64,000 nt of DNA, from contig CP034120.1 of NCBI GenBank assembly GCA_003856375.1, forward strand, positions 1,178,001-1,242,000, read 5' to 3'. Every line of letters starts with the position of its first letter. Position 1 is the stretch's first letter. The stretch is from Glaciecola amylolytica (GTDB lineage: Bacteria > Bacteroidota > Bacteroidia > Flavobacteriales_D > Crocinitomicaceae). The notes below the pieces were generated by a model that ran no database searches, had not been told where the DNA came from, and saw only the letters and a list, made by a program, of their open reading frames with translations. Both the position numbers and the translations under genes were made by a program. Positions 1 to 64,000 of the stretch are shown here, one piece after another.

Positions 1-574
1 ATCGATTTTGGTAGACGGTGCAACAATCAATTACCCTGAATTGGAATTGATCAGCGCTCAGGTTCGAATGAATGAAGAAGAACGCAAAGGAACCAATATG
101 AATTATCTTCCGTCGCTTTCATTTATAGCAGCTTACAATTACACTTACAACACGAAGCCTTCTGATAATGTACGCGCAGGAATCGAGTCGGCATTTTTAG
201 GTTTGCGTTTGGATTGGACTTTGTTTGACGGATTGGAAAAATACCACAAGCAAAAAGTGACCAAGATCAATCACATGAAACTGGAAAATCAGGAAGCCTT
301 GTTGAAACAACAATTGCATATGCAGACTGAAAATGCGAAAAAGCAGATCGAAATTCAGATCAACTCTTTGGGAATCGCACAAGAGCAGTTGAAATTGGCT
401 GAAAGCGTTTACAGACAAACCGAATTGCAATACAATGAAGGAACCGTTGATTCAAATGATCTGGTGAATTCAAGCAACAGCCTGCAGCAGGCACAAACCA
501 ACGTAGTTCTTGCTTACGTAAAATTGCGTCAGGCAGAGTTGGAATATTTAAAAAACATAGGAGGAATTAAATAA
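1..574 (+). CDS. TolC-family outer-membrane efflux protein, 3' part only
   Basis: This is the C-terminal part (about 190 residues) of a TolC-type channel that forms the outer-membrane exit of a tripartite efflux pump. The reading frame is open from base 2, so the real start lies before the window; the TTG at 8 is not a credible start. Visible are a beta-strand stretch near 'AYNYTYNT' and 'LGLRLDWTLFDG', then long Gln/Lys/Glu-rich helices and a closing 'LRQAELEYLKNIGG', the usual end of this family. It stops 23 bases before the adaptor gene and is surely co-transcribed with it. The family call rests on helix pattern, the strand motif and context; confidence is high. Confidence 0.88.
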   Translation, partial: SILVDGATINYPELELISAQVRMNEEERKGTNMNYLPSLSFIAAYNYTYNTKPSDNVRAGIESAFLGLRLDWTLFDGLEKYHKQKVTKINHMKLENQEALLKQQLHMQTENAKKQIEIQINSLGIAQEQLKLAESVYRQTELQYNEGTVDSNDLVNSSNSLQQAQTNVVLAYVKLRQAELEYLKNIGGIK

Positions 575-597
575 AAACAGATTAACCGAAAAAAAAG

Positions 598-1647
598 ATG
601 AAAAGAGTTATCACAATCGTTATAGTTGCTGTGGTTCTTATCGCACTTGTAGTTGTAAAATTAAAGTCGAATCAGAAGGAAGTACAAGCTAAAATATTTA
701 TTAATGACCCGGAAGCTGCTGTTTTGGTTAAAATCGCTTCTCCTGAAATTCACCAGTTTGAAAGCTCGTTTTCTTATTTGGGAACTTTCGATCCTTCAAG
801 ACAAAATGTGGTAGGTTCGGATGCAAACGGAAAGATCGTCAGCATCAAATTTGAAGAAGGCGACCAGGTGAGACAAGGACAATTGCTTGCAAAAGTAGAC
901 GACGAAATGCTTCAATTGCAATTGGATAATGCAGAAGTTGGTTTGGAAGGAAACAAAAACGATGACAATCGTTATTCCAACCTGGCAAAAGAGAATGCAG
1001 TATCCGGTGTGCAGGTTGAAAAAACAAAGTTGGGTGTTCGTTCCGGAGAAATTCAGAAAAAGCAAATCCAGAAACAGATTAAAAGTACTTCCATTACAGC
1101 TCCATATGCGGGTGTGATCACGAAGAAAATGATCGATTTGGGATCTTTCGTAGGAAACGGTACTCAGTTGTTTGAGATTACGGACATTTCAAGCTTGAAA
1201 CTGACTGTAAACGTTCCTGAACGCGATGTATTGAAATTCCGTCAGGGAGAACAGGTATCCGTTCGTGTTGATATTTACGGAGATCGCGAGTTTAAAGGAA
1301 AAATCACCAATATCAGTGTGGTTGCCGACAGAGCGCACAATTTCAAGGTTCAAGTAGTGGTTCCAAACCCGAAACGCGAATTGATGGCGGGAATGTACGG
1401 TTCGGTTCGAATCGGAAACGCAGCCAGTAAAAAAGCATTATCCGTACCTCGTCTGGCTTTGGTGGGTTCATCGAAAAATCCACAGGTATACGTTGTTCGC
1501 AACAACAAAGCGATCCTGACAAACTTTACTGCAGGAACATCAGACGGAGACTATATTGAAGTAGTAGACGGTATTAAAAAAGACGATAAAATCGTTGTGA
1601 AAGGACAAGTGAACCTTCAAAACAATTCAAATGTTAAAACCCAATAA
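598..1647 (+). CDS. RND efflux periplasmic adaptor (membrane fusion protein)
   Basis: Adaptor of the HlyD/AcrA family that bridges the inner-membrane RND pump and the TolC channel. The 349-residue protein starts with one membrane anchor (about residues 4-20, 'VITIVIVAVVLIALVVV'), has no lipobox, and then shows a lipoyl half-motif ('GKIVSIKFEEGDQVRQGQLL', about 80-99), a short coiled coil (about 105-160), the second lipoyl half ('TAPYAGVITKKMIDLGSFV') and the beta-barrel domain ('LKLTVNVPERDVLKFRQGE'). The ATG follows an A-rich leader 23 bases after the TolC stop, and the pump gene starts 11 bases after its stop, giving the common TolC-adaptor-pump order. The substrate cannot be read from the sequence. 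Confidence 0.93.
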   Translation: MKRVITIVIVAVVLIALVVVKLKSNQKEVQAKIFINDPEAAVLVKIASPEIHQFESSFSYLGTFDPSRQNVVGSDANGKIVSIKFEEGDQVRQGQLLAKVDDEMLQLQLDNAEVGLEGNKNDDNRYSNLAKENAVSGVQVEKTKLGVRSGEIQKKQIQKQIKSTSITAPYAGVITKKMIDLGSFVGNGTQLFEITDISSLKLTVNVPERDVLKFRQGEQVSVRVDIYGDREFKGKITNISVVADRAHNFKVQVVVPNPKRELMAGMYGSVRIGNAASKKALSVPRLALVGSSKNPQVYVVRNNKAILTNFTAGTSDGDYIEVVDGIKKDDKIVVKGQVNLQNNSNVKTQ

Positions 1648-1658
1648 TTGAAAAGGTC

Positions 1659-4600
1659 ATGACATTAACGGAACTATCCATAAAAAGACCCTCCTTCATT
1701 ATTGTGATCTTCACAATTCTGATCGGAGGAGGTCTATTAAGTTATAATCAATTGAGCTATGAGCTCTTACCGGATTTCTCGCCGCCAATTCTGACGGTTA
1801 CGACAATGTATCCGGGAGCTTCTCCTGCTACGGTGGAAACACAGGTAGCAAAACCCCTTGAAGATGCCTTGAGCGGCTTGGAAAACATTTCGGAAGTAAC
1901 CACTTTCTCGATGGACAACGCCTCTATTGTATTGCTTGAATTCAAAGCATCGGCAGATATTGACATGGCATTGGAAGATGCCCAGCGGAAAGTAAATAAT
2001 ATTCTCAATGATCTTCCTGAAGGAGCGAAAACTCCGACCCTGGCAAAGATTGACCCGAACGCTTCTCCGGTACTTCAGGTAAGTGCGATCGCGAAAAACA
2101 TGGACGACCGCGACTTCATGGAGTTGATGGACAGAGAACTTTTGCCTCAGATCAAGCAGACGAAAGGTGTAGCGGAAGTACAGGTAATCGGTGGTGAAAA
2201 GCGCGCATTCCGTGTGGATGTAGACAAAGACAAATTGAAAATGTACGGCTTGTCTCTGACACAGGTCAATCAGATTGTTGCTTCTGCAAACGTGGAATTC
2301 CCTACAGGAAAGTTGAAAAACGAAACGGAACAAATGACCGTTCGTCTGGCAGGAAAGTTTCAGACGGTAGATGATTTGAAAAACCTGATCATTTTTACAG
2401 ACGGAACTTCATCCGTTCGTTTGGGAGATGTAGCAGATGTATCCGACGGCTCGGAAGACGTGGTAACGGTGAGCCGTTTCAACGGTGTGAACGGAATTGG
2501 TCTTCGAATCAAGAAACAAAGTGATGCAAACGCTGTGGATATGGCGAATTTGACGAAACTGAAGTTTAAGGAAATTGAAGAGAAATACAAGAAAGAAGGA
2601 ATCAAATTTACGGTTGCGACAGATACTTCGATTCCTACTATTGAATCGGTTGATGCGGTATTGCACGATTTGGAACTGGCAGTAATCCTGGTGGCAGCAG
2701 TGATGTTGTTATTCCTTCACAGTTTGAGAAATGCGATGATCGTATTGATTGCCATTCCGGCTTCATTGATTTCGACATTCATTGCAATGTACATGCTCGG
2801 ATACACGTTGAACCTGATGACGCTTCTGGCAATGTCACTCGTAATTGGTATTCTCGTCGATGACTCCATTGTGGTACTGGAGAATATCTACCGCCACTTG
2901 CAAATGGGGAAAGGCCGCAGAAAAGCTGCGTTGGACGGACGTACTGAAATTGGATTTACGGCCTTGGCGATTACTTTGGTAGACGTCGTGGTGTTCTCAC
3001 CGGTGGTCTTCATCGAAGGAACAATTTCGGATATCTTGCGTCAGTTCTCTGTGGTAGTTGTGGTTTCGACATTGATGTCTTTGTTGGTGTGTTTTACTCT
3101 GACTCCATGGTTGGCATCGCGTTTGGCAAAAGAAACAAAACTGAATCCGAAAAACCCGTTCCAGCTCTTCCTGATCTGGTTCGAAAATATGATCAATTCC
3201 TTTACCAATGGTTATGTGAAACTGGTTGGGTGGTCTTTGAGACATAAAATCATTATGGGAATCGGAATCTTGGTTCTGTTCTTTGCAAGTTTGGCTTCCA
3301 TGGGACTTGGAATCGTGGGGCAGGAGTTCGTTGCACAAGGAGATCAGGGAAAATTCATGATCAAATTGAAATACGATAAGAGTACGACGTTCGAGGAAAA
3401 TAATACCACGACACTGGAAATCGAGCAGATGATTCTGGCACAGAAAGATGTGATTGATATTGTGTTTTCAAATGTCGGCGGGCCATCTTCCGGGATGGGA
3501 GCTGCGGCTTTCGGGCAGGAAAACAGATCTGAGATCACGGTGAAGATGAAGAAAGATATGCAGAAGAAATATCCGACTTTGAATTACATGAGTGAGATCA
3601 GAAAGAAAATTCAGGATAAATATCCGGGAATTGAAGTGAAAGCCCTGAACATGGGAATGGTGGATTCGGAAGAAGCTCCGATTGAGATTTTCCTTTCTTC
3701 AGACGATCCGGATTTATTGATGAAGGAAGCACGCCGCATGAAAACTCACATGCTGTCGATTCCGGGAGCGAAAGATCCGACAATTTCAACCGATGAGATT
3801 TCTCCTGAAGTACGGATTGATTTGAACCGTGAAAAGATGGGACAATTGGGCTTGCCGATTGCCAGTGTGGGAATGCAGCTTCAAAATAGTTTGACAGGTA
3901 ACGATGACGCGCGCTTTGACGTGAAAGGTGATGAATACGACATCCGCATTATGTTGGATAAGTATGACAGAAGCAATGTGGATAACATCAAAGAGATGGC
4001 CTTTGTGACAAACGATGGAAAACAAGTTCGTTTGAGCGAGTTTGCAGATGTTTCCATTGAAAACGGTTATGGTCAGCTGGAACGTAAAAATCGTATTTCA
4101 AATACCACTTTGAGATCATACGTATTGGGAACAGCTGCCGGAACGGTTGCGGATTCCATCACCAAATACCTGGAAAAACAACCGTTGGATAAAAACGTGC
4201 GTATGTTGTGGGGAGGTGAAGTAAAACGCCAGAAAGAATCGATGGGAGCACTTGGAATGGCAATGGGAATCGGATTGATTCTGGTTTACCTGATCATGGT
4301 TGCGCTTTACGATAACTTTGTTTATCCGTTCGTAGTATTGTTCTCAATCTTTGTATCATTGATCGGTGCTGTTTTAGCACTGAATCTGACTTCTTCGAAC
4401 ATGGGAATCTTTACCATGCTGGGAATGTTGATGCTTCTCGGGCTTGTGGCCAAGAACGCCATCCTGATTGTGGATTTCACGAATCACTTGAAAACGGAAG
4501 GTCGTTCGACCTATAATGCCCTGTTGGAAGCTGTTCGCGAGCGGATGCGTCCGATCCTGATGACAACCATTGCGATGGTAATCGGTATGATTCCGATTGC

Positions 4601-4799
4601 AACTGCAACAGGTTCAGGAGCTGAATGGAAAAACGGACTTGCATGGATTTTGATCGGGGGCTTGACAAGTTCAATGTTCTTGACTATTATTGTAGTACCA
4701 ATGATGTATTATATCGTTGACAGATTACAAGCGAAATTCACCAAAAAGAAAATAAACCTGGAAGGGGATGACGAAGCTACCGTACACGGAGTGATCTAA
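1659..4799 (+). CDS. RND efflux transporter permease, AcrB/HAE-1 type
   Basis: Inner-membrane proton-driven pump of 1046 residues, the normal length for the family. The protein starts 'MTLTELSIKRPSF' with TM1 directly after, has the two large periplasmic loops, and the TM4 motif 'IGILVDDSIVVLENIYRH' carries the adjacent Asp pair (D401-D402) that relays protons in HAE-type pumps. This DD separates it from the heavy-metal pump at 23260, which has the D-x5-D-x6-E pattern. The second half repeats the 12-TM plan ('LGMLMLLGLVAKNAILIVDF'). The substrate is probably organic compounds (drugs, bile salts or dyes), by family only. It is last in the operon and is followed by a strong terminator. Confidence 0.95.
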   Translation: MTLTELSIKRPSFIIVIFTILIGGGLLSYNQLSYELLPDFSPPILTVTTMYPGASPATVETQVAKPLEDALSGLENISEVTTFSMDNASIVLLEFKASADIDMALEDAQRKVNNILNDLPEGAKTPTLAKIDPNASPVLQVSAIAKNMDDRDFMELMDRELLPQIKQTKGVAEVQVIGGEKRAFRVDVDKDKLKMYGLSLTQVNQIVASANVEFPTGKLKNETEQMTVRLAGKFQTVDDLKNLIIFTDGTSSVRLGDVADVSDGSEDVVTVSRFNGVNGIGLRIKKQSDANAVDMANLTKLKFKEIEEKYKKEGIKFTVATDTSIPTIESVDAVLHDLELAVILVAAVMLLFLHSLRNAMIVLIAIPASLISTFIAMYMLGYTLNLMTLLAMSLVIGILVDDSIVVLENIYRHLQMGKGRRKAALDGRTEIGFTALAITLVDVVVFSPVVFIEGTISDILRQFSVVVVVSTLMSLLVCFTLTPWLASRLAKETKLNPKNPFQLFLIWFENMINSFTNGYVKLVGWSLRHKIIMGIGILVLFFASLASMGLGIVGQEFVAQGDQGKFMIKLKYDKSTTFEENNTTTLEIEQMILAQKDVIDIVFSNVGGPSSGMGAAAFGQENRSEITVKMKKDMQKKYPTLNYMSEIRKKIQDKYPGIEVKALNMGMVDSEEAPIEIFLSSDDPDLLMKEARRMKTHMLSIPGAKDPTISTDEISPEVRIDLNREKMGQLGLPIASVGMQLQNSLTGNDDARFDVKGDEYDIRIMLDKYDRSNVDNIKEMAFVTNDGKQVRLSEFADVSIENGYGQLERKNRISNTTLRSYVLGTAAGTVADSITKYLEKQPLDKNVRMLWGGEVKRQKESMGALGMAMGIGLILVYLIMVALYDNFVYPFVVLFSIFVSLIGAVLALNLTSSNMGIFTMLGMLMLLGLVAKNAILIVDFTNHLKTEGRSTYNALLEAVRERMRPILMTTIAMVIGMIPIATATGSGAEWKNGLAWILIGGLTSSMFLTIIVVPMMYYIVDRLQAKFTKKKINLEGDDEATVHGVI

Positions 4800-4817
4800 T
4801 ATTAACTGAAACAAAGA

Positions 4818-4852
4818 AATCCGGCAGAACTATCACTGCCGGATTTTTTTTG
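4818..4852 (+). terminator. Rho-independent terminator of the RND operon
   Basis: A perfect 10-bp stem AATCCGGCAG / CTGCCGGATT with an 8-base loop is followed by a run of T. It lies 19 bases after the pump stop codon. Confidence 0.92.
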
Positions 4853-4915
4853 CGATTCATTTTCAGGACAAACATTTACGGTTTTTGTGTAACTTCGACT
4901 GTAAGTCAATTTTAA

Positions 4916-5944
4916 ATGAAGAAGTTATTCGCTGTTTTGCCCATCCTTTTGCTGCTCGTTTTTTCGTTTGAAGGTCATGCTCAGGAATCAGAATTGAAAA
5001 AACCGAAAGCAATTTCCTTTGATTTGGAAAAAATGAAACAACTGGATTTCGGTTCAGGTGCTCTGGATCCTGATAAAGTTCTTTTTCAACTTTTCCCGGC
5101 TCCGATGGATGAAGATGATCCGGAAATGGTGGAATGGAGAAGTGCTGCTTTCTGGACTTGTCCAAGCTGCGAAAAACGGGTTTTCAAAGTGTTCGGTGAT
5201 GAGCCGGAGGAAGAAACACTTCCTTACGATCGGAATTATACAGTTGCAAGTGGTGTGTATGAATTCACTACTGAAAACGGAATTTCGAGAGCAATTGTGA
5301 GTTTTTCCACGTCCGATCACAATGACGGAACCGGCCGTTTTGCAAGAGGATTGCTCAGTGCAGCCTTGTTTGAAAAGCAAAATAACAAATGGAAACTGAT
5401 CAATTTCAATCCGTTTGTGAATTTCCAGGGAAGTTTTACGCTTGCTTCCGGAATTGACGGAGTTTTTGCATCCCGGCACAAAAAAGTTTACTTTCTGATT
5501 CATGGCGGACAAGCAAACGGTGTTTCCACTGAAGAATACTGGCCGCTTTATCAAGGGCTTTATGTGATCGATCCGGAAACACTGCAGGAAATCTTTCATT
5601 TGCCGGGTGCAAGTTGCCAGGAAAACGGAGAAGCTCTGGGAACGGTTTGGGAAAGTGAAATTATTGATATTCAAAGCGGAAAAACAGAAACCTTGTTTTT
5701 TGTGAATTCGAAAGGATTGCTTGTGAAAAAGTACTCCTGGGATTTACCTTCGGCTTTTGATTTTGTGAGTGAAGCGGATTTTAAATTGCTGCCGGAAAGA
5801 TTCCAGTTTGAAGCAAGTCAGATGATTACAAGTACGGGAAAAGATTTAGTGGTGAAGAAAACCAGTATTTCCATTCATTACAAAGATGAAAAAGGAATGG
5901 ATCAACAGAAGATTGTAGCAACTCAAAGCCAAAAAGTAAGATGA
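4916..5944 (+). CDS. Secreted protein of unknown function (342 aa)
   Basis: I do not recognise a named family. A clear Sec signal peptide (residues 1 to about 23, 'LPILLLLVFSFEGHAQ') predicts export. The mature protein has no membrane segment. It carries one 'CPSCEK' motif (about residues 82-87) that resembles half of a zinc ribbon, and Gly/Phe/Ser-rich strands in the middle ('NDGTGRFARGLLSAALF'). The stop overlaps the next start by 4 bases (ATGA), so it is translationally coupled to a second exported protein. A terminator separates it from the RND operon, so it should have its own promoter; a TAACTTCG (4890-4897) resembles the -7 box with one mismatch. Confidence 0.8.
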   Translation: MKKLFAVLPILLLLVFSFEGHAQESELKKPKAISFDLEKMKQLDFGSGALDPDKVLFQLFPAPMDEDDPEMVEWRSAAFWTCPSCEKRVFKVFGDEPEEETLPYDRNYTVASGVYEFTTENGISRAIVSFSTSDHNDGTGRFARGLLSAALFEKQNNKWKLINFNPFVNFQGSFTLASGIDGVFASRHKKVYFLIHGGQANGVSTEEYWPLYQGLYVIDPETLQEIFHLPGASCQENGEALGTVWESEIIDIQSGKTETLFFVNSKGLLVKKYSWDLPSAFDFVSEADFKLLPERFQFEASQMITSTGKDLVVKKTSISIHYKDEKGMDQQKIVATQSQKVR

Positions 5945-6828
5945 AACAGCTGGTTATTCTGTTGCTCTTGTTTTCTGTTTTTGAATTGAAAGCACAAAAA
6001 GGGCCGCTTATTATAGAGGAATTTTCCATTACGGATCAGATTATTACAGGTTCGATAGATAATAAATATCCGATCACGATGTACTTGAAATTCGAGGAGT
6101 ATTCTCCTGAGAATTGGTTGAGCTATTCGGTATCGGGCTGGTATTACTACAATAATGTCAAAAAGAAAATTCCCCTGGTCGGAGTGTATTCTGGTCGTTT
6201 GGTGCTTTATTCTTTTGCAGATCCTGCGCGTACCGACAGCGTGAAACAAATGCTCTCTTCCGTTCCGAATCCCTGGGATGCGACGGATGATTTGATGAAT
6301 CGCTCCGGATTTACGGAGAAATTCGATTTTGATTACAGTGATTATACGTACAAAGGAACCTGGGAAAACAGCCAGAAACAATTGAATGTGAGTTTCAATG
6401 TCAGCAGCATTGATCTGGATAAAAAGCAGGAGTTTTTAGTGATTCCGATAGAAAAGAACTTACAAAAACGCATTGATTTGAGTCAATTCGGTCCTATGAG
6501 TTACGGTTATTCCATTTTTGCATCGAAATATGACGCCAACGGATCGAAAGTTTTGTTGAAATATGAGATTAGTTCTACAGCCAACCCGAATGGAATGTGC
6601 GGTGCCGGAATGGAAATCGGATTCGTACTATTGCATTTCGATCACAAAGGAGCGCTTTTGGATTACCGCGAAGAACAGGTTGAAAGCTGTTTGGGGAATT
6701 TTTGGTCAGAAAGTACAGAAGTGGCTGGAACGAACGGGAAAAAGCTCATTTACAAAGTGACCGATTCGGAAGACAAGGTTCGAACGGTGACTATCGACGG
6801 AACAAACTTTTCAATCTTGATAAAGTAA
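5941..6828 (+). CDS. Secreted protein of unknown function (295 aa)
   Basis: An exported protein with a signal peptide (residues 1 to about 19, ending 'FELKAQ'). The remainder is soluble and strand-rich, with aromatic repeats such as 'YSVSGWYYYNNVKKKIPLVG' and a late 'NPNGMCGAGMEIGFVLLHF' stretch. The style (tyrosine-rich strands, stated 'GVYSGRLVLYSF') is common in Flavobacteriales envelope proteins that have no assigned function. It overlaps the upstream gene by 4 bases and precedes the hydrolase by 3 bases, so all three are probably one transcript. No motif permits a functional call. Confidence 0.78.
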   Translation: MKQLVILLLLFSVFELKAQKGPLIIEEFSITDQIITGSIDNKYPITMYLKFEEYSPENWLSYSVSGWYYYNNVKKKIPLVGVYSGRLVLYSFADPARTDSVKQMLSSVPNPWDATDDLMNRSGFTEKFDFDYSDYTYKGTWENSQKQLNVSFNVSSIDLDKKQEFLVIPIEKNLQKRIDLSQFGPMSYGYSIFASKYDANGSKVLLKYEISSTANPNGMCGAGMEIGFVLLHFDHKGALLDYREEQVESCLGNFWSESTEVAGTNGKKLIYKVTDSEDKVRTVTIDGTNFSILIK

Positions 6829-6831
6829 AAA

Positions 6832-7662
6832 ATGGATAGGGAGAAAAAACGGTTTTTTGCCTTTTTGGGAGGAATTTTACTGCTTGCATTGGCGGGAATG
6901 GCTTCGTTGGCTTCTAATACGGAAGATGCGATTGAAGAACCTGTCAAAAAGGATTCCGTTGCAAAACGTAAGGAGATCGAGGTGGAAAAACTGGAAGTCT
7001 TCGACAGCATTCGCGGACGCCGAATTCCTTATGCCTTGTTTCGTCCGAAACTGAAATCGAAAGACGCGGATTCGATTCGTTTGGTGATTTTCAGTCATGG
7101 TTACGGAGCAAATTATCCTCGGAATTACCTGAATTATTCTTACCTGACGAAACGGTTGGCTCGTGAAGGATTCTGGACTTTGAGCATTCAGCACGAACTG
7201 GAAGGAGATTCCCTGCTTCCGCAATCGGGTTTGATGCAGGTGGTTCGTATGCCTTTCTGGACGAGGGGAGAGGCGAATATTTTATTTGTACTGAATCACT
7301 TCAAACAACTAAATCCGCAGCTCCGAATTTTGTCTGTTGATCTGATCGGGCATTCCAATGGCGGAGATATGAGTGTGCTGACAGCTAAGGATCATCCGGC
7401 TTTGATCCGGAAAGTCATTACGTTGGATAACCTGAGAATGCCGCTTCCGGTGTGTTCCAATCCGCAGTTTGCAAGCTTGCGTTCCATGGATAAAACCGCA
7501 GATGATGGAGTTCTTCCTCCGGTAGCATTATGTGATAGTTTCGGAATTCGTGTGATTCAGCTCAAAAACATTACGCATAACCAGATGAATGACGAAGGAA
7601 CACGAAAGCAGAAGAAGCAGATCAATAATTATATTCAGAAAATTCTGGAAGATCGGATCTAA
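6832..7662 (+). CDS. Membrane-anchored alpha/beta hydrolase
   Basis: A 276-residue serine hydrolase fold. An N-terminal hydrophobic segment (about residues 9-27, 'FAFLGGILLLALAGMASLAS') is a membrane anchor or uncleaved signal. The catalytic part shows the oxyanion strand 'VIFSHGYG' (about 85-92), the nucleophile elbow 'GHSNGG' with Ser175, and a late His in 'KNITHNQMN' that could complete the triad. Family relatives include dienelactone-hydrolase and acyl-esterase types, but the substrate is unknown. It is the third gene of a tightly spaced envelope operon with two unknown secreted proteins. There is no obvious terminator after it; a degenerate dispersed repeat begins directly downstream. 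Confidence 0.82.
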   Translation: MDREKKRFFAFLGGILLLALAGMASLASNTEDAIEEPVKKDSVAKRKEIEVEKLEVFDSIRGRRIPYALFRPKLKSKDADSIRLVIFSHGYGANYPRNYLNYSYLTKRLAREGFWTLSIQHELEGDSLLPQSGLMQVVRMPFWTRGEANILFVLNHFKQLNPQLRILSVDLIGHSNGGDMSVLTAKDHPALIRKVITLDNLRMPLPVCSNPQFASLRSMDKTADDGVLPPVALCDSFGIRVIQLKNITHNQMNDEGTRKQKKQINNYIQKILEDRI

Positions 7663-7710
7663 GCGAAATCCTTTGATGCCATTGGGCAAATAGATACATG
7701 TCTATCTTAC
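7663..7710 (+). repeat. Copy 1 of a degenerate dispersed element (see 19129)
   Basis: The core GGGCAAATAGATA-ATGTCTAT and about 20 bases before it align without gaps to 19129-19176; most differences are transitions. The core is an imperfect palindrome. The rest of the 7663-7845 gap shows only a weak hairpin (GCACC / GGTGC near 7765-7783). Confidence 0.5.
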
Positions 7711-7845
7711 CAATACACTAACTTCCATCCCTGAAACAGCTAAGTAATTAATCCCCACTACTAAGCACCTTTAAAATTGGTGCATTTGTGGGAAGAATAT
7801 GTATGATACTAACTTTTTTGTACCGATTCTTCTTCAATAGATTTT

Positions 7846-8562
7846 TTAGTCCCGTAACAAGTAATTGTACCTTTGAACCGTATTTTCCAATCCCAGATAA
7901 AGTGCATCTGAAATCAAGGCATGTCCAATAGAAACTTCCGCCAATTTCGGGATGCTCTGCTTGAAATAACGCAGGTTTTCCTGATTTAAATCGTGTCCGG
8001 CATTCAATTCCAAACCAAGTTCCAAAGCTCTGTTGGCAGCAATTACAAAGGGTTCAATTGCTTGTTCTTTGTTTTCGGAAAAACCTTCTGCATAAGGACC
8101 TGTGTATAATTCCACGCGGTCGGCTCCGGTTTTGATAGCGTATTCGATATTTTGCAAATCAGTATCTACGAAAATAGAAGTTCGTACTCCCAGCAATTTG
8201 ATTCTTCGGATAATATCCTGCAAAACTTCCAGGTGTTCTTTCGTATCCCAACCTGCGTTGCTCGTCAGAACATGCGGTGGATCGGGAACAAGCGTAGCCT
8301 GTGCGGGGCGAATAGCTTCGATCATTTGCATAAAACGTTCATCGGGATAACCTTCAATGTTGAATTCCGTTGTTACCACTTTAGACAAATCAACCACGTC
8401 CTTTCCGGTAATGTGTCGCTCATCCGGTCTGGGATGAACAGTAATTCCTGCAGCGCCAAAACGCTCACAGTCAATAGCTACCTGAACAACATTCGGAGTG
8501 TTGCCTCCACGTGCATTTCGAATTGTAGCAATTTTATTAATGTTCACACTTAACTTGGTCAT
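7846..8562 (-). CDS. pdxJ: Pyridoxine 5'-phosphate synthase
   Basis: PdxJ condenses 1-deoxy-xylulose 5-phosphate with 3-amino-2-oxopropyl phosphate to give pyridoxine 5'-phosphate, the last ring-forming step of the DXP-dependent vitamin B6 route, in the cytoplasm. The 238-residue TIM barrel has the family length. Seen are '[16 protein letters not shown]' at the start, '[13 protein letters not shown]' (H43, R45, H50, matching the E. coli catalytic H-x-R...H pattern), 'FNIEGYPDE', and 'LNAGHDLN' with the late active-site His. The ATG is preceded by AAGGAG, a good Shine-Dalgarno sequence that is unusual for this phylum. It stands alone, convergent with the upstream hydrolase gene. Confidence 0.97.
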
Positions 8563-8702
8563 AAAAATCTCCTTCTTTTCGTTTGAGCCACGAAGATACA
8601 GAGGATTTGTTTTTGAAGGATGTTAAAGTTTTTGAAAGTGTGATTTCAAGTTTTTAGCGGTTTGCAGGAAGTTTTTAAGACATAAAATCGTATCATTGAG
8701 TT

Positions 8703-9401
8703 ATGAAAATGATTCATTTCTGCCTGTTTTTTATGATGAGCACTTTGTTGAACGGGTGTTTTGTTTTTGCTCCTTCTCCCCAAAAAACGAATCGCGAGTC
8801 GTTGAAAAAAGCACCTTATGATGCGATTATTGTTCCGGGTGTTCCTTTTGACGGGAAGCATTGGAGTGAAGCTATGCAGATGCGTGTTCAATGGTCCAAT
8901 TATCTCTACAAGAAGGGAATTGCGAAGAATATTATTTATTCGGGTTCTGCGGTTTACACGGAATACGAAGAAGCGAAAATCATGGCTTTGTATGGTGAAG
9001 CATTGGGAATTCCCAAAGAGCACATTTTTACCGATCCGAGAGCAGAACACAGTACCGAGAATGTCTATTATTCTTACCGCGTTGCAAAAAAGGAAGGATT
9101 TAAAAAGATCGCACTTGCTACAGATCCGTTTCAGCTGAACGGAATGCGGAAATTTATCAAGAAATTCGAGTTTCCGATCGACTTGCTTCCGATTATAAAA
9201 GACAGTCTTTTGAAACAGGATTTGTCGGAACCTCAAATTGATCCGGGTTCTGCCAAACGGGCAAATTTTGTTTCCATTGTAGACCGGCAGTCCAAATGGC
9301 AGCGTTTACGAGGAACATTCGGTCAGCACATTCGCTGGAAAGAAGAAGATCTGAAAACGAAGCATTTGCGTAAAAAATATGCAGATCGAATAGAAAATTG
9401 A
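8703..9401 (+). CDS. YdcF/SanA-like DUF218 lipoprotein
   Basis: A DUF218 (ElyC/SanA/YdcF) protein of 232 residues. The family acts in envelope or undecaprenyl-carrier related processes, but the reaction is not defined. Visible are a signal segment with a lipobox ending 'LLNGC' (Cys19), the domain start 'YDAIIVPGVPFDG', 'IIYSGSAVYTEYEEAKIMA', 'HIFTDPRAEHSTENVYYS' and 'KIALATDPFQ', all typical of DUF218. The C terminus is a short basic tail. Asn before Gly-Cys is not the commonest lipobox, so an anchored signal is possible. It is divergent from pdxJ across a 140-base gap and monocistronic by appearance. Confidence 0.88.
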   Translation: MKMIHFCLFFMMSTLLNGCFVFAPSPQKTNRESLKKAPYDAIIVPGVPFDGKHWSEAMQMRVQWSNYLYKKGIAKNIIYSGSAVYTEYEEAKIMALYGEALGIPKEHIFTDPRAEHSTENVYYSYRVAKKEGFKKIALATDPFQLNGMRKFIKKFEFPIDLLPIIKDSLLKQDLSEPQIDPGSAKRANFVSIVDRQSKWQRLRGTFGQHIRWKEEDLKTKHLRKKYADRIEN

Positions 9402-9535
9402 AAAGCGTTCTAAAAAGATGATGGAATTTTTTGGTTGTTTAAATTGAATCTTTAAACTTTTGAACAGGTTGATTTGTTATCAGAAAACTCCCAATCATCT
9501 AAACTTTAGGACAATGTGAAAATGAACTAAGTGAC

Positions 9536-10078
9536 ATGGAAATGGATGCGATTAAATGGGCGGCTTTGTTTGGTTTGGAATCAATTACCGTTCCGGCGAG
9601 AACACAATTGTTACTGGAAGGTTCGATTGCCCGAAAGATGTACATCATTGAAAAAGGTGCTTTGCGGATTTGGTTGAATAAAGACGGAAGTGAAATCACC
9701 AGTCAGTTTTTCTTTGAAGGCAAACTGGTAGCTTCTCTGGAAAGTTTCCTAAGCCTTCAACCAAGCAGTTTTTGTTTGGAAACTCTGGAAGAATGTAAAC
9801 TGTACGTCTTGGATAAAATGACTTTTGACGAGTTGATGAAGAATGATTCTGATTTCAGAGAATGGTTTCAGGAGTATATTCTCGACCGCTTTTTGTATTA
9901 TTCCAAACACGTACTTTCGTTTTTGCGTGATAAACCGGAAGAGCGCTACATTCATTTATTGAGAACCAATCCGGAACTTTTGAAGCGCGTTCCTCAACAG
10001 GATCTGGCAACTTATATCGGGATTACTCCGGTTTCTTTGAGCCGCATCCGGAATAGAGTTGCAAAAAGTGAAAAGTGA
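9536..10078 (+). CDS. Crp/Fnr-family transcriptional regulator
   Basis: A 180-residue one-component regulator: an N-terminal cyclic-nucleotide-binding-type beta roll (about 15-115, 'TQLLLEGSIARKMYIIEKGA' is the typical start) and a C-terminal winged helix with the recognition segment 'YIGITPVSLSRIRNR', the common form in Bacteroidota Crp proteins. No Cys cluster for an Fe-S cluster is seen, so the ligand is unknown. Start ATG at 9536 or the in-frame ATG at 9542 (MDAIKW). It lies 72 bases before an MDR oxidoreductase on the same strand, a likely target. A second Crp/oxidoreductase pair sits at 32511-34055. Confidence 0.92.
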   Translation: MEMDAIKWAALFGLESITVPARTQLLLEGSIARKMYIIEKGALRIWLNKDGSEITSQFFFEGKLVASLESFLSLQPSSFCLETLEECKLYVLDKMTFDELMKNDSDFREWFQEYILDRFLYYSKHVLSFLRDKPEERYIHLLRTNPELLKRVPQQDLATYIGITPVSLSRIRNRVAKSEK

Positions 10079-10150
10079 GTTGACCGCTTAGAACTTTACA
10101 ATTGTTAAGAGAGAAGTCTTTACAACCTCTGATCTTTGCTGAAAAAAAGT

Positions 10151-11125
10151 ATGAAAGCAGCATTGATTTACGAATTGGGAAATACTCCCGTTTATTCAGA
10201 TTATCCGAATCCCGTTCCTGCAACTGACGAACAGTTGATTCTGAATGTGAAAGCCGCGTCCGTGAAAAACCTGGACAAAATGCGCGCAAGTGGAAAACAT
10301 TATGCAAGTTACACCGAACTTCCTGCAGTTGTTGGAATTGACGGAGTAGGAGCTTTGGAAGACGGAACATTGGTCTACGCACAAGGACTTTCGGGAATGT
10401 TGGCAGAGCAGGCATTGATTACAAAAGGTCAGTATGTGGTTTTACCCGAAGGATTGGATATCATTCAGGCAGCAGCTTTGCCTAACGCAGTTATCGGAGC
10501 GGCAATGGCTTTGCGTTTCCGGGCAAAAATGCAAAAAGGAGCAGTGGTATTGATCAACGGAGCAACAGGCGTAACCGGGAAACTAGCCGTACAACTGGCA
10601 AAACACGACGGAGCTTCACGGATTATTGCAACCGGAAGAAATGAAGCAACTTTGAATCAGTTGAAAAAATTGGGTGCAGATGAGGTTATTTCTTTGTTGG
10701 ATTCCGATGAACAAATTGTTTCGAAACTTCAAGCATTGCATCAGGAAACACCCATTGATTGCGTGATCGATTATTTGTGGGGAAAACCAATTGAATTGAT
10801 CATTACTGCCTTGAAAGGCGGAGGAATCAAAAAGTTTACACCACAAGTGAAGATCGTTACGGTGGGAAGTATGGCAGGAGAAACGATCGCTCTGGATTCT
10901 GGAACCTTGAGAAGTTCTGCAATTGAACTGTTGGGCTCCGGATTGGGAAGTCTTTCCAAAGCAGATATACAGTCTTTTTTCTCAGAAACCCTTCCCGAAA
11001 TATTCGAATTGGCGGCAACGGGAATTTTGCATTTGGAGACACAGGTACTGCCTCTGTCGGAGATTGAAAAAGCGTGGAATCTGGAACTGAACGGAGGAAC
11101 CAGATTGGTCATTTCCGTGGATTAA
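10151..11125 (+). CDS. Zinc-independent quinone oxidoreductase, MDR superfamily
   Basis: An NADPH-dependent medium-chain reductase of 324 residues. The open frame reaches to a TTG at 10136, but the ATG at 10151 (MKAALIYELG) is the standard family start. The N-terminal GroES-like part lacks the Cys/His zinc ligands; the Rossmann part carries 'LINGATGVTGKLAVQLAKHDG' (the A-x-x-G-x-x-G dinucleotide loop, about residue 137) and 'GRNEATLNQLKKLGADEVI'. It probably reduces quinones or enals in the cytoplasm, by family. It follows the Crp-type regulator and ends 54 bases before the CBS gene. Confidence 0.9.
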   Translation: MKAALIYELGNTPVYSDYPNPVPATDEQLILNVKAASVKNLDKMRASGKHYASYTELPAVVGIDGVGALEDGTLVYAQGLSGMLAEQALITKGQYVVLPEGLDIIQAAALPNAVIGAAMALRFRAKMQKGAVVLINGATGVTGKLAVQLAKHDGASRIIATGRNEATLNQLKKLGADEVISLLDSDEQIVSKLQALHQETPIDCVIDYLWGKPIELIITALKGGGIKKFTPQVKIVTVGSMAGETIALDSGTLRSSAIELLGSGLGSLSKADIQSFFSETLPEIFELAATGILHLETQVLPLSEIEKAWNLELNGGTRLVISVD

Positions 11126-11139
11126 ATTTTCACAAAGTT

Positions 11140-11170
11140 TTCGGTAGTTATCTAGGTTTTTACTACTTTG
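11140..11170 (+). promoter_or_regulatory. Possible promoter of the CBS-nadK-lacI operon
   Basis: TTCG at 11140-11143, a 19-base spacer, then CTACTTTG at 11163-11170, close to the Bacteroidota -33/-7 pair. The -7 box ends 9 bases before ATG 11180, which would give a very short leader. Confidence 0.4.
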
Positions 11171-11179
11171 GCACATATC

Positions 11180-11842
11180 ATGACAGCAAGAGAAGTAATT
11201 ACAGACGAGATTCCCCCTTTAATGCATACAGATTCAGGGGAGAAGGCATTAATTTGGATGGAAGAATTCAAAGTTTCCCATCTTCCGGTTCTAAAAAACG
11301 GCAATTTCGTAGGCCTGATTTCCGAAAGCGATATTTTGGATAAAAAAGACCTGGAATTGACTTTAGATGCGCTTTTCGATCATCTTCCGAGACCTTATGT
11401 TTTGGAAAATATGCATATCTACGAGGTATTGGCAAAAATGGCGGAACACCGGATTTCTGTTTTACCGGTTTTGGACAGCAATGAACAATATCTGGGTTGC
11501 ACAAGTGTACATCAATTGATGACTCTGGTTGCAAATACTGCAAGTATCAAAGAAGTAGGCGGAATTGTTGTTCTTGAAATGAACCGGGTAGATTACTCTT
11601 TGGCGCAGATTGCACAAATTGTGGAAAGCGATAATGCGAGAATTCTTTCGTCGTTCATCATGTCTTCATCGGATACCACAAAGCTGGAAGTGACGCTGAA
11701 GATTTCTGAAGTTGATTTGTCCCGGATTATTCGTTCTTTCGAGCGTTACGATATGGTTGTTAAAGCCAGTTTCCAGCGTTCATCAGATCAGGATGATATG
11801 CAGTTCAGGTACGATGCGCTGATGAATTACCTAAATATCTGA
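11180..11842 (+). CDS. CBS-domain protein with ACT-like tail
   Basis: A 220-residue protein with two CBS domains (about 1-55 and 70-120), seen as 'VSHLPVLKNGNFVGLISESD' and 'RISVLPVLDSNEQYLG', followed by an ACT-like part ('IKEVGGIVVLEMNRVDYSLA'). CBS pairs bind adenine nucleotides and sense energy state. The frame could extend to a TTG at 11168, but that TTG is part of the putative -7 box, so the ATG at 11180 is preferred. It is joined to nadK by 1 base. A CBS gene next to nadK is a recurrent arrangement in Bacteroidota, which suggests regulation of, or with, NADP supply; that role is inference. Confidence 0.88.
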   Translation: MTAREVITDEIPPLMHTDSGEKALIWMEEFKVSHLPVLKNGNFVGLISESDILDKKDLELTLDALFDHLPRPYVLENMHIYEVLAKMAEHRISVLPVLDSNEQYLGCTSVHQLMTLVANTASIKEVGGIVVLEMNRVDYSLAQIAQIVESDNARILSSFIMSSSDTTKLEVTLKISEVDLSRIIRSFERYDMVVKASFQRSSDQDDMQFRYDALMNYLNI

Positions 11843-11843
11843 T

Positions 11844-12722
11844 ATGCGAGTTGCGGTCTATTCAAAGAAAATCACAAAGGCAAATATCCCACTATTCAAA
11901 CGATTTGCAGCGACCATCGAACGATTCGGATGGAAGTTGGTCTTAGAGCAGGAATTAAAGAATCAACTGGTTAAAAAAGGATTCATTTGCAGCGATGCGG
12001 ATGTTTTCACCAAACACGAAGATTTTCATCGCGGCATTGATATGGCATTCAGTATCGGCGGCGACGGAACCTTTTTGAAAACCGTTTCATATATCCGGAA
12101 TTCAGATGTTCCGATTTTAGGAATCAATACCGGAAGATTGGGCTTTTTAGCGAATATCAGCGATGATTTGTTCGAAGAGGCTTTGGAATTGGTTCGCCAG
12201 AAAAGATTTGAATACCAGAAACGTTCTTTGCTTCGGGTGGAAACGGAGCGAAACCTGTTTGGTGCAGATAATGTGGCGATGAATGAGGTGACTTTGTTGA
12301 AAAAAGACACTTCTTCCATGATTACTGTGAATACGTTTTTAGATGATAAATACCTGAATGCATATTGGGCAGACGGTTTGATCGTATCGACTCCGACAGG
12401 ATCCACAGCTTACAATCTGAGTTGTGGCGGACCGATCGTAACTCCGGGTTGCCAGGTGCATATTATTACTCCGATTGCACCTCATAATTTGAATGTCCGA
12501 CCAGTGGTTGTGCCTGATAATATGCCGATTAAGTTAAGTGTTGAAGGAAGAGAACGCAATTACTTAATCTCCCTCGACGGGAATGCCAAAAGTATTCGAC
12601 AGAATGAAGAAGTTTTGATCAGAAAGGCAGAATATATGATTAATGTGATTAAATTAGAGGACACTAATTTCTTGGATACTATTCGCAACAAAATGTCGTG
12701 GGGTAAGGACCAGAGAAACTAA
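11844..12722 (+). CDS. nadK: NAD kinase
   Basis: Phosphorylates NAD+ to NADP+ with ATP or polyphosphate in the cytoplasm. The 292-residue protein shows the diagnostic 'GGDGTFLKT' (residues 72-80, catalytic Asp74), 'GINTGRLGFLANI', the 'NEVTLL' motif, 'WADGLIVSTPTGSTAYNLSC' and 'ITPIAPHNLNVRPVVVPD'. All motifs are intact and the length is normal. It starts 1 base after the CBS gene and 10 bases before the LacI-type gene, so the three are one operon. Certain call. Confidence 0.97.
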   Translation: MRVAVYSKKITKANIPLFKRFAATIERFGWKLVLEQELKNQLVKKGFICSDADVFTKHEDFHRGIDMAFSIGGDGTFLKTVSYIRNSDVPILGINTGRLGFLANISDDLFEEALELVRQKRFEYQKRSLLRVETERNLFGADNVAMNEVTLLKKDTSSMITVNTFLDDKYLNAYWADGLIVSTPTGSTAYNLSCGGPIVTPGCQVHIITPIAPHNLNVRPVVVPDNMPIKLSVEGRERNYLISLDGNAKSIRQNEEVLIRKAEYMINVIKLEDTNFLDTIRNKMSWGKDQRN

Positions 12723-12732
12723 CGATTTAAGA

Positions 12733-13725
12733 ATGAAATCAAAAAGAACATCACTTGCGGATATTGCCGAAAGTTTAAATGTTTCAAAATCTACCGTATC
12801 ATTTGTATTGAACGGAAAAGGAAAACAATTCAATATCAGTGAAACGACTCAACGACTGATTCTTGAAAAAGCAAAGGAATTGAATTATGTTCCGAACTAT
12901 TTTGCCAAAGGATTGAGAGAAGGTAAAACACAAACGATCGGTTTGGTTTTGGCTGATATTTCGAACCCGTTTTACTCTGAATTGAGTAAGGCAATCCAGG
13001 AATCGCTTTATGAAAAAGGATATAGTTTGTTCATCGTTTCAACGAATGATGACGTAACCATGGAATTGAAACTGATCCGGGATTTGATTCTTCGTTCTGT
13101 TGACGCATTGATTATTGCTCCTTGTAACGGAATTCCGGCTCTGAAACCTGTTTTGGATGAAACTCCGATTCCGGTTGTCTGGGTAGATCGGATAGGGGAT
13201 GAATTCGCCGATTTCGTCGGAGTGGATAATTACATGGAATCTTCCATGCTGATCAAACGTTTTTCAAAGAAACCGGCAAAAGTTGGCGTATTGCATCCGA
13301 AACGTTCCGATGTCATGACGATTCAATTGCGTATTGACGGATCAAAATCTGCCTGTGAAAAACAAGGAATTCCTTTTGAGTTGGCAAGTCTGACAGAAAA
13401 CGTGGATGAAAGCGTTGCAAGAATGAAAGAAATGATCGACGGAGGTGTTGATTCGTTTGTGGCTCTGAATAATAAAGTAGCACTTCACGCAATCAACGCA
13501 TTGAATATCCTGAAAGTAGACATTCCAAATAAGGTTCGCATTATTTCGTTTGATGACTCAGAAGCATTCTCGTATTTTGCACCGCCTGTAACGGCTTTAA
13601 GTCAGCCGGTAGGTGAGATTGGAAAAGAAACCGTAGAGCGTCTGATGGACCGTTTAAGAGAGTCTACAGAGAACAGAAAGCATCTGATGATGGAATGCTC
13701 GTTTATTGAGCGAAAATCGCATTAA
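12733..13725 (+). CDS. LacI/GalR-family transcriptional regulator
   Basis: A 330-residue LacI-type repressor or activator. The DNA-binding head is at residues 3-55 ('SLADIAESLNVSKSTVSFVL', then the hinge 'LNYVPNYFAKGLREGKT'). The rest is a type I periplasmic-binding fold ('IGLVLADISNPFYSELSKAI', about 58-77) ending in 'TALSQPVGEIGKETVERLMD'. The effector is unknown, and no sugar-use genes are adjacent; it is instead the last gene of the CBS-nadK operon. That position is unusual for LacI proteins and may indicate a broader metabolic role. Two hairpins follow its stop. Confidence 0.93.
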   Translation: MKSKRTSLADIAESLNVSKSTVSFVLNGKGKQFNISETTQRLILEKAKELNYVPNYFAKGLREGKTQTIGLVLADISNPFYSELSKAIQESLYEKGYSLFIVSTNDDVTMELKLIRDLILRSVDALIIAPCNGIPALKPVLDETPIPVVWVDRIGDEFADFVGVDNYMESSMLIKRFSKKPAKVGVLHPKRSDVMTIQLRIDGSKSACEKQGIPFELASLTENVDESVARMKEMIDGGVDSFVALNNKVALHAINALNILKVDIPNKVRIISFDDSEAFSYFAPPVTALSQPVGEIGKETVERLMDRLRESTENRKHLMMECSFIERKSH

Positions 13726-13734
13726 GAAACTACT

Positions 13735-13753
13735 TCCCGATGACTTATCGGGA
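13735..13753 (+). other. Short hairpin after the LacI gene
   Basis: TCCCGAT / ATCGGGA, 7-bp stem with a 5-base loop, 9 bases after the stop codon. No T run follows; it precedes a stronger hairpin. Confidence 0.5.
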
Positions 13754-13764
13754 GACGAATTACG

Positions 13765-13810
13765 AATGCCCGATTACGAAAAATTAACTCATTCGTAATC
13801 GGGCATTTGC
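13765..13810 (+). terminator. Probable terminator with a perfect 16-bp stem
   Basis: AATGCCCGATTACGAA / TTCGTAATCGGGCATT with an 11-base loop. The T tract is weak (TTGCTATTT). The stem holds ATTACGAA, the word of the heptamer array at 51631. Confidence 0.7.
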
Positions 13811-14106
13811 TATTTAATAATTACCCGGATTTAAGAATACTGTTTGAGATTAAAAATGGAGAGGAGCTTCATTCGGGAGTTCAAAGCTGTAATCGTTTTC
13901 AATTGAACTCAAGCCTTATTAAAGCAAAAAGCCGTAGACAAACTCCACGACTTCGTATCGGTAATAGATGTGTTAGAATTTCTTCTAAACAAATATATTC
14001 AAGGGCATAACCACTTCCAAATTAATTTACTAGTTCGTTTGAATTATTCGGCAAGCGTTAAATAAAGTACTATGAATGCTTAGAAATAACAGGTGAATGA
14101 GAAATA
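13811..14106. other. Non-coding gap; faint trace of a decayed reading frame
   Basis: No convincing gene. One plus-strand frame from ATG 13856 runs to about 14065 with one TGA at 13904 and gives protein-like text after it ('LHDFVSVIDVLEFLLNKY'). This could be a relic or chance. No RNA gene or repeat is seen. Confidence 0.3.
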
Positions 14107-15684
14107 CTAAGGCTGAACTAACACACGATGTGTTTCAACAATTGTTTCCTGTTTATTCCATGCTTTCAAAAGATAAATTCCTTGAGAGAACTCTGTAATC
14201 AATTGGTTTTCCGGTAATTCACTGTTGTTTAAGATTTCTGTAACCGGTTTCCCGTTCAGATCAAACAACTGGTACATCACAGAATTGTCTGAGAAATGAA
14301 TTGTTACATTTCCGTTTTCCGAATGCAGATCAGTTACCAGATTCTTAGAATCAACCGAGCAGCGGAAAGCAGAAATCAATTCGCTGTAATCCTCTTTTCC
14401 ATCCTGATCTACAGAAGTGATTCTGTAATAAACTTGTTTGTCATAAGAAGTTGGATCTGTGAAGTTGTATTCGATCGGAGTTTCAGAATTACCGCTTGCA
14501 GAAACATTTTGCAGCGGGAAGAAAAGCTGACCGTCAAAAGTATATTCCAATTCGTAGTGATCCAGGCGCGTTTCTGTTTCAGATCTCCAGAAAAGATGAT
14601 TGCTGTTTCCGTCACAACTTGATTTGAAGGTACTTAGTTCAACAGGTAAAACCACGGTTGAAGGGCAGAAATATTGTTGATTGTTCAATCCTCCGGTTGC
14701 AGCAGTTGCTCCCCAGTAAACGGTATTGTCTCCACCAAAAACGCTGGTAACAAAATTGCCGTTACATGTCAGACGCAGGTTTCCGTCAACAAAAATCTGA
14801 AGACTAAGAGTACCGGGATTCCATGAGATTTTAATAGTATGAACAACTCCGTCGTCCAGATTGGCAGAAGATGCAAAAGCAGGAGTAGGACCACAATACG
14901 GAGCTGAAGGGCCTAATAAGTTCCCATCCGTTTCCACTGAAATGTGATCTGCCATGAGATCAAAAACATGTGCAGGATTATCATTATCATAAGTATCAAA
15001 CTCAATAATCAGGGAATTTGGAATTCCGCCTGCTCCCAATTGACCACCTGCAGTTCCGCATGCAGCCGGATTCGGTTGGAAAGTAAAAGTCGTTCCGTCA
15101 GCACCGTTGATGTTGTTTCCGAAATAGTAATTCAATGAAAGATTGAAACTTTGGTTGAAATCAATCACGGTATTATTCCACGCACAACCTGTTTGATTAT
15201 TTGTTTCAGGAGTTAACTCAATACAACTTTGACCACCAATTGTCTGGTAACTTGCATTTCCGTTCAAACAATAACTCCCGACGTTCGCAACCATCTTGTA
15301 AGCCAATGTAACATTGGATGTCAAATCATGGACGCAATTGTATTTTGAAATCAAGATACGAACGGTTCCCGTAAAGCTGGCTGTCCAGATAATGGACGCA
15401 TTTGTTGAACAAATATCATCTGCATAAACGATTTCGGTAGTTCCTGCTGCATCAAGTAAAGTAAGCTGCGTATCTATTCCGGAAGAAGCTCCTCCGGCAC
15501 AAAACGTAAATTCATATTGATTACACTGAGTTACGTTAATCGTATAGTATCTTCCGTTTTGAGTTGCGATAGTTTGATATGCGGCTGTAGGTGTCAATGC
15601 TCCGGATGCTGTTCCGCCCGTACAAGCAAATCCTGAGATAGTAAGCAGTTTACTGAAAATCAGTAGCAAGAGAGAGTTCTTCAT
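14107..15684 (-). CDS. Secreted lectin-like protein with T9SS sorting domain
   Basis: A 525-residue exported protein. After a signal peptide (residues 1 to about 19) comes a Cys-rich part ('CTGGTASGALTPTAAYQTI') of a type that binds metabolites or sugars, then an L-type-lectin-like sandwich (about 165-345) with 'NGADGTTFTFQ', 'LIIEFDTYDN', 'DHISVETDGN' and 'VHTIKISWNPGTLSLQIFVD'. Next is 'LPVELSTFKSSCDGN...HLFWRSETET' (a fibronectin-like linker) and a C-terminal type A T9SS signal ending 'FSQGIYLLKAWN...HRVLVQP'. It should be exported through the outer membrane and may bind glycans. Monocistronic; convergent with the LacI operon. Confidence 0.88.
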   Translation of the reverse strand: MKNSLLLLIFSKLLTISGFACTGGTASGALTPTAAYQTIATQNGRYYTINVTQCNQYEFTFCAGGASSGIDTQLTLLDAAGTTEIVYADDICSTNASIIWTASFTGTVRILISKYNCVHDLTSNVTLAYKMVANVGSYCLNGNASYQTIGGQSCIELTPETNNQTGCAWNNTVIDFNQSFNLSLNYYFGNNINGADGTTFTFQPNPAACGTAGGQLGAGGIPNSLIIEFDTYDNDNPAHVFDLMADHISVETDGNLLGPSAPYCGPTPAFASSANLDDGVVHTIKISWNPGTLSLQIFVDGNLRLTCNGNFVTSVFGGDNTVYWGATAATGGLNNQQYFCPSTVVLPVELSTFKSSCDGNSNHLFWRSETETRLDHYELEYTFDGQLFFPLQNVSASGNSETPIEYNFTDPTSYDKQVYYRITSVDQDGKEDYSELISAFRCSVDSKNLVTDLHSENGNVTIHFSDNSVMYQLFDLNGKPVTEILNNSELPENQLITEFSQGIYLLKAWNKQETIVETHRVLVQP

Positions 15685-15791
15685 AGTTTAAGTTTGGACA
15701 AATATGCTAAAACGTTATAGCCATTTCCAAATTTATTAACAAAAAATTTACTAAAAATTTAGCATTTGGAAACTTTGAATGAGTAATTGGC

Positions 15792-15824
15792 AAAAAAAAA
15801 GCACCCGTTGAAACGGATGCTTTT
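15792..15824 (-). terminator. Terminator of the DUF4139 gene
   Basis: On the minus strand AAAAGCATCCGT and ACGGGTGCTTTT pair with one U-G wobble around a 3-base loop, then nine T follow. It lies just past the stop at 15848. Confidence 0.85.
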
Positions 15825-15847
15825 ACTTTCTATCAGGGAAAGTCCGG

Positions 15848-17566
15848 TTAAAAACTTGGACTACTGATCGTTTTAAATGTTCTGGTAACGACTTTGGCAT
15901 CCTTCGGATACTTCACCGAATACCCCAAATCCAATTTGATGGTTTCTCCCGGCTGGATCACAACCTGGTAAGTAACTTCTCCGGTGATGTCATTCTTTTT
16001 ACCTGTTCCGATTGTTTCTACGCTTACTGTAATTTCACTGTTTCGCGACAATGGAATCTGGTCAAATACGTCGATTTTTACTGGAACAGTGCGGTTGTTT
16101 CGAACCTGAATCTCGTAGAAATAAGTGTCTCTTTTGGTGCTTCCTGAAATTTTCTTGGTACTCATTTCTGATTTTAACTTGCGAAGTACCTGAATTTTTG
16201 AGTCGCGGCCAAAAGATAAATGCAGCGTATCTTCTACATTATTGGTATTGATTTCGCTCACACCGACATAATTTCCTGCGAAATAAACATTCGTTGGTCC
16301 CGGAATCAAATCCAGATCCTGCCAGCCTACGATGTTTGCAAGCAAGAATGAACCCTGATCCAGTTTCGGAACGGAAACATGCGTGAAAGTTGCAGGCATA
16401 TTGATTTCTTTGATCTCAACAGTATATGGTTTTGCATCTGTAGGGCAGGAAAAAGCATGAGGAATAATGAACTCCGCATTCAGATCCGAAATTTCGATTT
16501 GTTTCATGGCAACAGTACTTACTTTCTTGCCTTCATTCGAAAATTTCCCGGAAAGATCTACTCCGGGAGCTTCTTTTTGATCCAACACATAATTGTCGTA
16601 TGCCCGTTGGTTTGCCATGTTGATTTCATTCATGACCTCATTCCGGTATTCTGCATTTTTTTGAATCGGCTGAAAGTATCCGCCTTTGGTTTGCTCAGCC
16701 TGCTCTCCGTATCGTAAGTAAAACGGATTCAAAACCGGAGATGCAGCACTCAGCATCGGATCAGAAGTACTTAAAGTCAGATTGACATTCTTCCATTCGT
16801 TTCCGGTGTTGTTGTAAACCTGCGCCTTGTACTTCAGATTAATAGGTTGATTCAGATCCGTTGCAGACAGGTCATATGTTGCCGCCCAGCCGCAATCCGA
16901 AACCAAATATTTTAAAGCACCTGCAATTTCGACAGGGGCATCCGAATCAATCAGCACGATAACCTGATTGCTCCGTTGGTTTTCAACGTAATTCAACTCC
17001 GTCAGTTTGAAACGGGCATCATTGATTTTAATGGTAAGCAGTTCCTGTTCTTTACGGATTTTAGTAACTGTTTTGTTGATCTCAAAAGTACGCGTGCGGT
17101 AGTATTCTCCGGCTGCTTTGATCTGATCGATCGTAAGAGAAGTTGTTCCTTTCAAATCCTTGTTTGTATTCATAATCCCGATTTCAGCCTGATAAGCACT
17201 CATCAGATCAACATTCATCTGATGCTTGTCTTTAAGCTGTTCCAATGAATCATTCAGTACTTTTATTCTTGGATTCCATTGCTCGGCAGCTAAAAAATCC
17301 ATTTCTGTAGAAACAGAAACCAAACGGAAGTTTCCTGAACCTGTAAATTGAATGGTCCTCGGATCAGCAAAAGCAGAAATTCCTGAAAAAATGACTTTGT
17401 TTCTTCCTTTCGAAAGTTTTACGGGAGTTTCGTGTGTCATTTCTCCGGCGGTTAGAAAAAGCTTTACCCGTTTGATATCCGTTTTGAGAACTTGTTCATG
17501 GATATTCTGAGTAAAACCGGCTATTGGAAGAAGGAGGAAAAATAGATTTACAACTTGTTTTTTCAT
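15848..17566 (-). CDS. Secreted DUF4139/DUF4140 (mucoidy-inhibitor-A-like) protein
   Basis: A 572-residue exported protein with signal peptide (1 to about 19, '...PIAGFTQ'). The N-terminal DUF4140 part ('VKLFLTAGEMTHETPVKLSK') is followed by a coiled coil (about 90-190) and the C-terminal DUF4139 domain ('DCGWAATYDLSATDLNQPIN', about 228-247; end 'QPGETIKLDLGYSVKYPKD'). Related proteins were named after a mucoidy phenotype, and their biochemical role is undefined. It stands alone between two terminators, divergent from lysA, and is typical of Bacteroidota envelope genes. The family call is firm, the function unknown. Confidence 0.9.
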   Translation of the reverse strand: MKKQVVNLFFLLLPIAGFTQNIHEQVLKTDIKRVKLFLTAGEMTHETPVKLSKGRNKVIFSGISAFADPRTIQFTGSGNFRLVSVSTEMDFLAAEQWNPRIKVLNDSLEQLKDKHQMNVDLMSAYQAEIGIMNTNKDLKGTTSLTIDQIKAAGEYYRTRTFEINKTVTKIRKEQELLTIKINDARFKLTELNYVENQRSNQVIVLIDSDAPVEIAGALKYLVSDCGWAATYDLSATDLNQPINLKYKAQVYNNTGNEWKNVNLTLSTSDPMLSAASPVLNPFYLRYGEQAEQTKGGYFQPIQKNAEYRNEVMNEINMANQRAYDNYVLDQKEAPGVDLSGKFSNEGKKVSTVAMKQIEISDLNAEFIIPHAFSCPTDAKPYTVEIKEINMPATFTHVSVPKLDQGSFLLANIVGWQDLDLIPGPTNVYFAGNYVGVSEINTNNVEDTLHLSFGRDSKIQVLRKLKSEMSTKKISGSTKRDTYFYEIQVRNNRTVPVKIDVFDQIPLSRNSEITVSVETIGTGKKNDITGEVTYQVVIQPGETIKLDLGYSVKYPKDAKVVTRTFKTISSPSF

Positions 17567-17657
17567 AGAATTGGGTTTACGTGTACTACAGCTAAATTAG
17601 ACTTTCGTTCAAAATCTAAAAAGTTTTATTTATAACATTTTGTTTTAAAATAAAAAC

Positions 17658-17689
17658 ATTGTTAAATAAATATTTATTTTCTAATTTTG
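17658..17689 (+). promoter_or_regulatory. Promoter of lysA
   Basis: ATTG at 17658-17661, 20-base spacer, TAATTTTG at 17682-17689, matching the Bacteroidota -33/-7 consensus. The start codon is 22 bases downstream. Confidence 0.6.
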
Positions 17690-17711
17690 CGCTCTGAAAA
17701 ATAGAAATAAA

Positions 17712-18950
17712 ATGAATTCAACATTGTTAGAATCAGTAGCCAATGAATTTGGTACTCCGGTTTATGTGTATGATGAGGCAAAAATTATTGCTCAGTATAC
17801 CCGCCTGAAAAATGCTTTTGGTTCACAGGAAGTAAAGTTGCATTATGCCATGAAGGCATTGAGTAATGTAAATGTTCTGAAGACCTTAAAAGATCAGGGA
17901 GCCGGTTTGGATGCTGTTTCTATCGAGGAAGTCTTACTTGGATTGAAAGCCGGATTTAACCCGGACGAGATCATGTATACTCCGAACGGAGTTGCTTTTT
18001 CAGAAATCGAAGAAGCAGTTTCTCTCGGTGTGATGATTAATATCGACAATCTGAGTGTTCTGGAACATTTCGGATCTGTTTACGGTTCGGAAGTTTCTGT
18101 TTGCATCCGCATCAATCCGCATATTCTGGCGGGTGGGAATGCAAATATTTCCGTGGGTCACATCGATTCGAAATTCGGAATCTCGATCCACCAGTTGAGA
18201 CACATTCAGCGCATTGTGGAACACTACAAATTGCATATCGTAGGTTTGCATATGCATACCGGAAGTGATATTGTAGATGCAGATGTGTTTTTGCAGGGAG
18301 CAGAATTGCTCTATCAGGCAGCAAGTTATTTTCCCGAATTGCAGTTTATGGATTTCGGCTCCGGATTCAAAGTGGCATACAAGGAAGGTGATTTCGTTAC
18401 ACCAATTGAAGAGATCGGTAAAAAAATAGGAAAGTCCTTTCAAAATTTCTGTAAGGAATACGGAAGAGAACTGGAATTGTGGTTTGAGCCGGGGAAATTT
18501 CTGGTAAGTGAAAGTGGTGTATTATTGGTATCGGTCAATGTAGTGAAGCAAACAACTTCGACCGTTTTTCTGGGAGTAAACAGCGGTCAAAATCACCTGA
18601 TCCGCCCGATGTTCTATAATGCTTATCACCGGATTGAAAATATATCCAATCCGGAGGGACAACAGAAATTATATTCTGTGGTGGGATACATTTGCGAGAC
18701 CGATACGTTTGCGTATGACCGCCCGATCTCGGAGGCAAAAGTAGGCGACACGCTGGCAATTTACAATGCAGGAGCTTATGGTTTCAGCATGAGTAATCAG
18801 TATAATTCCCGTTTAAGACCTGCGGAAATTTATATTCGCGACGGCAAACCGCTATTGATCCGCAAAAGAGAAACTCTGGACGATATTATCCGTAATGAAA
18901 TAGACTTATCCAAAAATTCATCCCCTGCTGCTACAACGATGAATCATTGA
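17712..18950 (+). CDS. lysA: Diaminopimelate decarboxylase
   Basis: Catalyses the PLP-dependent decarboxylation of meso-diaminopimelate to L-lysine, the last step of lysine synthesis, in the cytoplasm. The 412-residue protein is a fold-III decarboxylase: PLP Lys48 in 'LHYAMKALSN', 'GLDAVSIEEV', 'GLHMHTGSDI', the phosphate-binding 'MDFGSGFK', 'WFEPGKFLVSESG', and the partner-subunit active-site Cys in 'GYICETDTFAYDR'. A late 'YNAGAYGFSMSNQYN' is also diagnostic. The gene has its own promoter and terminator. No other lysine genes are adjacent. Confidence 0.95.
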   Translation: MNSTLLESVANEFGTPVYVYDEAKIIAQYTRLKNAFGSQEVKLHYAMKALSNVNVLKTLKDQGAGLDAVSIEEVLLGLKAGFNPDEIMYTPNGVAFSEIEEAVSLGVMINIDNLSVLEHFGSVYGSEVSVCIRINPHILAGGNANISVGHIDSKFGISIHQLRHIQRIVEHYKLHIVGLHMHTGSDIVDADVFLQGAELLYQAASYFPELQFMDFGSGFKVAYKEGDFVTPIEEIGKKIGKSFQNFCKEYGRELELWFEPGKFLVSESGVLLVSVNVVKQTTSTVFLGVNSGQNHLIRPMFYNAYHRIENISNPEGQQKLYSVVGYICETDTFAYDRPISEAKVGDTLAIYNAGAYGFSMSNQYNSRLRPAEIYIRDGKPLLIRKRETLDDIIRNEIDLSKNSSPAATTMNH

Positions 18951-18984
18951 AGAGACAAGAACTTTTCGTTAACCTGATTTTATC

Positions 18985-19014
18985 AAGCCGGTACTTGACT
19001 GCCGGCTTTTTTAT
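18985..19014 (+). terminator. Terminator of lysA
   Basis: AAGCCGG / CCGGCTT stem with a 10-base loop followed by TTTTTT, 34 bases after the lysA stop. Confidence 0.88.
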
Positions 19015-19027
19015 TTGCGGGTGTATT

Positions 19028-19086
19028 CTGAAACTCAATGATACCGGAGCTCTAAAGGTTTTTAACGGTTACGCAACGGATAAATA
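19028..19086 (+). repeat. 59-bp direct repeat, copy A
   Basis: Begins CTGAAACTCAATGATACC and ends CAACGGATAAATA. It matches 19219-19277 at 53 of 59 positions without gaps, with differences confined to two short patches. The pair, the element between them and the lysA terminator fill the 329-base gap 18951-19279, which holds no gene. Confidence 0.85.
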
Positions 19087-19128
19087 TGAACGAGTGCGGG
19101 AAGCATCAGTCCGTTTGTGAGTTTTTTC

Positions 19129-19176
19129 GCTATATCCCTTACTATCACTGGGTAAATAGATAGATGTCTATTTGTC
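19129..19176 (+). repeat. Copy 2 of the dispersed element seen at 7663
   Basis: GGGTAAATAGATA-ATGTCTAT with the same flanking text as 7663-7710 at a constant offset of 11466 bases. It lies between the two 59-bp direct repeats. Confidence 0.5.
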
Positions 19177-19218
19177 TTTTTAATAGGGAAGAATTCGTCA
19201 GAGAATTCAGGATATTTC

Positions 19219-19277
19219 CTGAAACTCAATGATACCAAGCCTCTAAAGGTTTTTAACGGTTATGAAACGGATAAATA
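19219..19277 (+). repeat. 59-bp direct repeat, copy B
   Basis: Second copy of the repeat at 19028-19086. It ends 3 bases before the stop codon of the methyltransferase gene on the other strand. Confidence 0.85.
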
Positions 19278-19279
19278 CA

Positions 19280-19921
19280 TTATTTATTCATCTTCTTTGA
19301 AATGATAATCAGATCAGTATCCGATTCATTCTCCGAAATAACATATTCCTGTGTTCGAACCGACAGAATTTCGAATCCCAAAGATTCGAGCACCTGACTC
19401 AAAAAAGAACTTTCATAATAATGCATCATAACCAGTTCTCCGGTACTTGAAGGCCTGAATCGTGAGTTTTCATACTGGTCTTCCATCGTGCTGATGTAAA
19501 GAATACCACCCGGATTCAGGATTGCATGGGCACTTTTGAGAAAAACAAGTACTTGTTCTTTTGAAAGATAGGGAAAGAGAAAACCAACGATGAGCGCATC
19601 GAACGATTGATTTAATGCATCCAGTTTTAGTGCATCATGAATCTGAAAACGCGCATCGGGATTGTTGATTTGAGCAAGACTGATCATGTTCGGAGCCAGA
19701 TCAATACCGAGTAAGTTCAGATCGGGGCGTTTTTTGAGCAGGTGATTACTGATGTTTCCCGGACCGCATGCAATGTCCAGGATACTTGAGTTTTGTTTCA
19801 CTTGCAGCAGAAACTTGTCTAAATCGACTTGATAAGCATCCACTGAAAAGAAACGCTGCTGATAGGAATCAGCAAGTTTGTTGAATAATTCGACTGCTTT
19901 CCGGTTTTCAGCATTTTCCAT
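19280..19921 (-). CDS. Class I SAM-dependent methyltransferase
   Basis: A 213-residue methyltransferase of the UbiE/Methyltransf_25 type. Motif I 'ILDIACGPGNISNHLL' (about 47-62) binds S-adenosylmethionine, 'LLGIDLAPNMISLAQ' has the acidic ribose-binding Asp, then 'ARFQIHDALKL' and 'AHAILNPGGILYISTMEDQ' complete the core. The substrate is unknown; no biosynthetic neighbours are present. The Ser/Glu-rich end 'SENESDTDLIIISKK' is not informative. It stands alone, convergent with lysA and divergent from the following secreted pair. Confidence 0.9.
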   Translation of the reverse strand: MENAENRKAVELFNKLADSYQQRFFSVDAYQVDLDKFLLQVKQNSSILDIACGPGNISNHLLKKRPDLNLLGIDLAPNMISLAQINNPDARFQIHDALKLDALNQSFDALIVGFLFPYLSKEQVLVFLKSAHAILNPGGILYISTMEDQYENSRFRPSSTGELVMMHYYESSFLSQVLESLGFEILSVRTQEYVISENESDTDLIIISKKMNK

Positions 19922-19991
19922 AGTTAAAATAAGAATTCAAAATGTTTTTTATTAAACACTCTGTTGAAATTAGGTTAAATCTATTATTTTC

Positions 19992-20024
19992 TTTGAATAT
20001 AGCAACCCCTTTATCTTACTTTCG
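19992..20024 (+). promoter_or_regulatory. Promoter of the 20063-23148 operon
   Basis: TTTG at 19992-19995, 21-base spacer, TACTTTCG at 20017-20024 (one mismatch to TAnnTTTG). The ATG is 38 bases downstream. Confidence 0.5.
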
Positions 20025-20062
20025 TTAGTACTAATAGAATTTGTAAAACAATTCATTACACT

Positions 20063-20344
20063 ATGAGATTACTACTACTAGCAGCATTAGCTTCGGCTTT
20101 TGGTGCAACTACTGCTTATGCGCATACCCGATATGCGCCACACACACCTGTGTATCGGTTTGTACCTTCCGATACAATATCTTCCGATTCATTGCAAAGA
20201 CTTTATCAGCGAATTGATTTGCTTTCTGTTTTTGAATTGAAAAAAATGCGGGAATCCTATATCTACAAGAATAGGACGCAACCGTCAAATCAGAACAGGC
20301 AAATTTTGCTTTATGTAGAAGAACGATTAAAGCTTGCCCAATGA
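20063..20344 (+). CDS. Small secreted protein (93 aa)
   Basis: An exported protein of 93 residues: signal peptide 1 to about 20 ('AALASAFGATTAYA'), then a short polar segment rich in Asp/Ser and a helix 'QRLYQRIDLLSVFELKKMRE' ending in Arg/Gln/Leu text. I do not recognise a family. Its last 4 bases overlap the ATG of the 935-residue gliding-associated protein (ATGA), so translation is coupled and the two products are probably needed together, perhaps as partner or chaperone in the periplasm. That partner idea is inference. Confidence 0.75.
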   Translation: MRLLLLAALASAFGATTAYAHTRYAPHTPVYRFVPSDTISSDSLQRLYQRIDLLSVFELKKMRESYIYKNRTQPSNQNRQILLYVEERLKLAQ

Positions 20345-23148
20345 AAAAGCTGATCTACCTTCTTGTGTTTGTTCTGATAAGTTTATCCGGATTTACACAG
20401 CCTCCATGTGGTTCTAACCCAGCAGCAGGAAATACGTGTGCCCAGGCAACACCTATTTGCGAGTTGAACGGTTATTGCGGAAACACATCGGCTTCTTATA
20501 CAGTGAATACCTGGAGTTCTTCCTGCGGATTTTTAGGATTATCTGATTGCGGGTTGACCGGCGAATTCTGTGGTTCGATCGAAAACAATTCCTTTTTGAG
20601 TTTCGTGGCTTCCTCTTCATCGATTTCGTTTGATGTCTGGGTTTACAATTCGGCTAATGGAGACGGAATTCAGATCATGATTTTCTCGGCGAATAACTGT
20701 TCCGGTAATGTGAATTCCTATTATTGCAGTCAGTTGGCTCCGTCTGCGGCTTCTCAAAACGTTTCTGCCAGTGGGTTAACTCCGGGAAATACCTATTACA
20801 TCATGATCGATGGTTTTGCCGGAGATGTGTGTGATTATACTTTTGCTGCGAATTCAGGAGTAGCTATTCCGGTAGATGTAACACCAGTAACATCAACGAT
20901 TTGCTCGGGGCAATCTGTTACACTGACAGCCACCGGAGGAAATGGAACATACACCTGGAATGCTTCACCGAATTTAAGCGGAACAAGTGGCGCTACTGTT
21001 ACGGCTACACCTCCTTCAACACCCGGAACTTACACGTATACGGTCAATTCATCAGGAGGAAACCCGATGTGTCCGTCATCTACTTCTGCAACAGCAATAA
21101 TTATCGTAAACTCATGCGGTGGATGCACTGTAACAGCTGCGAACAGCGGAGACGTTTGTCAAGGAACCCCGACTTTTAACCTCACAGCAACGAATGTTGC
21201 AGGTGGAACTTTTAACTGGGTTGGCCCGAACGGATTTACTTCGGGCGTTCAAAATCCGACGGCTGTGCCTGTTCCGGCAACTCCGGGATCTTACACTTAT
21301 ACCGTTACGGCTACAGTTGCGGGAGTTCCCTGCAGTTCAACAACTACCTTAGTGGTCCATCCTACACCGACTATTGCAGCTCCGGCAGCAACTTTATGTG
21401 TAGGAGCTACAACCGCTTTGACGGGTTCCGGAACAGCGCATACGACGACCCCCTGGACCTCTTCAAACACTTCCGTGGCAACAGTTTCTGCAAGTGGGGT
21501 AGTAACAGCTGTAGCAACCGGAACAACAACGATTACATTTATGAATTCCGGGTCTTGTACACAAACTCAGGTCATTACGGTAGTTGCAAATCCAACGGCT
21601 TCTATTTCCGGGAGTGCAACAATTTGTTCGGGAACAAATGCAACATTAACCTTCACCGGAACTCCGAATGCTACAGTAACTTATCAGGTTGGTGGGACAA
21701 ACCAGACTGTGGTTTTGGATGCAGCAGGAAATGCGACCATTTCAGTTTCACCGGTCAGCACAACGACTTATTCATTGGCGAGCGTTCAGATAAACCCGCC
21801 GGGAGGATGCAGCTCAACAATTTCAGGATCGGCAACAATTACTGTTTCGCCTCCTCCGGTTGCAACTGCTGTTCTTCCCATCAATGAATGTACGGGAGAC
21901 AATGTGGTGATTCCTGCATTTGTATCAACACCGGCCGGGGCAACATTTACCTGGTCAAACAGTAATCCTTCGATCGGATTGGCAGCGAACGGTACCGGAA
22001 ATATTCCTTCATTCACTGGTTTGAACCCGGGAACAACTCCGAATACTGCGACGATTACATTGACACCGGCATTGAACAGTTGCGTAGGAGCAAACATCAC
22101 TTTTGTAATTACAATTACGCCTCCTCCCACAGCAAATGCCGGATCGGATGTTTCGATTTGTCAGGGAATTTCAGGGGGAAATCAAATCGGGCAACCCCCG
22201 GTTTCCGGAAATTCGTATTCCTGGTCTCCGTCGACCGGTTTAAGCGATGCAACGATTGCCAATCCGACGTTTAGTACTTCCGTTCCGGGCACAACAACTT
22301 ATACGCTCACGGTTACAAATGCTGCGGGTTGTACCAATTCGGATGTTGTTTCCGTAACGGTGTTTGCACTTCCGGCAGTTTCATTTACCAGTAACATTAC
22401 TTCAGGATGTGATCCGCAAACGATCATTTTCACGAACAACAATGCGAACTCAGTTAATTGTGTCTGGAATTTTCAAGGATTCGGAACACAGAACGGATGC
22501 GGAACGGTGACTCAATTGTATAATGCAGCCGGAGTTTTTGATGTGGGACTGACTATTACGGATGCGAACGGTTGTACCAATTCGGCAACGAATGCGGGGA
22601 TGATTTCAATTTTTCCTCAGCCGGATGCGAGCTTTAGTGCCAATCCGACTCAAACAAGCATCGTTGATCCTTACTTCGTATTTACGAATACATCTTCATC
22701 TGCCACAAACTATTCCTGGGATTTTGGAGACGGTACAAATTCATCGGCCTTCAGTCCGTCTCACACGTATCCGGAAACTCCTGGTTCTTATCGTGTGATG
22801 CTTTATGCTTCCTCCGGACCTTGTATTGATTCCGCATGGGCAACGGTAGAAGTATTGGACGAATTGATTTATTACGTTCCGAATACATTCACACCTGACG
22901 GTGATGAGTATAACAACATTTTCCTGCCGGTTTTCAATAATAGTTTCGACAAACAATCTTATACCATGCTGATCTTTAACCGTTGGGGAGAAGTACTTTT
23001 CGAATCGCATGATTTGTCGGTAGGCTGGGACGGAACCTATATGGGCGCGCTGTGTAAGGAAGGACAATACGCCTATAAAATTGTGATTAAGCAACGAAAC
23101 AGAGATAAACGGATCGAGGTTATCGGTCATGTGAATCTCTTCAGATAA
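20341..23148 (+). CDS. Surface protein with Ig/PKD domains and gliding-type C-terminal domain
   Basis: A 935-residue exported protein (signal 1 to about 19, '...SLSGFTQ'). It has an N-terminal Cys-rich domain ('CGSNPAAGNTCAQATPICEL'), several Ig-like and BIG2-like beta domains rich in Thr/Ser/Gly (about 175-680), PKD domains ('SWDFGDGTNSSAFSPSHTYP') and the gliding-motility-associated C-terminal domain ('YYVPNTFTPDGDEYNN', 'IFNRWGEVLFES', 'GWDGTYMG', 'GQYAYKIV', 'GHVNLFR'), a type B T9SS export signal. It is likely an adhesin on the cell surface. It is coupled to the small gene upstream and ends at a terminator. Confidence 0.92.
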   Translation: MKKLIYLLVFVLISLSGFTQPPCGSNPAAGNTCAQATPICELNGYCGNTSASYTVNTWSSSCGFLGLSDCGLTGEFCGSIENNSFLSFVASSSSISFDVWVYNSANGDGIQIMIFSANNCSGNVNSYYCSQLAPSAASQNVSASGLTPGNTYYIMIDGFAGDVCDYTFAANSGVAIPVDVTPVTSTICSGQSVTLTATGGNGTYTWNASPNLSGTSGATVTATPPSTPGTYTYTVNSSGGNPMCPSSTSATAIIIVNSCGGCTVTAANSGDVCQGTPTFNLTATNVAGGTFNWVGPNGFTSGVQNPTAVPVPATPGSYTYTVTATVAGVPCSSTTTLVVHPTPTIAAPAATLCVGATTALTGSGTAHTTTPWTSSNTSVATVSASGVVTAVATGTTTITFMNSGSCTQTQVITVVANPTASISGSATICSGTNATLTFTGTPNATVTYQVGGTNQTVVLDAAGNATISVSPVSTTTYSLASVQINPPGGCSSTISGSATITVSPPPVATAVLPINECTGDNVVIPAFVSTPAGATFTWSNSNPSIGLAANGTGNIPSFTGLNPGTTPNTATITLTPALNSCVGANITFVITITPPPTANAGSDVSICQGISGGNQIGQPPVSGNSYSWSPSTGLSDATIANPTFSTSVPGTTTYTLTVTNAAGCTNSDVVSVTVFALPAVSFTSNITSGCDPQTIIFTNNNANSVNCVWNFQGFGTQNGCGTVTQLYNAAGVFDVGLTITDANGCTNSATNAGMISIFPQPDASFSANPTQTSIVDPYFVFTNTSSSATNYSWDFGDGTNSSAFSPSHTYPETPGSYRVMLYASSGPCIDSAWATVEVLDELIYYVPNTFTPDGDEYNNIFLPVFNNSFDKQSYTMLIFNRWGEVLFESHDLSVGWDGTYMGALCKEGQYAYKIVIKQRNRDKRIEVIGHVNLFR

Positions 23149-23162
23149 AATCAAAAAAGAAA

Positions 23163-23197
23163 GTCGGGGTGAATAATTTTTCACCCCGACCTTTTTT
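23163..23197. terminator. Bidirectional terminator between convergent genes
   Basis: GTCGGGGTGAA / TTCACCCCGAC, 11-bp perfect stem, 6-base loop, with CTTTTTTG on the right and an A-rich flank on the left. It can serve the gliding-associated gene and the metal-efflux operon. Confidence 0.9.
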
Positions 23198-23259
23198 GTT
23201 AATTTAAGCTACCACACTTAACTATTAGAAATCTTTCGTATTGTTTATTGAGCTTATAC

Positions 23260-26200
23260 TTATTCCGGTTTTGTTGTTTTAGGAACGAGTTTTTTGCGTT
23301 CTCTGATATGCAATGCCTTGTGATAAATGATCGGGAACACCAAAAGTGTGAAGATTGTAGCTGTCACCAATCCTCCGATAATCACAATTGCAAGCGGTTT
23401 CTGGCTTTCAGAACCGATTCCACTGCTCAGAGCGGCAGGAAGTAAACCGATTGCGGCCATCATTGCGGTCATAATTACCGGTCTTGTTCTCACTTTTACC
23501 GCATTTACGATTGCCTGACCCAAATCATCCAGCGATTTTGCCTGTTTATGGAATTCGGAGATCAGAATCACACCGTTCTGGACACAAATCCCAAAGAGTG
23601 CGATGAATCCTACTCCGGCTGAAATCCCGAAGTTCATTCCCGTAACGTGCAAGGCCAGAATTCCACCGATTAAGGCAAAGGGAACATTGATCAAAACATA
23701 CGCTGCGTCTTTTGCATTGTTGAACATAATAAACAGGAGAATGAAAATCATAACCAAACTAATAGGAACTACCTGTGATAAACGCTTACTGGCACGTACC
23801 TGATTTTCAAATTCTCCTGTCCAACCTAATTTATATCCCGAAGGAAGTTTGATGTGTGTATTTACATTGTGCTGTGCTTCGGCAATGGTGCTTCCCAAAT
23901 CCCGTTCGCGGACAGAGAATTTTACTCCGATAAACCGTTTTGTATTGTCGCGGTATATGAAAGCCGGTCCGGTGATCTGCTTCACTGTTGCAACTTCTTT
24001 CAAAGGAATCCGGTTTCCGGTAATGGTCGGAATCATCAGCATCAGGATATCTTCTTCGTTTTTACGGAAGTCTTTATCATAACGGATCCGGATATCGAAT
24101 TTCTTTTCTCCTTCGTATTTCTGCGTTGCGGTTTTTCCACCGATTGCCATTTCAATCACAGCCTGAGCTTCGGATTTTGTAACTCCGTAGATCGCCATTT
24201 TTTCTTCATCCAAAACAACACTCATCTCCGGTTGTCCCACATTTCGAAGAATTCCGACATCCTTGATTCCGGGAACATCCTTGATTTGAGCGATGACCTG
24301 ATTGGCATATTCGTCCAGTTTGTCCAGATCGTCGCCGTAAATCTTAATTGCATTGGAGGCTTTGATACCTGCAGCAGCTTCAGCTACGTTGTCAATGATC
24401 GGCTGGGAATAGTTGAATGTAATTCCCTGATAAACGCTCAGGTTCTTATCCATTTCATCCACGATTCCATCCATGGTGATTTTCCGTTTCCATTCTGATT
24501 TCGGGTATAAGTCAACCTGGAATTGCACGAAGTAGAAACCGTTCGGATCCGTTCCGTCATTACTTCTTCCGGTTTGAGAAAGAACCGATTTTACTTCGGG
24601 AAAGTGTTTCAGTTTCTCTCGAAGTTCGTTGGTGATTTTCACACTTTCAGTCAATGAGGTACTCATCGGTAATTCTGCAGTAACCCATAATGCTCCTTCG
24701 TTCAGCGGTGGCAGGAATTCTGTTCCCAGCCATCTGGTTGAAACAACTGTTAATCCGAAACAGGCTGCTGCGATAAGCAAGGTGAGCTTTTTACGTTTGA
24801 AAGTCCATGTAAATCCTTTGTCGATGGTTTTGTTGACAAAGCGCGTGAAGAAATTTTCTTTTTCCTTCACATTCTTATTGAGCAGGAGCGAGCTCAATAC
24901 CGGAACGAGGGTCAAGGTAAAGATCAATGCACCAAGTAAGGCAAAACCGAGTGTCCACGCAAGCGGCGAGAACATTTTTCCTTCCACTTTTTCAAAAGAG
25001 AAAATGGGAAGCAAAGCCGAAATGATAATCAACTTGGAAAAGAAGATGGCTTTTCCCATCTGAATTCCTGTGGTACGGATCAATCCCATTTTGGCCAGTT
25101 TATTGAATCTTCCCATTCCAACCTGCTTGGCTTTGTGGTCAAGAGCGACGAAAATCCCCTCGACCATGACGACGGCTCCATCAATGATGATCCCGAAGTC
25201 GATTGCACCTAAAGAGATGAGGTTTGCGCTCATTCCTTTCAGGTAAAGCATGAAAAAAGCGAATAACAAAGAGAGCGGAATGACGACTGCCACAACAACC
25301 GTTGTTCTCCAATCTGCCATGAAAATAAATACGACAACGGTAACCAGAACGATTCCTTCCAGTAAGTTGTGCATCACCGTTTCCGTACAATAAGTCATCA
25401 GGTTATCGCGGTCGTAGAATGTTTCCATTTTCACGTCGGAAGGAAGGGTAGACGTGTTCAGTTCTTCAATCTTCTCTTTCACGCGCGCCAGAACTTCGCT
25501 CGGATTTTCCCCTTTTCGCATCACCACGATTCCTTCTACCACATCGTCGTTTTTCCCCAGACCAACCTGGCCAACTCTTGGCGCGCTGGCTTCCTGAACG
25601 GTTGCAACGTTTTTAACCAACAGCGGATTGCCGTTGAAAATGTCAACGATCGTGTTTTCAATGTCGGTTTTGTTGTCCAGAAGCCCGATTCCTCTGACGA
25701 CGTAAGCCTGACCGTTTTTCTCGATTACATCACCACCTACATTCAAATTCGAACGATGGACGGCGTCATATAATTCCAGAGGAGTTAAGTCGTATTGCTG
25801 CAATTTCACCGGATCGACGGAAATTTCGTAGATTTTTTCCTGTCCTCCGAATGCTACCACATCAGCAACTCCGGCTACGCTGCGCAGTTCCCGGTCGATT
25901 GTCCAGTTTTGGATCGTCAACAAATCCCGCGAATCCCGATCTTTACTGGTGAGAATATAGCGGAATATTTCTCCTGTGGGACCGTAGGGAGGTTGAACAT
26001 CTGCATCGACTCCGTCCGGGAGCTGGACGTTTTTCAGAAGGTTATTGACTTGCTGCCGGGCAAAGAAATCGTCCACATCGTCCTCAAAAATGACTTTGAT
26101 TACAGAAAGTCCGAACATCGTTACGCTGCGCACGTTGGTTTTCTTCTGAACGCTGTTCATAGCGATTTCTATCGGAGTGGTCACAAAACGTTCCACTTCT

Positions 26201-26385
26201 TCGGCACTTCTTCCGTTCCATTCAGAGACGATGATAATTTGCGTATTTGTTACATCCGGAAATGCTTCAATAGGAATCCGGATATAGCTGATCACACCTG
26301 CGATGATCAGTAATCCTACCCAAAAAAACGTGAAAAACTTGTTTTTCAGGGAAAATGAAAGAATACTTTTAATGAAATTGTTCAT
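23260..26385 (-). CDS. Heavy-metal RND efflux pump, CzcA/CusA family
   Basis: An inner-membrane metal/proton antiporter of 1041 residues, normal for HME-RND pumps. TM4 has 'GAIDFGIIIDGAVVMVEG' with D396, D402 and E409 at the same spacing as the essential D402/D408/E415 of CzcA. The N terminus ('RIPIEAFPDVTNTQI') and 'NGRSAEEVERFVTTPIE' are also HME-typical. The segment 'VAEAAAGIKASNAIKIYGDD' lacks the Met that CusA uses for Cu(I)/Ag(I), which favours divalent ions (Co, Zn, Cd or Ni); this last point is inference. It is last in the operon TolC-like, adaptor, pump, with 11 bases between adaptor and pump. Confidence 0.95.
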   Translation of the reverse strand: MNNFIKSILSFSLKNKFFTFFWVGLLIIAGVISYIRIPIEAFPDVTNTQIIIVSEWNGRSAEEVERFVTTPIEIAMNSVQKKTNVRSVTMFGLSVIKVIFEDDVDDFFARQQVNNLLKNVQLPDGVDADVQPPYGPTGEIFRYILTSKDRDSRDLLTIQNWTIDRELRSVAGVADVVAFGGQEKIYEISVDPVKLQQYDLTPLELYDAVHRSNLNVGGDVIEKNGQAYVVRGIGLLDNKTDIENTIVDIFNGNPLLVKNVATVQEASAPRVGQVGLGKNDDVVEGIVVMRKGENPSEVLARVKEKIEELNTSTLPSDVKMETFYDRDNLMTYCTETVMHNLLEGIVLVTVVVFIFMADWRTTVVVAVVIPLSLLFAFFMLYLKGMSANLISLGAIDFGIIIDGAVVMVEGIFVALDHKAKQVGMGRFNKLAKMGLIRTTGIQMGKAIFFSKLIIISALLPIFSFEKVEGKMFSPLAWTLGFALLGALIFTLTLVPVLSSLLLNKNVKEKENFFTRFVNKTIDKGFTWTFKRKKLTLLIAAACFGLTVVSTRWLGTEFLPPLNEGALWVTAELPMSTSLTESVKITNELREKLKHFPEVKSVLSQTGRSNDGTDPNGFYFVQFQVDLYPKSEWKRKITMDGIVDEMDKNLSVYQGITFNYSQPIIDNVAEAAAGIKASNAIKIYGDDLDKLDEYANQVIAQIKDVPGIKDVGILRNVGQPEMSVVLDEEKMAIYGVTKSEAQAVIEMAIGGKTATQKYEGEKKFDIRIRYDKDFRKNEEDILMLMIPTITGNRIPLKEVATVKQITGPAFIYRDNTKRFIGVKFSVRERDLGSTIAEAQHNVNTHIKLPSGYKLGWTGEFENQVRASKRLSQVVPISLVMIFILLFIMFNNAKDAAYVLINVPFALIGGILALHVTGMNFGISAGVGFIALFGICVQNGVILISEFHKQAKSLDDLGQAIVNAVKVRTRPVIMTAMMAAIGLLPAALSSGIGSESQKPLAIVIIGGLVTATIFTLLVFPIIYHKALHIRERKKLVPKTTKPE

Positions 26386-26396
26386 ACTTCCCTGTT

Positions 26397-27494
26397 TTAA
26401 TCATTTAGTGCATCGTAGATCAATAAACCATTTTTTGAAATGATCTTTTCACCTGCTTTCAATCCGTGTTTGATGTAGGAGATTTTACCAAGTTGCCGAT
26501 ACACTTCGACTTCCCGCGTTTCAATATCGTGACGGTTTTTGAAGACCATAATCCAATATTTGCTCTTGTCGAAAATGATGGAAGAGGAGGGAACGGTAAT
26601 CATTTGCTGATTTTCGGAGTAATGAACGTCGACCGTACAATTCATTTCCGGCTTCAGATTGAAATCTTCGTTCGGTAGTGAAATCCGGATTTTCATGGAT
26701 TTGGTCTGAGCATCGATCACGTTATAGATCTTCTGAATCTTTGCATAATACGGTCTGTCGGGAAAAGCCAGCGTCTGAACGGTTACATCGTATCCTTCCC
26801 TGATCTTGCTGATGTCGATCTCGTTTACATTGGCAACAGCCCAGATTTCTTTCGTTTCAGCGATGGTAAACAACGCTTCTGAATCCGTGGAACGAAGCTG
26901 TTCATTTTGGAACAGTGTTTTGGTAATCACAAAGCCACTCATAGGAGCAATGATGTTGTAAATCGACCCCGATTTCAGATTGTAGATCGAGTAGATTTCA
27001 TTGATCCGTTTCAATTCTGCCTTTGCCATTTCGAGTTCCTTGGCAGCTATTGTAACATCCTTTTCAGAGTTTAATTTCCCTGTAAACAAATCTTTGGCAA
27101 CCTGAAGATTCTTTTCTGCCGTTGTGACGCCGTTTATTGCATCCAGACGTTCTTTTTGGAAGCCTGCAATCTCAACACTTTGAATACTGGCCAAAATTTG
27201 TCCCTGTTTCACGTAATCTCCCAAACCAACGTGGATGGAAGTCACAACTCCGCTCAGAATCGGGTAGATCTGAGCCATCTTGTTGTTATCCGCTTCGATT
27301 TTCCCGAACAGGCGGATGTTGTTTTTTACATCCTGATTGCCCGTTGTATAGAATTCACATTTCTTGAGCATGGAATCACTCATGGTGAATGTTTCGATAC
27401 TGTCTTCCTGTTCTTTGCCGCCACAGGCGCTCAGGATCAATAAACAAAGTGCCATTCCGGCCTGAATACCCGTTTTATATCGCATTGTTTTCAT
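26397..27494 (-). CDS. Metal-efflux RND adaptor (CzcB-like lipoprotein)
   Basis: Periplasmic adaptor of 365 residues that links the CzcA-type pump to the outer-membrane channel. The N terminus is a lipoprotein signal ('CLLILSACGGKEQED', Cys about 25), so the mature protein is lipid-anchored. Next come the lipoyl half 'GVVTSIHVGLGDYVKQGQIL', a coiled coil (about 125-175), the second lipoyl half 'APMSGFVITKTLFQNEQL' and the barrel and proximal domains ('EIDISKIREGYDVTVQTLAF', 'GLKAGEKIISKNG'). No extra Cys/His-rich metal-binding tail as in CusF fusions is seen. It sits 2 bases after the TolC-like gene. Confidence 0.93.
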   Translation of the reverse strand: MKTMRYKTGIQAGMALCLLILSACGGKEQEDSIETFTMSDSMLKKCEFYTTGNQDVKNNIRLFGKIEADNNKMAQIYPILSGVVTSIHVGLGDYVKQGQILASIQSVEIAGFQKERLDAINGVTTAEKNLQVAKDLFTGKLNSEKDVTIAAKELEMAKAELKRINEIYSIYNLKSGSIYNIIAPMSGFVITKTLFQNEQLRSTDSEALFTIAETKEIWAVANVNEIDISKIREGYDVTVQTLAFPDRPYYAKIQKIYNVIDAQTKSMKIRISLPNEDFNLKPEMNCTVDVHYSENQQMITVPSSSIIFDKSKYWIMVFKNRHDIETREVEVYRQLGKISYIKHGLKAGEKIISKNGLLIYDALND

Positions 27495-27495
27495 C

Positions 27496-28746
27496 TTAAT
27501 AAATATCTTTTCCGGTTAATAGATTGATTTGTTCTGCGGAGATTACCAATTGGGTTTTGATGCGCATGAGTTCTGCCAAAACATCGTTGTATGATTCAAA
27601 AAAGTCTATGAATTCGATGATGGAGACGTTTCTTTTCTGAAAGTTCAAACTCATTCCATCTACTGTTTTTTCAAAATCGTCGTTGTACAATTCCCGTGAT
27701 TTCTGGTATTCGGCAACTGTTTGAACATAATAGGCATAGCTGTTATTGATTTTACTGACGATCTCATTCTCCTTTGCCTGAAGCGTGTATTCTACTTCCT
27801 GCAAACGATATTGAGAAGTTTTGATGTTTCCCCGGTTGCGGTTCCAGAGCGGAAGAGGAATTGCAATTCCGGCATTGATCTGATTGTTAAAAGCACCTCC
27901 GCGTTGATCGTATGAAGCAAACAGGTTGATATCTGGCACCGCCATTCGTTTCTGATAACTCAGATATTGTTCCGCCAATACTTTATTTTGTTTGATAACC
28001 TGCAACTCCGGCAAATTTTCCAATGCAGCATTTTGAAGATCGCTGACGGAAGAAGGAGTGAGGTAGTGATTCAGATTTGCATCCGTGGAATCCGGTAAAA
28101 TGATGGAGTTCGTTTGAAGCAGAATCTGCAAATCGGTTTGAGTCTGAATGTATTCCTGAAACAGCTGCGCCCGGTCGTTGTTCAATTGAATGTAGGCTCC
28201 TTTTAAACGAACAACTTCCTTTAGAGGAATATTTCCTTTGTTTGCCTGAATCTCGTAGGATTTCAGCAGCGTATCAAGCAAATTCAATTGCTTGGCGTAC
28301 TTTTTCAAAAGGAAATCCTGCTGACCGATGGTGTACAGATCACTGTGCAAACGGAATTTTAATTCCCTCACAAGCTGCTGAAACTCCAGTTCGGCAATTC
28401 CGGTGCTGGTTTTGGCGATTTCAATTTCAGCCCGTCGTTTTCCTCCCAGAACAATCAATTGTTCGAGTTGAAAAACCTTTTGTCCGCTTTTCCCGACATG
28501 AAAAACCTGATTGTTTCCGGGATCATACGCATTGATATCAGCCGTGAAAATCGGATTGGGATAGACCTTTGCCTGAAGAATTTGTGCTCTTTGAGCCTCA
28601 ATGTTCATAGAAGCTGCCAGGAGGTAATAATTCTTTGCCAGAAAAATACTGTCAGCTCTGCGTAAGCTGATATGTAAAGTGTCTTGTGCAAACAGTCTGG
28701 CTGAGACTATAAGTATCAGGAATAGTGATGATCCTACTTTTTGCAT
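27496..28746 (-). CDS. TolC-like outer-membrane protein of the metal efflux system (CzcC-like)
   Basis: Outer-membrane channel partner of the metal pump, 416 residues. The frame opens at a TTG (28767), but that lies in the putative -7 promoter box, so the ATG at 28746 (MQKVGSSLFLILI) followed by a signal peptide ending 'ARLFAQ' is chosen. Two OEP repeats are visible: 'LRRADSIFLAKNYYLLAASM' in the first and 'LPELQVIKQNKVLAEQYLSY' at the start of the second, with 'AIPLPLWNRNRGNIKTSQYR' typical of CzcC/CusC types. First gene of the efflux operon, directly behind an operator-like repeat. Confidence 0.93.
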   Translation of the reverse strand: MQKVGSSLFLILIVSARLFAQDTLHISLRRADSIFLAKNYYLLAASMNIEAQRAQILQAKVYPNPIFTADINAYDPGNNQVFHVGKSGQKVFQLEQLIVLGGKRRAEIEIAKTSTGIAELEFQQLVRELKFRLHSDLYTIGQQDFLLKKYAKQLNLLDTLLKSYEIQANKGNIPLKEVVRLKGAYIQLNNDRAQLFQEYIQTQTDLQILLQTNSIILPDSTDANLNHYLTPSSVSDLQNAALENLPELQVIKQNKVLAEQYLSYQKRMAVPDINLFASYDQRGGAFNNQINAGIAIPLPLWNRNRGNIKTSQYRLQEVEYTLQAKENEIVSKINNSYAYYVQTVAEYQKSRELYNDDFEKTVDGMSLNFQKRNVSIIEFIDFFESYNDVLAELMRIKTQLVISAEQINLLTGKDIY

Positions 28747-28764
28747 GTGCTTGGATTTAAAGTA

Positions 28765-28822
28765 CAAATTAACTTTTTAGTACCTTAAAAACAGCTTAAA
28801 ACGAGTAAAATTTAGCTTAATG
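28765..28822 (-). promoter_or_regulatory. Promoter and 11-bp-periodic direct repeats before the efflux operon
   Basis: Read on the minus strand: TTTTAAG at 28801-28795 and again at 28790-28784 (11-bp period), with a related CATTAAG at 28822-28816 two periods farther upstream; then TTAATTTG (28772-28765) as a -7 box. Direct repeats with one helical-turn spacing beside the -33 region are what OmpR/PhoB-type regulators bind. A GTACTTTAA inverted repeat overlaps. Confidence 0.5.
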
Positions 28823-30169
28823 CAAGGTGATTTTGAAGCGGTTAATTCGCTTTGAAACAGGCTCGTAAACAATTGATCCTCCATGCATAGAGATGATTTT
28901 GTTTACAAAAACGAGCCCCAAACCGAAACCTTTTTTTCCGGTGCTGTTCTTTCCACGGAAGAAATGTTTGAAGAGGTAATTGACTTCTTGTTTCGTTAAG
29001 ATTTTGCCTTTGTTTTCGAAAGAGATTTCCAGTTTTTCCTGACTCGAAATCCGGATAACTGCGTGTTCGTCAGAGCTGTAATGAATGCAGTTTTCCATCA
29101 GGTTGGATAAGGCAGCCTTGATCAAACGGGCGTTTCCGATGATTTCCAACTGATGTTGATTGACCGGCTCTTCGTAATCGACAGAAAAGACAAAATTCGG
29201 GTACACATTCTTCAGATTGTCCGAAATATCGAAAATGAGTTCATCTATCCGGAATTTTTCGGTAATCGATTCCGTGGAGGTTTCAATTTTTGCGATTTCC
29301 AATAAGGAGTTGATGATCTCACTCAAACTGCGCGTGTCCTCCTTCTGATTCTGAATGAGCCTTTTGATTTCCTGGGGATCTGTTTCTTTTTCGATACGTT
29401 CGAAATTGGAAACCAGAATGGCAATCGGTGTTTTGAGTTCGTGGGAAATGTGATGAATGGCGTGTTTTTGAAAGGCAAACGCGTCGTTCATTTTCAGCAT
29501 CAATTCATTGAAAACGTTTGCCAGAACCGCAATTTCGTCGTGTGTGTTGATGAATGGAATAGGTTCCAGCTTGGCGTCGAAGTCATATTCACTGATTTTG
29601 GCTGTGATTTCTTCCAGCGGATTGGTGATTTTGCGGGAAATATAAAAACAAACCAAAACGATCACAATGGTAATTCCGATAAAGGTTAACAAGAGCACGT
29701 AGCGCAAAAAGCGCAGTTTGGAATAACCGAAATCGTCGTATGCCTTACTGATTCCGTAATAGATTTTCCCTTTTCGTTTAATGTACGTTCCAACTACATC
29801 ATATAATCCGTCTTTGGTTTCGATCCATTTTGTTTTCGGATTCAGGTGAATGAGAATGTCCTTGGAAACCGGAACCGGGATATCGACGATATTGGAATAG
29901 ATCAACTTTTTGTCCTGATTGAAGAGAAGCAGTTTTTCGTTGTAAAGCTTATTGATGTTGATCTGATCCATTGCATGAATGATGTCTTCATCCGTTTCTT
30001 TGATATCCGACAAAAATTCAAGGGTAGTCGAGATCTTATCTTTTTGCCTCATCTGAAAACTTTCTTCCCGCTGTTCTGAAAACAGGAGGTAGACCGCAAC
30101 AAAAGCAAGAGCCGTTATCGCAGGGATAATCAGAGAAAAGTAAAGTAATATTTTCTTGCGAATGCTCAT
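28817..30169 (-). CDS. Sensor histidine kinase (HAMP-type)
   Basis: A 450-residue membrane sensor: TM1 about 7-30, a 120-residue periplasmic sensor loop, TM2 about 156-177, a HAMP linker ('RKITNPLEEITAKISEYDFD'), the dimerisation box 'HHISHELKTPIAILVSNFER' (His243), and an ATPase domain with 'LSNLMENCIHYS' (N box) and 'KKGFGLGLVFVNKI' (G2 box). The sensor loop is rich in Lys/Asp but shows no Met/His metal cluster. It overlaps the regulator gene by 4 bases and lies directly upstream of the metal pump operon, so it probably reports periplasmic metal; the ligand is inferred. Confidence 0.94.
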   Translation of the reverse strand: MSIRKKILLYFSLIIPAITALAFVAVYLLFSEQREESFQMRQKDKISTTLEFLSDIKETDEDIIHAMDQININKLYNEKLLLFNQDKKLIYSNIVDIPVPVSKDILIHLNPKTKWIETKDGLYDVVGTYIKRKGKIYYGISKAYDDFGYSKLRFLRYVLLLTFIGITIVIVLVCFYISRKITNPLEEITAKISEYDFDAKLEPIPFINTHDEIAVLANVFNELMLKMNDAFAFQKHAIHHISHELKTPIAILVSNFERIEKETDPQEIKRLIQNQKEDTRSLSEIINSLLEIAKIETSTESITEKFRIDELIFDISDNLKNVYPNFVFSVDYEEPVNQHQLEIIGNARLIKAALSNLMENCIHYSSDEHAVIRISSQEKLEISFENKGKILTKQEVNYLFKHFFRGKNSTGKKGFGLGLVFVNKIISMHGGSIVYEPVSKRINRFKITLH

Positions 30170-30855
30170 TCGGAATCAAAATAGTATCCGTAACCTATTT
30201 TTGTTTTGATGCTTTGCTTGCCGAAAGGCTTATCGACTTTTCCTCTCAGAAAATTAATGTATACTTCAATGGTGTTGGTATTGGCATCTACAATGTTTCC
30301 CCAGATTTCTTTCACCAGATCTTGCTTCGAAACCAGCTCGCCTTTACATTCTACCAGTTTCAGAAGGATTTGAAATTCGCGGGGAGTGAGAATGATCTCT
30401 TTTCCCTGCCGGCTGACTTTTTTGCTTGCGCGATTGATCACAATATCGTCTGCGACCAATGAATTGTTTTCCGCAGGGTCTTTTCCGATCGATTCACTTC
30501 GTTTTAAAAGCGATTGAATCCGTAAAAGTAATTCACGCATGTAGAAAGGCTTTGTCAGATAATCATCGGCACCCGAATCGTAGCCCTGAACTTTGTCTTC
30601 CAATTCATCGAAAGCCGTGAGCATAATGACCGGAGTATGTTTGTTGAACGTTCTGAAAGTCGTACATACTTCATATCCGTTTTTCCCCGGAAGATTGATG
30701 TCGAGAATCACACAGTCGAATTTCCGTTTTCGCAGCAATTTCTCCGCAATAACCCCATCGTACGCAAATTCAACCTGCATCTTTTCTTCCAATAACGCGT
30801 CACTGATGTTGCGGCTTAAAATGGCATCGTCTTCAATTAATAAAATGGTTTTCAC
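30166..30855 (-). CDS. OmpR/PhoB-family response regulator
   Basis: A 229-residue regulator: receiver domain 1-115 with D9/D10, phospho-acceptor D52 ('VILDINLPG'), T80 and K102 ('ADDYLTKPF'), and a winged-helix output domain from about 130 ('ILTPREFQILLKLVECKGEL', end 'SIKTKIGYGYYFD'). The start codon is GTG at 30855-30853; no ATG in frame gives a complete receiver. It overlaps the kinase start by 4 bases (ATGA). It probably binds the TTTTAAG direct repeats at 28784-28801 and drives the pump operon, by analogy with CzcRS/CusRS pairs. Confidence 0.94.
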   Translation of the reverse strand: MKTILLIEDDAILSRNISDALLEEKMQVEFAYDGVIAEKLLRKRKFDCVILDINLPGKNGYEVCTTFRTFNKHTPVIMLTAFDELEDKVQGYDSGADDYLTKPFYMRELLLRIQSLLKRSESIGKDPAENNSLVADDIVINRASKKVSRQGKEIILTPREFQILLKLVECKGELVSKQDLVKEIWGNIVDANTNTIEVYINFLRGKVDKPFGKQSIKTKIGYGYYFDSE

Positions 30856-30956
30856 GGAAATTTGAATTAAAGGAATTGGATTATTCGTTTTGCAAAGTAA
30901 GGATTTTATATGCGAATTGCGAATGTTGAGCTTTTAGATTTGCTGGATCAGGAATA

Positions 30957-32417
30957 TTAGTCAATCAGGTCGGTTGCGATCTTGGCAGAGAGTAAACACA
31001 AGGGAATTCCACCTCCGGGATGAACACTTCCTCCTGCAAAATACAATCCTTTGATTTTAGAGAAGTTGGGATGTCTGAAAAAAGCCGCCATTCGATCATT
31101 GGAACTTGCTCCGTAAAGTGCTCCTGCAAAGCTGTTTGTTCTTTCTTCGATACGGATTGGGTCGAGGAAATCTTCCGTTTCAATTAGAGATTCGAGGTCT
31201 GTTTTCAGAATCCGGTTGATTTTCCGGATACAGTTTTCGCGGGTTTTTAAACGCAATTTTTCCCAATCCTGTCCTTGATTGCTGGGTACATTCACCATTA
31301 CAAACCAATTTTCACAGCCGTCGGGTGCGTCGTCTGGAACTAGTTTGGAGGAAATGTGAATGTAAACCGTCGGATCGTCACTAATGGTGAATTCTTCAAA
31401 AATGCATTTGAATTCATCCTGATAATTTTCGCTGAACAGAATGTTATGTACATCCAGTTCCGGAAATGTCTTTTTGATTCCCCAGTAAAAGATCAGTGCA
31501 GAGCTGCTTGGTTCCTGATTCATCGTTTTTTCGGGAGCTTTCTGAAACGGGATCAACTGCCTGTAAGTGTGTTTCACGTCGCAATTGCTGATGACAATTT
31601 CTGCCGGAACAAATCCGTTTTGGGTTGTAACGCCGCGTACTTTTTTCTTTTCCGTTTCAATTGCTGTAACCCGTTCTCCGAATCTGAATTCAACGCCCGA
31701 TTCCTCAGCCAGTTTCATACACGCGTCCAAAATTTGATGCATGCCTTCTTCCGGAAAGAAAGATCCGATCCCGAATTCCAAATGAGGAATGCTGTTGAGA
31801 ACTCCGGGAGCTTTGTAGGGATTCGAACCGTTGTAAGTTGCAAAACGATCAAAAAGCTGAATGAGTTTCGGGTGATTCAAGCGAACATGATTGACTTCAT
31901 GCATGTTTTCAAAAAGATTCAGTTTCCGGATAGAAGAGACCGTTTTCAGTATATCAGAAGAAAGGTAAGATCTGAATTTGTGGAGCGATTTTTCTAAAAA
32001 AGAATGCCTTGTCCGCTCGAACAGAAATTCACTGTGTTCGAGATAATCCTTGAGTGGTTTGGAAGCGATATTGAGCTTTGTTTCTACTTCCTGAAAGAGT
32101 TTTTCCCGATCTGCGTAAGCATGAAGCGTTGTTCCGTCTTCGTAGAAATAATGACAGAGCATTTCGAGCTGCCGGTAATTGAAATAATCTCTCGGATTTT
32201 TTCCTGATAATTCGAACAGTTCGTCGACTAAATAAGGCAGAGTAAACAAAGACGGACCTGCGTCAAAACGGTATTTTCCCAATTGAATGGAAGTGAGTTT
32301 GCCACCCGGATAGTCATTTGCCTCAATAAGGGAAATGGTGTATCCTTTTTTTGTTAAACGGATTGCGCTTGCAATTCCTGCAATTCCCGCTCCGATGACA
32401 ATTGCTTTTTTAGCCAT
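30957..32417 (-). CDS. Carotenoid desaturase (CrtI/CrtD-type flavoprotein)
   Basis: An FAD-dependent phytoene-desaturase-family protein of 486 residues. The dinucleotide motif is 'AIVIGAGIAGIASAIRL' (5-21), then 'EANDYPGGKLTS' and 'RFDAGPSLFTLPYLVDELFE', and the C-terminal 'GLYFAGGSVHPGGGIPLCLL' is diagnostic. Wording such as 'GGKLTS' and 'GPSLFTLP' fits the CrtD (1-hydroxycarotenoid 3,4-desaturase) branch better than CrtI, so the substrate is probably a late intermediate of a flexirubin-free, carotenoid pigment route. No other carotenoid gene is beside it. Divergent from the 32511 oxidoreductase. Confidence 0.9.
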   Translation of the reverse strand: MAKKAIVIGAGIAGIASAIRLTKKGYTISLIEANDYPGGKLTSIQLGKYRFDAGPSLFTLPYLVDELFELSGKNPRDYFNYRQLEMLCHYFYEDGTTLHAYADREKLFQEVETKLNIASKPLKDYLEHSEFLFERTRHSFLEKSLHKFRSYLSSDILKTVSSIRKLNLFENMHEVNHVRLNHPKLIQLFDRFATYNGSNPYKAPGVLNSIPHLEFGIGSFFPEEGMHQILDACMKLAEESGVEFRFGERVTAIETEKKKVRGVTTQNGFVPAEIVISNCDVKHTYRQLIPFQKAPEKTMNQEPSSSALIFYWGIKKTFPELDVHNILFSENYQDEFKCIFEEFTISDDPTVYIHISSKLVPDDAPDGCENWFVMVNVPSNQGQDWEKLRLKTRENCIRKINRILKTDLESLIETEDFLDPIRIEERTNSFAGALYGASSNDRMAAFFRHPNFSKIKGLYFAGGSVHPGGGIPLCLLSAKIATDLID

Positions 32418-32510
32418 GATTTAAAATTAATCATTTCCTCATTTCTTAACCGAAGTCAATGAAAATCGTCTGGCATGAAACTAGTTTTGTGGGATAGAAT
32501 TAAATGAATT

Positions 32511-33494
32511 ATGAAAGCAGTAGAATGTACCCGATATGGAGCTCCGGAAGTGTTGAAATTGATTGAGATTGAAATTCCAAAACCCAAGGCGGATGAGCTG
32601 TTGATTCGGGTCTATGCAACGGCAGTGAATTCGGGAGATGTTCGAATCCGGAAAGCAGATCCCTGGGCAGTTCGTCTCTTTTTTGGTTTCAAAAGACCGA
32701 AAAACCCGATTTTGGGAGGTGTTTTTTCAGGGGAAGTAGTTGCAGTGGGAAGAAATGTACAGACTTACAAAATCGGAGATACTATTTTCGGAACTACCGG
32801 GATGACTTTCGGTACATATGCCGAATATATTACAGTTAAAGAAACAGGAACAATAGCGCGCAGACCGGATTCTTTGAATCATACGGAAGCTGCAGTGATT
32901 CCTTTTGGCGCAATGACAGCGCTTCATTTTATGCGAAAAGCGGAAATTCAACCCGGTCAGAAAATATTGATTTATGGAGCTTCAGGAGCGATCGGATCGG
33001 CAGCAGTTCAATTGGCGAAATATTATGGAGCAGAGGTAACGGCTGTTTGCAGTGGCTCGAATATGGAGTTGATGCGAAAAATAGGAGCGGATAAGGTGTT
33101 GAATTATCAGCAGGAAGGATTGTCGCTGAATCAGGAAAAATACGATGTCGTTTATGAAACGGTCAATAAATTGTCTTTCCGGGAAAGCAGAAAACATGTC
33201 AAAAAAGGAGGAACTGTGGTTTTGGGAGCAGCTGATTTTTCAAAGATGCTTCGTGCCGGAATTACCGGTTTGTTCGGTCAGAAGATCCTGACAGGTGTTG
33301 CAAAAGAATCGGGTGCTGAAATGAAATGGATGAAGGAATTGATCGATGAAGGAAAATTTGTACCTGTTATCGACCGCGCTTTTTCTTTGGAGGAATTAGT
33401 AGAGGCACATCGATATGTTGATTTGGGACATAAAAAAGGAAACGTGGCCGTTCAGGTTGTCGGAGAACCCAGAAACGAATCATTTTTGCGTTAA
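32511..33494 (+). CDS. NAD(P)-dependent MDR alcohol/quinone oxidoreductase
   Basis: A 327-residue zinc-free medium-chain reductase: GroES-like N part ('RVYATAVNSGDVRIRKADPW', about 32-51), the nucleotide loop 'ILIYGASGAIGSAAVQLAKY' (about 149-168) and a C-terminal part ending 'YVDLGHKKGNVAVQVV'. The motif 'GDTIFGTTGMTFGTYAEYI' is typical of the quinone-reductase/reticulon-4-interacting branch. The 3' end overlaps the convergent Crp gene by 15 bases, so the two transcripts are antisense at their ends. A TAGTTTTG at 32482-32489 is a likely -7 box. Paralogous in family to the protein at 10151. Confidence 0.9.
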   Translation: MKAVECTRYGAPEVLKLIEIEIPKPKADELLIRVYATAVNSGDVRIRKADPWAVRLFFGFKRPKNPILGGVFSGEVVAVGRNVQTYKIGDTIFGTTGMTFGTYAEYITVKETGTIARRPDSLNHTEAAVIPFGAMTALHFMRKAEIQPGQKILIYGASGAIGSAAVQLAKYYGAEVTAVCSGSNMELMRKIGADKVLNYQQEGLSLNQEKYDVVYETVNKLSFRESRKHVKKGGTVVLGAADFSKMLRAGITGLFGQKILTGVAKESGAEMKWMKELIDEGKFVPVIDRAFSLEELVEAHRYVDLGHKKGNVAVQVVGEPRNESFLR

Positions 33495-34055
33495 TCTTTT
33501 TCGAATCCGGCTCAGTGATTCAGGTTTTACTCCAATGTAACTTGCAATCATGTATTGGGGAATCCGCTGTAACAATCCGGGCCGGGTTTGAATCAAATTC
33601 AGGTAACGTTCTTCCGGCGAGTCTGTGAAGTATGATCCGGACAATTCCTGCTGTTCGGCAAAGACTTTTTCCATCACTCTTCTCGAGATCGTTTCGAGCT
33701 TCGGGAATTGCTTGTATAAGGCTTCTTCTTTCTCGCGATTCCCGACAACCAATGTACAGTCTTCACAACATTCCAGAAAGTGCTTCGAAGGTTGGTTATT
33801 CGCCATACTGTTGACAGAAATAACCCATTGTTCTTCGGAAAAGAAGTTATTCGTTTTTTCTTCTCCTTCAATCATAAAATACTGTCTGACACAGCCTTCC
33901 AAAACGAAATATGCCTCCATGGAAATTTCCCCTTCCCGAAGAAGAATAGCTCCTTTCGGGAACTTTTTTATGGTAAGGGTTGCCACAATTCCATCAATTT
34001 CCTCCTGTGAAAGAGGAAGAATTTTTGCAAAGTAATTGAGGAGTTTTTGTTCCAT
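33480..34055 (-). CDS. Crp/Fnr-family transcriptional regulator
   Basis: A 191-residue regulator with a cyclic-nucleotide-type sensor roll ('KFPKGAILLREGEISMEAYF', about 31-50) and a winged helix ('MIASYIGVKPESLSRIRKRL'). A 'CCEDC' cluster lies near residues 91-95 ('LECCEDCTLVV'), a position where most paralogues have no Cys, so a redox or metal response is conceivable (inference). It faces an MDR oxidoreductase gene and overlaps it by 15 bases, as a mirror of the pair at 9536-11125. Start ATG at 34055. Confidence 0.92.
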   Translation of the reverse strand: MEQKLLNYFAKILPLSQEEIDGIVATLTIKKFPKGAILLREGEISMEAYFVLEGCVRQYFMIEGEEKTNNFFSEEQWVISVNSMANNQPSKHFLECCEDCTLVVGNREKEEALYKQFPKLETISRRVMEKVFAEQQELSGSYFTDSPEERYLNLIQTRPGLLQRIPQYMIASYIGVKPESLSRIRKRLTQK

Positions 34056-34140
34056 TTCTGTTTTTAATCCCGTTTTTAGGACTCAAACAAAGTTATTATT
34101 TAATCTTTTTCCCAGACAACTGAAGATTACCTTTTTGAAT

Positions 34141-34581
34141 TTATTTCAAACGCATTCCAATCCCGATTCCGATGTTCCATTTTCCGTTGGATGTTGCTGT
34201 TTTTGTATTGTAATAAAGTGGAACCTGAATGGCGAATTTTTTATAGCAATAGGTCAAACCAACACCTAAATTCGGAGTAATCGGTGAGTTTTTATATGCT
34301 CCGCGGTCTTCTTTGTAGCGCAAAGACGGAAGCATTCCCAGAATTATTTTTGAGCTTTTGCAAGTATAACTGATGTTGGGTCCGGTGAAGTTTAAAAAGA
34401 CGCCATTGTCGACATATCCCAGGATGAAGATTCCGTCGAAAGGGCGGAATTTGACACCGGGAGTTGTTTCCGTTTTTGTTTCAGAGGGTTTGGTTTCCTG
34501 AGCGTTAGTGTGGAATGTGGATAGAATCAGGATAAATAGCAGTAAAGTGAGTTTGGAGATGTAAGTAACTGATTGTTTCAT
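34141..34581 (-). CDS. Small secreted outer-membrane-like protein (146 aa)
   Basis: A short exported protein with signal peptide (1 to about 27, 'LFILILSTFHTNAQ'), a Thr/Glu-rich spacer, and alternating beta strands ('GIFILGYVDNGVFLNFTGP', 'GVGLTYCYKKFAIQVPLYYN', 'WNIGIGIGMRLK') that end in a hydrophobic-aromatic pattern, as in small outer-membrane barrels. With fewer than eight visible strands it may be a partial barrel or a membrane-associated protein. No family is recognised. Its promoter region holds an FNR-like site and several palindromes. Confidence 0.72.
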   Translation of the reverse strand: MKQSVTYISKLTLLLFILILSTFHTNAQETKPSETKTETTPGVKFRPFDGIFILGYVDNGVFLNFTGPNISYTCKSSKIILGMLPSLRYKEDRGAYKNSPITPNLGVGLTYCYKKFAIQVPLYYNTKTATSNGKWNIGIGIGMRLK

Positions 34582-34694
34582 CTTTTTGCTGCAAATTGAA
34601 AGCTTTTTCAGGTATTTTTGAAATGATGGTCGGATGAATGTACCGAAGTACTAAAAAAATGTAATCAATAACTCTTTTGGAGATGTTGTTTCAG

Positions 34695-34706
34695 TGATTT
34701 GAATCA
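34695..34706. promoter_or_regulatory. FNR/Crp-like palindrome TGAT-TTGA-ATCA
   Basis: TGATTTGAATCA, with a flanking G on its right as at 51247. It has the TGAT-N4-ATCA form of Crp/Fnr sites and lies upstream of the 34581 gene; a possible -7 box (minus-strand TACTTCG, near 34644-34650) would place it near -61. Confidence 0.4.
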
Positions 34707-34718
34707 GTTAGGATTACT

Positions 34719-34761
34719 ACTTACCCGGGTAAGTTGTGGATAAGCGTACACTTATCCACAA
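34719..34761. other. 16-bp palindrome next to paired DnaA-box sequences
   Basis: ACTTACCCGGGTAAGT (34719-34734) is a perfect palindrome. Directly after it, TTGTGGATAAG / CTTATCCACAA form an 11-bp perfect inverted repeat (34734-34744 and 34751-34761, 6-base gap) whose arms contain TTATCCACA, the DnaA-box consensus, on both strands. On the minus strand the two hairpins follow the 34764 gene without a T run. Confidence 0.6.
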
Positions 34762-34763
34762 GG

Positions 34764-35060
34764 TTATAAAACCCAGCTGATTTTGTCCCAATCATCGGAC
34801 ATTTTTTTATTTTTCGACCAGAAGTACATATTACCAATGTAGTATCCGGTAATCAAACCGCTCCGCTCAATCAGGCTCACATGATGGTTAATGGTTTTCC
34901 TGTGCAACGGAATATATTCCTCCAGCAAAGGTATGTTCATGATTAAATGATTGTCCAGATAACGCAAAATCTCAATGCGTGCAGGTGCCGATAGAATCAG
35001 ACCAAGTTCGGCATTCCGATACTGTTGTTCAGCAAATAAATACTTCTTTTTAGCCCCCAT
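34764..35060 (-). CDS. Winged-helix (ArsR-like) regulator
   Basis: A 98-residue DNA-binding protein. The frame opens at a TTG (35108), but ATG 35060 (MGAKKKYLFAEQQ) gives the more natural start. The helix-turn-helix is seen as 'SAPARIEILRYLDNHLIMNI' followed by 'EEYIPLHRKTINHHVSLIER' and a wing 'SGLITGYYIGNMYFW'. No metal-binding Cys/His set of classical ArsR proteins is visible. It is divergent from the PadR gene across a short region with TTAGGTA palindromes, which it could share or compete for. Function unknown beyond DNA binding. Confidence 0.8.
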   Translation of the reverse strand: MGAKKKYLFAEQQYRNAELGLILSAPARIEILRYLDNHLIMNIPLLEEYIPLHRKTINHHVSLIERSGLITGYYIGNMYFWSKNKKMSDDWDKISWVL

Positions 35061-35146
35061 TGATGTTGGTTTTCTATTTAAGATAATTAAAAAGTTGATT
35101 TTAAACAACAGTAAATCAGCTTGTTTTTAATTTATTTGATGATTAA

Positions 35147-35181
35147 TACCTAATTTTCTTAGGTAAAATTTGTATACCTAA
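35147..35181. promoter_or_regulatory. TACCTAA/TTAGGTA operator-like array
   Basis: TACCTAA (35147-35153), TTAGGTA (35159-35165) and TACCTAA (35175-35181). The first two form a palindrome with a 5-base centre, the last two one with a 9-base centre. The array overlaps the -33 box of the PadR gene, the expected place for autorepression. Confidence 0.65.
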
Positions 35182-35199
35182 ATATCTTATGTATATTTG
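35169..35199 (+). promoter_or_regulatory. Consensus promoter of the PadR operon
   Basis: TTTG (35169-35172), exactly 19 bases, TATATTTG (35192-35199): a perfect Bacteroidota -33/-7 promoter. The start site would fall at or just before ATG 35204, predicting a leaderless or nearly leaderless mRNA. Confidence 0.8.
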
Positions 35200-35203
35200 T
35201 CCT

Positions 35204-35548
35204 ATGTATTCATCAGAACTTTTAAAAGGTACACTCAAAACAATCGTACTCAATTTGCTTAAGGACAATAGCAGAATGTACGGTTACGAAATCACTCAGC
35301 GCGTGAAAGATCTTACCGGTAACAAGATCCAGATTACTGAAGGAGCGCTTTATCCGACTTTGCATGCACTCGAGTCACAGGGTGAATTGCAAACGGAAGA
35401 AGTGTTTATCGGGAAACGGGTACGAAAGTATTATTCTCTTACCGAGAAAGGGCAGTCGACAGCCAGAGAAAAGGTCAATGAGTTGATGGATTTCATGAAT
35501 ACCATGAAGTTTCTGTTGGATTTAGAGCCCGGAACTGGAAATGGTTAA
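35204..35548 (+). CDS. PadR-family transcriptional regulator
   Basis: A 114-residue PadR repressor: 'LKGTLKTIVLNLLKDNSRMY' (helix 1), 'GYEITQRVKDLTGNKIQITE' and 'GALYPTLHALESQGELQTEE' with the diagnostic G-A-L-Y-P motif, then the wing 'KRVRKYYSLTEKGQ' and a dimerisation helix. The frame could begin at ATG 35189, but the -7 box lies inside that extension, so ATG 35204 is preferred. It overlaps the downstream membrane gene by 8 bases. By family precedent it represses its own operon and responds to a small ligand or to envelope stress. Confidence 0.93.
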   Translation: MYSSELLKGTLKTIVLNLLKDNSRMYGYEITQRVKDLTGNKIQITEGALYPTLHALESQGELQTEEVFIGKRVRKYYSLTEKGQSTAREKVNELMDFMNTMKFLLDLEPGTGNG

Positions 35549-36698
35549 AATTTCGGACGAGCAAGTTGATTTTATTCTTCAAGAAATTGAAGCGCATGGG
35601 GTTACTATTGAAGATCTGCAATGGAACCTGCTGGATCACATGTGCTGTATCATTGAGAATGAAATGTCTGAAACGGACAACTTTGACCAGTTCTTTCAGG
35701 GGCTTTTGCCTCGATTTTTTAACGACAACTTGCGTGAAATTCAGGAGGAAACAGAATTGTTATTAACCTTCAAACATTTTTACGCCATGAAAAAAATTGT
35801 AAATATCTCCGGACTTTTAGCTGCAACCTTCACATTTTTAGGTTCTATTTTAAAAGTCCTTCATCTGCCAGGAGCAGGAGTTAGCTTTGTATTGGGAATT
35901 GTTATTTTCAGCTTGTTGTTTCTGCCACTGATGATTGCTTTGAAATTCAGAGACGAGGCCACCAAAACGGATAAATTGGTTTTAAGCTTTGGCTTTTTGG
36001 TCGGAATCGTTACTTCATTAGGTTTTCTTTTTAAGATGATGCATTGGCCTGCTGCAAATTTTTTAATGTTGTCAGGTCTGGTCACCTTTACTTTTATTTA
36101 TGTACCCGTTTATTTCTTCTCCAGATTCAGGAGGCCCGAATTGAAATTTAATGCGGCGGTAAATTCTGTCTTAATGATGGCATGCGGAGGCTTACTCTTT
36201 GCAATGTACAATTTGGGATATTCGACAAAGCTGGAAGAATCTTCCCAACAAGCATATCGCTTATTGAATGAAGAAGTCGAAAAAATGGACCAGCCACGCG
36301 TTGTTTCAGTGAATCGTACCGACGTTCAAAGTTTGCAAAAACAGGCTCTGGAACTGGATAACGAGATCAGAACGTTGAAATTGGAAATCGTTCAGTACTC
36401 TACTCAATTAACGAAGAAGGAGATTGAAAGCATGACTGAAGACGAAGCTTATGGAAAATTACCTAAAGAAGAAGCAATGTCCCGAATTTTGGATATATCC
36501 CTTCAGAATAAATGGGATAAGATCTGCAGGCTTCAGGAGCAGATCAACGGAAAACTGAAAGCGGCATATCCGGAACAAAAGGATTTGGTGTTTGAAATCG
36601 GTTCCATTGACCTGAAATCAAATACGACAAAGACTGCTTTGCAAAATCTGACATTGATTCAACTGCATTTAAGATTACTGAAACTTATTGCTGCCTAA
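35541..36698 (+). CDS. Membrane protein with GldL-like hairpins, PadR partner
   Basis: A 385-residue protein. Residues 1 to about 75 are soluble and acidic with 'LDHMCCIIENEMSE' (the position held by short DUF1700/DUF1048-like helices in other PadR partners). Four or more membrane segments follow (about 80-220), in two tandem hairpins that carry 'GSILKVLHLPGAG' and 'GFLFKMMHWPAANFLM', strikingly like the 'FKIMHWPGA' signature of the T9SS motor protein GldL. Residues from about 230 to the end are a soluble coiled coil. The conserved Glu of GldL is not evident. The function is unknown; control by PadR suggests an envelope-stress or energy-state role (inference). Confidence 0.8.
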   Translation: MVKISDEQVDFILQEIEAHGVTIEDLQWNLLDHMCCIIENEMSETDNFDQFFQGLLPRFFNDNLREIQEETELLLTFKHFYAMKKIVNISGLLAATFTFLGSILKVLHLPGAGVSFVLGIVIFSLLFLPLMIALKFRDEATKTDKLVLSFGFLVGIVTSLGFLFKMMHWPAANFLMLSGLVTFTFIYVPVYFFSRFRRPELKFNAAVNSVLMMACGGLLFAMYNLGYSTKLEESSQQAYRLLNEEVEKMDQPRVVSVNRTDVQSLQKQALELDNEIRTLKLEIVQYSTQLTKKEIESMTEDEAYGKLPKEEAMSRILDISLQNKWDKICRLQEQINGKLKAAYPEQKDLVFEIGSIDLKSNTTKTALQNLTLIQLHLRLLKLIAA

Positions 36699-36710
36699 AT
36701 CACCATGGAA

Positions 36711-36740
36711 AAGGGGAGAGAACGTGTCTCCCTTTCTTCC
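36711..36740 (+). terminator. Terminator of the PadR operon
   Basis: AAGGGGAGA / TCTCCCTTT (one G-U wobble), 7-base loop, then CTTCC. It starts 13 bases after the stop; the T tract is short. Confidence 0.65.
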
Positions 36741-36806
36741 AATATCATTTTCAGTCTTTTAGATATTTCTGAACTCTCGTAAAATCCGCAGAATTAAAAT
36801 CAAGCC

Positions 36807-36834
36807 AAAAAAAAGAGGCTCCTTTTGAGAGCCT
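36807..36834 (-). terminator. Terminator of the SprB-repeat gene
   Basis: On the minus strand GAGGCTC, 6-base loop, GAGCCTC, then eight T. It lies just past the stop at 36862. Confidence 0.9.
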
Positions 36835-36861
36835 CCTTCTAAGCATTAGTAGTTATCAGGG

Positions 36862-39800
36862 TTATTGTTTAACGATTCGTTTCAATACTTTTCCGGATTC
36901 CGTCTCAATGGATAGGAAGTAAACTCCGTCTTCGTAAGATGATAGATCGATTAACTGACCGTTAGTAACTTGATTCACATAATGTGTTTTACCTTGAGCA
37001 TCTGTAATTGTTAATAATGCATCAGCAAAAGTCATTGAAATTGTGACGTTGTTTTCTGTCGGATTCGGGAATACCAGAACTGATTTGGAATCCAAATCTT
37101 CCAGTCCTAAATCGTCTACTAAAACACATGCGGAAGTGTCTCCACAACCAGCTGCGTTTGTAACAAGAACAGCGTAGTTACCGTTGACAGTTGGAGCGAA
37201 CGTTTGACTTGTAGCTCCGGAGATAGCTGTATTTGTCGTACAGTTAATCCATTGATAGCTGTTTCCGCTTGATGCTGTCAAAGTTCCGTTTCCGTTATCT
37301 GTGATAGTCGCAACCGGATTTGCATTAACAACCAGGTTCAATACCAGAATAGAATCACAACCATTGATGTTGGTCAATGTATCTGAGTAAGTTCCTGATG
37401 CAGTATACGTAATTCCTGTTTGACTCCATGTGTAAGTACCACAAACAGTAACGGACTGTGATTGAACAGAACCGCTTAATGTCAGGTTCAATGTAATAAT
37501 AGAATCACATCCAACAGCATTCGGAATGGTATCTTCGTACGAACCGGAAGTGTTATATGTCATTCCGTTTTGAGCCCATGTATAACTGTTTGCACAGCTA
37601 ATCACAGATACAGAACTTCCACTTGGCTGGTTAACAGTCAAAGTAAGTGTAACCGTAGAGTCACATCCGTTGATACTGCTGAATACCTGTGTATAAACAC
37701 CGGATACAGCATGTGATTGACTTCCCCAAACATACGTTCCGCATGAAGTATGAGAATCGTTTTCAGTAATTGCAGCTGGCTCTGTAATGATCACACTTTG
37801 AGTTTCATCACAACCATTTGCATCCGTTACAGTCACTGTATAAGTTCCTGCACTTAGTTCTGTAGCTGTAGCTGCAGTTCCACCTGACGGAGACCATGAG
37901 AAGTCATAAGCAGCTGTTCCACCAGTTACACTGATTGTTGCAGAACCAATACTATCACCATTACAAGTCAGGTTCGTTTGAGCAGAAATAGTTAAAGCTA
38001 AAGTATCTGGCTCAGAAACGATGAAAGTCTGATTATCCTGACAAGCATTCGCATCTGTAACAGTTACAGTGTAAGTTCCTGCAGCTAATCCTGTTGCAGT
38101 TGCAGCAGTTCCGCCTGTAGGAGCCCATGAGTAAGTGTAACCCGGAGTTCCACCTGTAGGAGCAACCGTTGCTGAACCATTCGATCCGTTATGACAAGAA
38201 ACGTTTACAGTAGATCCTGAAGAAGCATCCAAAGCTGTTGGTTCGTCAACAGTAAATGTTCTGGTTGTTTGACATGCATTCGCATCTGTTACGGTTACGG
38301 TATACGTTCCAGCAGCCAATCCTGATGCTGTAGCATTTGTGCCTCCTGATGGAGTCCATGAGTAAGTGTAACCCGGAGTTCCACCTGTAGGAGCAACTGT
38401 CGCAGAACCGTTTGTACCACCGTTACAAGAAACATCTGTTTTCCCACCACCTGTAGCAGCATCTAGAACCGTCGGTTCAGTCAAATTGAATGTTCTGGTT
38501 GTTTGACATGCATTTGCATCTGTTACAGTTACAGTATAAGTTCCAGCTGTTAATCCAGCCGCTGTAGCATTTGTACCTCCAGATGGAGCCCAGGAGTAAG
38601 TGTAAGAAGGCGTTCCACCTGTTGGTGCAACAGTTGCTGTACCATTAGCTCCACCGTTACAAGAAATATTTGTACTTCCACCACCAGTTGCAGCACTTAA
38701 TGCTGTTGGTTGGTCGATAGTAAATGTTCTTTGATCCTGACAAGAATTCGCATCTGTTACAGTCACTGTATAAGTTCCAGCAGTTAATCCTGTAGCTGTT
38801 GCTGCAGTTCCCCCTGATGGTGCCCATGAATAAGTGTAAGAAGGAGTTCCACCAGTTGGAGCAACGGTTGCTGTACCATTTGTACCACCATTACAAGAAA
38901 CATCCGTCTTTCCACCTCCGGTTGCAGTGCTTAAAGCAGCAGCAGGTTCTGTCAGGTTAAATGTTCTTTGAGCTTGACAAGAATTTGCATCCGTTACAGT
39001 CACGGTATAAGTTCCTGCAGCCAATCCAGTCGCTGTAGCATTTGTACCACCTGACGGAGCCCATGAGTAAGAATAACTTGGAGTTCCACCAGTTGGAGCA
39101 ACTGTAGCTGTACCGTTTGCTCCACCGTTACAAGAAATGTTTGTACTTCCACCACCGGTTGCAGCACTTAAAGCAGCAGCAGGCTCAGTTAAGTTAAATG
39201 TTCTTTGAGTCTGACATGTATTCGCATCGGTAACAGTCACAGTATATGTTCCTGCAACAAGTCCGGATGCTGTGGCATTTGTACCACCAGAAGGAGCCCA
39301 GGAGTAAGTGTAAGAAGGCGTTCCACCTGTTGGAGCAACCGTAGCTGTACCATTAGCTCCACCGTTACAAGAAATGTTTGTACTTCCACCACCGGTTGCA
39401 GCACTCAATGCTGTTGGCTGATTAACAGTAAATGTTCTTTGAGTTTGACAAGCATTTGCATCCGTTACAGTCACAGTATAAGTTCCCGCAGCCAATCCAG
39501 TCGCTGAAGCATTTGTACCACCTGATGGAGCCCAGGAATAAGAATAACTTGGAGTTCCACCTGTTGGAGCAACTGTAGCAGTACCATTTGAACCACCATT
39601 ACAAGAAACATCCGTTTTTCCACCACCAGTTGCAGCACTTAAAGCAGCAGCAGGCTGTGTCAGATTAAATGTTCTTTGAGCTTGACAAGAATTTGCATCC
39701 GTTACAGTCACGGTATAAGTTCCTGCAGCCAATCCAGTCGCTGTAGCATTTGTACCACCAGAAGGAGCCCATGAGTAAGAATAGCTTGGAGTTCCACCCG

Positions 39801-42765
39801 TTGGAGCAACTGTAGCAGTACCATTTGCACCACCGTTACAAGAAATGTTTGTACTTCCACCACCAGTTGCAGCACTTAAAGCAGCAGCAGGCTGTGTCAG
39901 GTTAAATGTTCTGGTTGTCTGACATGAGTTAGCATCTGTTACAGTCACAGTATATGTTCCGGCAGTTAATCCTGTCGCTGTAGCATTTGTACCACCAGAA
40001 GGAGCCCAAGAGTAAGAATAGCTTGGAGTTCCACCTGTTGGAGCAACTGTAGCAGTACCATTTGCACCACCATTACAAGAAATGTTTGTACTTCCACCAC
40101 CAGTTGCAGCGCTTAAAGCAGCAGCAGGCTGTGTCAGGTTAAATGTTCTGGTTGTCTGACATGCGTTAGCATCGGTAACAGTCACAGTATAAGTTCCTGC
40201 AGCCAATCCAGTCGCTGTAGCATTTGTACCACCAGAAGGAGCCCAAGAGTAAGTGTAAGAAGGAGTTCCTCCTGTTGGAGCAACCGTAGCTGTACCATTT
40301 GAACCACCATTACAAGAAATATTTGTACTTCCACCGCCCGTTGCTGCACTTAAAGCCGTAGGCTGTGTCAGGTTAAATGTTCTTTGAGCTTGACAAGCAT
40401 TTGCATCGGTAACAGTCACGGTGTAAGTTCCTGCACCCAATCCAGTAGCTGTAGCTGTAGTTCCACCTGATGGAGCCCAGGAATAAGTATAACTAGGGGT
40501 TCCACCTGTTGGAGCAACCGTAGCTGTACCGTTATTTCCACCGTTACAAGAAATGTTTGTACTTCCACCACCGGTTGCAGCACTTAAAGCCGCCGCAGGT
40601 TGTGTCAGGTTAAATGTTCTTTGAGTCTGACATGCGTTAGCATCGGTTACAGTCACTGTGTAAGTTCCCGCTCCCAATCCTGTCGCTGTAGCATTTGTAC
40701 CTCCTGATGGAGCCCAGGAATAAGAATAGCTTGGAGTTCCTCCTGTTGGGGCAACCGTAGCTGTACCATTTGCACCACCGTTACAAGAAATGTTTGTACT
40801 TCCACCACCAGTTGCAGCACTTAAAGCCGCCGCAGGCTGTGTCAGGTTAAATGTTCTTTGAGTCTGACAAGCATTAGCATCGGTTACAGTCACTGTGTAA
40901 GTTCCGGCTGATAATCCTGTCGCTGTAGCATTTGTACCTCCTGATGGAGCCCAGGAGTAAGTGTAAGAAGGAGTTCCTCCAGTTGGAGCAACCGTAGCTG
41001 TACCATTTCCACCACCATTACAAGAAATATTCGTGCTTCCACCACCAGTTGCAGCACTTAGGGCAGCAGCCGGTTGAGTGATGTTAAATGTTCTTTGAGC
41101 CTGACAGTTATTTGCATCTGTTACAGTCACAGTATAAGTTCCTGCTGATAATCCTGTAGCCGTAGCTGCAGTTCCACCTGACGGAGCCCATGAGTAAGTA
41201 TAAGCAGGAGTTCCTCCTGTTGGAGCAACAGTTGCAGTACCATTTCCACCACCTCGACAAGATACGTTTGTACTTCCACCACCAGTTGCAGCACTTATAG
41301 CAGTTGCCGGTTGGTTAATCGTATAGTTTCTTGTAGTCTGACAGTTATTTGCATCTGTTACAGTTACAGTATAAGTTCCAGCTCCTAATCCTGTTGCGGT
41401 TGCAGCAGTACCTCCAGATGGAGCCCATGAATAAGCATAAGCAGGAGTTCCTCCGGTTGGGGCAACAGTTGCAGTACCAGTTATTCCACCGTTACAAGCA
41501 ACATCTGTTTTTCCACCACCTGTAGCTGCATTTAAAGCCGCAGCAGGTTGAGTAATCGTGAAGTTTTTAGTTATCTGACATAAAATGGCATCAGTGATTG
41601 TTACAGTATAAGAACCTGCAGCAAGATTTGTTGCGATTGAACCAGTTCCACCTGAAGGTGACCAACTGTATGTATATGATCCGATTCCTCCGCTTGCTGA
41701 AACAGAAGCAGAACCAGTTGAATTTCCAAAACAAAACACATCGACTTTCGCAGTGGATGCTGTAATGTTTGAAATGGTAAGTGTTGCATTATTGGAGTTG
41801 GTAAAACAGCTTGCAATCCCATTAATTGCTCTACAACGATATTGATAACCACTCATTCCTGCTGTTGCACCCGTAATAGTCAAAACATTGGTAGTTGCAT
41901 TGGAATAAACGCCACCATTTGCGATATCTGTGAATCCGGATCCGGAATTTTCCTGCCATTGAAAAGCAGTTGCACCCGTTGCATTTGAAGTGAAAGTAGT
42001 GTTGTTATTTACACAAATAGTACGATTCGGTGGGTTCGCTGTAATGATAGGTGTTACACAAACTGGAGATTCGAAAAGACGTAAATCGTCAATTGCCATT
42101 TCTTCCGTACCACTGCCATTCGCAAAGCATTTGAATTTCAAATCCAATGTTGTACCGGTACCTGTAATATTAGCTGTGAACTCTGTAAATGTATAAGATG
42201 TGAGTGGAGTTCCGTCACCAATAGAGTCTCCTGTTGTTTCAAGTGCTAAAACCCTACCAGGATTAGTAGCAAATATGCGAACAGCATCTGTCCATGCACC
42301 TCCGTCAATCCGGTAGCTGATAATCATGTAATCAGCTGGATTTGAGGGGTCATTATTTCCGAATTCCCAAGTGGTTGGACTATTATTACATGCAAAAAGC
42401 CCTTTAAATGTCATACCCGTTTTTCCGGAGATATTGATGGAATTCCATGAAATCGTTTGAGCAGCTGAGATCGTATTTTGAGCGCCGCAACCAGGACCTC
42501 TGTCGATATCCTCACAACCCCAGAATTTAGAACCCTGGTAATCCGAATATGAGCCAGTCTGAAGGGCTATCCCAGCTAAATCTGTTCTTTTGAAATAAAT
42601 TGTTGCAGGAGAGTTACAACCGAATTCAGCGATCGATGGAGTCCTTGTTCCTGATGACGGAGCGCCCGCATCTTCGAAATTGTCTGACCAAAACTGCGTC
42701 TGAGCAGAACCGTAAAGTCCTATCAGGAGTAAGGCGACAAGCGTAAGTAATTTTTTTGTTTTCAT
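36862..42765 (-). CDS. Giant SprB-repeat adhesin with T9SS sorting domain (1967 aa)
   Basis: A secreted surface protein. Signal peptide 1 to about 21; a MAM-like sandwich about 22-230 ('QFWSDNFEDAGAPSSGTRTP', 'SISAAQTISWNS' region); an Ig-like domain about 235-330; 17 SprB-like repeats of about 78 residues (about 332-1660); three Cys repeats of 'CGTYVWGSQSHAVSGVYTQ' type (about 1663-1830); a short linker; and a type A T9SS sorting domain ('VLVFPNPTENNVTISM', end 'GKVLKRIVKQ'). SprB is the mobile adhesin of gliding flavobacteria; this protein is far shorter and need not be its orthologue. It has its own terminator. Confidence 0.94.
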   Translation of the reverse strand: MKTKKLLTLVALLLIGLYGSAQTQFWSDNFEDAGAPSSGTRTPSIAEFGCNSPATIYFKRTDLAGIALQTGSYSDYQGSKFWGCEDIDRGPGCGAQNTISAAQTISWNSINISGKTGMTFKGLFACNNSPTTWEFGNNDPSNPADYMIISYRIDGGAWTDAVRIFATNPGRVLALETTGDSIGDGTPLTSYTFTEFTANITGTGTTLDLKFKCFANGSGTEEMAIDDLRLFESPVCVTPIITANPPNRTICVNNNTTFTSNATGATAFQWQENSGSGFTDIANGGVYSNATTNVLTITGATAGMSGYQYRCRAINGIASCFTNSNNATLTISNITASTAKVDVFCFGNSTGSASVSASGGIGSYTYSWSPSGGTGSIATNLAAGSYTVTITDAILCQITKNFTITQPAAALNAATGGGKTDVACNGGITGTATVAPTGGTPAYAYSWAPSGGTAATATGLGAGTYTVTVTDANNCQTTRNYTINQPATAISAATGGGSTNVSCRGGGNGTATVAPTGGTPAYTYSWAPSGGTAATATGLSAGTYTVTVTDANNCQAQRTFNITQPAAALSAATGGGSTNISCNGGGNGTATVAPTGGTPSYTYSWAPSGGTNATATGLSAGTYTVTVTDANACQTQRTFNLTQPAAALSAATGGGSTNISCNGGANGTATVAPTGGTPSYSYSWAPSGGTNATATGLGAGTYTVTVTDANACQTQRTFNLTQPAAALSAATGGGSTNISCNGGNNGTATVAPTGGTPSYTYSWAPSGGTTATATGLGAGTYTVTVTDANACQAQRTFNLTQPTALSAATGGGSTNISCNGGSNGTATVAPTGGTPSYTYSWAPSGGTNATATGLAAGTYTVTVTDANACQTTRTFNLTQPAAALSAATGGGSTNISCNGGANGTATVAPTGGTPSYSYSWAPSGGTNATATGLTAGTYTVTVTDANSCQTTRTFNLTQPAAALSAATGGGSTNISCNGGANGTATVAPTGGTPSYSYSWAPSGGTNATATGLAAGTYTVTVTDANSCQAQRTFNLTQPAAALSAATGGGKTDVSCNGGSNGTATVAPTGGTPSYSYSWAPSGGTNASATGLAAGTYTVTVTDANACQTQRTFTVNQPTALSAATGGGSTNISCNGGANGTATVAPTGGTPSYTYSWAPSGGTNATASGLVAGTYTVTVTDANTCQTQRTFNLTEPAAALSAATGGGSTNISCNGGANGTATVAPTGGTPSYSYSWAPSGGTNATATGLAAGTYTVTVTDANSCQAQRTFNLTEPAAALSTATGGGKTDVSCNGGTNGTATVAPTGGTPSYTYSWAPSGGTAATATGLTAGTYTVTVTDANSCQDQRTFTIDQPTALSAATGGGSTNISCNGGANGTATVAPTGGTPSYTYSWAPSGGTNATAAGLTAGTYTVTVTDANACQTTRTFNLTEPTVLDAATGGGKTDVSCNGGTNGSATVAPTGGTPGYTYSWTPSGGTNATASGLAAGTYTVTVTDANACQTTRTFTVDEPTALDASSGSTVNVSCHNGSNGSATVAPTGGTPGYTYSWAPTGGTAATATGLAAGTYTVTVTDANACQDNQTFIVSEPDTLALTISAQTNLTCNGDSIGSATISVTGGTAAYDFSWSPSGGTAATATELSAGTYTVTVTDANGCDETQSVIITEPAAITENDSHTSCGTYVWGSQSHAVSGVYTQVFSSINGCDSTVTLTLTVNQPSGSSVSVISCANSYTWAQNGMTYNTSGSYEDTIPNAVGCDSIITLNLTLSGSVQSQSVTVCGTYTWSQTGITYTASGTYSDTLTNINGCDSILVLNLVVNANPVATITDNGNGTLTASSGNSYQWINCTTNTAISGATSQTFAPTVNGNYAVLVTNAAGCGDTSACVLVDDLGLEDLDSKSVLVFPNPTENNVTISMTFADALLTITDAQGKTHYVNQVTNGQLIDLSSYEDGVYFLSIETESGKVLKRIVKQ
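37783..41770 (-). repeat. 17 tandem SprB-like coding repeats of about 234-237 bp
   Basis: Each unit encodes 'SCNGGANGTATVAPTGGTPS', 'YSWAPSGGTNATATGL' and 'AGTYTVTVTDANACQ' with small changes. Units 4 to 14 are nearly identical; units 1, 16 and 17 diverge. Two linker classes, 'ATGGGSTNISC' and 'ATGGGKTDVSC', alternate irregularly. Confidence 0.93.
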
Positions 42766-42829
42766 ATCACTAGATTTAATTTGGATTTGAGGTGGTTAAA
42801 CCATTGATTGTATTATATGTGTTTGATAG

Positions 42830-43762
42830 TTACGAGTTAAAAAGCAGACCTGCGATGGGTTTCTTAGCGGCAAATCGCTCTACCGTTTGAATCCCGAAAT
42901 CTCCTGCTATGATTTGAACATTGATAATTTGACCATCCAGACAAGAAACAGCCATTTCTCCTTCTGGTGTCAGTTGTAACACTTTTCCGGGAGTATCAGC
43001 GTGCTGCTCTTCGGATAATGAAGCGGACAGGATTTTTACATTTCGTCCTTGTAATAAAGTATCTGCTCCCTGATTCCATGGATTGCAAGCATTGATTAAT
43101 GAAATAATCTCATCTGCCGGCATTCTTTTCCATTGAATGAAAGTGTCGGTGACCTCCGGCTTTTCAAAATAACGGGCCTGATTTTCATCTTGCTCCGTTC
43201 TTGGAATTTGAGACCCGAATTGCAGCATGTGTGCAACGTTTAATGCAACCATTGCAGTACGCTCGCTTAATTTAATCGCCAATTCACCATACGTTTCGTT
43301 GGGTGAAACCGGCAGTTTTTCTTTCAGGATGATTGCACCTTCATCAAATTCCTTGTTCATAAAATGAACGCTGATAGCCGTTTCTTTTTCCTGATAGCGT
43401 AATACCTCAAAAAGTGGCATTGGTCCACGGTACTCAGGAAGCGGTCCCGGATGAAAATTGATGAAGCGCTCTTCTCCGTAAGAGAGAATATCTTCCGAAA
43501 GAAGAAATGGAAAGGAAATACTGAAAATATAATCGGGTTGAAGTTCTTCGATCCAACCTTTTAAGTCTGTCAAACTTTCTTTTGTCGGAAATGATTGGTA
43601 GGGAAGTCCGCTGTTTTGCGTTTCTCTTTCAATCACTTTAAGTGCTTCATTTTCACCTTTTCCAATTCCGACACCACACAGAAATTTTTCAAGCTCCAGA
43701 ATCTGAAGAGCCGGAAAAGCGAATTGACCGCCGCAAAGAACCAGTATGCGTTTTTGTTCCAT
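42830..43762 (-). CDS. Formyltransferase, Fmt/PurN-like fold
   Basis: A 310-residue protein of the methionyl-tRNA/folate formyltransferase fold. The catalytic triad Asn102, His104 and Asp140 is in place ('RFINFHPGPLPEYRGPMPLF' and 'NKEFDEGAI'), followed by an Fmt-C-like domain ('NQGADTLLQGRNVKILSASL'). It differs from housekeeping Fmt in the N-terminal nucleotide-like motif 'VLCGGQFAFPALQIL' and in neighbours, so it probably formylates a sugar, amine or peptide rather than Met-tRNA. It starts in the stop codon of the binding-protein gene (TGATG). 10-formyl-THF is the likely donor by family. Confidence 0.85.
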   Translation of the reverse strand: MEQKRILVLCGGQFAFPALQILELEKFLCGVGIGKGENEALKVIERETQNSGLPYQSFPTKESLTDLKGWIEELQPDYIFSISFPFLLSEDILSYGEERFINFHPGPLPEYRGPMPLFEVLRYQEKETAISVHFMNKEFDEGAIILKEKLPVSPNETYGELAIKLSERTAMVALNVAHMLQFGSQIPRTEQDENQARYFEKPEVTDTFIQWKRMPADEIISLINACNPWNQGADTLLQGRNVKILSASLSEEQHADTPGKVLQLTPEGEMAVSCLDGQIINVQIIAGDFGIQTVERFAAKKPIAGLLFNS

Positions 43763-44916
43763 CAGATGCAGGTATAACTGTTATACCATCCCGAAATCGC
43801 GTTTTCGGTAGAAATGGTAATGAATTGTTCAAAATCGGAATGGGAATCTTCCACACTTTTTTCGATTGTTAAAGAGCAGGTTCCGTTTTCATCTTTTTCA
43901 ATACTTGTTTCAAACAAAGGAGCCATGGTATGTCTCGTAGGAGCGTGGAAATAAACATTTCCTCTTGGCCCGTTAAATGAAAAATCCATCATGGAGTCCG
44001 AAACAAGCTGCACATTATTTTTATGTTCAAGCATCAGATCGCTTGCATGAACTGCCAGGATTGCGCCTTCCCAACCAAGCAGGGAAAACAGGTTCGCAGT
44101 GCGGCCGTTGGATTCAATGGTATCGATAAATACTTTGTTCTCCGGGTTGTCCAATTGATATGACCAGGCTGCAATTCCTTTAATGAGCCCGCCGGGATGA
44201 ACGGCATCTTTCAACATGGTTTCTTCCTGTGCAAACGGAGGAAGATAAATCGGTAAATGATTTTCACCAAAAACGCCTTTTAAGCCTTCAAAGTACCATT
44301 GGACATAGTCACCACTGAAAATACTCAACAATGCACCTTCCGGATATTTTTCTACATGCTCTTTTAAAGGCTGCATGGAAAAATCGTCTTTGTTGTAACC
44401 GGTAGCATGGTTGAAGGTGATATTTCCTCCAGCTGAAATAAATCCGCTGCAAAGTCCCCAGGTTTGAAGATAACCACCGTCATAATAACCGGTAATCATT
44501 CCTCCTTGCGAAAAACCATCGTTGACAGCCCGTTTTGCTGTTAACCATGATCCGAACGAGTTGTGTAAGGAATGATAAATGATATTGGGAGTTTCCGGCC
44601 ATTCGTGCGGAACGTTTGCTCCGGCATCCAGTACGATCAACAAGCGATTTGCAGCTTGAAACAATGGTTTCAATACCTGAGCCATCCGATGACCGATATA
44701 AGCCAAAACAACGGTTGCATTTTCATGCATGATTAATTCTTCCGCTGCTTTATAACACAGTTGTTTGTCGGTCCCGAAACCGATATTTTCCGTTACCAAT
44801 CGAATATTATCGCGTTCAATATGACGAACGGATGAACGGGCACCCTCGAAAATGTCAAAACTCAAGCCTGTATAATAGGTTGAGCGCGGTAAAAGTAGAC
44901 CAATTGTTTGCATCAT
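43762..44916 (-). CDS. Type I periplasmic-binding-fold protein without signal peptide
   Basis: A protein of about 384 residues with the Leu/Ile/Val- and amide/urea-binding fold (Peripla_BP type I): 'QTIGLLLPRSTYYTGLSFDI' (start), 'TVVLAYIGHRMAQVLKPLFQ', 'VNDGFSQGGMITGYYDGGYL', and 'PPFAQEETMLKDAVHPGGLI'. No signal peptide or lipobox is present, so it should stay in the cytoplasm as an AmiC-like sensor or a scaffold. The frame extends to 44940, but that region lies inside a hairpin; ATG 44916 or 44913 is chosen. It shares one base with the formyltransferase gene. Confidence 0.78.
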   Translation of the reverse strand: MMQTIGLLLPRSTYYTGLSFDIFEGARSSVRHIERDNIRLVTENIGFGTDKQLCYKAAEELIMHENATVVLAYIGHRMAQVLKPLFQAANRLLIVLDAGANVPHEWPETPNIIYHSLHNSFGSWLTAKRAVNDGFSQGGMITGYYDGGYLQTWGLCSGFISAGGNITFNHATGYNKDDFSMQPLKEHVEKYPEGALLSIFSGDYVQWYFEGLKGVFGENHLPIYLPPFAQEETMLKDAVHPGGLIKGIAAWSYQLDNPENKVFIDTIESNGRTANLFSLLGWEGAILAVHASDLMLEHKNNVQLVSDSMMDFSFNGPRGNVYFHAPTRHTMAPLFETSIEKDENGTCSLTIEKSVEDSHSDFEQFITISTENAISGWYNSYTCI

Positions 44917-44927
44917 ATAATCAAAAG

Positions 44928-44949
44928 GGGAGTGCATCAATGCACTCCC
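44928..44949 (-). other. Intercistronic hairpin in the tail-collar operon
   Basis: GGGAGTGCAT / ATGCACTCCC, a perfect 10-bp stem with a 2-base centre, followed on the minus strand by CTTTTG. It stands between the second collar gene stop and the binding-protein start, where it could weaken downstream transcription or protect the collar mRNA end. Confidence 0.7.
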
Positions 44950-44957
44950 GTATTAGT

Positions 44958-45512
44958 TTAATTTCGACTTGGAAAAATACCTTCCACAGCAATAGAAAAA
45001 TTCAGGCATAGGAAAGGATTCAAAATATTGAATGGCATACCGCTTCCGGCAGCATCCGTAGTTCCTGAAACCTGCGTTCCTCCTGTGAAAATATTGTTTG
45101 TCGCCGTATCGGCATAAGCTGGAGAACCTGTTGTTGCAGGAAATGTTCCATCTGGAGATTGTTCACCGGCAGTTGCACTGGATGCTTTCACCTGCACATG
45201 CATATTCACCAATGTGTGAATGTGCTGAGGCAGATTGTCCGTTTTCAAAGACATGTTTGTATTTCCGGATGCTTGTCCCATCGTGTAGTCTGGCAAGCCC
45301 GGCCCCTGGCCTTGTCCTACCGGCATGCGTCCTTGCAGATCCGGAAGTGCAAAAGTCGTTTGGCCATTCCCACCGTAAGTTGTCCCGATCAATGAGAACA
45401 AAGCTGTGTATGCAGCAATAGACAGGATCTGTCCCTGACAGGTCATGTAGCCCAAAGGAGGAAAGTTAAACCCTAAAAGTTTTACTTCTCCGATAAATGG
45501 TTCTGTAGACAT
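44958..45512 (-). CDS. Phage-tail-collar (microcystin-dependent/Mdp-like) protein, copy 2
   Basis: A 184-residue phage tail collar domain protein (PF07484 type): 'FIGEVKLLGFNFPPLGYMTC', 'GTTYGGNGQTTFALPDLQGR', 'QHIHTL' and the C-terminal 'NILNPFLCLNFSIAVEGIFP' with final 'PSRN'. The collar module forms trimeric beta structures at phage tail tips, but free-standing genes like this occur in many bacteria without phage genes. No signal peptide or sorting domain is present. It has the same length as its neighbour at 45543, without gaps, and about three quarters of residues agree by eye. Second in the operon, 30 bases after copy 1. Confidence 0.93.
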   Translation of the reverse strand: MSTEPFIGEVKLLGFNFPPLGYMTCQGQILSIAAYTALFSLIGTTYGGNGQTTFALPDLQGRMPVGQGQGPGLPDYTMGQASGNTNMSLKTDNLPQHIHTLVNMHVQVKASSATAGEQSPDGTFPATTGSPAYADTATNNIFTGGTQVSGTTDAAGSGMPFNILNPFLCLNFSIAVEGIFPSRN

Positions 45513-45542
45513 AATAAAATCGTGTTAGAGTAAGTAAAACAA

Positions 45543-46097
45543 TTAATTACGACTTGGGAAGATTCCCTGAAGCGCAATCGAATAGTTCATACACAGGTAA
45601 GGATTCAAAATGCTGAATGCTTGTCCTCCTCCGGTAATGTCTGTTGTTCCGCTTACTACAGTACCTCCTGTGAAAATGCTGTTTGTAGCCGTGTCCGCAT
45701 AAGCTGGAGTACCTGTTGTTGCAGGAAATGTTCCATCCGGTGATTGCTCACCTGCAGTTGCGCTTGATGCTTTTACCTGAACGCGTACACTGTTCAAAGT
45801 GTGAACGTGCGGAGGAATGTTACTTGTCAGAAGTGTTGTCGTTGTTGTACCTGCCAATTCTCCCATGGAGTAATAAGGTAAAGCAGGTCCCTGACCTTGA
45901 CCGATTGGTACACGTCCCTGTAAATCAGGAAGTGCGAATGTAGTAGTTCCGTTTCCACCGTAAGTTGTACCCAACAATGAAAACAAAGCTGTGTTTTGCG
46001 CAATTGATAGAATTTGTCCTTGGCAAGTTGCGTAGCCTTTTGGAGCGAAGTTGAATCCAAATAGTTTTACTTCGCCGATAAATGGTTCAGTAGACAT
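45543..46097 (-). CDS. Phage-tail-collar (Mdp-like) protein, copy 1
   Basis: A 184-residue paralogue of the 44958 product. The segments 'GTTYGGNGTTTFALPDLQGR' and 'ASSATAGEQSPDGTFPATTG' are almost unchanged, while the middle ('LAGTTTTTLLTSNIPPHVHT') and the end ('GGGQAFSILNPYLCMNYSIA') differ. It is the first gene of the four-gene block, with a likely -7 box TATCTTTG about 130 bases upstream. The conserved ends and variable middle suggest a structural pair that could assemble together as a heterotrimer; that is inference. Confidence 0.93.
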   Translation of the reverse strand: MSTEPFIGEVKLFGFNFAPKGYATCQGQILSIAQNTALFSLLGTTYGGNGTTTFALPDLQGRVPIGQGQGPALPYYSMGELAGTTTTTLLTSNIPPHVHTLNSVRVQVKASSATAGEQSPDGTFPATTGTPAYADTATNSIFTGGTVVSGTTDITGGGQAFSILNPYLCMNYSIALQGIFPSRN

Positions 46098-46641
46098 AGT
46101 TATTATTTGTTTAAAAGTTACTTTTCTACAAATGACAACTCATAGTTATTCAAGCAAGAGACCTGTTGAGGTAAATGAAAGAATAGCGGTGTTATCATCA
46201 GTGAATGTTTAATTTTCGGTTTTAACAAAGATATAGGATAAATCATAACAATCGGTCGATGATGAGCTGAGAAGCATCGATAAACGAATAATCAAGGGGA
46301 AACCCCTGTTGAAAATTTACATGAAAAATTACGTGGAAGTAACTGAAATTGCCCTTTTCAGAAGGATTTGCAAAATTCGCTTCTATTTGCAAATGGTTTG
46401 AAAAAATAGTTGTGCTATCAATTAAAGTGTATTTGTTTGAGTAACAGAACGGATAGCCTTTTAATTAATATTCGGAGCCGAGAAGGTTCGGATTTGGACA
46501 AATCAGAAATTTTTTTCAGCGATTCTTCTCACTGAATTCAAGGGAAATAAAAGTTAAATTAACGAAAAATGAATTTATTTGTCTGAAGTAGCCATATTAT
46601 ACCGTACCTTCGCTGCAATATTTATTTAAATAACAGAGTTA
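46098..46641. other. 544-base intergenic region between divergent genes
   Basis: No gene seen. It holds a minus-strand -7 box (46226-46233), a small AGGGG-AAA-CCCCT hairpin (46295-46307), and a TACCTTCG (46605-46612) which may be the cold-shock gene -7 box. The rest is AT-rich without clear structure. Confidence 0.5.
46226..46233 (-). promoter_or_regulatory. -7 promoter box of the tail-collar operon
   Basis: TATCTTTG on the minus strand, a full match to TAnnTTTG. No good -33 box is at the right distance. A leader of about 125 bases would precede the first gene. Confidence 0.45.
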
Positions 46642-46836
46642 ATGAACAAAGGAACAGTTAAGTTCTTCAATGAAACTAAAGGATTTGGTTTCATTAAGGA
46701 AGAAAGCTCCGAAAAAGACCATTTCGTACACGTTTCAGGATTGGTAGATGAAATTCGTGAAGGAGATTTGGTAGAGTTTGAATTAGAAGAAGGTAAAAGA
46801 GGAGTGAACGCAGTAAACGTTCGCGTAATCCAATAA
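46642..46836 (+). CDS. Cold-shock protein, CspA family
   Basis: A 64-residue single-domain cold-shock protein that binds single-stranded RNA/DNA. RNP1 is 'KGFGFIKEE' (about 13-21) and RNP2 'HFVHVS' (about 27-32); the end 'GVNAVNVRVIQ' is canonical. Length and charge fit the family. It is monocistronic with a strong terminator and is followed by a second cold-shock-domain gene on the same strand. It probably acts as an RNA chaperone in the cold or at growth changes. Confidence 0.97.
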   Translation: MNKGTVKFFNETKGFGFIKEESSEKDHFVHVSGLVDEIREGDLVEFELEEGKRGVNAVNVRVIQ

Positions 46837-46855
46837 TTGATTTTAATAAATGACC

Positions 46856-46900
46856 AAAAGAGTTTGTTCGTCTGTTGATGAATAGACTCTTTTTTATTTT
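46856..46900 (+). terminator. Terminator of the cold-shock gene
   Basis: AAAAGAGTTTGTTC / GAATAGACTCTTTT, 14-bp stem with two G-U wobbles and a 10-base loop, followed by TTTATTTT. Confidence 0.88.
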
Positions 46901-46928
46901 GTAGAATTAGAAAATTTTAAACAATTAA

Positions 46929-47375
46929 ATGGCAAGATCACAAGAAACATTCAGCAAAAAAGAAATTCAAAACAAAAAAGATAAGAAGCGCAAAGACAAG
47001 GAAAAGAAGATGTTAGAGCGTAAAGAAAGTGGTAAAGCCAGTTTCGAAGATATGATTGTATATATTGACGAGAATGGAAATCAGACAACAACACCTCCCG
47101 ATCATTCGAAACGTCTTGAGTTCAATGCGGAAGATATCGTAATCGGTGTTCCGAAAAGAGAAGATGTAGAGCCGGAAGACAAAATCCGCAAAGGAATCGT
47201 TACTTTTTACAATGACTCAAAAGGTTACGGATTCATCAAAGACAGCACGTCCGGAGACAGCATATTTGTTCACGCAAATCAATTGACTGAATCAATTACG
47301 GAAGGAAACAGAGTGAGCTTTGAAGTTGAAAAAGGTCAAAGAGGACCAACTGCGGTCAGAGTAAAAAAAGATTAA
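46929..47375 (+). CDS. Cold-shock-domain protein with lysine-rich N terminus
   Basis: A 148-residue protein. Residues 1-40 are a basic, Lys-rich helix ('SKKEIQNKKDKKRKDKEKKM'); an acidic linker follows; and residues 83-148 form a cold-shock domain ('RKGIVTFYNDSKGYGFIKDS' with RNP1, 'SIFVHANQL' with RNP2). Such two-part proteins are common in flavobacteria and are thought to bind structured RNA; the basic tail should add affinity. It lies downstream of the small CspA gene but is separated by a terminator, so it is a separate transcript. Confidence 0.93.
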   Translation: MARSQETFSKKEIQNKKDKKRKDKEKKMLERKESGKASFEDMIVYIDENGNQTTTPPDHSKRLEFNAEDIVIGVPKREDVEPEDKIRKGIVTFYNDSKGYGFIKDSTSGDSIFVHANQLTESITEGNRVSFEVEKGQRGPTAVRVKKD

Positions 47376-47430
47376 TGTCGAATTGCATCGGAATCAGACG
47401 GGCCTTCCGTTCGTTTGATTCTCAGAGCAA

Positions 47431-47460
47431 ACAAAAAAGGTTCCCTTTCGAGAACCTTTC
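47431..47460 (-). terminator. Terminator of the peroxiredoxin operon
   Basis: On the minus strand AAAGGTTC / GAACCTTT, 8-bp stem and 8-base loop, followed by TTTTGT. It abuts the DUF6952 stop codon. Confidence 0.82.
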
Positions 47461-47462
47461 AG

Positions 47463-47720
47463 TTATTTGTCAATAGAACCGGTAACGCGCTTCATGAATT
47501 CATTCAGGGCATCCCGCTGAGATTTACCGGTCTTTATTTCTTTGTGAACCTCAATGGCTCCGGAGAAGTTGGATAATAATTCCCCAAGCACATCTAATTC
47601 TTCATCTTTCAAACCCGGAGCATCAATTAAATGTTCCAGCGTCTCGATGGTTTCGTTCACATAGTCTTCATCGTTTTCTTCGATGAAAGCCACCATGTGT
47701 TTAATTACCGGCAATCGCAT
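47463..47720 (-). CDS. DUF6952-like small protein
   Basis: An 85-residue acidic helical protein ('FIEENDEDYVNETIETLEHL', 'LLSNFSGAIEVHKEIKTGKS'). The text fits the DUF6952 family that I remember as a fixed neighbour of thioredoxin and peroxiredoxin genes in flavobacteria; the function is unknown. It overlaps the thioredoxin gene by 20 bases if the ATG at 47720 is used; an in-frame ATG at 47696 removes the overlap but drops the conserved 'MRLPVIKH' start, so the longer form is preferred. It probably assists peroxide reduction. Confidence 0.8.
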   Translation of the reverse strand: MRLPVIKHMVAFIEENDEDYVNETIETLEHLIDAPGLKDEELDVLGELLSNFSGAIEVHKEIKTGKSQRDALNEFMKRVTGSIDK

Positions 47721-48015
47721 CTTTGATATCTTGAATGATTTCTACTTTATTTCCCTGAGCTTGTTTCACCAATTCTCCACCTACAAAGCCTGCGAAAGTC
47801 GGCAGGTTCGAAACATCTGCAAATTTGCGCGAGTTCGGTAGCTTTTCAGCATCCACATAATAGAATTCTATTCCGGGATTTTCTTCTGCCATTCGCTTAA
47901 ACTTCGGTTTGGTGATTTTACAGTTACCACACCACGATGCTCCGTATTGAACCATCACTTTTTGATTGGTGTTCAATAACTGCTCTAAATTATCTTCCGT
48001 CAACTCTGTAAACAT
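47701..48015 (-). CDS. Thioredoxin-family protein
   Basis: A 104-residue cytoplasmic thioredoxin fold with the active site 'WCGNC' (C29, C32), a variant of the classical CGPC that changes its redox potential, and the cis-Pro loop 'VSNLPTFAGF' (about 73-82). No signal peptide. It lies 6 bases after the peroxiredoxin gene and overlaps the DUF6952 gene, so it most likely recycles that peroxiredoxin. The central 'NCKITKPKFKRMAEENPGIE' is typical of the small flavobacterial group. Confidence 0.93.
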   Translation of the reverse strand: MFTELTEDNLEQLLNTNQKVMVQYGASWCGNCKITKPKFKRMAEENPGIEFYYVDAEKLPNSRKFADVSNLPTFAGFVGGELVKQAQGNKVEIIQDIKDAIAGN

Positions 48016-48021
48016 GATTTC

Positions 48022-48639
48022 TTAATTATTGCTTAAATACTCAGCTGTACTGATACGATCAGCTTTCATAGCTGCTTTTCCTTCTTCCCAGTTTGCAGGA
48101 CAAACTTCACCGTGTGTTTGAACGTGAGTGTAAGCATCAACCAAACGGATATACTCCTGTACGTTACGTCCAACCGGCATGTGGTTAATTGATTCGTGGA
48201 AAACCGTTCCTTCTTCATCAATCAGGTAAGTTGCTCTGTACGGAACATTGTCACCAATTGAATCTTCATCATACGGATCGAAATCCAAAATATCCAATTC
48301 TTCTGCCAAACGACGTGTTGAATCTGCAATCAAAGGGAATTTAACACCTTCAATTCCACCATTTTCTTTGGATGTGTTTAACCATGCAAAGTGAACTTCA
48401 GCTGTGTCACAAGATGCTCCGATGATCAACGTGTTTCTTTTTGCGAAATCTGCGGCAGCCTCCTGGAAAGCATGAATTTCAGTCGGGCAAACGAATGTGA
48501 AATCTTTCGGGTACCAAAACAACAATACTTTCTTTTTGTTGTCGATTGCTTGTTTCAATACGTCGATTTGGAAAGTATCTCCCATTTCATCCATTGCATT
48601 TACCACCACTGATGGAAATTTTTTACCTACTACACTCAT
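48022..48639 (-). CDS. Peroxiredoxin, AhpC/2-Cys type
   Basis: A 205-residue peroxidase that reduces H2O2 and organic peroxides. The peroxidatic Cys51 is in 'FTFVCPTEIHAF' and the resolving Cys180 in 'THGEVCPANWEEG', so it is a typical 2-Cys enzyme with the GGLG-like segment replaced by 'NGGIEGVK'. The 'HMPVGRNVQEYIRLVDAY' stretch is family-typical. It is the first gene of the operon with thioredoxin and DUF6952, next to dps and oxyR, so peroxide control by OxyR is expected. Start ATG at 48639. Confidence 0.95.
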   Translation of the reverse strand: MSVVGKKFPSVVVNAMDEMGDTFQIDVLKQAIDNKKKVLLFWYPKDFTFVCPTEIHAFQEAAADFAKRNTLIIGASCDTAEVHFAWLNTSKENGGIEGVKFPLIADSTRRLAEELDILDFDPYDEDSIGDNVPYRATYLIDEEGTVFHESINHMPVGRNVQEYIRLVDAYTHVQTHGEVCPANWEEGKAAMKADRISTAEYLSNN

Positions 48640-48684
48640 TTTTTATTTGTTTTTATGTTTTTACTTAGATTTTATGACTTTAGA

Positions 48685-48704
48685 ATTTTAAGATATCGGG
48701 ACTT
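48685..48704 (+). repeat. 20-bp inverted-repeat arm left of dps
   Basis: ATTTTAAGATATCGGGACTT. Its reverse complement occurs at 49382-49401 with one mismatch, so the two arms flank dps at a distance of about 700 bases. Confidence 0.65.
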
Positions 48705-48840
48705 TTAATTTGTTTTAAAGTTCGAATGTCTCTGAGTTCTAAAATCAGTTTATTTACTTTTTCAATTTTCGGAAAGAAATGAATATCTTCCTATGACATA
48801 GATCAGGTTTAGAGTTTCAATTTCAGAAATTTCTTTAAAT

Positions 48841-48866
48841 CCTGATGTCCTGATGTCCTGATGTCC
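48841..48866 (+). repeat. Three copies of the octamer CCTGATGT
   Basis: CCTGATGT three times in tandem plus CC, ending 3 bases before the dps stop codon. The same word occurs in the hairpin at 49336-49412. Confidence 0.8.
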
Positions 48867-48869
48867 AAA

Positions 48870-49316
48870 TCATTTCCCCAGCCAAGCCGCGAACATCCAA
48901 TTCGTTTTTTCCTTTTCACGAACCAAATCGCTCATCATTCCGTTTGTACCTTCATCTCCGATTTCAGCAGATTCATTCAGGATTTCACGTTCTAACTTCA
49001 GAATGGTTTCCTGTGCATTCAAAATGTATGTCATCCCTTCTTTTCCGTCGTGAATCGTTGGATTTTCCTTCAAATCACTATGCTTCAAATAATCCTCGAA
49101 ACGGTGAAGCGGAGTAATTCCCAAAGTTAGAATCCGTTCTGCCAGATCATCAATAATCACTTGTGTTCGGGTATACAATTCTTCGTATTTCAAATGCAGC
49201 TCGAAGAAGTTTGTTCCTTTTATATTCCAGTGAATCGCACGCAAATTTTGATAGTGCACCTGGTAGGTTGCCAGAAGACGATTCATTTTGTTGTTTAAAT
49301 CTTGTTGTGAACTCAT
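48870..49316 (-). CDS. dps: Dps-family DNA-protection ferritin
   Basis: A 148-residue ferritin-like protein that stores iron and oxidises Fe(II) with H2O2. The ferroxidase motif is in 'AIHWNIKGTNFFELHLKYEE' (His about 30 and 42, Glu about 46) with the partner helix 'VIIDDLAERILTLG'; such residues match the Dps interface site. No Lys-rich N-terminal tail for DNA binding is visible, so physical DNA binding is uncertain. It lies between the peroxiredoxin operon and divergent oxyR, in a stress island, and is flanked by inverted repeats. Confidence 0.93.
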   Translation of the reverse strand: MSSQQDLNNKMNRLLATYQVHYQNLRAIHWNIKGTNFFELHLKYEELYTRTQVIIDDLAERILTLGITPLHRFEDYLKHSDLKENPTIHDGKEGMTYILNAQETILKLEREILNESAEIGDEGTNGMMSDLVREKEKTNWMFAAWLGK

Positions 49317-49335
49317 AGCTTTTTAATTAGATAGC

Positions 49336-49412
49336 AAGACATCAGGATTTTAGGACTTCAAGATTTCAAGACTAAAAATCTAAGTCCCGACATCTTAAAA
49401 TCCTGATGTCTT
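49336..49412. repeat. 17-bp perfect inverted repeat between dps and oxyR
   Basis: AAGACATCAGGATTTTA (49336-49352) and its exact complement (49396-49412) enclose a 43-base spacer. The right side also carries the 20-bp arm matching 48685-48704. It lies in the divergent promoter region and could be a regulatory stem or a small mobile unit. Confidence 0.8.
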
Positions 49413-49488
49413 TCATGGTTCAAAGTTGCTCATTTTTTAAATATAAATGTTATTGATTAACTTTATAAATCTATAGAATTAATTTATC

Positions 49489-50409
49489 ATGATTTCACCA
49501 CAACAGATTGCATATATTTTGGCTGTTTCGGAAACCGGATCCGTCAGCAGAGCAGCAGAGCAATGTTTTGTAACGCAACCGACTCTTTCCATGCAGCTTA
49601 AGAAAGCGGAAGAAGTGCTGGGACATTTGATCTTTCACCGCGATACCAATTCGATGGAATTGACGGAATTCGGAAAGGCATTGATTCCGGTATTGCAGCA
49701 AATTCAGGGAGATTTCGGCGCTATTGACCGCATTCGTCAAATCTACTCGGGAACTTACCAGGAACGTTTGAGAATCGGGGTCATTCCAACTGTTGCGGCC
49801 TATTTGCTATTGGATAATTTCCAGGAATGGCAGTCTTTATTGCCCACAACACAGGTTTTTGTAGAGGAATTGAAGACAGAGGAACTTTTAGAAGCTTTGG
49901 ATCAGAGGAAAGTGGATCTGGCGATTCTTGCAGGGCCGATTTCTCAGAATAGTTTTCGCGTAACACCCTTGTTTACGGAAGAGATTTTAGCCTATGCGCC
50001 GAGTATTGATGGAGATATTTTACTGGTCGATCAATTAAAAGATCTGCAGCCCTGGCTTCTGAACAAAGGAAACTGCTTGCGGACGCAGATGATGCAATTT
50101 TGTTCTATCAACGATGATTTACCTTCAAGCTGGAATTATCAGGGCGGAAACATGGATTTATTGATGCGGATGGTGGATCAGCAGGGTGGATACACACTCA
50201 TTCCGGAATATTATCATCCTTTTGTGCAGCAAACAGCAGAATTTAAATCGATCCGTGACGAACAGGGTTCTTTTCCCGGAAGATCCATTATAGCAGTAAG
50301 CGCTTTCCGTCATGCAAACTGGGATTCAATGGAGAAAATTATCCGTTCGGTTCAGCACAAATACAGCAAACCTGTTGCGAAGGAGCTGGAATTGCTGAGT
50401 TGGAAATAA
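49489..50409 (+). CDS. oxyR: Peroxide-sensing LysR-type regulator OxyR
   Basis: A 306-residue LysR regulator: winged helix 1-62 ('SVSRAAEQCFVTQPTLSMQL') and a periplasmic-binding-type effector domain. 'KGNCLRTQMMQFC' holds C196 and C205, nine residues apart, exactly as C199 and C208 in E. coli OxyR; this disulfide switch senses H2O2. The neighbours dps and peroxiredoxin-thioredoxin are classical OxyR targets and support the call. The ATG at 49489 follows an AT-rich leader. No other OxyR paralogue is in the window. Confidence 0.94.
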   Translation: MISPQQIAYILAVSETGSVSRAAEQCFVTQPTLSMQLKKAEEVLGHLIFHRDTNSMELTEFGKALIPVLQQIQGDFGAIDRIRQIYSGTYQERLRIGVIPTVAAYLLLDNFQEWQSLLPTTQVFVEELKTEELLEALDQRKVDLAILAGPISQNSFRVTPLFTEEILAYAPSIDGDILLVDQLKDLQPWLLNKGNCLRTQMMQFCSINDDLPSSWNYQGGNMDLLMRMVDQQGGYTLIPEYYHPFVQQTAEFKSIRDEQGSFPGRSIIAVSAFRHANWDSMEKIIRSVQHKYSKPVAKELELLSWK

Positions 50410-50467
50410 TGATCAATTCAATATCTTTACCTTTTCATTGTTGACTTTTCAATTTTCAATTCATATT

Positions 50468-50983
50468 ATGGCTTTAATTAAATCGTGCAGAGGAATCGAA
50501 CCTCAATTCGGAGAAGATATTTATTTGGCAGAAAATGCTACGGTAGTTGGCGACGTGATCATGGGAGATCGTTGTTCTGTTTGGTTTAACGCAGTTGTCC
50601 GTGGTGATGTGAATTCTATCCGCATGGGAAATCAGGTGAATGTTCAGGACGGTGCGGTGATTCATTGTACGTATGAGAAAACCAAAACGACTTTGGGAAA
50701 CAATGTATCGATCGGACATAACGCTTTGGTGCATGGTTGCACAGTTGAAGACAATGTGTTGATCGGAATGGGAGCAATCGTGATGGATAATTGCTACATC
50801 GAATCCAATTGCATCATTGCTGCGGGAGCGGTTTTACTTGAAAACACACGGGTCGAATCCTGGAGCGTTTACGCGGGAATTCCGGCTAAAAAAGTAAAAA
50901 CACTTTCTCCTGAATTGTTTCAGGGCGAAGTGCAGCGTATTGCAAATAATTATGTGATGTATTCCGGATGGTTTAAGGAATAA
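50468..50983 (+). CDS. Gamma-class carbonic anhydrase-like protein
   Basis: A 171-residue left-handed beta-helix of the gamma carbonic anhydrase/YrdA family. Three metal-binding His are seen: H66 ('AVIHC'), H84 and H89 ('SIGHNALVHG'). The open frame reaches to a TTG at 50438, but ATG 50468 (MALIKSCRGI) is the family start. Glu residues that act in Cam (the catalytic acid loop) are not evident, so hydration activity is uncertain and it may be a scaffold protein as YrdA-type members often are. Separate from oxyR by 58 bases; followed by a terminator. Confidence 0.92.
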   Translation: MALIKSCRGIEPQFGEDIYLAENATVVGDVIMGDRCSVWFNAVVRGDVNSIRMGNQVNVQDGAVIHCTYEKTKTTLGNNVSIGHNALVHGCTVEDNVLIGMGAIVMDNCYIESNCIIAAGAVLLENTRVESWSVYAGIPAKKVKTLSPELFQGEVQRIANNYVMYSGWFKE

Positions 50984-51001
50984 TGAATCAGACTCAGATA
51001 A

Positions 51002-51040
51002 AAAGGCTGTCTTCGAATCCGGAGGCGGCCTTTTCTTTTA
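51002..51040 (+). terminator. Terminator of the gamma carbonic anhydrase gene
   Basis: AAAGGCTGTC / GGCGGCCTTT, 10-bp stem with two U-G wobbles and a 12-base loop, followed by TCTTTTA. It begins 19 bases after the stop. Confidence 0.75.
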
Positions 51041-51082
51041 CATAGCAAAATGCTTAAATCGTTTAACTGGCGAACTCTATAA

Positions 51083-51115
51083 TAAAAAAGGCATCCGTCA
51101 GCTGACAGATGCCTT
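51083..51115 (-). other. Orphan terminator-like hairpin
   Basis: AAGGCATC / GATGCCTT with one mismatch inside, around the palindrome GTCAGCTGAC; a run of A on the left gives T on the minus strand. It has no gene on that strand that clearly ends here; the next minus-strand gene ends at 51743. Confidence 0.55.
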
Positions 51116-51233
51116 CCTCTCGTTTGGATTGGGTTTTGATTTAGATTGAGAGGTAATTCCGACCTTATTTTTGATGACTAAGAGACTTGTTTTATAGTGT
51201 AATGTCAAAAAATCAAAAAAGTAAACACCAAAA

Positions 51234-51247
51234 CTGATTTAAATCAG
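51234..51247. promoter_or_regulatory. FNR/Crp-like palindrome before the truncated haemoglobin gene
   Basis: CTGATTTAAATCAG, a perfect 14-bp palindrome of the TGAT-N4-ATCA form. Its centre lies about 41 bases before the start site predicted from the -7 box at 51270-51277, the classical class II activation position. It shares TGATTTRAATCAG with 34695-34707. Confidence 0.6.
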
Positions 51248-51269
51248 AAAATAGTTGAAATAAGTCTCA

Positions 51270-51277
51270 TACTTTTG
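51270..51277 (+). promoter_or_regulatory. -7 promoter box of the truncated haemoglobin gene
   Basis: TACTTTTG, a full match to TAnnTTTG, 5 bases before ATG 51283. No TTTG lies at the -33 position, as expected for an activator-dependent promoter. The message would be nearly leaderless. Confidence 0.55.
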
Positions 51278-51282
51278 AAGAC

Positions 51283-51630
51283 ATGAAGGAGATAGAATCA
51301 AAAGCGGATGTGGAATTGCTGATAGACACATTTTACCAAAAGCTTGTGAAGGACGAAGTTGTTTCGCATTTCTTTGCTCATTTGGATTTGAAAGAACACT
51401 TACCGAAAGTGGTGCAGTTCTGGAGTTTTATCTTGTTGGATGAAGCCGGTTACAGCGCGAATATGATGACGAAACATGCAAGTTTAAACCTGGATGAAGC
51501 TTCCTTTGACCGCTGGTTAAAACTGTTCCATGAAACGGTCGATCAATTTTTCACCGGCGAGAAAGCGGAACTTGCCAAGCAGCGTTCTACATTGATCGGT
51601 TGGACGATGAAAACGAAATTTCTTAAGTAG
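51283..51630 (+). CDS. Group III truncated haemoglobin
   Basis: A 115-residue truncated globin, short for the group. 'LIDTFYQKLVKDEVVSHFFA' (A/B helices), 'HLPKVVQFWSFILLDEAGYS', 'TKHASLNLDEASFDRWLKLF' (proximal His about 65) and 'HETVDQFFTGEKAELAKQRS' match the Campylobacter Ctb type. Members bind O2 or NO and protect from nitrosative or hypoxic stress. The promoter has a perfect FNR-like palindrome at the class II position, which fits control by oxygen or NO. Only the five heptamer-rich bases follow the stop, with no terminator. Confidence 0.9.
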   Translation: MKEIESKADVELLIDTFYQKLVKDEVVSHFFAHLDLKEHLPKVVQFWSFILLDEAGYSANMMTKHASLNLDEASFDRWLKLFHETVDQFFTGEKAELAKQRSTLIGWTMKTKFLK

Positions 51631-51672
51631 TTACGAATTACGAATTACGAATTACGAATTACGAATTACGAA
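51631..51672 (+). repeat. Six tandem copies of the heptamer TTACGAA
   Basis: Starts directly after the globin TAG stop (51628-51630) and ends in TTTTTGAG. The word (ATTACGAAT) recurs in the LacI terminator stem (13765-13807). A simple-sequence array, prone to slippage. Confidence 0.93.
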
Positions 51673-51742
51673 TTTTTGAGTTTGAGCGCTTTTGACTTTT
51701 ATCCAAAAGGTGACTGAGCGTAGCCACAGATACATTTTTGGA

Positions 51743-54424
51743 CTATCTCAACAGCGAAACATGTCCTGTCAAAATCTCCGCATTGGCATATGGAGCACAG
51801 GAAACAAAACGGATCACATAGCTGTAAATGTCGTTTTTGCAAATAATCCCGTTGAAAGTTCCATCCCAGTGTTCTTCAAAATCAGTTGAGTGATACACCA
51901 ATTCTCCCCAGCGATTGAAGATTTTCATATCCCAGTCTACCGGTGTTAATCCCAGTTTAGGATAGAAATCATTGTTATGCTCGTTTCCGTCAGGAGTAAA
52001 GGTATTGGGAACATAAACCGTAAAAGGTTCTATTGCGATCGTTCTGGAGCTTGTATCACTGCATCCGAATTGATTGAAGACAATTTGAGTGGGATGATGC
52101 ATTCCGTCCGTAAAATAAGTATGAGTAGGGTTGGGAAGTGAACTTCCTGCTCCTAAGTCATCAAAGAAATAGCTGATATGCAACGCGCCCTGAGACAGAT
52201 CTGTAAATTGTACCTGAGAATTACAAATATCCGTTTCACTTTTATCGATCGTAAAATCAGAAAAAGGTTTCGGGTGAACGGTGATTAAATCCTGCTGTAC
52301 AAGCTTAAATGTATCGATACAACCGATCGTTGAAATGATTGTCAGTTCTACGGAATAAGTTCCTGCATGCATGTAGACATACAACGGACTTTCTTCGATA
52401 CTTGTTCCGCCGTCACCAAAAGTCCAGAAATACAATAACGGTCCTTCGTGGTGACTGAGATTGATGAACTGAGCAGGATAAGGTTCACACTTTAATTCAT
52501 TACTGATGGTAAATCCGACGGTAGGAACGGAGAAGATGAACACACTTGAATTTGCGGTTTCGGAACAACCCAAAAAGCTGGCTGTTAAAGTCACAGGGAA
52601 GGTTCCGGAGTTATTGTAAACAACATTGTTGACATTCAGCGTTGTGGCAGTTGACGGATTGGCATTTGGTCCAAAATTCCACGAATAAGTGGTGATGGAA
52701 GGCCCGGTTACGCTTCCTGCGAAATTAAAGCTGTTGTCAGTAACACAAAGTGAATCGTTATGAGTAAACGAAACCTGAAGAGGCTCGTAAATTGTAATGT
52801 TTTCAACCAAAGTATCGGCACAGCCAGGTCCGCTGGTTGCAATCAACGTGATGGGATAAGTCCCTTCCGAAGGGAAAGTGTATGTCGGTGAAACCGCCGT
52901 ACTGATATCCGTATTGATTCCCGGAACACCGAAATCCCAGAAAAAGCTGGTTGAACCCTGAGAACTATTCGTAAATGTTTGCGTATAGCCGATGCACTCA
53001 TGATTGGTTTGAAAATCCAATTGAGGAACAGGTTTGTCGTAAAAGAAGATAGGTTTTGTAATTGTATCGGCACAAACGCTGTATTTCCCGATAAGTGTTA
53101 CCACGTTGTTCTGAGCAGAACTGAATGCCACATTCAATACGTTTTGGGTAATAGCTGTCGCAGGATTGGCATTCGGACCGAAATTCCAGTTGAATTCCGT
53201 ATTTGGAGGCCCGTTGATAATCTGAGCGTGGAAATCCAGCGTATTGTCAATAAAACAAGTGGAATCAATAAAGGTGAAATTAACGTTGAAAGGATTTTCA
53301 AGAATCAGATCAATGTAAGTAGTATCCGTACAAGGCCATCCCGGATTGGCAACCAGCATTACGTGATAAGTTCCCGGTTGAGGAAATGTATAAGTTGGTT
53401 CGAAAGCTGTGCTGTTATCTGTCGTAATTCCGGGAACACCGAAATCCCAGTAATAACTGCTTGCTCCGAAACTTTGATTGTCGAAGGTAAAAGTCAGACC
53501 CTGGCAGTAAGAAATGAATCCCGGAGTATCTTCCTGTTCTGTTACAACAGCAGAAAGTTGTACGTTACAGTTTACCACCCGGAACAGGAAGTCGCGGGTA
53601 ACAGAGCTGATGATTACCCCGTTTCTCCATTCATTCACACGGATTCCGACTACATACAAGCCTAAATTGTTTGCATCAACAAACAAATGCCCCGTAACAG
53701 GATTAATGGTTGTTGTAGATCCCGGGCCCAACGGAACTGCCTGACTGAATGGTCCGCCCCAATTAACGTTCGGATAGGGTGGATTCGGAATCGGATTCGG
53801 AGCCGGATTGAATGAATTTGCCCCGGCATTCGGAGTCACTAATTCATAAGATAAACTGTCGCCGTCAGCATCCGTGGCACTGTGATCGAAATTCAGATCC
53901 TCGTTGTTGCAGATTACCAAAGGCGGATAGTTGACAAAACGCGCAGAACTGTTGATATATTGATTGTCTTCCGCCGGAGGAACAAAGGCTTCCAATGTTA
54001 GTCCGGTATCATCCGGATTGACCAAATTCGTAATATTCGGCCCACGACAGCATCTTTGATAAGAAACAATGTAACCGCCAAACGAAGGAGGAAGATGCAA
54101 AACAATGGTATAAATAGCTCTTTCCGTACAAATTCCGGTTGGCGCAGTAATACAGGGATTATTGAATACGATCGGAAGCACGGTACTTCCCGGAAAAGGA
54201 ACGTCGTGATTGGAAACGCGGGTTCCGTTTGCAGTAAATACACTTAAAGGAAGCGGAGAATCATATGAAGCACCCGTAGATGCGCAGTCGCGATAAATAG
54301 CAATGTAAAACCGATAATTATTGTTCCCCAGATAGTCATAGTAAATCTCACCTCCCACAATATGAGAAGCCTGGGAAGGAAGAGCCCAAAGCAACAATAA
54401 GAATAGAGTAAGGTTCCTAAACAT
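51743..54424 (-). CDS. Gliding-motility-associated surface protein with PKD domains
   Basis: A secreted protein of 893 residues: signal peptide 1 to about 19; an N-terminal domain with 'SHIVGGEIYYDYLGNNNYRF', 'IAIYRDCASTGAS' and conserved Cys typical of flavobacterial gliding proteins; then several PKD-like domains ('ASSYYWDFGVPGITTDNSTA', 'LYFWTFGDGGTSIEESPLYV') interspersed with Cys; and a C-terminal type B T9SS domain ('VYVPNTFTPDGNEHNNDFYP', 'IFNRWGELVYHS', 'HWDGTFNG', 'GHVSLLR'). It probably serves as a surface adhesin. Divergent from the kinase at 54577, with which it could share regulation. Confidence 0.92.
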   Translation of the reverse strand: MFRNLTLFLLLLWALPSQASHIVGGEIYYDYLGNNNYRFYIAIYRDCASTGASYDSPLPLSVFTANGTRVSNHDVPFPGSTVLPIVFNNPCITAPTGICTERAIYTIVLHLPPSFGGYIVSYQRCCRGPNITNLVNPDDTGLTLEAFVPPAEDNQYINSSARFVNYPPLVICNNEDLNFDHSATDADGDSLSYELVTPNAGANSFNPAPNPIPNPPYPNVNWGGPFSQAVPLGPGSTTTINPVTGHLFVDANNLGLYVVGIRVNEWRNGVIISSVTRDFLFRVVNCNVQLSAVVTEQEDTPGFISYCQGLTFTFDNQSFGASSYYWDFGVPGITTDNSTAFEPTYTFPQPGTYHVMLVANPGWPCTDTTYIDLILENPFNVNFTFIDSTCFIDNTLDFHAQIINGPPNTEFNWNFGPNANPATAITQNVLNVAFSSAQNNVVTLIGKYSVCADTITKPIFFYDKPVPQLDFQTNHECIGYTQTFTNSSQGSTSFFWDFGVPGINTDISTAVSPTYTFPSEGTYPITLIATSGPGCADTLVENITIYEPLQVSFTHNDSLCVTDNSFNFAGSVTGPSITTYSWNFGPNANPSTATTLNVNNVVYNNSGTFPVTLTASFLGCSETANSSVFIFSVPTVGFTISNELKCEPYPAQFINLSHHEGPLLYFWTFGDGGTSIEESPLYVYMHAGTYSVELTIISTIGCIDTFKLVQQDLITVHPKPFSDFTIDKSETDICNSQVQFTDLSQGALHISYFFDDLGAGSSLPNPTHTYFTDGMHHPTQIVFNQFGCSDTSSRTIAIEPFTVYVPNTFTPDGNEHNNDFYPKLGLTPVDWDMKIFNRWGELVYHSTDFEEHWDGTFNGIICKNDIYSYVIRFVSCAPYANAEILTGHVSLLR

Positions 54425-54476
54425 AATTGGAGAAAGTAATTTTAAAAGTCACCATTTTTTTCGAATCTGCTAAATG

Positions 54477-54510
54477 TTTGACGCTTCATTGATTAAACGG
54501 TTTAATTTTG
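54477..54510 (+). promoter_or_regulatory. Possible promoter of the kinase-LytTR operon
   Basis: TTTG (54477-54480), 22-base spacer, TAATTTTG (54503-54510). The spacer is longer than the usual 19-21. The ATG is 66 bases downstream. Confidence 0.4.
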
Positions 54511-54576
54511 AATGTTAACGGATAAAATATTGAATAAGTTTCACGCTATTTGAAATATAGTTTCGAAATTGGTGAC

Positions 54577-57500
54577 ATGAATTTTAAACTTTGGTTGCTT
54601 TTTTTAGGAGTCAATTTCACACTTTTTGCTCAAAGAGGGTTGATTCAGTATTCCAAAGAAAACGGACTGATCTCGAATGAAATCAGAGATGTTGCCTACG
54701 ACCAGAATGGTTTTATCTGGTTGGCCACGCCGAAAGGCATTGAGCGCTTTGACGGCCAGCGCTTCATTCATTTTAAACATGATCCGGCCGACTCTCTGGC
54801 AATTGCATCGAATGATATTCAAGGATTGATTTTTGACGGAAACCACACGGTATGGGCGTTTACGTACAACAAAGGTCTGATCGGAATTCATACTGAAACA
54901 TTTGATGTGTACAATTACAATAAGCGTACCATTGCATCTTTCGGAAGCAACCGGATTAATGCATTGACTGTTCAGAAGAACAGGATTTGGTATACTTCCG
55001 TGGAAGGAAAATTATATTCGTTTGATCTGCAGAGTAAAAAGACCAGAAGTTTCTCCTTTCCGGATTTTGAAAAGGAAGCGCCCGGATTGAATGCAATTCA
55101 TGTGGACGAACTGGATCCGGACAAACTTTGGATCACTACTTCGGAAGGATTGTATCAGTTTCTGATTAAAGAACAAAAATGGAAATACTATAAATTCAAA
55201 AAATCTACTGATATCAATCCGGTGGAAAACTTTGTTTACCGGAATGAAATGACCTGTTTGGTTCAGGACAGCAAAGGAAACTTTTTTATCGGGTTGCGCC
55301 GTGGAGGAATGCTGTATTTTGATCAATATCAGGGATTGTTCAAAGCCTTTTCGATTACCATTGATGAATTGAAATACCAAACGATTTCTTCCATCGAATG
55401 GAGAGATTCGAGGTATTTGTATCTCTGTTTGTTGAACAAGGAAATTCTCCTGTTCGATACAAGCAAGAAAGAATATGTTCGATATGAAGAATCGGAACGA
55501 AGTGCTGTTATGCCTTTCCGGATCACAAAATTCGGGTCGCAGCTGGCTATTGCCAGTTCTAATGCAGGACTTTTTGTACACGATGAATCCCTGATTTACG
55601 GAACGAAAATAAAAACGGATCTGCAGTTGCGAAATGTGAGCTATTCTGCAGACAGAAAACAGGCCTATCAGCTTGTGGGAAATACCACTCAGGCACTTAA
55701 ACGGATTCTCGGGAATGGCCCGGATCTGATTCCTTTGGATGGACTGAAGGATTCAAAATGCCTTTATACGTTGAAAGACGGAAGGATGCTTGCAGTCGGG
55801 GCAAACGGTGTTTTATTGATTGGCCGGGATTACCGGATCGGGAAAAAAATGCTTCATTCCAATCATCAATCGATTGATAAACGTTTCCAAAACTCGATGT
55901 TGGTTGATGATTCGATTCTGTTTGTGGGGACGTTGGATGCCAGTCTGATCCGCATTCGCCTCCGGGATTTTTCCACCGAAAAGATCTATGAAATCTCCAA
56001 TGAAACCAAATCCGACGAAACCAGAGAATACTTTCCTCTGGCGATGGTTCGGGTAAAAGAGGTGGTGTACTTTTCGGAAAATGAAGAGCTGTATCAATAT
56101 TCCATGAAAACCGGGAAGGTTGAAAAGATTCGCTTGTTTAACCACGAAAACACTGATCAGATCATTTGCCTTGCAGTAGAAGATCAGAATAAATTGTGGA
56201 TCGGAACACGGGCAAGCGGTGTTTGGAGTTATGATCTGAAAAGCAAAAAACTGACCAATGAATTTACTTCGTTTAACGGTTTGCAAAACGATGAGGTAAA
56301 TCAGTTGATTTTAGATAATAAAAAGCGGCTTTGGGTATTGAATCCGTCTTGTATTGCCATTGTAAATACAACCTTGAGAAAGGTTCGGAGTCTGGAAAAG
56401 CGAAACGGGATTCACGATATTTTCGGAATTAACATCACCCCGGATTCGATTTACTTTTTACAGCGGAATTCGTACATCGTCAGTGCTGTAAACGGCAAAC
56501 TCCCGATCCGGAAAGTGGCAGCACCGTATATTTTACAGATCAAGGAAATGAACGGAGTGGGCCGGTTTTCCACCGCGAAATTCAAATACGCTTATTTCGA
56601 AAACAACCTGGTGTTTGAATTCGGAGTAAAAGACTTTTCCAACTCTGAAAACAACATTATCAGCTACCGGATGATAGGACTTAATTCTCATTGGATTAAC
56701 GGAAATCAGAAAAACGAAGCCTTGTATCACAATCTCCCGAGCGGAAAGTACGTTTTTCAGGTTCAGGTGATAGAAGGAGAGGAATCCAGAATTACGTCCT
56801 ATTCCTTCAAGATCACCAGACCATTCTGGAGACGCTGGTGGTTTATTACACTTTCGTCCTTCATTGTTGCGTTCGGAGTCTGGTATTTTATGCGCTCCCG
56901 GATCAAACGGATTCAAAGTACCGAGCAAATGAAAGCGGAATTCAGCCTTCAGATCAATGAATTGGAGTCGAAAGCACTCAGAGCTCAGATGAATCCTCAC
57001 TTTTTGTTCAACAGTCTGAACTCGATCCGCCTGTTTATTTTGAAGAATGAAGTCGACAACGCGGCAGATTACATTGCCAAGTTTTCCAAGTTGCTGCGGA
57101 TGATTTTAAATTATTCCCGTCAGGATATGATCACGGTTTATGACGAAATTCAATCATTGAAGTTATATCTGGAATTCGAGCGCTTGCGTTTCGATCAGGA
57201 CTTTGATTTTGATTTGCAGATCGACGGGCAGGAAGTGTTGGATTGCCAGATTCCGCCGATGATCATTCAACCGTTCATTGAAAATGCGATCTGGCACGGT
57301 TTGATGCCCAGAACCGAAGACGGCGGAAAGATTCGTGTATCATTCCAGAAACAGCAAAGCGGACTTTACGTGATGGTTCAGGATAATGGAATCGGAAGAG
57401 AAAAGGCGAAAGAAAACAACCGGAAGCGTTCATTAAAAGAAGGAAGTGTCGGCTTGCAGATTACCAAGGATCGTTTGCGCTCACTCACTTTGCGGACGAA

Positions 57501-57594
57501 ACGTCTGAATGAATTTGAAATAGAAGATTTAATTGACGAAAATGGTCAGGCAATCGGAACTTTAGTTACCTTGTACTTTGAAACACCAAACTAG
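54577..57594 (+). CDS. Propeller-type LytS/YpdA-like sensor histidine kinase
   Basis: A 1005-residue membrane sensor. Chosen start ATG 54577 begins a signal peptide (ending 'FTLFAQ'); the upstream extension starts at a TTG. The exported part is a two-component-regulator propeller (about 25-660; 'YDQNGFIWLATPKGIERFDG' and many like it), a Y_Y_Y domain ('SYRMIGLNSHWINGNQKNEA'), one TM ('RRWWFITLSSFIVAFGVWYF'), then the LytS-type kinase ('LRAQMNPHFLFNSLNSIRLF', His808) and an ATPase domain ('MIIQPFIENAIWHGL', 'GSVGLQITKDRL'). It is not a hybrid; the partner regulator follows 3 bases later. Confidence 0.95.
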   Translation: MNFKLWLLFLGVNFTLFAQRGLIQYSKENGLISNEIRDVAYDQNGFIWLATPKGIERFDGQRFIHFKHDPADSLAIASNDIQGLIFDGNHTVWAFTYNKGLIGIHTETFDVYNYNKRTIASFGSNRINALTVQKNRIWYTSVEGKLYSFDLQSKKTRSFSFPDFEKEAPGLNAIHVDELDPDKLWITTSEGLYQFLIKEQKWKYYKFKKSTDINPVENFVYRNEMTCLVQDSKGNFFIGLRRGGMLYFDQYQGLFKAFSITIDELKYQTISSIEWRDSRYLYLCLLNKEILLFDTSKKEYVRYEESERSAVMPFRITKFGSQLAIASSNAGLFVHDESLIYGTKIKTDLQLRNVSYSADRKQAYQLVGNTTQALKRILGNGPDLIPLDGLKDSKCLYTLKDGRMLAVGANGVLLIGRDYRIGKKMLHSNHQSIDKRFQNSMLVDDSILFVGTLDASLIRIRLRDFSTEKIYEISNETKSDETREYFPLAMVRVKEVVYFSENEELYQYSMKTGKVEKIRLFNHENTDQIICLAVEDQNKLWIGTRASGVWSYDLKSKKLTNEFTSFNGLQNDEVNQLILDNKKRLWVLNPSCIAIVNTTLRKVRSLEKRNGIHDIFGINITPDSIYFLQRNSYIVSAVNGKLPIRKVAAPYILQIKEMNGVGRFSTAKFKYAYFENNLVFEFGVKDFSNSENNIISYRMIGLNSHWINGNQKNEALYHNLPSGKYVFQVQVIEGEESRITSYSFKITRPFWRRWWFITLSSFIVAFGVWYFMRSRIKRIQSTEQMKAEFSLQINELESKALRAQMNPHFLFNSLNSIRLFILKNEVDNAADYIAKFSKLLRMILNYSRQDMITVYDEIQSLKLYLEFERLRFDQDFDFDLQIDGQEVLDCQIPPMIIQPFIENAIWHGLMPRTEDGGKIRVSFQKQQSGLYVMVQDNGIGREKAKENNRKRSLKEGSVGLQITKDRLRSLTLRTKRLNEFEIEDLIDENGQAIGTLVTLYFETPN

Positions 57595-57597
57595 ATT

Positions 57598-58323
57598 ATG
57601 AAATTACGTGCAATTATTGTTGATGATGAAAGGCACAGTTTAGAGACTACTGCTATTTTGATTCGGAAATTCTGTCCGGATGTGGAGGTTATTGCCGAAT
57701 TACAAAACCCGATTGATGCGGTTGAAACCATCAATACGGAAGAACCGGATTTATTATTCCTCGATATTTCAATGCCTAAAATGAACGGTTTTGAGTTGTT
57801 GAACGTCCTGACTTACAAAGACGCGGACGTCATTTTCACGACTGCTTACGATGAATACGCATTGGAAGGATTTAAGCAGGGAGCGGTTCATTATTTGGTT
57901 AAACCCATTGATGCCGAAGACTTGGTGGAAAGCGTTCAGCGCGTAAAGAAAAAGCGTTCTGAAGGAAAAGCTGCCGGAATCAACGGAATGGGGCTGAAAC
58001 CGAAAATTCCGATTTCATCTTTGAACGGAGTGGAACTCATTGAAGTAGATCAAATCATCCGCTGCGAATCCGACGGAAATTATACGACTATTGTTTTGCA
58101 GCAGCGAAAAATTACGGTTTCAAAAACACTGAAAGAGATTGAAAAACAGTTGATTGACTTCCCGTTTTTCTTCCGTTTGCACAATTCACATCTGGTGAAT
58201 CTGAATCAGGTGGTGAAATACATTCGTGGAGAAGGTGGATCGGTTATTTTGACGAACCAGGAAGAAATAGGAGTGTCCAGAAGTAAAAAAATGGAACTGC
58301 TGGAGGTTTTGGGAATCAATTAA
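57598..58323 (+). CDS. LytTR-type response regulator
   Basis: A 241-residue regulator: receiver 1-120 with D9/D10, phospho-acceptor D56 ('LLFLDISMPK') and K102 ('HYLVKPIDAEDLVESVQRVK'), then a LytTR DNA-binding domain (about 145-238; 'RCESDGNYTTIVLQQRKITV', 'FFFRLHNSHLVNLNQVVKYI'). It is the partner of the propeller kinase just upstream. LytTR regulators in Bacteroidota often control surface polysaccharide or adhesion genes; the divergent 51743 adhesin is a possible target (inference). Confidence 0.95.
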   Translation: MKLRAIIVDDERHSLETTAILIRKFCPDVEVIAELQNPIDAVETINTEEPDLLFLDISMPKMNGFELLNVLTYKDADVIFTTAYDEYALEGFKQGAVHYLVKPIDAEDLVESVQRVKKKRSEGKAAGINGMGLKPKIPISSLNGVELIEVDQIIRCESDGNYTTIVLQQRKITVSKTLKEIEKQLIDFPFFFRLHNSHLVNLNQVVKYIRGEGGSVILTNQEEIGVSRSKKMELLEVLGIN

Positions 58324-58414
58324 CTAAGGAGTTTACACACTGAAATGGAAGATCCACAAGTTTTGGAAACTTACTTGCGTGTCTTTACTTACCTTTAGCA
58401 GGTAAAATGAACTT

Positions 58415-59254
58415 ATGAAAGCACTTCTACTTTTGGTTGTGATTTGCTGCACGACTGCTATTTCTTTTGGTCAACAGGAACTGCTTAAGTCTGTTGGAAA
58501 AACAGCGAACGAGAAAGCAAATGCTCAGGATTTCAATACGACCAGAAACAATAAGGAAAGAGGAAATCTTCGGGACGAGAAATCAAAATCTTCAAAAGAA
58601 TCAGAAGGAGCTCCGGCACCTGCACCAGGCGCAGTTCAGACAGAATCGTCTGAAGAACCGATGGGAGATTATCAGGCTTCATATACCTTTTCAAGCGGTG
58701 TGACATACAAAATGGAGAACCTGAAAAAAGGAAGTGAAACGCAGGAAGTTCATTACAGTTTCGGGGATCAGGTGATCAAGATGGATCCCGCAAATCAGGA
58801 AATGTCTACGATTATAGATTCAAAGAACGGTGTGATGATTATGCTCAATCACAAAGAGAAAACGGCTACTGTGATGTCGACCAAAATGATGGAAATGGCA
58901 ATGAAACAGCAGACGATGAATCAAAGTTCGGAGAAACCTGCTGCGAAAATCACTAAAACGGGCAGAACCAAAACAATTCTGGGTTACAAATGCGAAGAAG
59001 TGATCATTGAATCAGATATCAAGATTGAAGTTTGGGTTACAACAGAAACAGGAATTGACATCAGCAATGTATTTGCCAATATGGCTAAAACAACCATGTC
59101 CCAGATTCCTGCAGAAGCCTTTTCCGGAGGAGTTTTGACGGAAATGACATCCTTCGATTCCCAGGGCAAACAAGAAATGCATATGTTGATGACAGCATTG
59201 TCTAAAGAAACCAAAACGGTTAATATCGGAGCTTACAAGATTACTAAGCTATAG
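58415..59254 (+). CDS. Secreted DUF4412-domain protein
   Basis: A 279-residue exported protein: signal peptide 1 to about 19, a charged, Pro/Ala/Glu-rich linker (about 45-90), and a DUF4412 domain ('YTFSSGVTYKMENLKKGSET', 'SFGDQVIKMDPANQEMSTII', 'TILGYKCEEVIIESDIKIEV'). DUF4412 proteins resemble lipoprotein-carrier folds; function unknown. The single Cys in 'GYKCEE' is conserved in the family. It is separated from the LytTR gene by 91 bases and overlaps the convergent epimerase-like gene by 11 bases. Confidence 0.86.
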   Translation: MKALLLLVVICCTTAISFGQQELLKSVGKTANEKANAQDFNTTRNNKERGNLRDEKSKSSKESEGAPAPAPGAVQTESSEEPMGDYQASYTFSSGVTYKMENLKKGSETQEVHYSFGDQVIKMDPANQEMSTIIDSKNGVMIMLNHKEKTATVMSTKMMEMAMKQQTMNQSSEKPAAKITKTGRTKTILGYKCEEVIIESDIKIEVWVTTETGIDISNVFANMAKTTMSQIPAEAFSGGVLTEMTSFDSQGKQEMHMLMTALSKETKTVNIGAYKITKL

Positions 59255-60029
59255 GGAATTTGTTCGGATCCGGGTAGATGTATGTGTATCCAAGATCCAG
59301 AGAATGCTTGTTCGAAATAATCCGTTCTGTTTTTTGTTTCTCTTCAAATGGCGGCGGATCGATTCCCAACTTCAAAGCCATTTGTGTGTAATACGGGCCT
59401 TTTAACGGATGTTCGCTGGAGCAGGCATTGACAGTTTCATTCCAGATCTTTTGCCCAATAATGTATTCGATCAAACCGATTGCATCTTCCTGATGAATCA
59501 GATTTAAGCGTTCCTGAGACTGATAAATTTTACCTGATTTCGCCATTGCGGTGACAGGATATCTTTTCGGACCAACCAAACCGCCCAGCCGAATAATTGT
59601 CAGCCGTTCGCGAAGCATGGAGCTAAGAGCCAGTTCGGCATATCCTATTGCATTGTTTTTAATAGATCCGGCCGGATAACTTTCTTCGGTGAAAATACCG
59701 TCCCGTTTAGGGTAAATTCCGGAAGAACCCAGGAGGATCACTTTGCAGGAAGAAGGAATCAGATCAATGACTCTGACACAATCTTTGGCATATGCTTTTT
59801 CGTCTGTTTTTGAAGGAGTGAAAGCCAGAATGAGGACATCGAGCTCAGAAAAATAGCCGCTGTCGCTGAAGCGTTTTTGCTGAGGGTCAAACATTACATG
59901 CGAAAAACGCTCGTGAGACAAACTCACCGAACGTGATCGCGTTGTTCCAATGACCTGATAGTCTTTACTTAATAGTGATTTTGCAAGTGGAAGTCCAAGC
60001 CATCCCAACCCAATGATTCCGAGCTTCAT
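59244..60029 (-). CDS. NAD(P)-binding epimerase/dehydratase-like protein
   Basis: A 261-residue Rossmann protein with 'KLGIIGLGWLGLPLAKSLLS' (dinucleotide loop G-x-G-x-x-G, residues 2-21), 'CKVILLGSSGIYPKRDGIFT' (Ser-x-x-x-Tyr-like element), 'YAELALSSMLRERLTIIRLG' and 'NLIHQEDAIGLIEYIIG'. It belongs to the extended SDR group near YeeZ-type proteins; no complete Tyr-x-x-x-Lys active site is clear, so the reaction is not defined. It stands alone, minus strand, and its stop overlaps the DUF4412 gene. Confidence 0.85.
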   Translation of the reverse strand: MKLGIIGLGWLGLPLAKSLLSKDYQVIGTTRSRSVSLSHERFSHVMFDPQQKRFSDSGYFSELDVLILAFTPSKTDEKAYAKDCVRVIDLIPSSCKVILLGSSGIYPKRDGIFTEESYPAGSIKNNAIGYAELALSSMLRERLTIIRLGGLVGPKRYPVTAMAKSGKIYQSQERLNLIHQEDAIGLIEYIIGQKIWNETVNACSSEHPLKGPYYTQMALKLGIDPPPFEEKQKTERIISNKHSLDLGYTYIYPDPNKFPIA

Positions 60030-60058
60030 ACCTGAAAGGTACGGGAATATTTCGGGTT

Positions 60059-60460
60059 TTACTCACTAATCCAGGTGTTTTTTATCGTGTGCCGAACCAA
60101 ATAATAATTGTTGTCTCTCCAGTAAAAGAAGCAAACACAGTTGTTAATACCGTCGATAATCATTTCGTATTCATTTCCCGCATCACTCTTGACAGTCATC
60201 GTGTACTTCACCTCTTCTTCATTGTAATCGTACTTGGAGATGAAATAATCCGAAGAAATACTTGCTGTGGTGTGATGAAAAGTAGTCAGCTCTTTATTGA
60301 ATTCAAAAAGGGTTCCTTTATCATCCGTCGAGGAAACATCCCATTGAGAAGTTTCATTGTTCCATACAGCATCCTGACGAAAATTCGTAGAGATACTCAA
60401 TTGAGCAAAAGAAATAACAGACGTAAAAAGAAGGCAGAGAATTAGAAGTAATTTTTTCAT
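60059..60460 (-). CDS. Small secreted protein (133 aa)
   Basis: An exported protein with signal peptide (1 to about 19, 'LFTSVISFAQ'). The mature part is rich in Asp, Asn and Tyr ('SKYDYNEEEVKYTMTVKSDA') with a 'NNCVCFFYWRDNNYYLVRHT' end that could form a disulfide (two Cys). No family is recognised. It shares the minus strand with the epimerase-like gene, 29 bases upstream of it, so the two may be co-transcribed. Confidence 0.75.
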   Translation of the reverse strand: MKKLLLILCLLFTSVISFAQLSISTNFRQDAVWNNETSQWDVSSTDDKGTLFEFNKELTTFHHTTASISSDYFISKYDYNEEEVKYTMTVKSDAGNEYEMIIDGINNCVCFFYWRDNNYYLVRHTIKNTWISE

Positions 60461-60860
60461 GACGTAACAATTTAGTTAAACAAAGTAAGGAAAGAAATTA
60501 ACACTTCACAATAATGCATTTGCCGTATTGTGCTCACTTCGAGTAATTTGTTTATACGAATGTATAACCGGGGTTTTACAGTCCGCAGATGTCGGGATGA
60601 TTGCGGGTTTAATGGTCGTTAAGCGATTTTATCACCGAATCGTTGAAATTCTCCTTGTGCCTTGTGGTAAATCAACCACCAAGGAGCACAAAGCACCCGA
60701 AGATTTTTTGGAATGCAACTCCTTGCTCCTGGAATATGAACACCTGCATTCTTGTTTGGTTCAGGTTATCAAGAAAATTCGGCGGGAAATAGGCGAAAAA
60801 TGACTTGTATCATCTTTATCAGCGCCTTTTATACCTAATTTTGAGCAACAAAAATCGACT
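60461..60860. other. 400-base gap with one imperfect hairpin
   Basis: No gene is supported (a 91-codon frame at 60528 has no motif). It contains an imperfect hairpin, 60651-60668 and 60675-60693, made from TTGTGCCTTGTGGT and ACCACCAAGGAGCACAA, of a kind often scattered in Bacteroidota intergenic DNA. A TAATTTTG at 60836-60843 is the likely -7 box of ctaA. Confidence 0.45.
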
Positions 60861-61898
60861 ATGTTTTCAAAAGCTTTTATACGATTAAACTGGATTACCC
60901 TGATGTTTATCTTTTTGGTGATTATTGCGGGAAGTGTTGTTCGGACATCCGGAAGCGGAATGGGCTGTCCGGACTGGCCTAAATGTTTCGGAACCTGGGT
61001 TCCACCGACTTCAGAAGCACAGCTACCCAAAGATTACCGGGAAGTATACGGCGAAAAGCGAGTGAAAAAGGTGGAGAAGTTCGCCAAATTTCTTACTGCG
61101 CTTGGAATGAAGGAAACAGCCGATAAAATTAAAAACGACCCGAGAACTTATCAGGAAGAGCCATTCAATGCTCAAAAAACCTGGACAGAATACGGAAACC
61201 GTTTGGTAGGATTTTTAGCCGGAAACGGAGTTTTGATCATTTTTCTATGGGGTTTCTGGAAATACAGAAAAGACAAACGATTTGTCTGGCTTTCCCTGTT
61301 TAACTTAATTGCCATCGGATTAAACGGCTGGTTCGGATCGATTGTTGTGGCAACCAATCTGGTTCCATGGGTCATTACCGTTCACATGTTCCTGGCGCTT
61401 CTGGTGGTTTGTCTGCAACTCATGATGATTCGAAGAATCAGCCCTGCAAGTCAAAAAACATTGAATCTGCCGGTTGCTATGAAATGGCTGATAGGAATCA
61501 TTCTCATTATCACGGCTTACCAAATGTTTTTGGGAACTCAGGTTCGCGAATACATCGACGAATTAACGATGAAGGGATTGGGACGAGAATCCTGGACAAG
61601 CCAGTTTGGCTGGACTTTCTTTATTCACCGTTCGTTCTCGTGGGCTGTTTTGGTTCTGATGGTTTTACTGGTATTCCTGAACTACAAAACGGACAAAGTG
61701 AAATCGGTTTACTGGGCTTTCGGAATTCTGGTACTGGAATTACTCGGAGGAGTTTTGCTGGCTTACGCAGATATGCCGGGATTCGTACAAGTATCTCATT
61801 TATTGTGCGCTATCATCCTTTTTGGAATTCTGTTTATGCAGTTTATCCGTTTAAAACCGCTGTCCAAAGGCCTTTCTAAAACAAGTATCCGCGGATAA
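60861..61898 (+). CDS. ctaA: Haem A synthase (CtaA/COX15)
   Basis: A 345-residue, 8-TM membrane enzyme that oxidises the haem O C8 methyl group to the haem A formyl group for cytochrome oxidase. 'GSVVRTSGSGMGCPDWPKCF' after TM1 holds the conserved Cys pair; the large loop (about 45-110) is the long form common in Bacteroidota. Histidines are in 'WTEYGNRLVGF' region, 'TVHMFLALLVV', 'FIHRSFSWAVLV' and 'VSHLLCAIILF'. No cyoE or cox gene is adjacent, so it is likely transcribed alone, ending shortly before the tRNA promoter. Confidence 0.94.
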   Translation: MFSKAFIRLNWITLMFIFLVIIAGSVVRTSGSGMGCPDWPKCFGTWVPPTSEAQLPKDYREVYGEKRVKKVEKFAKFLTALGMKETADKIKNDPRTYQEEPFNAQKTWTEYGNRLVGFLAGNGVLIIFLWGFWKYRKDKRFVWLSLFNLIAIGLNGWFGSIVVATNLVPWVITVHMFLALLVVCLQLMMIRRISPASQKTLNLPVAMKWLIGIILIITAYQMFLGTQVREYIDELTMKGLGRESWTSQFGWTFFIHRSFSWAVLVLMVLLVFLNYKTDKVKSVYWAFGILVLELLGGVLLAYADMPGFVQVSHLLCAIILFGILFMQFIRLKPLSKGLSKTSIRG

Positions 61899-61925
61899 TT
61901 TTTAGCTTCTTCTCTCACTTTTCGA

Positions 61926-61954
61926 TTTGAGATTGGATAGAAATAGTATATTTG
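61926..61954 (+). promoter_or_regulatory. Promoter of the CAU tRNA gene
   Basis: TTTG (61926-61929), 17-base spacer, TATATTTG (61947-61954), the latter a perfect -7 box. The tRNA begins 69 bases downstream, leaving a 5' leader for RNase P. Confidence 0.55.
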
Positions 61955-62023
61955 CACCCGAAAGTCAGATAACTGACGTGCCGTGCTAACGCTTGCATTT
62001 TCAGTTAAAATGATACTTTCAAC

Positions 62024-62097
62024 GGTCCTATAGCTCAGTCGGTTAGAGCAACTGACTCATAATCAGTAGGTGCTTGGTTCGATCCCAAGTGGGACCA
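62024..62097 (+). tRNA. tRNA with CAU anticodon (Met or Ile2)
   Basis: Seven-bp acceptor stem GGTCCTA / TGGGACC with discriminator A97; D arm AGCTCAGTCGGTTAGAGC; anticodon arm ACTGA-CTCATAA-TCAGT with CAU at 34-36; T arm with GGTTCGATCC. CCA is not encoded (CACAAA follows). CAU is either elongator Met or the lysidine-modified Ile2; the sequence alone does not settle which. Confidence 0.94.
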
Positions 62098-62100
62098 CAA

Positions 62101-62140
62101 AAAGAAAGAGCCTTGGCAGTTTTGTCAAGGCTTTCTTTTT
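62101..62140 (+). terminator. Terminator after the tRNA
   Basis: AGCCTTGGCA / TGTCAAGGCT with one G-U wobble and a 4-base loop, flanked by AAAGAA and TTCTTTTT. Confidence 0.88.
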
Positions 62141-62534
62141 GTTCTTCATTCTCATTCTGCTTCTTATTCTTTGTAACATCCTTCGGCTTTTCCGTCTTGT
62201 GAGACGGAGCCTCAGTCTTCGCAAGTATACTTGCTCTTCTTTTTCAGAGCGAAAATGAGAACGAGTGTGAAATACCGGTTCCAGGCTCAATTTATCAGAT
62301 ACCTTTTATAACAAAAGGTAGAGTATCCATACTTAAACCATGCTTGATGATGGGAGTATTCATACTTGATCGATACTTGATTTGAGCAATAGATTGAACT
62401 ATTTAAAGCGGTTCGATTCCCTTTTGCTCGGAAGACATTATCTTTCCATTTTTTAGAGGATAAACGGTATATTTCAGAATTAATCATACAAAATACCGAT
62501 GTACACCATTTCGATAGAAATATGGTAATCAGAC
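62141..62534. other. Non-coding gap before the 62535 gene pair
   Basis: No gene is supported. It holds two palindromes, AGTATCCATACT (62322-62333) and AGTATTCATACT (62355-62366), 33 bases apart. The rest is AT-rich with no clear promoter. Confidence 0.45.
62321..62369 (+). promoter_or_regulatory. Tandem AGTAT-N2-ATACT palindromes
   Basis: Two 16-base direct copies of GAGTATYCATACTTRA, each holding a perfect 5-bp inverted repeat, spaced by 33 bases (about three helical turns). Operator-like; they lie about 165-215 bases before the 62535 gene. Confidence 0.5.
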
Positions 62535-62747
62535 ATGAGAAACAAGTTTATAGACAGTATGCGTAAAGTTTGGGTAAGAATTTTAATAAGCTTATTTCTA
62601 GGAGGGGTAGTTTCCGAAGGAATTCATATTTCAACCGGAGATCCAAATCGTCCTCAAGAAAACAATTTTACGATTTTATATGCGGTTATTGCCTATGTAA
62701 TCTTAACAATTGCAGTGAACATATTTAAAAATAAAAAATCTCAATAA
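62535..62747 (+). CDS. Small two-TM membrane protein (70 aa)
   Basis: A 70-residue protein with two predicted membrane helices ('VRILISLFLGGVVSEGI', about 14-30, and 'ILYAVIAYVILTIAVNIF', about 47-64) and a basic C terminus. No family is recognised. Its stop and the next ATG share one base (TAATG), so translation is coupled to the DUF1963 protein. The codon choice is more AT-rich than neighbours, which could suggest later acquisition of the pair (inference). Confidence 0.72.
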   Translation: MRNKFIDSMRKVWVRILISLFLGGVVSEGIHISTGDPNRPQENNFTILYAVIAYVILTIAVNIFKNKKSQ

Positions 62748-63517
62748 TGAATTACTTGAAAAAACTCTTCGGTAAGAATGACGAAAGTTTGGTGAATCTG
62801 GAAATGCAAGTAAATAAACTTGTGAAAAGTGCGACGAGGATTGAATTAAAAAAAGCATCTGGTCCTATTGGAAGTTCTTCATTAAAATCTCACTTTGGAG
62901 GATTACCCTACTTTGAAGAAGGAGAAACATGGCCAATTACTAAAGCAGGCAAACAGTTAGAGTTTATTTTTCAAATTTTTAATCAAGCCGAATTGAACCT
63001 ACCGAAAGAGATTAAATTAATTCAATTCTATTACGACTGGGATGAATTTCCATGGGATACCGAAAATGATGGATGGTTCGTTAAGATTTATAACGATCTG
63101 AATGATGAAAAGAAATTAAACATTCTCAAACCGAAGCTTGGAAGGGAGTTCACCAAATATTGTGAAATCGAATTTACAACATTCAAATCGTTGCCCGATT
63201 GGGAAGGGATTGATGTGTACGATGAAACTATTTCAAGCACTTGCTGTCTTTTGAATGAAGAGGAACCATGGGAGTGTTATGATCAAATCGTAACCAAATT
63301 AATCGGTGAACCAGATTATCAAAGTCAGTTGGGAGGATATCCTAAATGGGTCCAGGGAGAGGCTACTCCACAGAATCAAAATGGTGATCCAATGAAATTA
63401 TTGTTTCAAATCGATTCCGAAGAAAGGGCACATTTAGAATGGGGTTCGTGTGGTTCGATTTATGTATTTTATGATGAAATTCAAAATAAGATTGAATTTA
63501 CATTACAATGTACTTAA
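62747..63517 (+). CDS. DUF1963 (YwqG-like) protein
   Basis: A 256-residue cytoplasmic protein of the DUF1963/YwqG family. The domain shows 'SHFGGLPYFEEGETWPITKA' and 'LEFIFQIFNQAELNLP' with a late 'SQLGGYPKWVQGEATPQNQN' and 'LLFQIDSEE...LEWGSCGSIYVF', which are the diagnostic strands. The molecular function is unknown; family members are sometimes found near toxin-immunity or phage-related genes, but no toxin is visible here. Coupled to the small membrane protein upstream by one shared base; AT-rich codon use. Confidence 0.86.
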   Translation: MNYLKKLFGKNDESLVNLEMQVNKLVKSATRIELKKASGPIGSSSLKSHFGGLPYFEEGETWPITKAGKQLEFIFQIFNQAELNLPKEIKLIQFYYDWDEFPWDTENDGWFVKIYNDLNDEKKLNILKPKLGREFTKYCEIEFTTFKSLPDWEGIDVYDETISSTCCLLNEEEPWECYDQIVTKLIGEPDYQSQLGGYPKWVQGEATPQNQNGDPMKLLFQIDSEERAHLEWGSCGSIYVFYDEIQNKIEFTLQCT

Positions 63518-63824
63518 AGGAAATGATAGCTGTCATTTCCGGTTCCATTTCCGTTCGCTATTCTCCACAAAAAAAACGCGAAAGCCGCAGTATCATGGAT
63601 GTTGCGGCTTTTTCATTTTGCCTTGGATAAGAATTTAGATAAGAATTTTTCTGAGGGGTTTTATTTTAGTGCATTGTGGTGTATTAAGTGTCATCTAATT
63701 TCATTGAATTTTGGATTTGATTGATTCTTATTATCTGTATGAGATCACCAATAAAGAAAGTAAGGTACGGAGAAACATTCGTTCTGATTCCCTTTGTCTT
63801 AGATAAAAAAATCTAATGATTTGG
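63518..63824. other. 307-base gap with two hairpins
   Basis: No gene. GGAAATGA / TCATTTCC (63519-63540, 6-base loop) lies just behind the DUF1963 stop and a proper terminator follows. The stretch 63620-63824 shows nothing clear. Confidence 0.5.
63581..63615 (+). terminator. Terminator of the DUF1963 operon
   Basis: AAAGCCGCA / TGCGGCTTT, 9-bp stem with a 13-base loop, followed by TTCATTTT. Confidence 0.82.
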
Positions 63825-64000
63825 TTACATCGCTTTCCTATACGCAATTCCCCAATTGGCAATTTCGTCAATGATAGGGGCTAATGTTTTACCATATTCA
63901 GTGATTTCATATTCTACTGTAATGGGTTTGGTATCCATGACAGTTCTACTAATCAATCGATTCATTTCCATGTCCTGTAATTCCTTAGACAGCATTTTAG
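63825..64000 (-). CDS. HxlR-family regulator, 3' part only
   Basis: The last 57 codons of an HxlR-type winged-helix regulator; its start lies beyond the window end. Translated from the minus strand it reads 'KMLSKELQDMEMNRLISRTV', then 'MDTKPITVEYEITEYGKTLA', then 'PIIDEIANWGIAYRKAM' and a TAA at 63827-63825. These are the recognition-helix end, the wing with V-E-Y, and the closing G-K-T-L helix that define the family. HxlR proteins respond to electrophiles or redox change; the target is outside the window. Confidence 0.88.
   Translation of the reverse strand, partial: KMLSKELQDMEMNRLISRTVMDTKPITVEYEITEYGKTLAPIIDEIANWGIAYRKAM

Follow-up and report, generated by a model that had tools for sequence, protein, structure and literature searches.

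A conserved block of collar-domain genes in Glaciecola amylolytica as a possible non-phage surface-adhesion module

A five-gene block kept together outside phages

The window analysed here, a stretch of 64,000 nucleotides from contig CP034120.1 of Glaciecola amylolytica (assembly GCA_003856375.1), contains a block of genes that we tentatively read as a five-gene operon belonging to a widespread non-phage module, which may build a cell-surface adhesion structure. The ORF list and Pfam searches identify two 184-aa collar paralogues, a signal-less binding protein (BP) and a formyltransferase (FT) with an N-H-D triad at 42830-46097 of the reverse strand, as described in an initial annotation, which had also given the correct intergenic spacing (gaps of 30 bp and, counting to the ATG at 44916, 41 bp, followed by an overlap of one base). 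That annotation considered a set of four genes, all of which are confirmed, but it overlooked a fifth member, the gene of a giant type IX-secreted protein located 64 bp downstream (Table 1). Judged by eye, no signal peptide is present at the start of either collar protein, BP or FT.

Table 1. Features of the block and their positions in the window
Feature	Coordinates	Strand	Characteristics
Collar protein 1	45543..46097	-	184 aa; Collar E 2.1e-27 (Pfam); HxH motif; C-terminus GIFPSRN
Collar protein 2	44958..45512	-	184 aa; Collar E 2.5e-25 (Pfam)
Terminator-like hairpin, gap between collar 2 and BP	44928..44949	-	9 pairs, U-rich tail; proposed attenuator
BP, type I solute-binding fold	43762..44913	-	Peripla_BP_6 8.5e-11 (Pfam)
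FT, Fmt/ArnA-type formyltransferase	42830..43762	-	310 aa; Formyl_trans_N 3.4e-19, Formyl_trans_C 1.1e-13 (Pfam)
Giant secreted protein	36862..42765	-	1967 aa; signal-like N-terminal segment, 17 SprB stretches, Por_Secre_tail (Pfam)
Terminator-like hairpin 3' of the secreted-protein gene	36810..36840	-	End of the proposed operon

In relatives, too, the collar genes, BP, FT and the giant-protein gene stay side by side on a single strand, so that the refuting condition of the initial annotation, that the four families should not be neighbours in related genomes, does not apply: one to three collar genes followed by BP, FT and a secreted protein were found in 6/6 other Fluviicola and in all eight Flavobacterium loci found. 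Pairwise comparisons with two relatives gave dN/dS values of 0.04-0.17 for the two collar genes, BP and FT where dS was unsaturated, values which are rough because dS exceeded 1 in most pairs. In the Bacteroidota survey, BP lay within two genes of a collar gene at 22/22 loci, and collar domains occurred in 99 of 395 sampled genomes. The composition of the 79 Bacteroidota collar loci varies: BP and FT are both present at 13, BP occurs without FT or a GNAT acetyltransferase at 10, FT without BP at 6, and 40 have no BP, FT, GNAT or DUF6916 by profiles, which counts against our best explanation. Related modules, with GNAT or FT accompanying collars and a large ORF, are found in Deinococcota, Pseudomonadota and Bacillota. 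No BP, FT or GNAT profile match was found among 370 genes in the fourth to ninth positions away from a collar, although this zero is partly built in because the GNAT, DUF6916, FT and BP profiles were constructed in part from collar-adjacent sequences and favour collar-linked forms. A DNA search against E. coli gave no match and adds little. Searches of open-access PubMed Central papers, PMC3174227, PMC4727817 and PMC2953401 among them, yielded no description of this set.

Collar proteins and their relation to phage tail fibres

The two collar proteins have the same residue at 141 of 184 positions, and the HxH pair (H97 and H99), the motif that forms the metal site in T4 gp12, is invariant in 51 collars. 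The match to the T4 gp12 structure 1ocy (profile E 7.5e-6; Foldseek E 1.4e-3) predicts a gp12-related fold for these proteins. The monomer model is of moderate quality (pTM 0.49) and superposes poorly on 1ocy and on 8kec, with TM-scores of about 0.4 and rmsd of about 20-27 A, which counts against our best explanation. The window collars share the Collar domain with the head of the T4 short tail fibre gp12 (1ocy) and with the tail fibre of cyanophage A-1(L) (8kec), but they have no shaft and no phage genes, and their partners are instead BP, the acyltransferase FT and the giant secreted protein.

The idea that the block is the remnant of a prophage, a tailocin or a contractile injection system is suggested by the Collar domain itself, which belongs to phage tail fibres, by matches to PHROG tail families and by the abundance of collar relatives in viral contigs (220 pattern matches, 180 confirmed stretches and 79 loci kept, with the neighbourhood examined for L208 only). 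Nevertheless, Pfam recognised no phage structural gene among the ten neighbouring proteins of the window, and none was recognised by eye beside the block in 38 neighbourhoods, so that the second refuting condition of the initial annotation, phage structural genes adjoining the set in close relatives, does not apply either; tail-tube, sheath, baseplate, capsid and lysis genes were likewise not recognised in either sample. BP is absent from 50,697 phage records, and a pattern-based scan of viral contigs did not detect it. Together with the purifying selection and the cellular partners found in four phyla, these observations strongly disfavour a phage remnant, which we regard as barely credible, and nothing supports the "injection-like" structure previously suggested.

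Sec- or Tat-type signals are present on some homologous collars, and YP_165745.1 of Ruegeria pomeroyi, which shares the Pfam domain of the window collars, is reported from the exoproteome (PMC4949626); therefore, the working place of collars is probably outside the cell. However, the window collars have neither a signal nor a known exporter, which counts against the adhesion-module reading. A further non-phage operon with a collar-domain protein is rhiABC(D) of Rhizobium leguminosarum, which encodes RhiB; it differs in its rhiA and rhiC partners and its quorum-sensing control, and the consulted parts of the sources mention no BP, FT or giant protein (PMC13133039; PMC4149787). None of the plasmid matches listed was identified as RhiB. 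The operon partner of RhiB, RhiA, is described as a highly expressed cytoplasmic protein that went undetected in the culture supernatant (PMC2275737), a location which also counts against the adhesion-module reading.

The giant secreted protein and the distribution of signal peptides

The signal-like N-terminus and the Por_Secre_tail domain make the giant protein a predicted cargo of type IX secretion. A downstream protein of at least 300 aa is encoded on the same strand at 82/95 collar loci, and the type IX tail occurs in 40 of the 53 complete downstream proteins versus 37 of the 332 other complete ORFs of at least 300 aa at the same loci (calls checked by Pfam on six proteins). The giant secreted protein is the most regular partner of the set.

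The accessory genes (BP, FT and GNAT) are confined to loci with signal-less collars, which is a new observation. With hand-corrected starts, accessories occur at 64/93 loci with signal-less collars and at 0/16 with signal-bearing ones (p 1e-7), whereas the uncorrected table gave 4 signal loci with and 15 without an accessory, and 60 with and 30 without among those lacking a signal (Fisher p 5e-4); both p values ignore the relatedness of the loci. The four loci initially scored as having both (L059, L170, L202 and L203) were moved by hand to the signal-less class because their hydrophobic stretch appears only from an upstream TTG and an ATG coincides with the collar motif or immediately precedes it. 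The same start check leaves the 16 signal loci unchanged, though in L137 and L172, too, an ATG stands right at the motif. L120, which the script had overlooked, was entered in the signal table, and L207, whose BP-like protein scored weakly, was counted as without accessory.

Hairpin, binding protein and acyltransferases

A hairpin between the last collar gene and BP is a second new observation. In 34 other loci, it was found in 27 of the last-collar/BP gaps versus none of 71 collar-collar gaps, a control that rules out its occurrence by chance, and it is also present in 4/11 gaps between a collar and FT, GNAT or DUF6916 without BP. The predicted TTG start of the BP ORF (43762-44940) sits inside the hairpin (44928-44949), and relatives favour an ATG at 44913 or 44916. 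Promoter-like sites were no commoner than in shuffles (12 vs 19.4), so that no promoter is claimed.

A signature C-terminal tail is a new feature of BP, with the sequence SGWYNSYTCI in the window and a conserved Trp and usually a Cys at the extreme end. In the fold search, the closest matches of BP were aromatic-acid binding proteins, with AmiC (1pea) ninth. BP shares the type I binding fold with AmiC and with the Rhodopseudomonas aromatic-acid binding proteins (4evq, 4ey3), but it differs in its tail and in its surroundings, as none of the genes of the block was recognised as an AmiR or ABC transporter partner. AmiC acts in the cytoplasm, and BP has the corresponding trait of the AmiC/AmiR pair, being a type I binding protein without a signal; no AmiR-like (ANTAR-type) antiterminator was recognised by eye in the block or its listed neighbours. 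A role as substrate-binding protein of an ABC importer was rejected, as BP lacks a signal (by eye) and Pfam found no permease or ATPase among the ten window neighbours. BP homologues in Deinococcus and at locus L148 bear Tat-type signals, and therefore BP is not cytoplasmic everywhere; the Deinococcus protein misfits a purely cytoplasmic maturation role and counts against the best explanation. The Tat evidence is limited to such individual cases because Tat-like motifs are not clearly enriched near collars (20/611 genes one to three genes away vs 14/591 farther).

The N-H-D triad and the Formyl_trans_N/C domains place FT in the N10-formyl-THF-dependent formyltransferase superfamily, and all 28 FT sequences compared, that of the window included, have N102, H104 and D140. 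These features are shared with Fmt and the formyltransferase domain of ArnA, and the FT profile fits both about equally, ArnA best. Methionyl-tRNA formyltransferase was nevertheless rejected, FT scoring 128.2 bits, below the curated TIGR00460 equivalog cut-off of 201.5 bits, as was ArnA, for which FT reached 107 of 777 bits, under the curated cut-off, and has only 310 aa versus the fused C-terminal dehydrogenase of ArnA. In contrast to both enzymes, FT belongs to a separate clade almost always found beside collar genes (within two genes in 20/21 genomes at E<=1e-78). Four weaker FT matches were also retrieved; L199, the sole one examined, lies among genes recognised as sugar-acid genes. Elsewhere, a GNAT acetyltransferase fills the place of FT.

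Proposed mechanism and alternative explanations

The best reading of these data, which we favour with considerable doubt, is a bacterial surface-adhesion module combining free-standing gp12-like heads with a dedicated N-acyltransferase. The collars would fold into trimeric, metal- and receptor-binding heads like those of T4 gp12 without the phage shaft, and the paralogues may mix within one trimer. The hairpin would stop most transcripts past the collar genes, so that collars would be produced in larger amounts than BP, FT and the giant protein. FT, or GNAT in other bacteria, would N-acylate one defined amine intracellularly, the likeliest target being the signal-less collars or a ligand carried by them, and this would be one step of a maturation route replacing the signal peptide. 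BP, docked via its conserved C-terminal tail, might bind either the assembled collars or a small ligand of aromatic or amide type. The collars would end up outside, as heads on the giant type IX-secreted stalk, acting in attachment. A bolder version, which we consider unlikely, is an undescribed multi-phylum surface system with attenuator-boosted trimeric heads, cytoplasmic maturation, folded export and a giant secreted stalk, in which a dedicated formyl- or acetyl-transferase and an escort BP would mature the heads in place of a signal peptide. The earlier suggestion that BP senses a collar component in the cytoplasm, with formylation by the enzyme, is not supported: BP and FT are separable, GNAT replaces FT elsewhere and Tat-type BPs exist.

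The best score of FT with ArnA, together with the surroundings of L199, could instead indicate that FT formylates a nucleotide-linked amino sugar decorating the giant protein or an outer-membrane glycan, with lectin-like collars binding the sugar and BP a sugar or aromatic precursor. This is rather unlikely, since no aminotransferase or nucleotide-sugar gene was recognised adjoining the block (by eye, on the first 45-70 residues per ORF), Fmt scores nearly equally and GNATs occupy the same place. The fold matches of BP, the frequent hairpin just upstream of its gene (27/34) and the missing ABC transporter gene among the ten window neighbours would also fit a sensory operon, in which an AmiC-like cytoplasmic BP senses an aromatic or amide ligand that FT or GNAT acylates, and controls read-through of the hairpin. 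We find this improbable in view of the AmiR-like antiterminator, none being recognised by eye in the block, the Tat-type signals of the Deinococcus and L148 proteins and the hairpins in gaps without BP (4/11). Finally, the optional character of BP, FT and GNAT could reflect a chance or merely co-regulated neighbourhood with no joint function, but the identical order in 14/14 further Fluviicola and Flavobacterium loci and the zero among 370 more distant genes, with profiles that favour collar-linked forms, make this very improbable.

Implications

Such genes carry the annotation "tail fiber protein" and are easily mistaken for prophage debris, whereas here the collars belong to a conserved module in four phyla that also comprises an acyltransferase and a giant protein that is secreted. 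Because signal peptides and accessory genes are mutually exclusive, the maturation idea is directly testable. If our reading is true, the module would represent an unrecognised adhesion system and would link N-formylation (or acetylation) to a surface structure; it might also offer folded proteins that lack a signal peptide a way out of the cell.

Gene organization of the collar block

The initial annotation had recognized a block of four genes, encoding two tail-collar-domain proteins (collars), a type I binding-fold protein (BP) and an Fmt/ArnA-like formyltransferase (FT). All four are real, but the count was one short, as the gene of a 1967-aa secreted protein had been omitted. From collar1 to collar2, BP, FT and the secreted protein, the intergenic gaps are 30, 41-44, -1 and 64 bp.

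Features of the collar block, in order of transcription
Feature	Position	Strand	Pfam domain	Order
collar1	45543-46097	minus	Collar	first
collar2	44958-45512	minus	Collar	second
BP	43762 to about 44913	minus	Peripla_BP_6	third
FT	42830-43762	minus	Formyl_trans_N/C	fourth
1967-aa secreted protein	36862-42765	minus	SprB + Por_Secre_tail	fifth
Terminator-like hairpin	36840-36810	minus		after the secreted-protein gene, last of the block

Conservation and accessory genes

Among 199 genomes sampled from the order, the BP query matched nine, namely seven of the nine listed same-genus genomes (own included) and two of another same-family genus; both same-genus genomes without BP (2.9 Mb) lacked collars at E<=1e-10. 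A BP scan of GTDB genomes, which detects close relatives only, gave nine loci, eight from Flavobacterium. The order of one to three collars, BP, FT and secreted protein was found in 6/6 other Fluviicola and 8/8 Flavobacterium loci, and two same-family loci (L028, L029) present collar, BP and secreted protein, with FT missing.

In a survey of 395 Bacteroidota genomes, BP was found in 23 (profile A1, E<=1e-15), collars in 99 (E<=1e-10) and the FT profile in 25 (E<=1e-40). A collar gene lies at most two genes from BP in each of the 22 non-self loci. The FT hits show a score gap between 21 genomes at E<=1e-78 and four weaker ones (4e-43 to 7e-41), excluded as probably other formyltransferases; in the one examined (L199), the neighbours were judged to be sugar-acid genes. 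FT lies at most two genes from a collar in 20 of these 21 genomes, own included, the exception being genome G450, where it is on a 6.5-kb contig without collar. This gene linkage is directly observed, as are the catalytic residues.

Of the 99 collar genomes, 78 contributed 82 loci in which accessory genes were tallied; 79 of these loci have a collar by profile, and some end at contig ends. The 79 loci contained BP and FT (13), BP (10), FT (6), a GNAT acetyltransferase with DUF6916 (7), BP with both (1), DUF6916 (2) or none of the four (40). FT and GNAT are mutually exclusive per locus (19 and 8, both in 0). All FT, BP and GNAT-profile hits lie within three genes of a collar. The 370 genes at a distance of four to nine genes yielded no hit, a partly expected outcome, because collar-linked sequences served in part to build these profiles. 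DUF6916 (PF21880) proteins accompany the collar modules of L109-L111, L121, L123, L124, L146, L148, L169 and L170, the L111 copy presenting a Tat-like signal; GNAT is also present in eight of the ten survey loci with DUF6916.

Collar signal peptides

As called by a crude hydrophobicity rule rather than a trained predictor, most collars lack a signal peptide, with Sec-like signals in some (e.g., L118, L163, L208) and Tat-like ones in L106, L120, L167 and L172. Across 109 loci, counting BP, FT or GNAT within 4 kb as accessory, the raw numbers with/without accessory were 4/15 for signal loci and 60/30 for the others. The four exceptions stem from upstream TTG starts, and the L120 signal had been overlooked by the script; after correction, an accessory gene is found in 0/16 signal loci versus 64/93 others, although these loci are not independent. 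Repeating the start-codon listing retained all 16 signal loci, two of which (L137, L172) likewise carry an ATG at the motif, and both states occur inside genus groups g65 and g67. A Tat-type signal is found on the BP of Deinococcus and L148, whose adjoining collars have none, a pattern at odds with a purely cytoplasmic BP.

The giant secreted protein and other neighbours

The steadiest collar partner in Bacteroidota is the giant protein. A same-strand protein of at least 300 aa lies within four genes downstream in 82/95 collar loci (L016 and L053 being one record), and our type IX C-terminal domain profile matched 40/53 complete downstream proteins versus 37/332 other complete ORFs of at least 300 aa from the same loci. 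Pfam found a type IX-type domain in 6/6 downstream proteins tested.

In L019, L020, L021, L027 and L054, two secreted proteins sharing an N-terminal "FWSD-FED" domain type follow the block, separated in Flavobacterium by a small Tat-like gene, an arrangement that looks like a duplication of the adhesin gene. Tat-like N-termini mark proteins of about 170-330 aa that lie beside collars in L059, L067, L121, L169 and L170, and after the secreted protein in Flavobacterium L017, L019-L021 and L054. Many Flavobacterium collar operons adjoin divergent genes for a conserved protein of small size (about 110-130 aa), a membrane protein (about 213 aa) and histidine-kinase-like (about 260 aa) and response-regulator-like (about 225 aa) proteins (L016-L017, L019-L022, L053-L057; partial in L018, L112, L122). 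This kinase and regulator assignment was made by eye, except in L130, where both are annotated on the collar strand; none of these proteins is encoded beside the window block. Profile hits to aspartyl/asparaginyl beta-hydroxylase-type proteins occur near collars in L072, L073, L074 (PF05118 confirmed), L148 and L164.

The collar-BP hairpin

A hairpin folding better than shuffled sequence (z<-2) is observed in 27/34 gaps between the last collar and BP (excluding the window, whose hairpin was analysed separately) versus 0/71 collar-collar gaps. The proportions were 1/28 for BP/FT-to-large-protein, 4/11 for collar-to-FT/GNAT/DUF6916, 6/15 for collar-to-large-protein and 23/130 for other same-strand gaps (130 sampled of 391). 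The stem sequences vary among genomes. Partial termination at this hairpin may keep collars in excess over BP and FT.

Structural predictions

BP was modelled well (pLDDT 91), and its nearest folds are aromatic-acid binding proteins, with AmiC ninth. The extreme C-terminus is a signature: counting the window and one duplicate record, Trp falls within the last 14 residues in 42/43 BP homologues and Cys within the last four in 38/43. For the collar, model quality is moderate (pLDDT 77, pTM 0.49). Profile searches and fold searches alike point to the fibre of cyanophage A-1(L) and to gp12 of T4, but these superpose poorly (TM-score about 0.4), which might be expected for a single chain of an interwoven trimer. 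In 51 collars from four phyla, an HxH motif retains both of its histidines without exception.

Other phyla and viruses

The collar query matched 65 plasmid records, of which 16 picked for organism diversity were read (Deinococcota 3, Pseudomonadota 10, Bacillota 1, Bacteroidota 2; L202, L204 and L205 without annotation at the collar region). A GNAT-type acetyltransferase was annotated or detected in 11, BP-like proteins in three (Deinococcus), FT in one (Spirosoma), and all 16 have a nearby ORF of at least about 900 aa. Of two large proteins checked, that of L131 has an autotransporter domain and that of L125 a weak cadherin match only. In a Deinococcus plasmid (L207, 7735-10329), lasso-peptide biosynthesis B2 and PqqD-family proteins are annotated directly after the collar module.

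Collars matched 62 phage records (identity up to 38%), and the 51-collar profile confirmed 180 viral-contig stretches (79 loci kept); therefore, the collar domain itself is common in viruses. The FT profile matched 14 viral-contig loci (identity up to 40%). BP was missing from 50,697 phage records and, by a pattern-based scan, from viral contigs, and the block was judged not to be phage. The one collar-bearing viral contig read, L208 from IMG/VR, encodes three collars with Sec-like signals and then a secreted protein, and looks like a Bacteroidota chromosome fragment.

Possible function

The collars may be shaftless gp12-like heads, probably trimeric and surface-located, that would mediate attachment together with the giant secreted protein. 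For signal-less collars, BP and/or the N-acyltransferase would supply a maturation step, with the collars or a ligand carried by them as putative acylation target; this step is not general, because 29 signal-less loci have no accessory gene. Outside support for the collar location comes from a single Ruegeria pomeroyi collar-domain protein detected in the exoproteome (PMC4949626). In the open-access literature covered, the sole named relative with genetics is RhiB, described as a collar-domain protein of rhiABC (PMC13133039; PMC4149787), and its partner RhiA is reported as cytoplasmic (PMC2275737), which is evidence against a simple secreted complex in rhiABC. No description of the collar-BP-FT-secreted protein set was found in the open-access literature. 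Read as an adhesin-type system, the block would be a variant, not described before, of a known type; a genuine maturation route would make it more than a variant.
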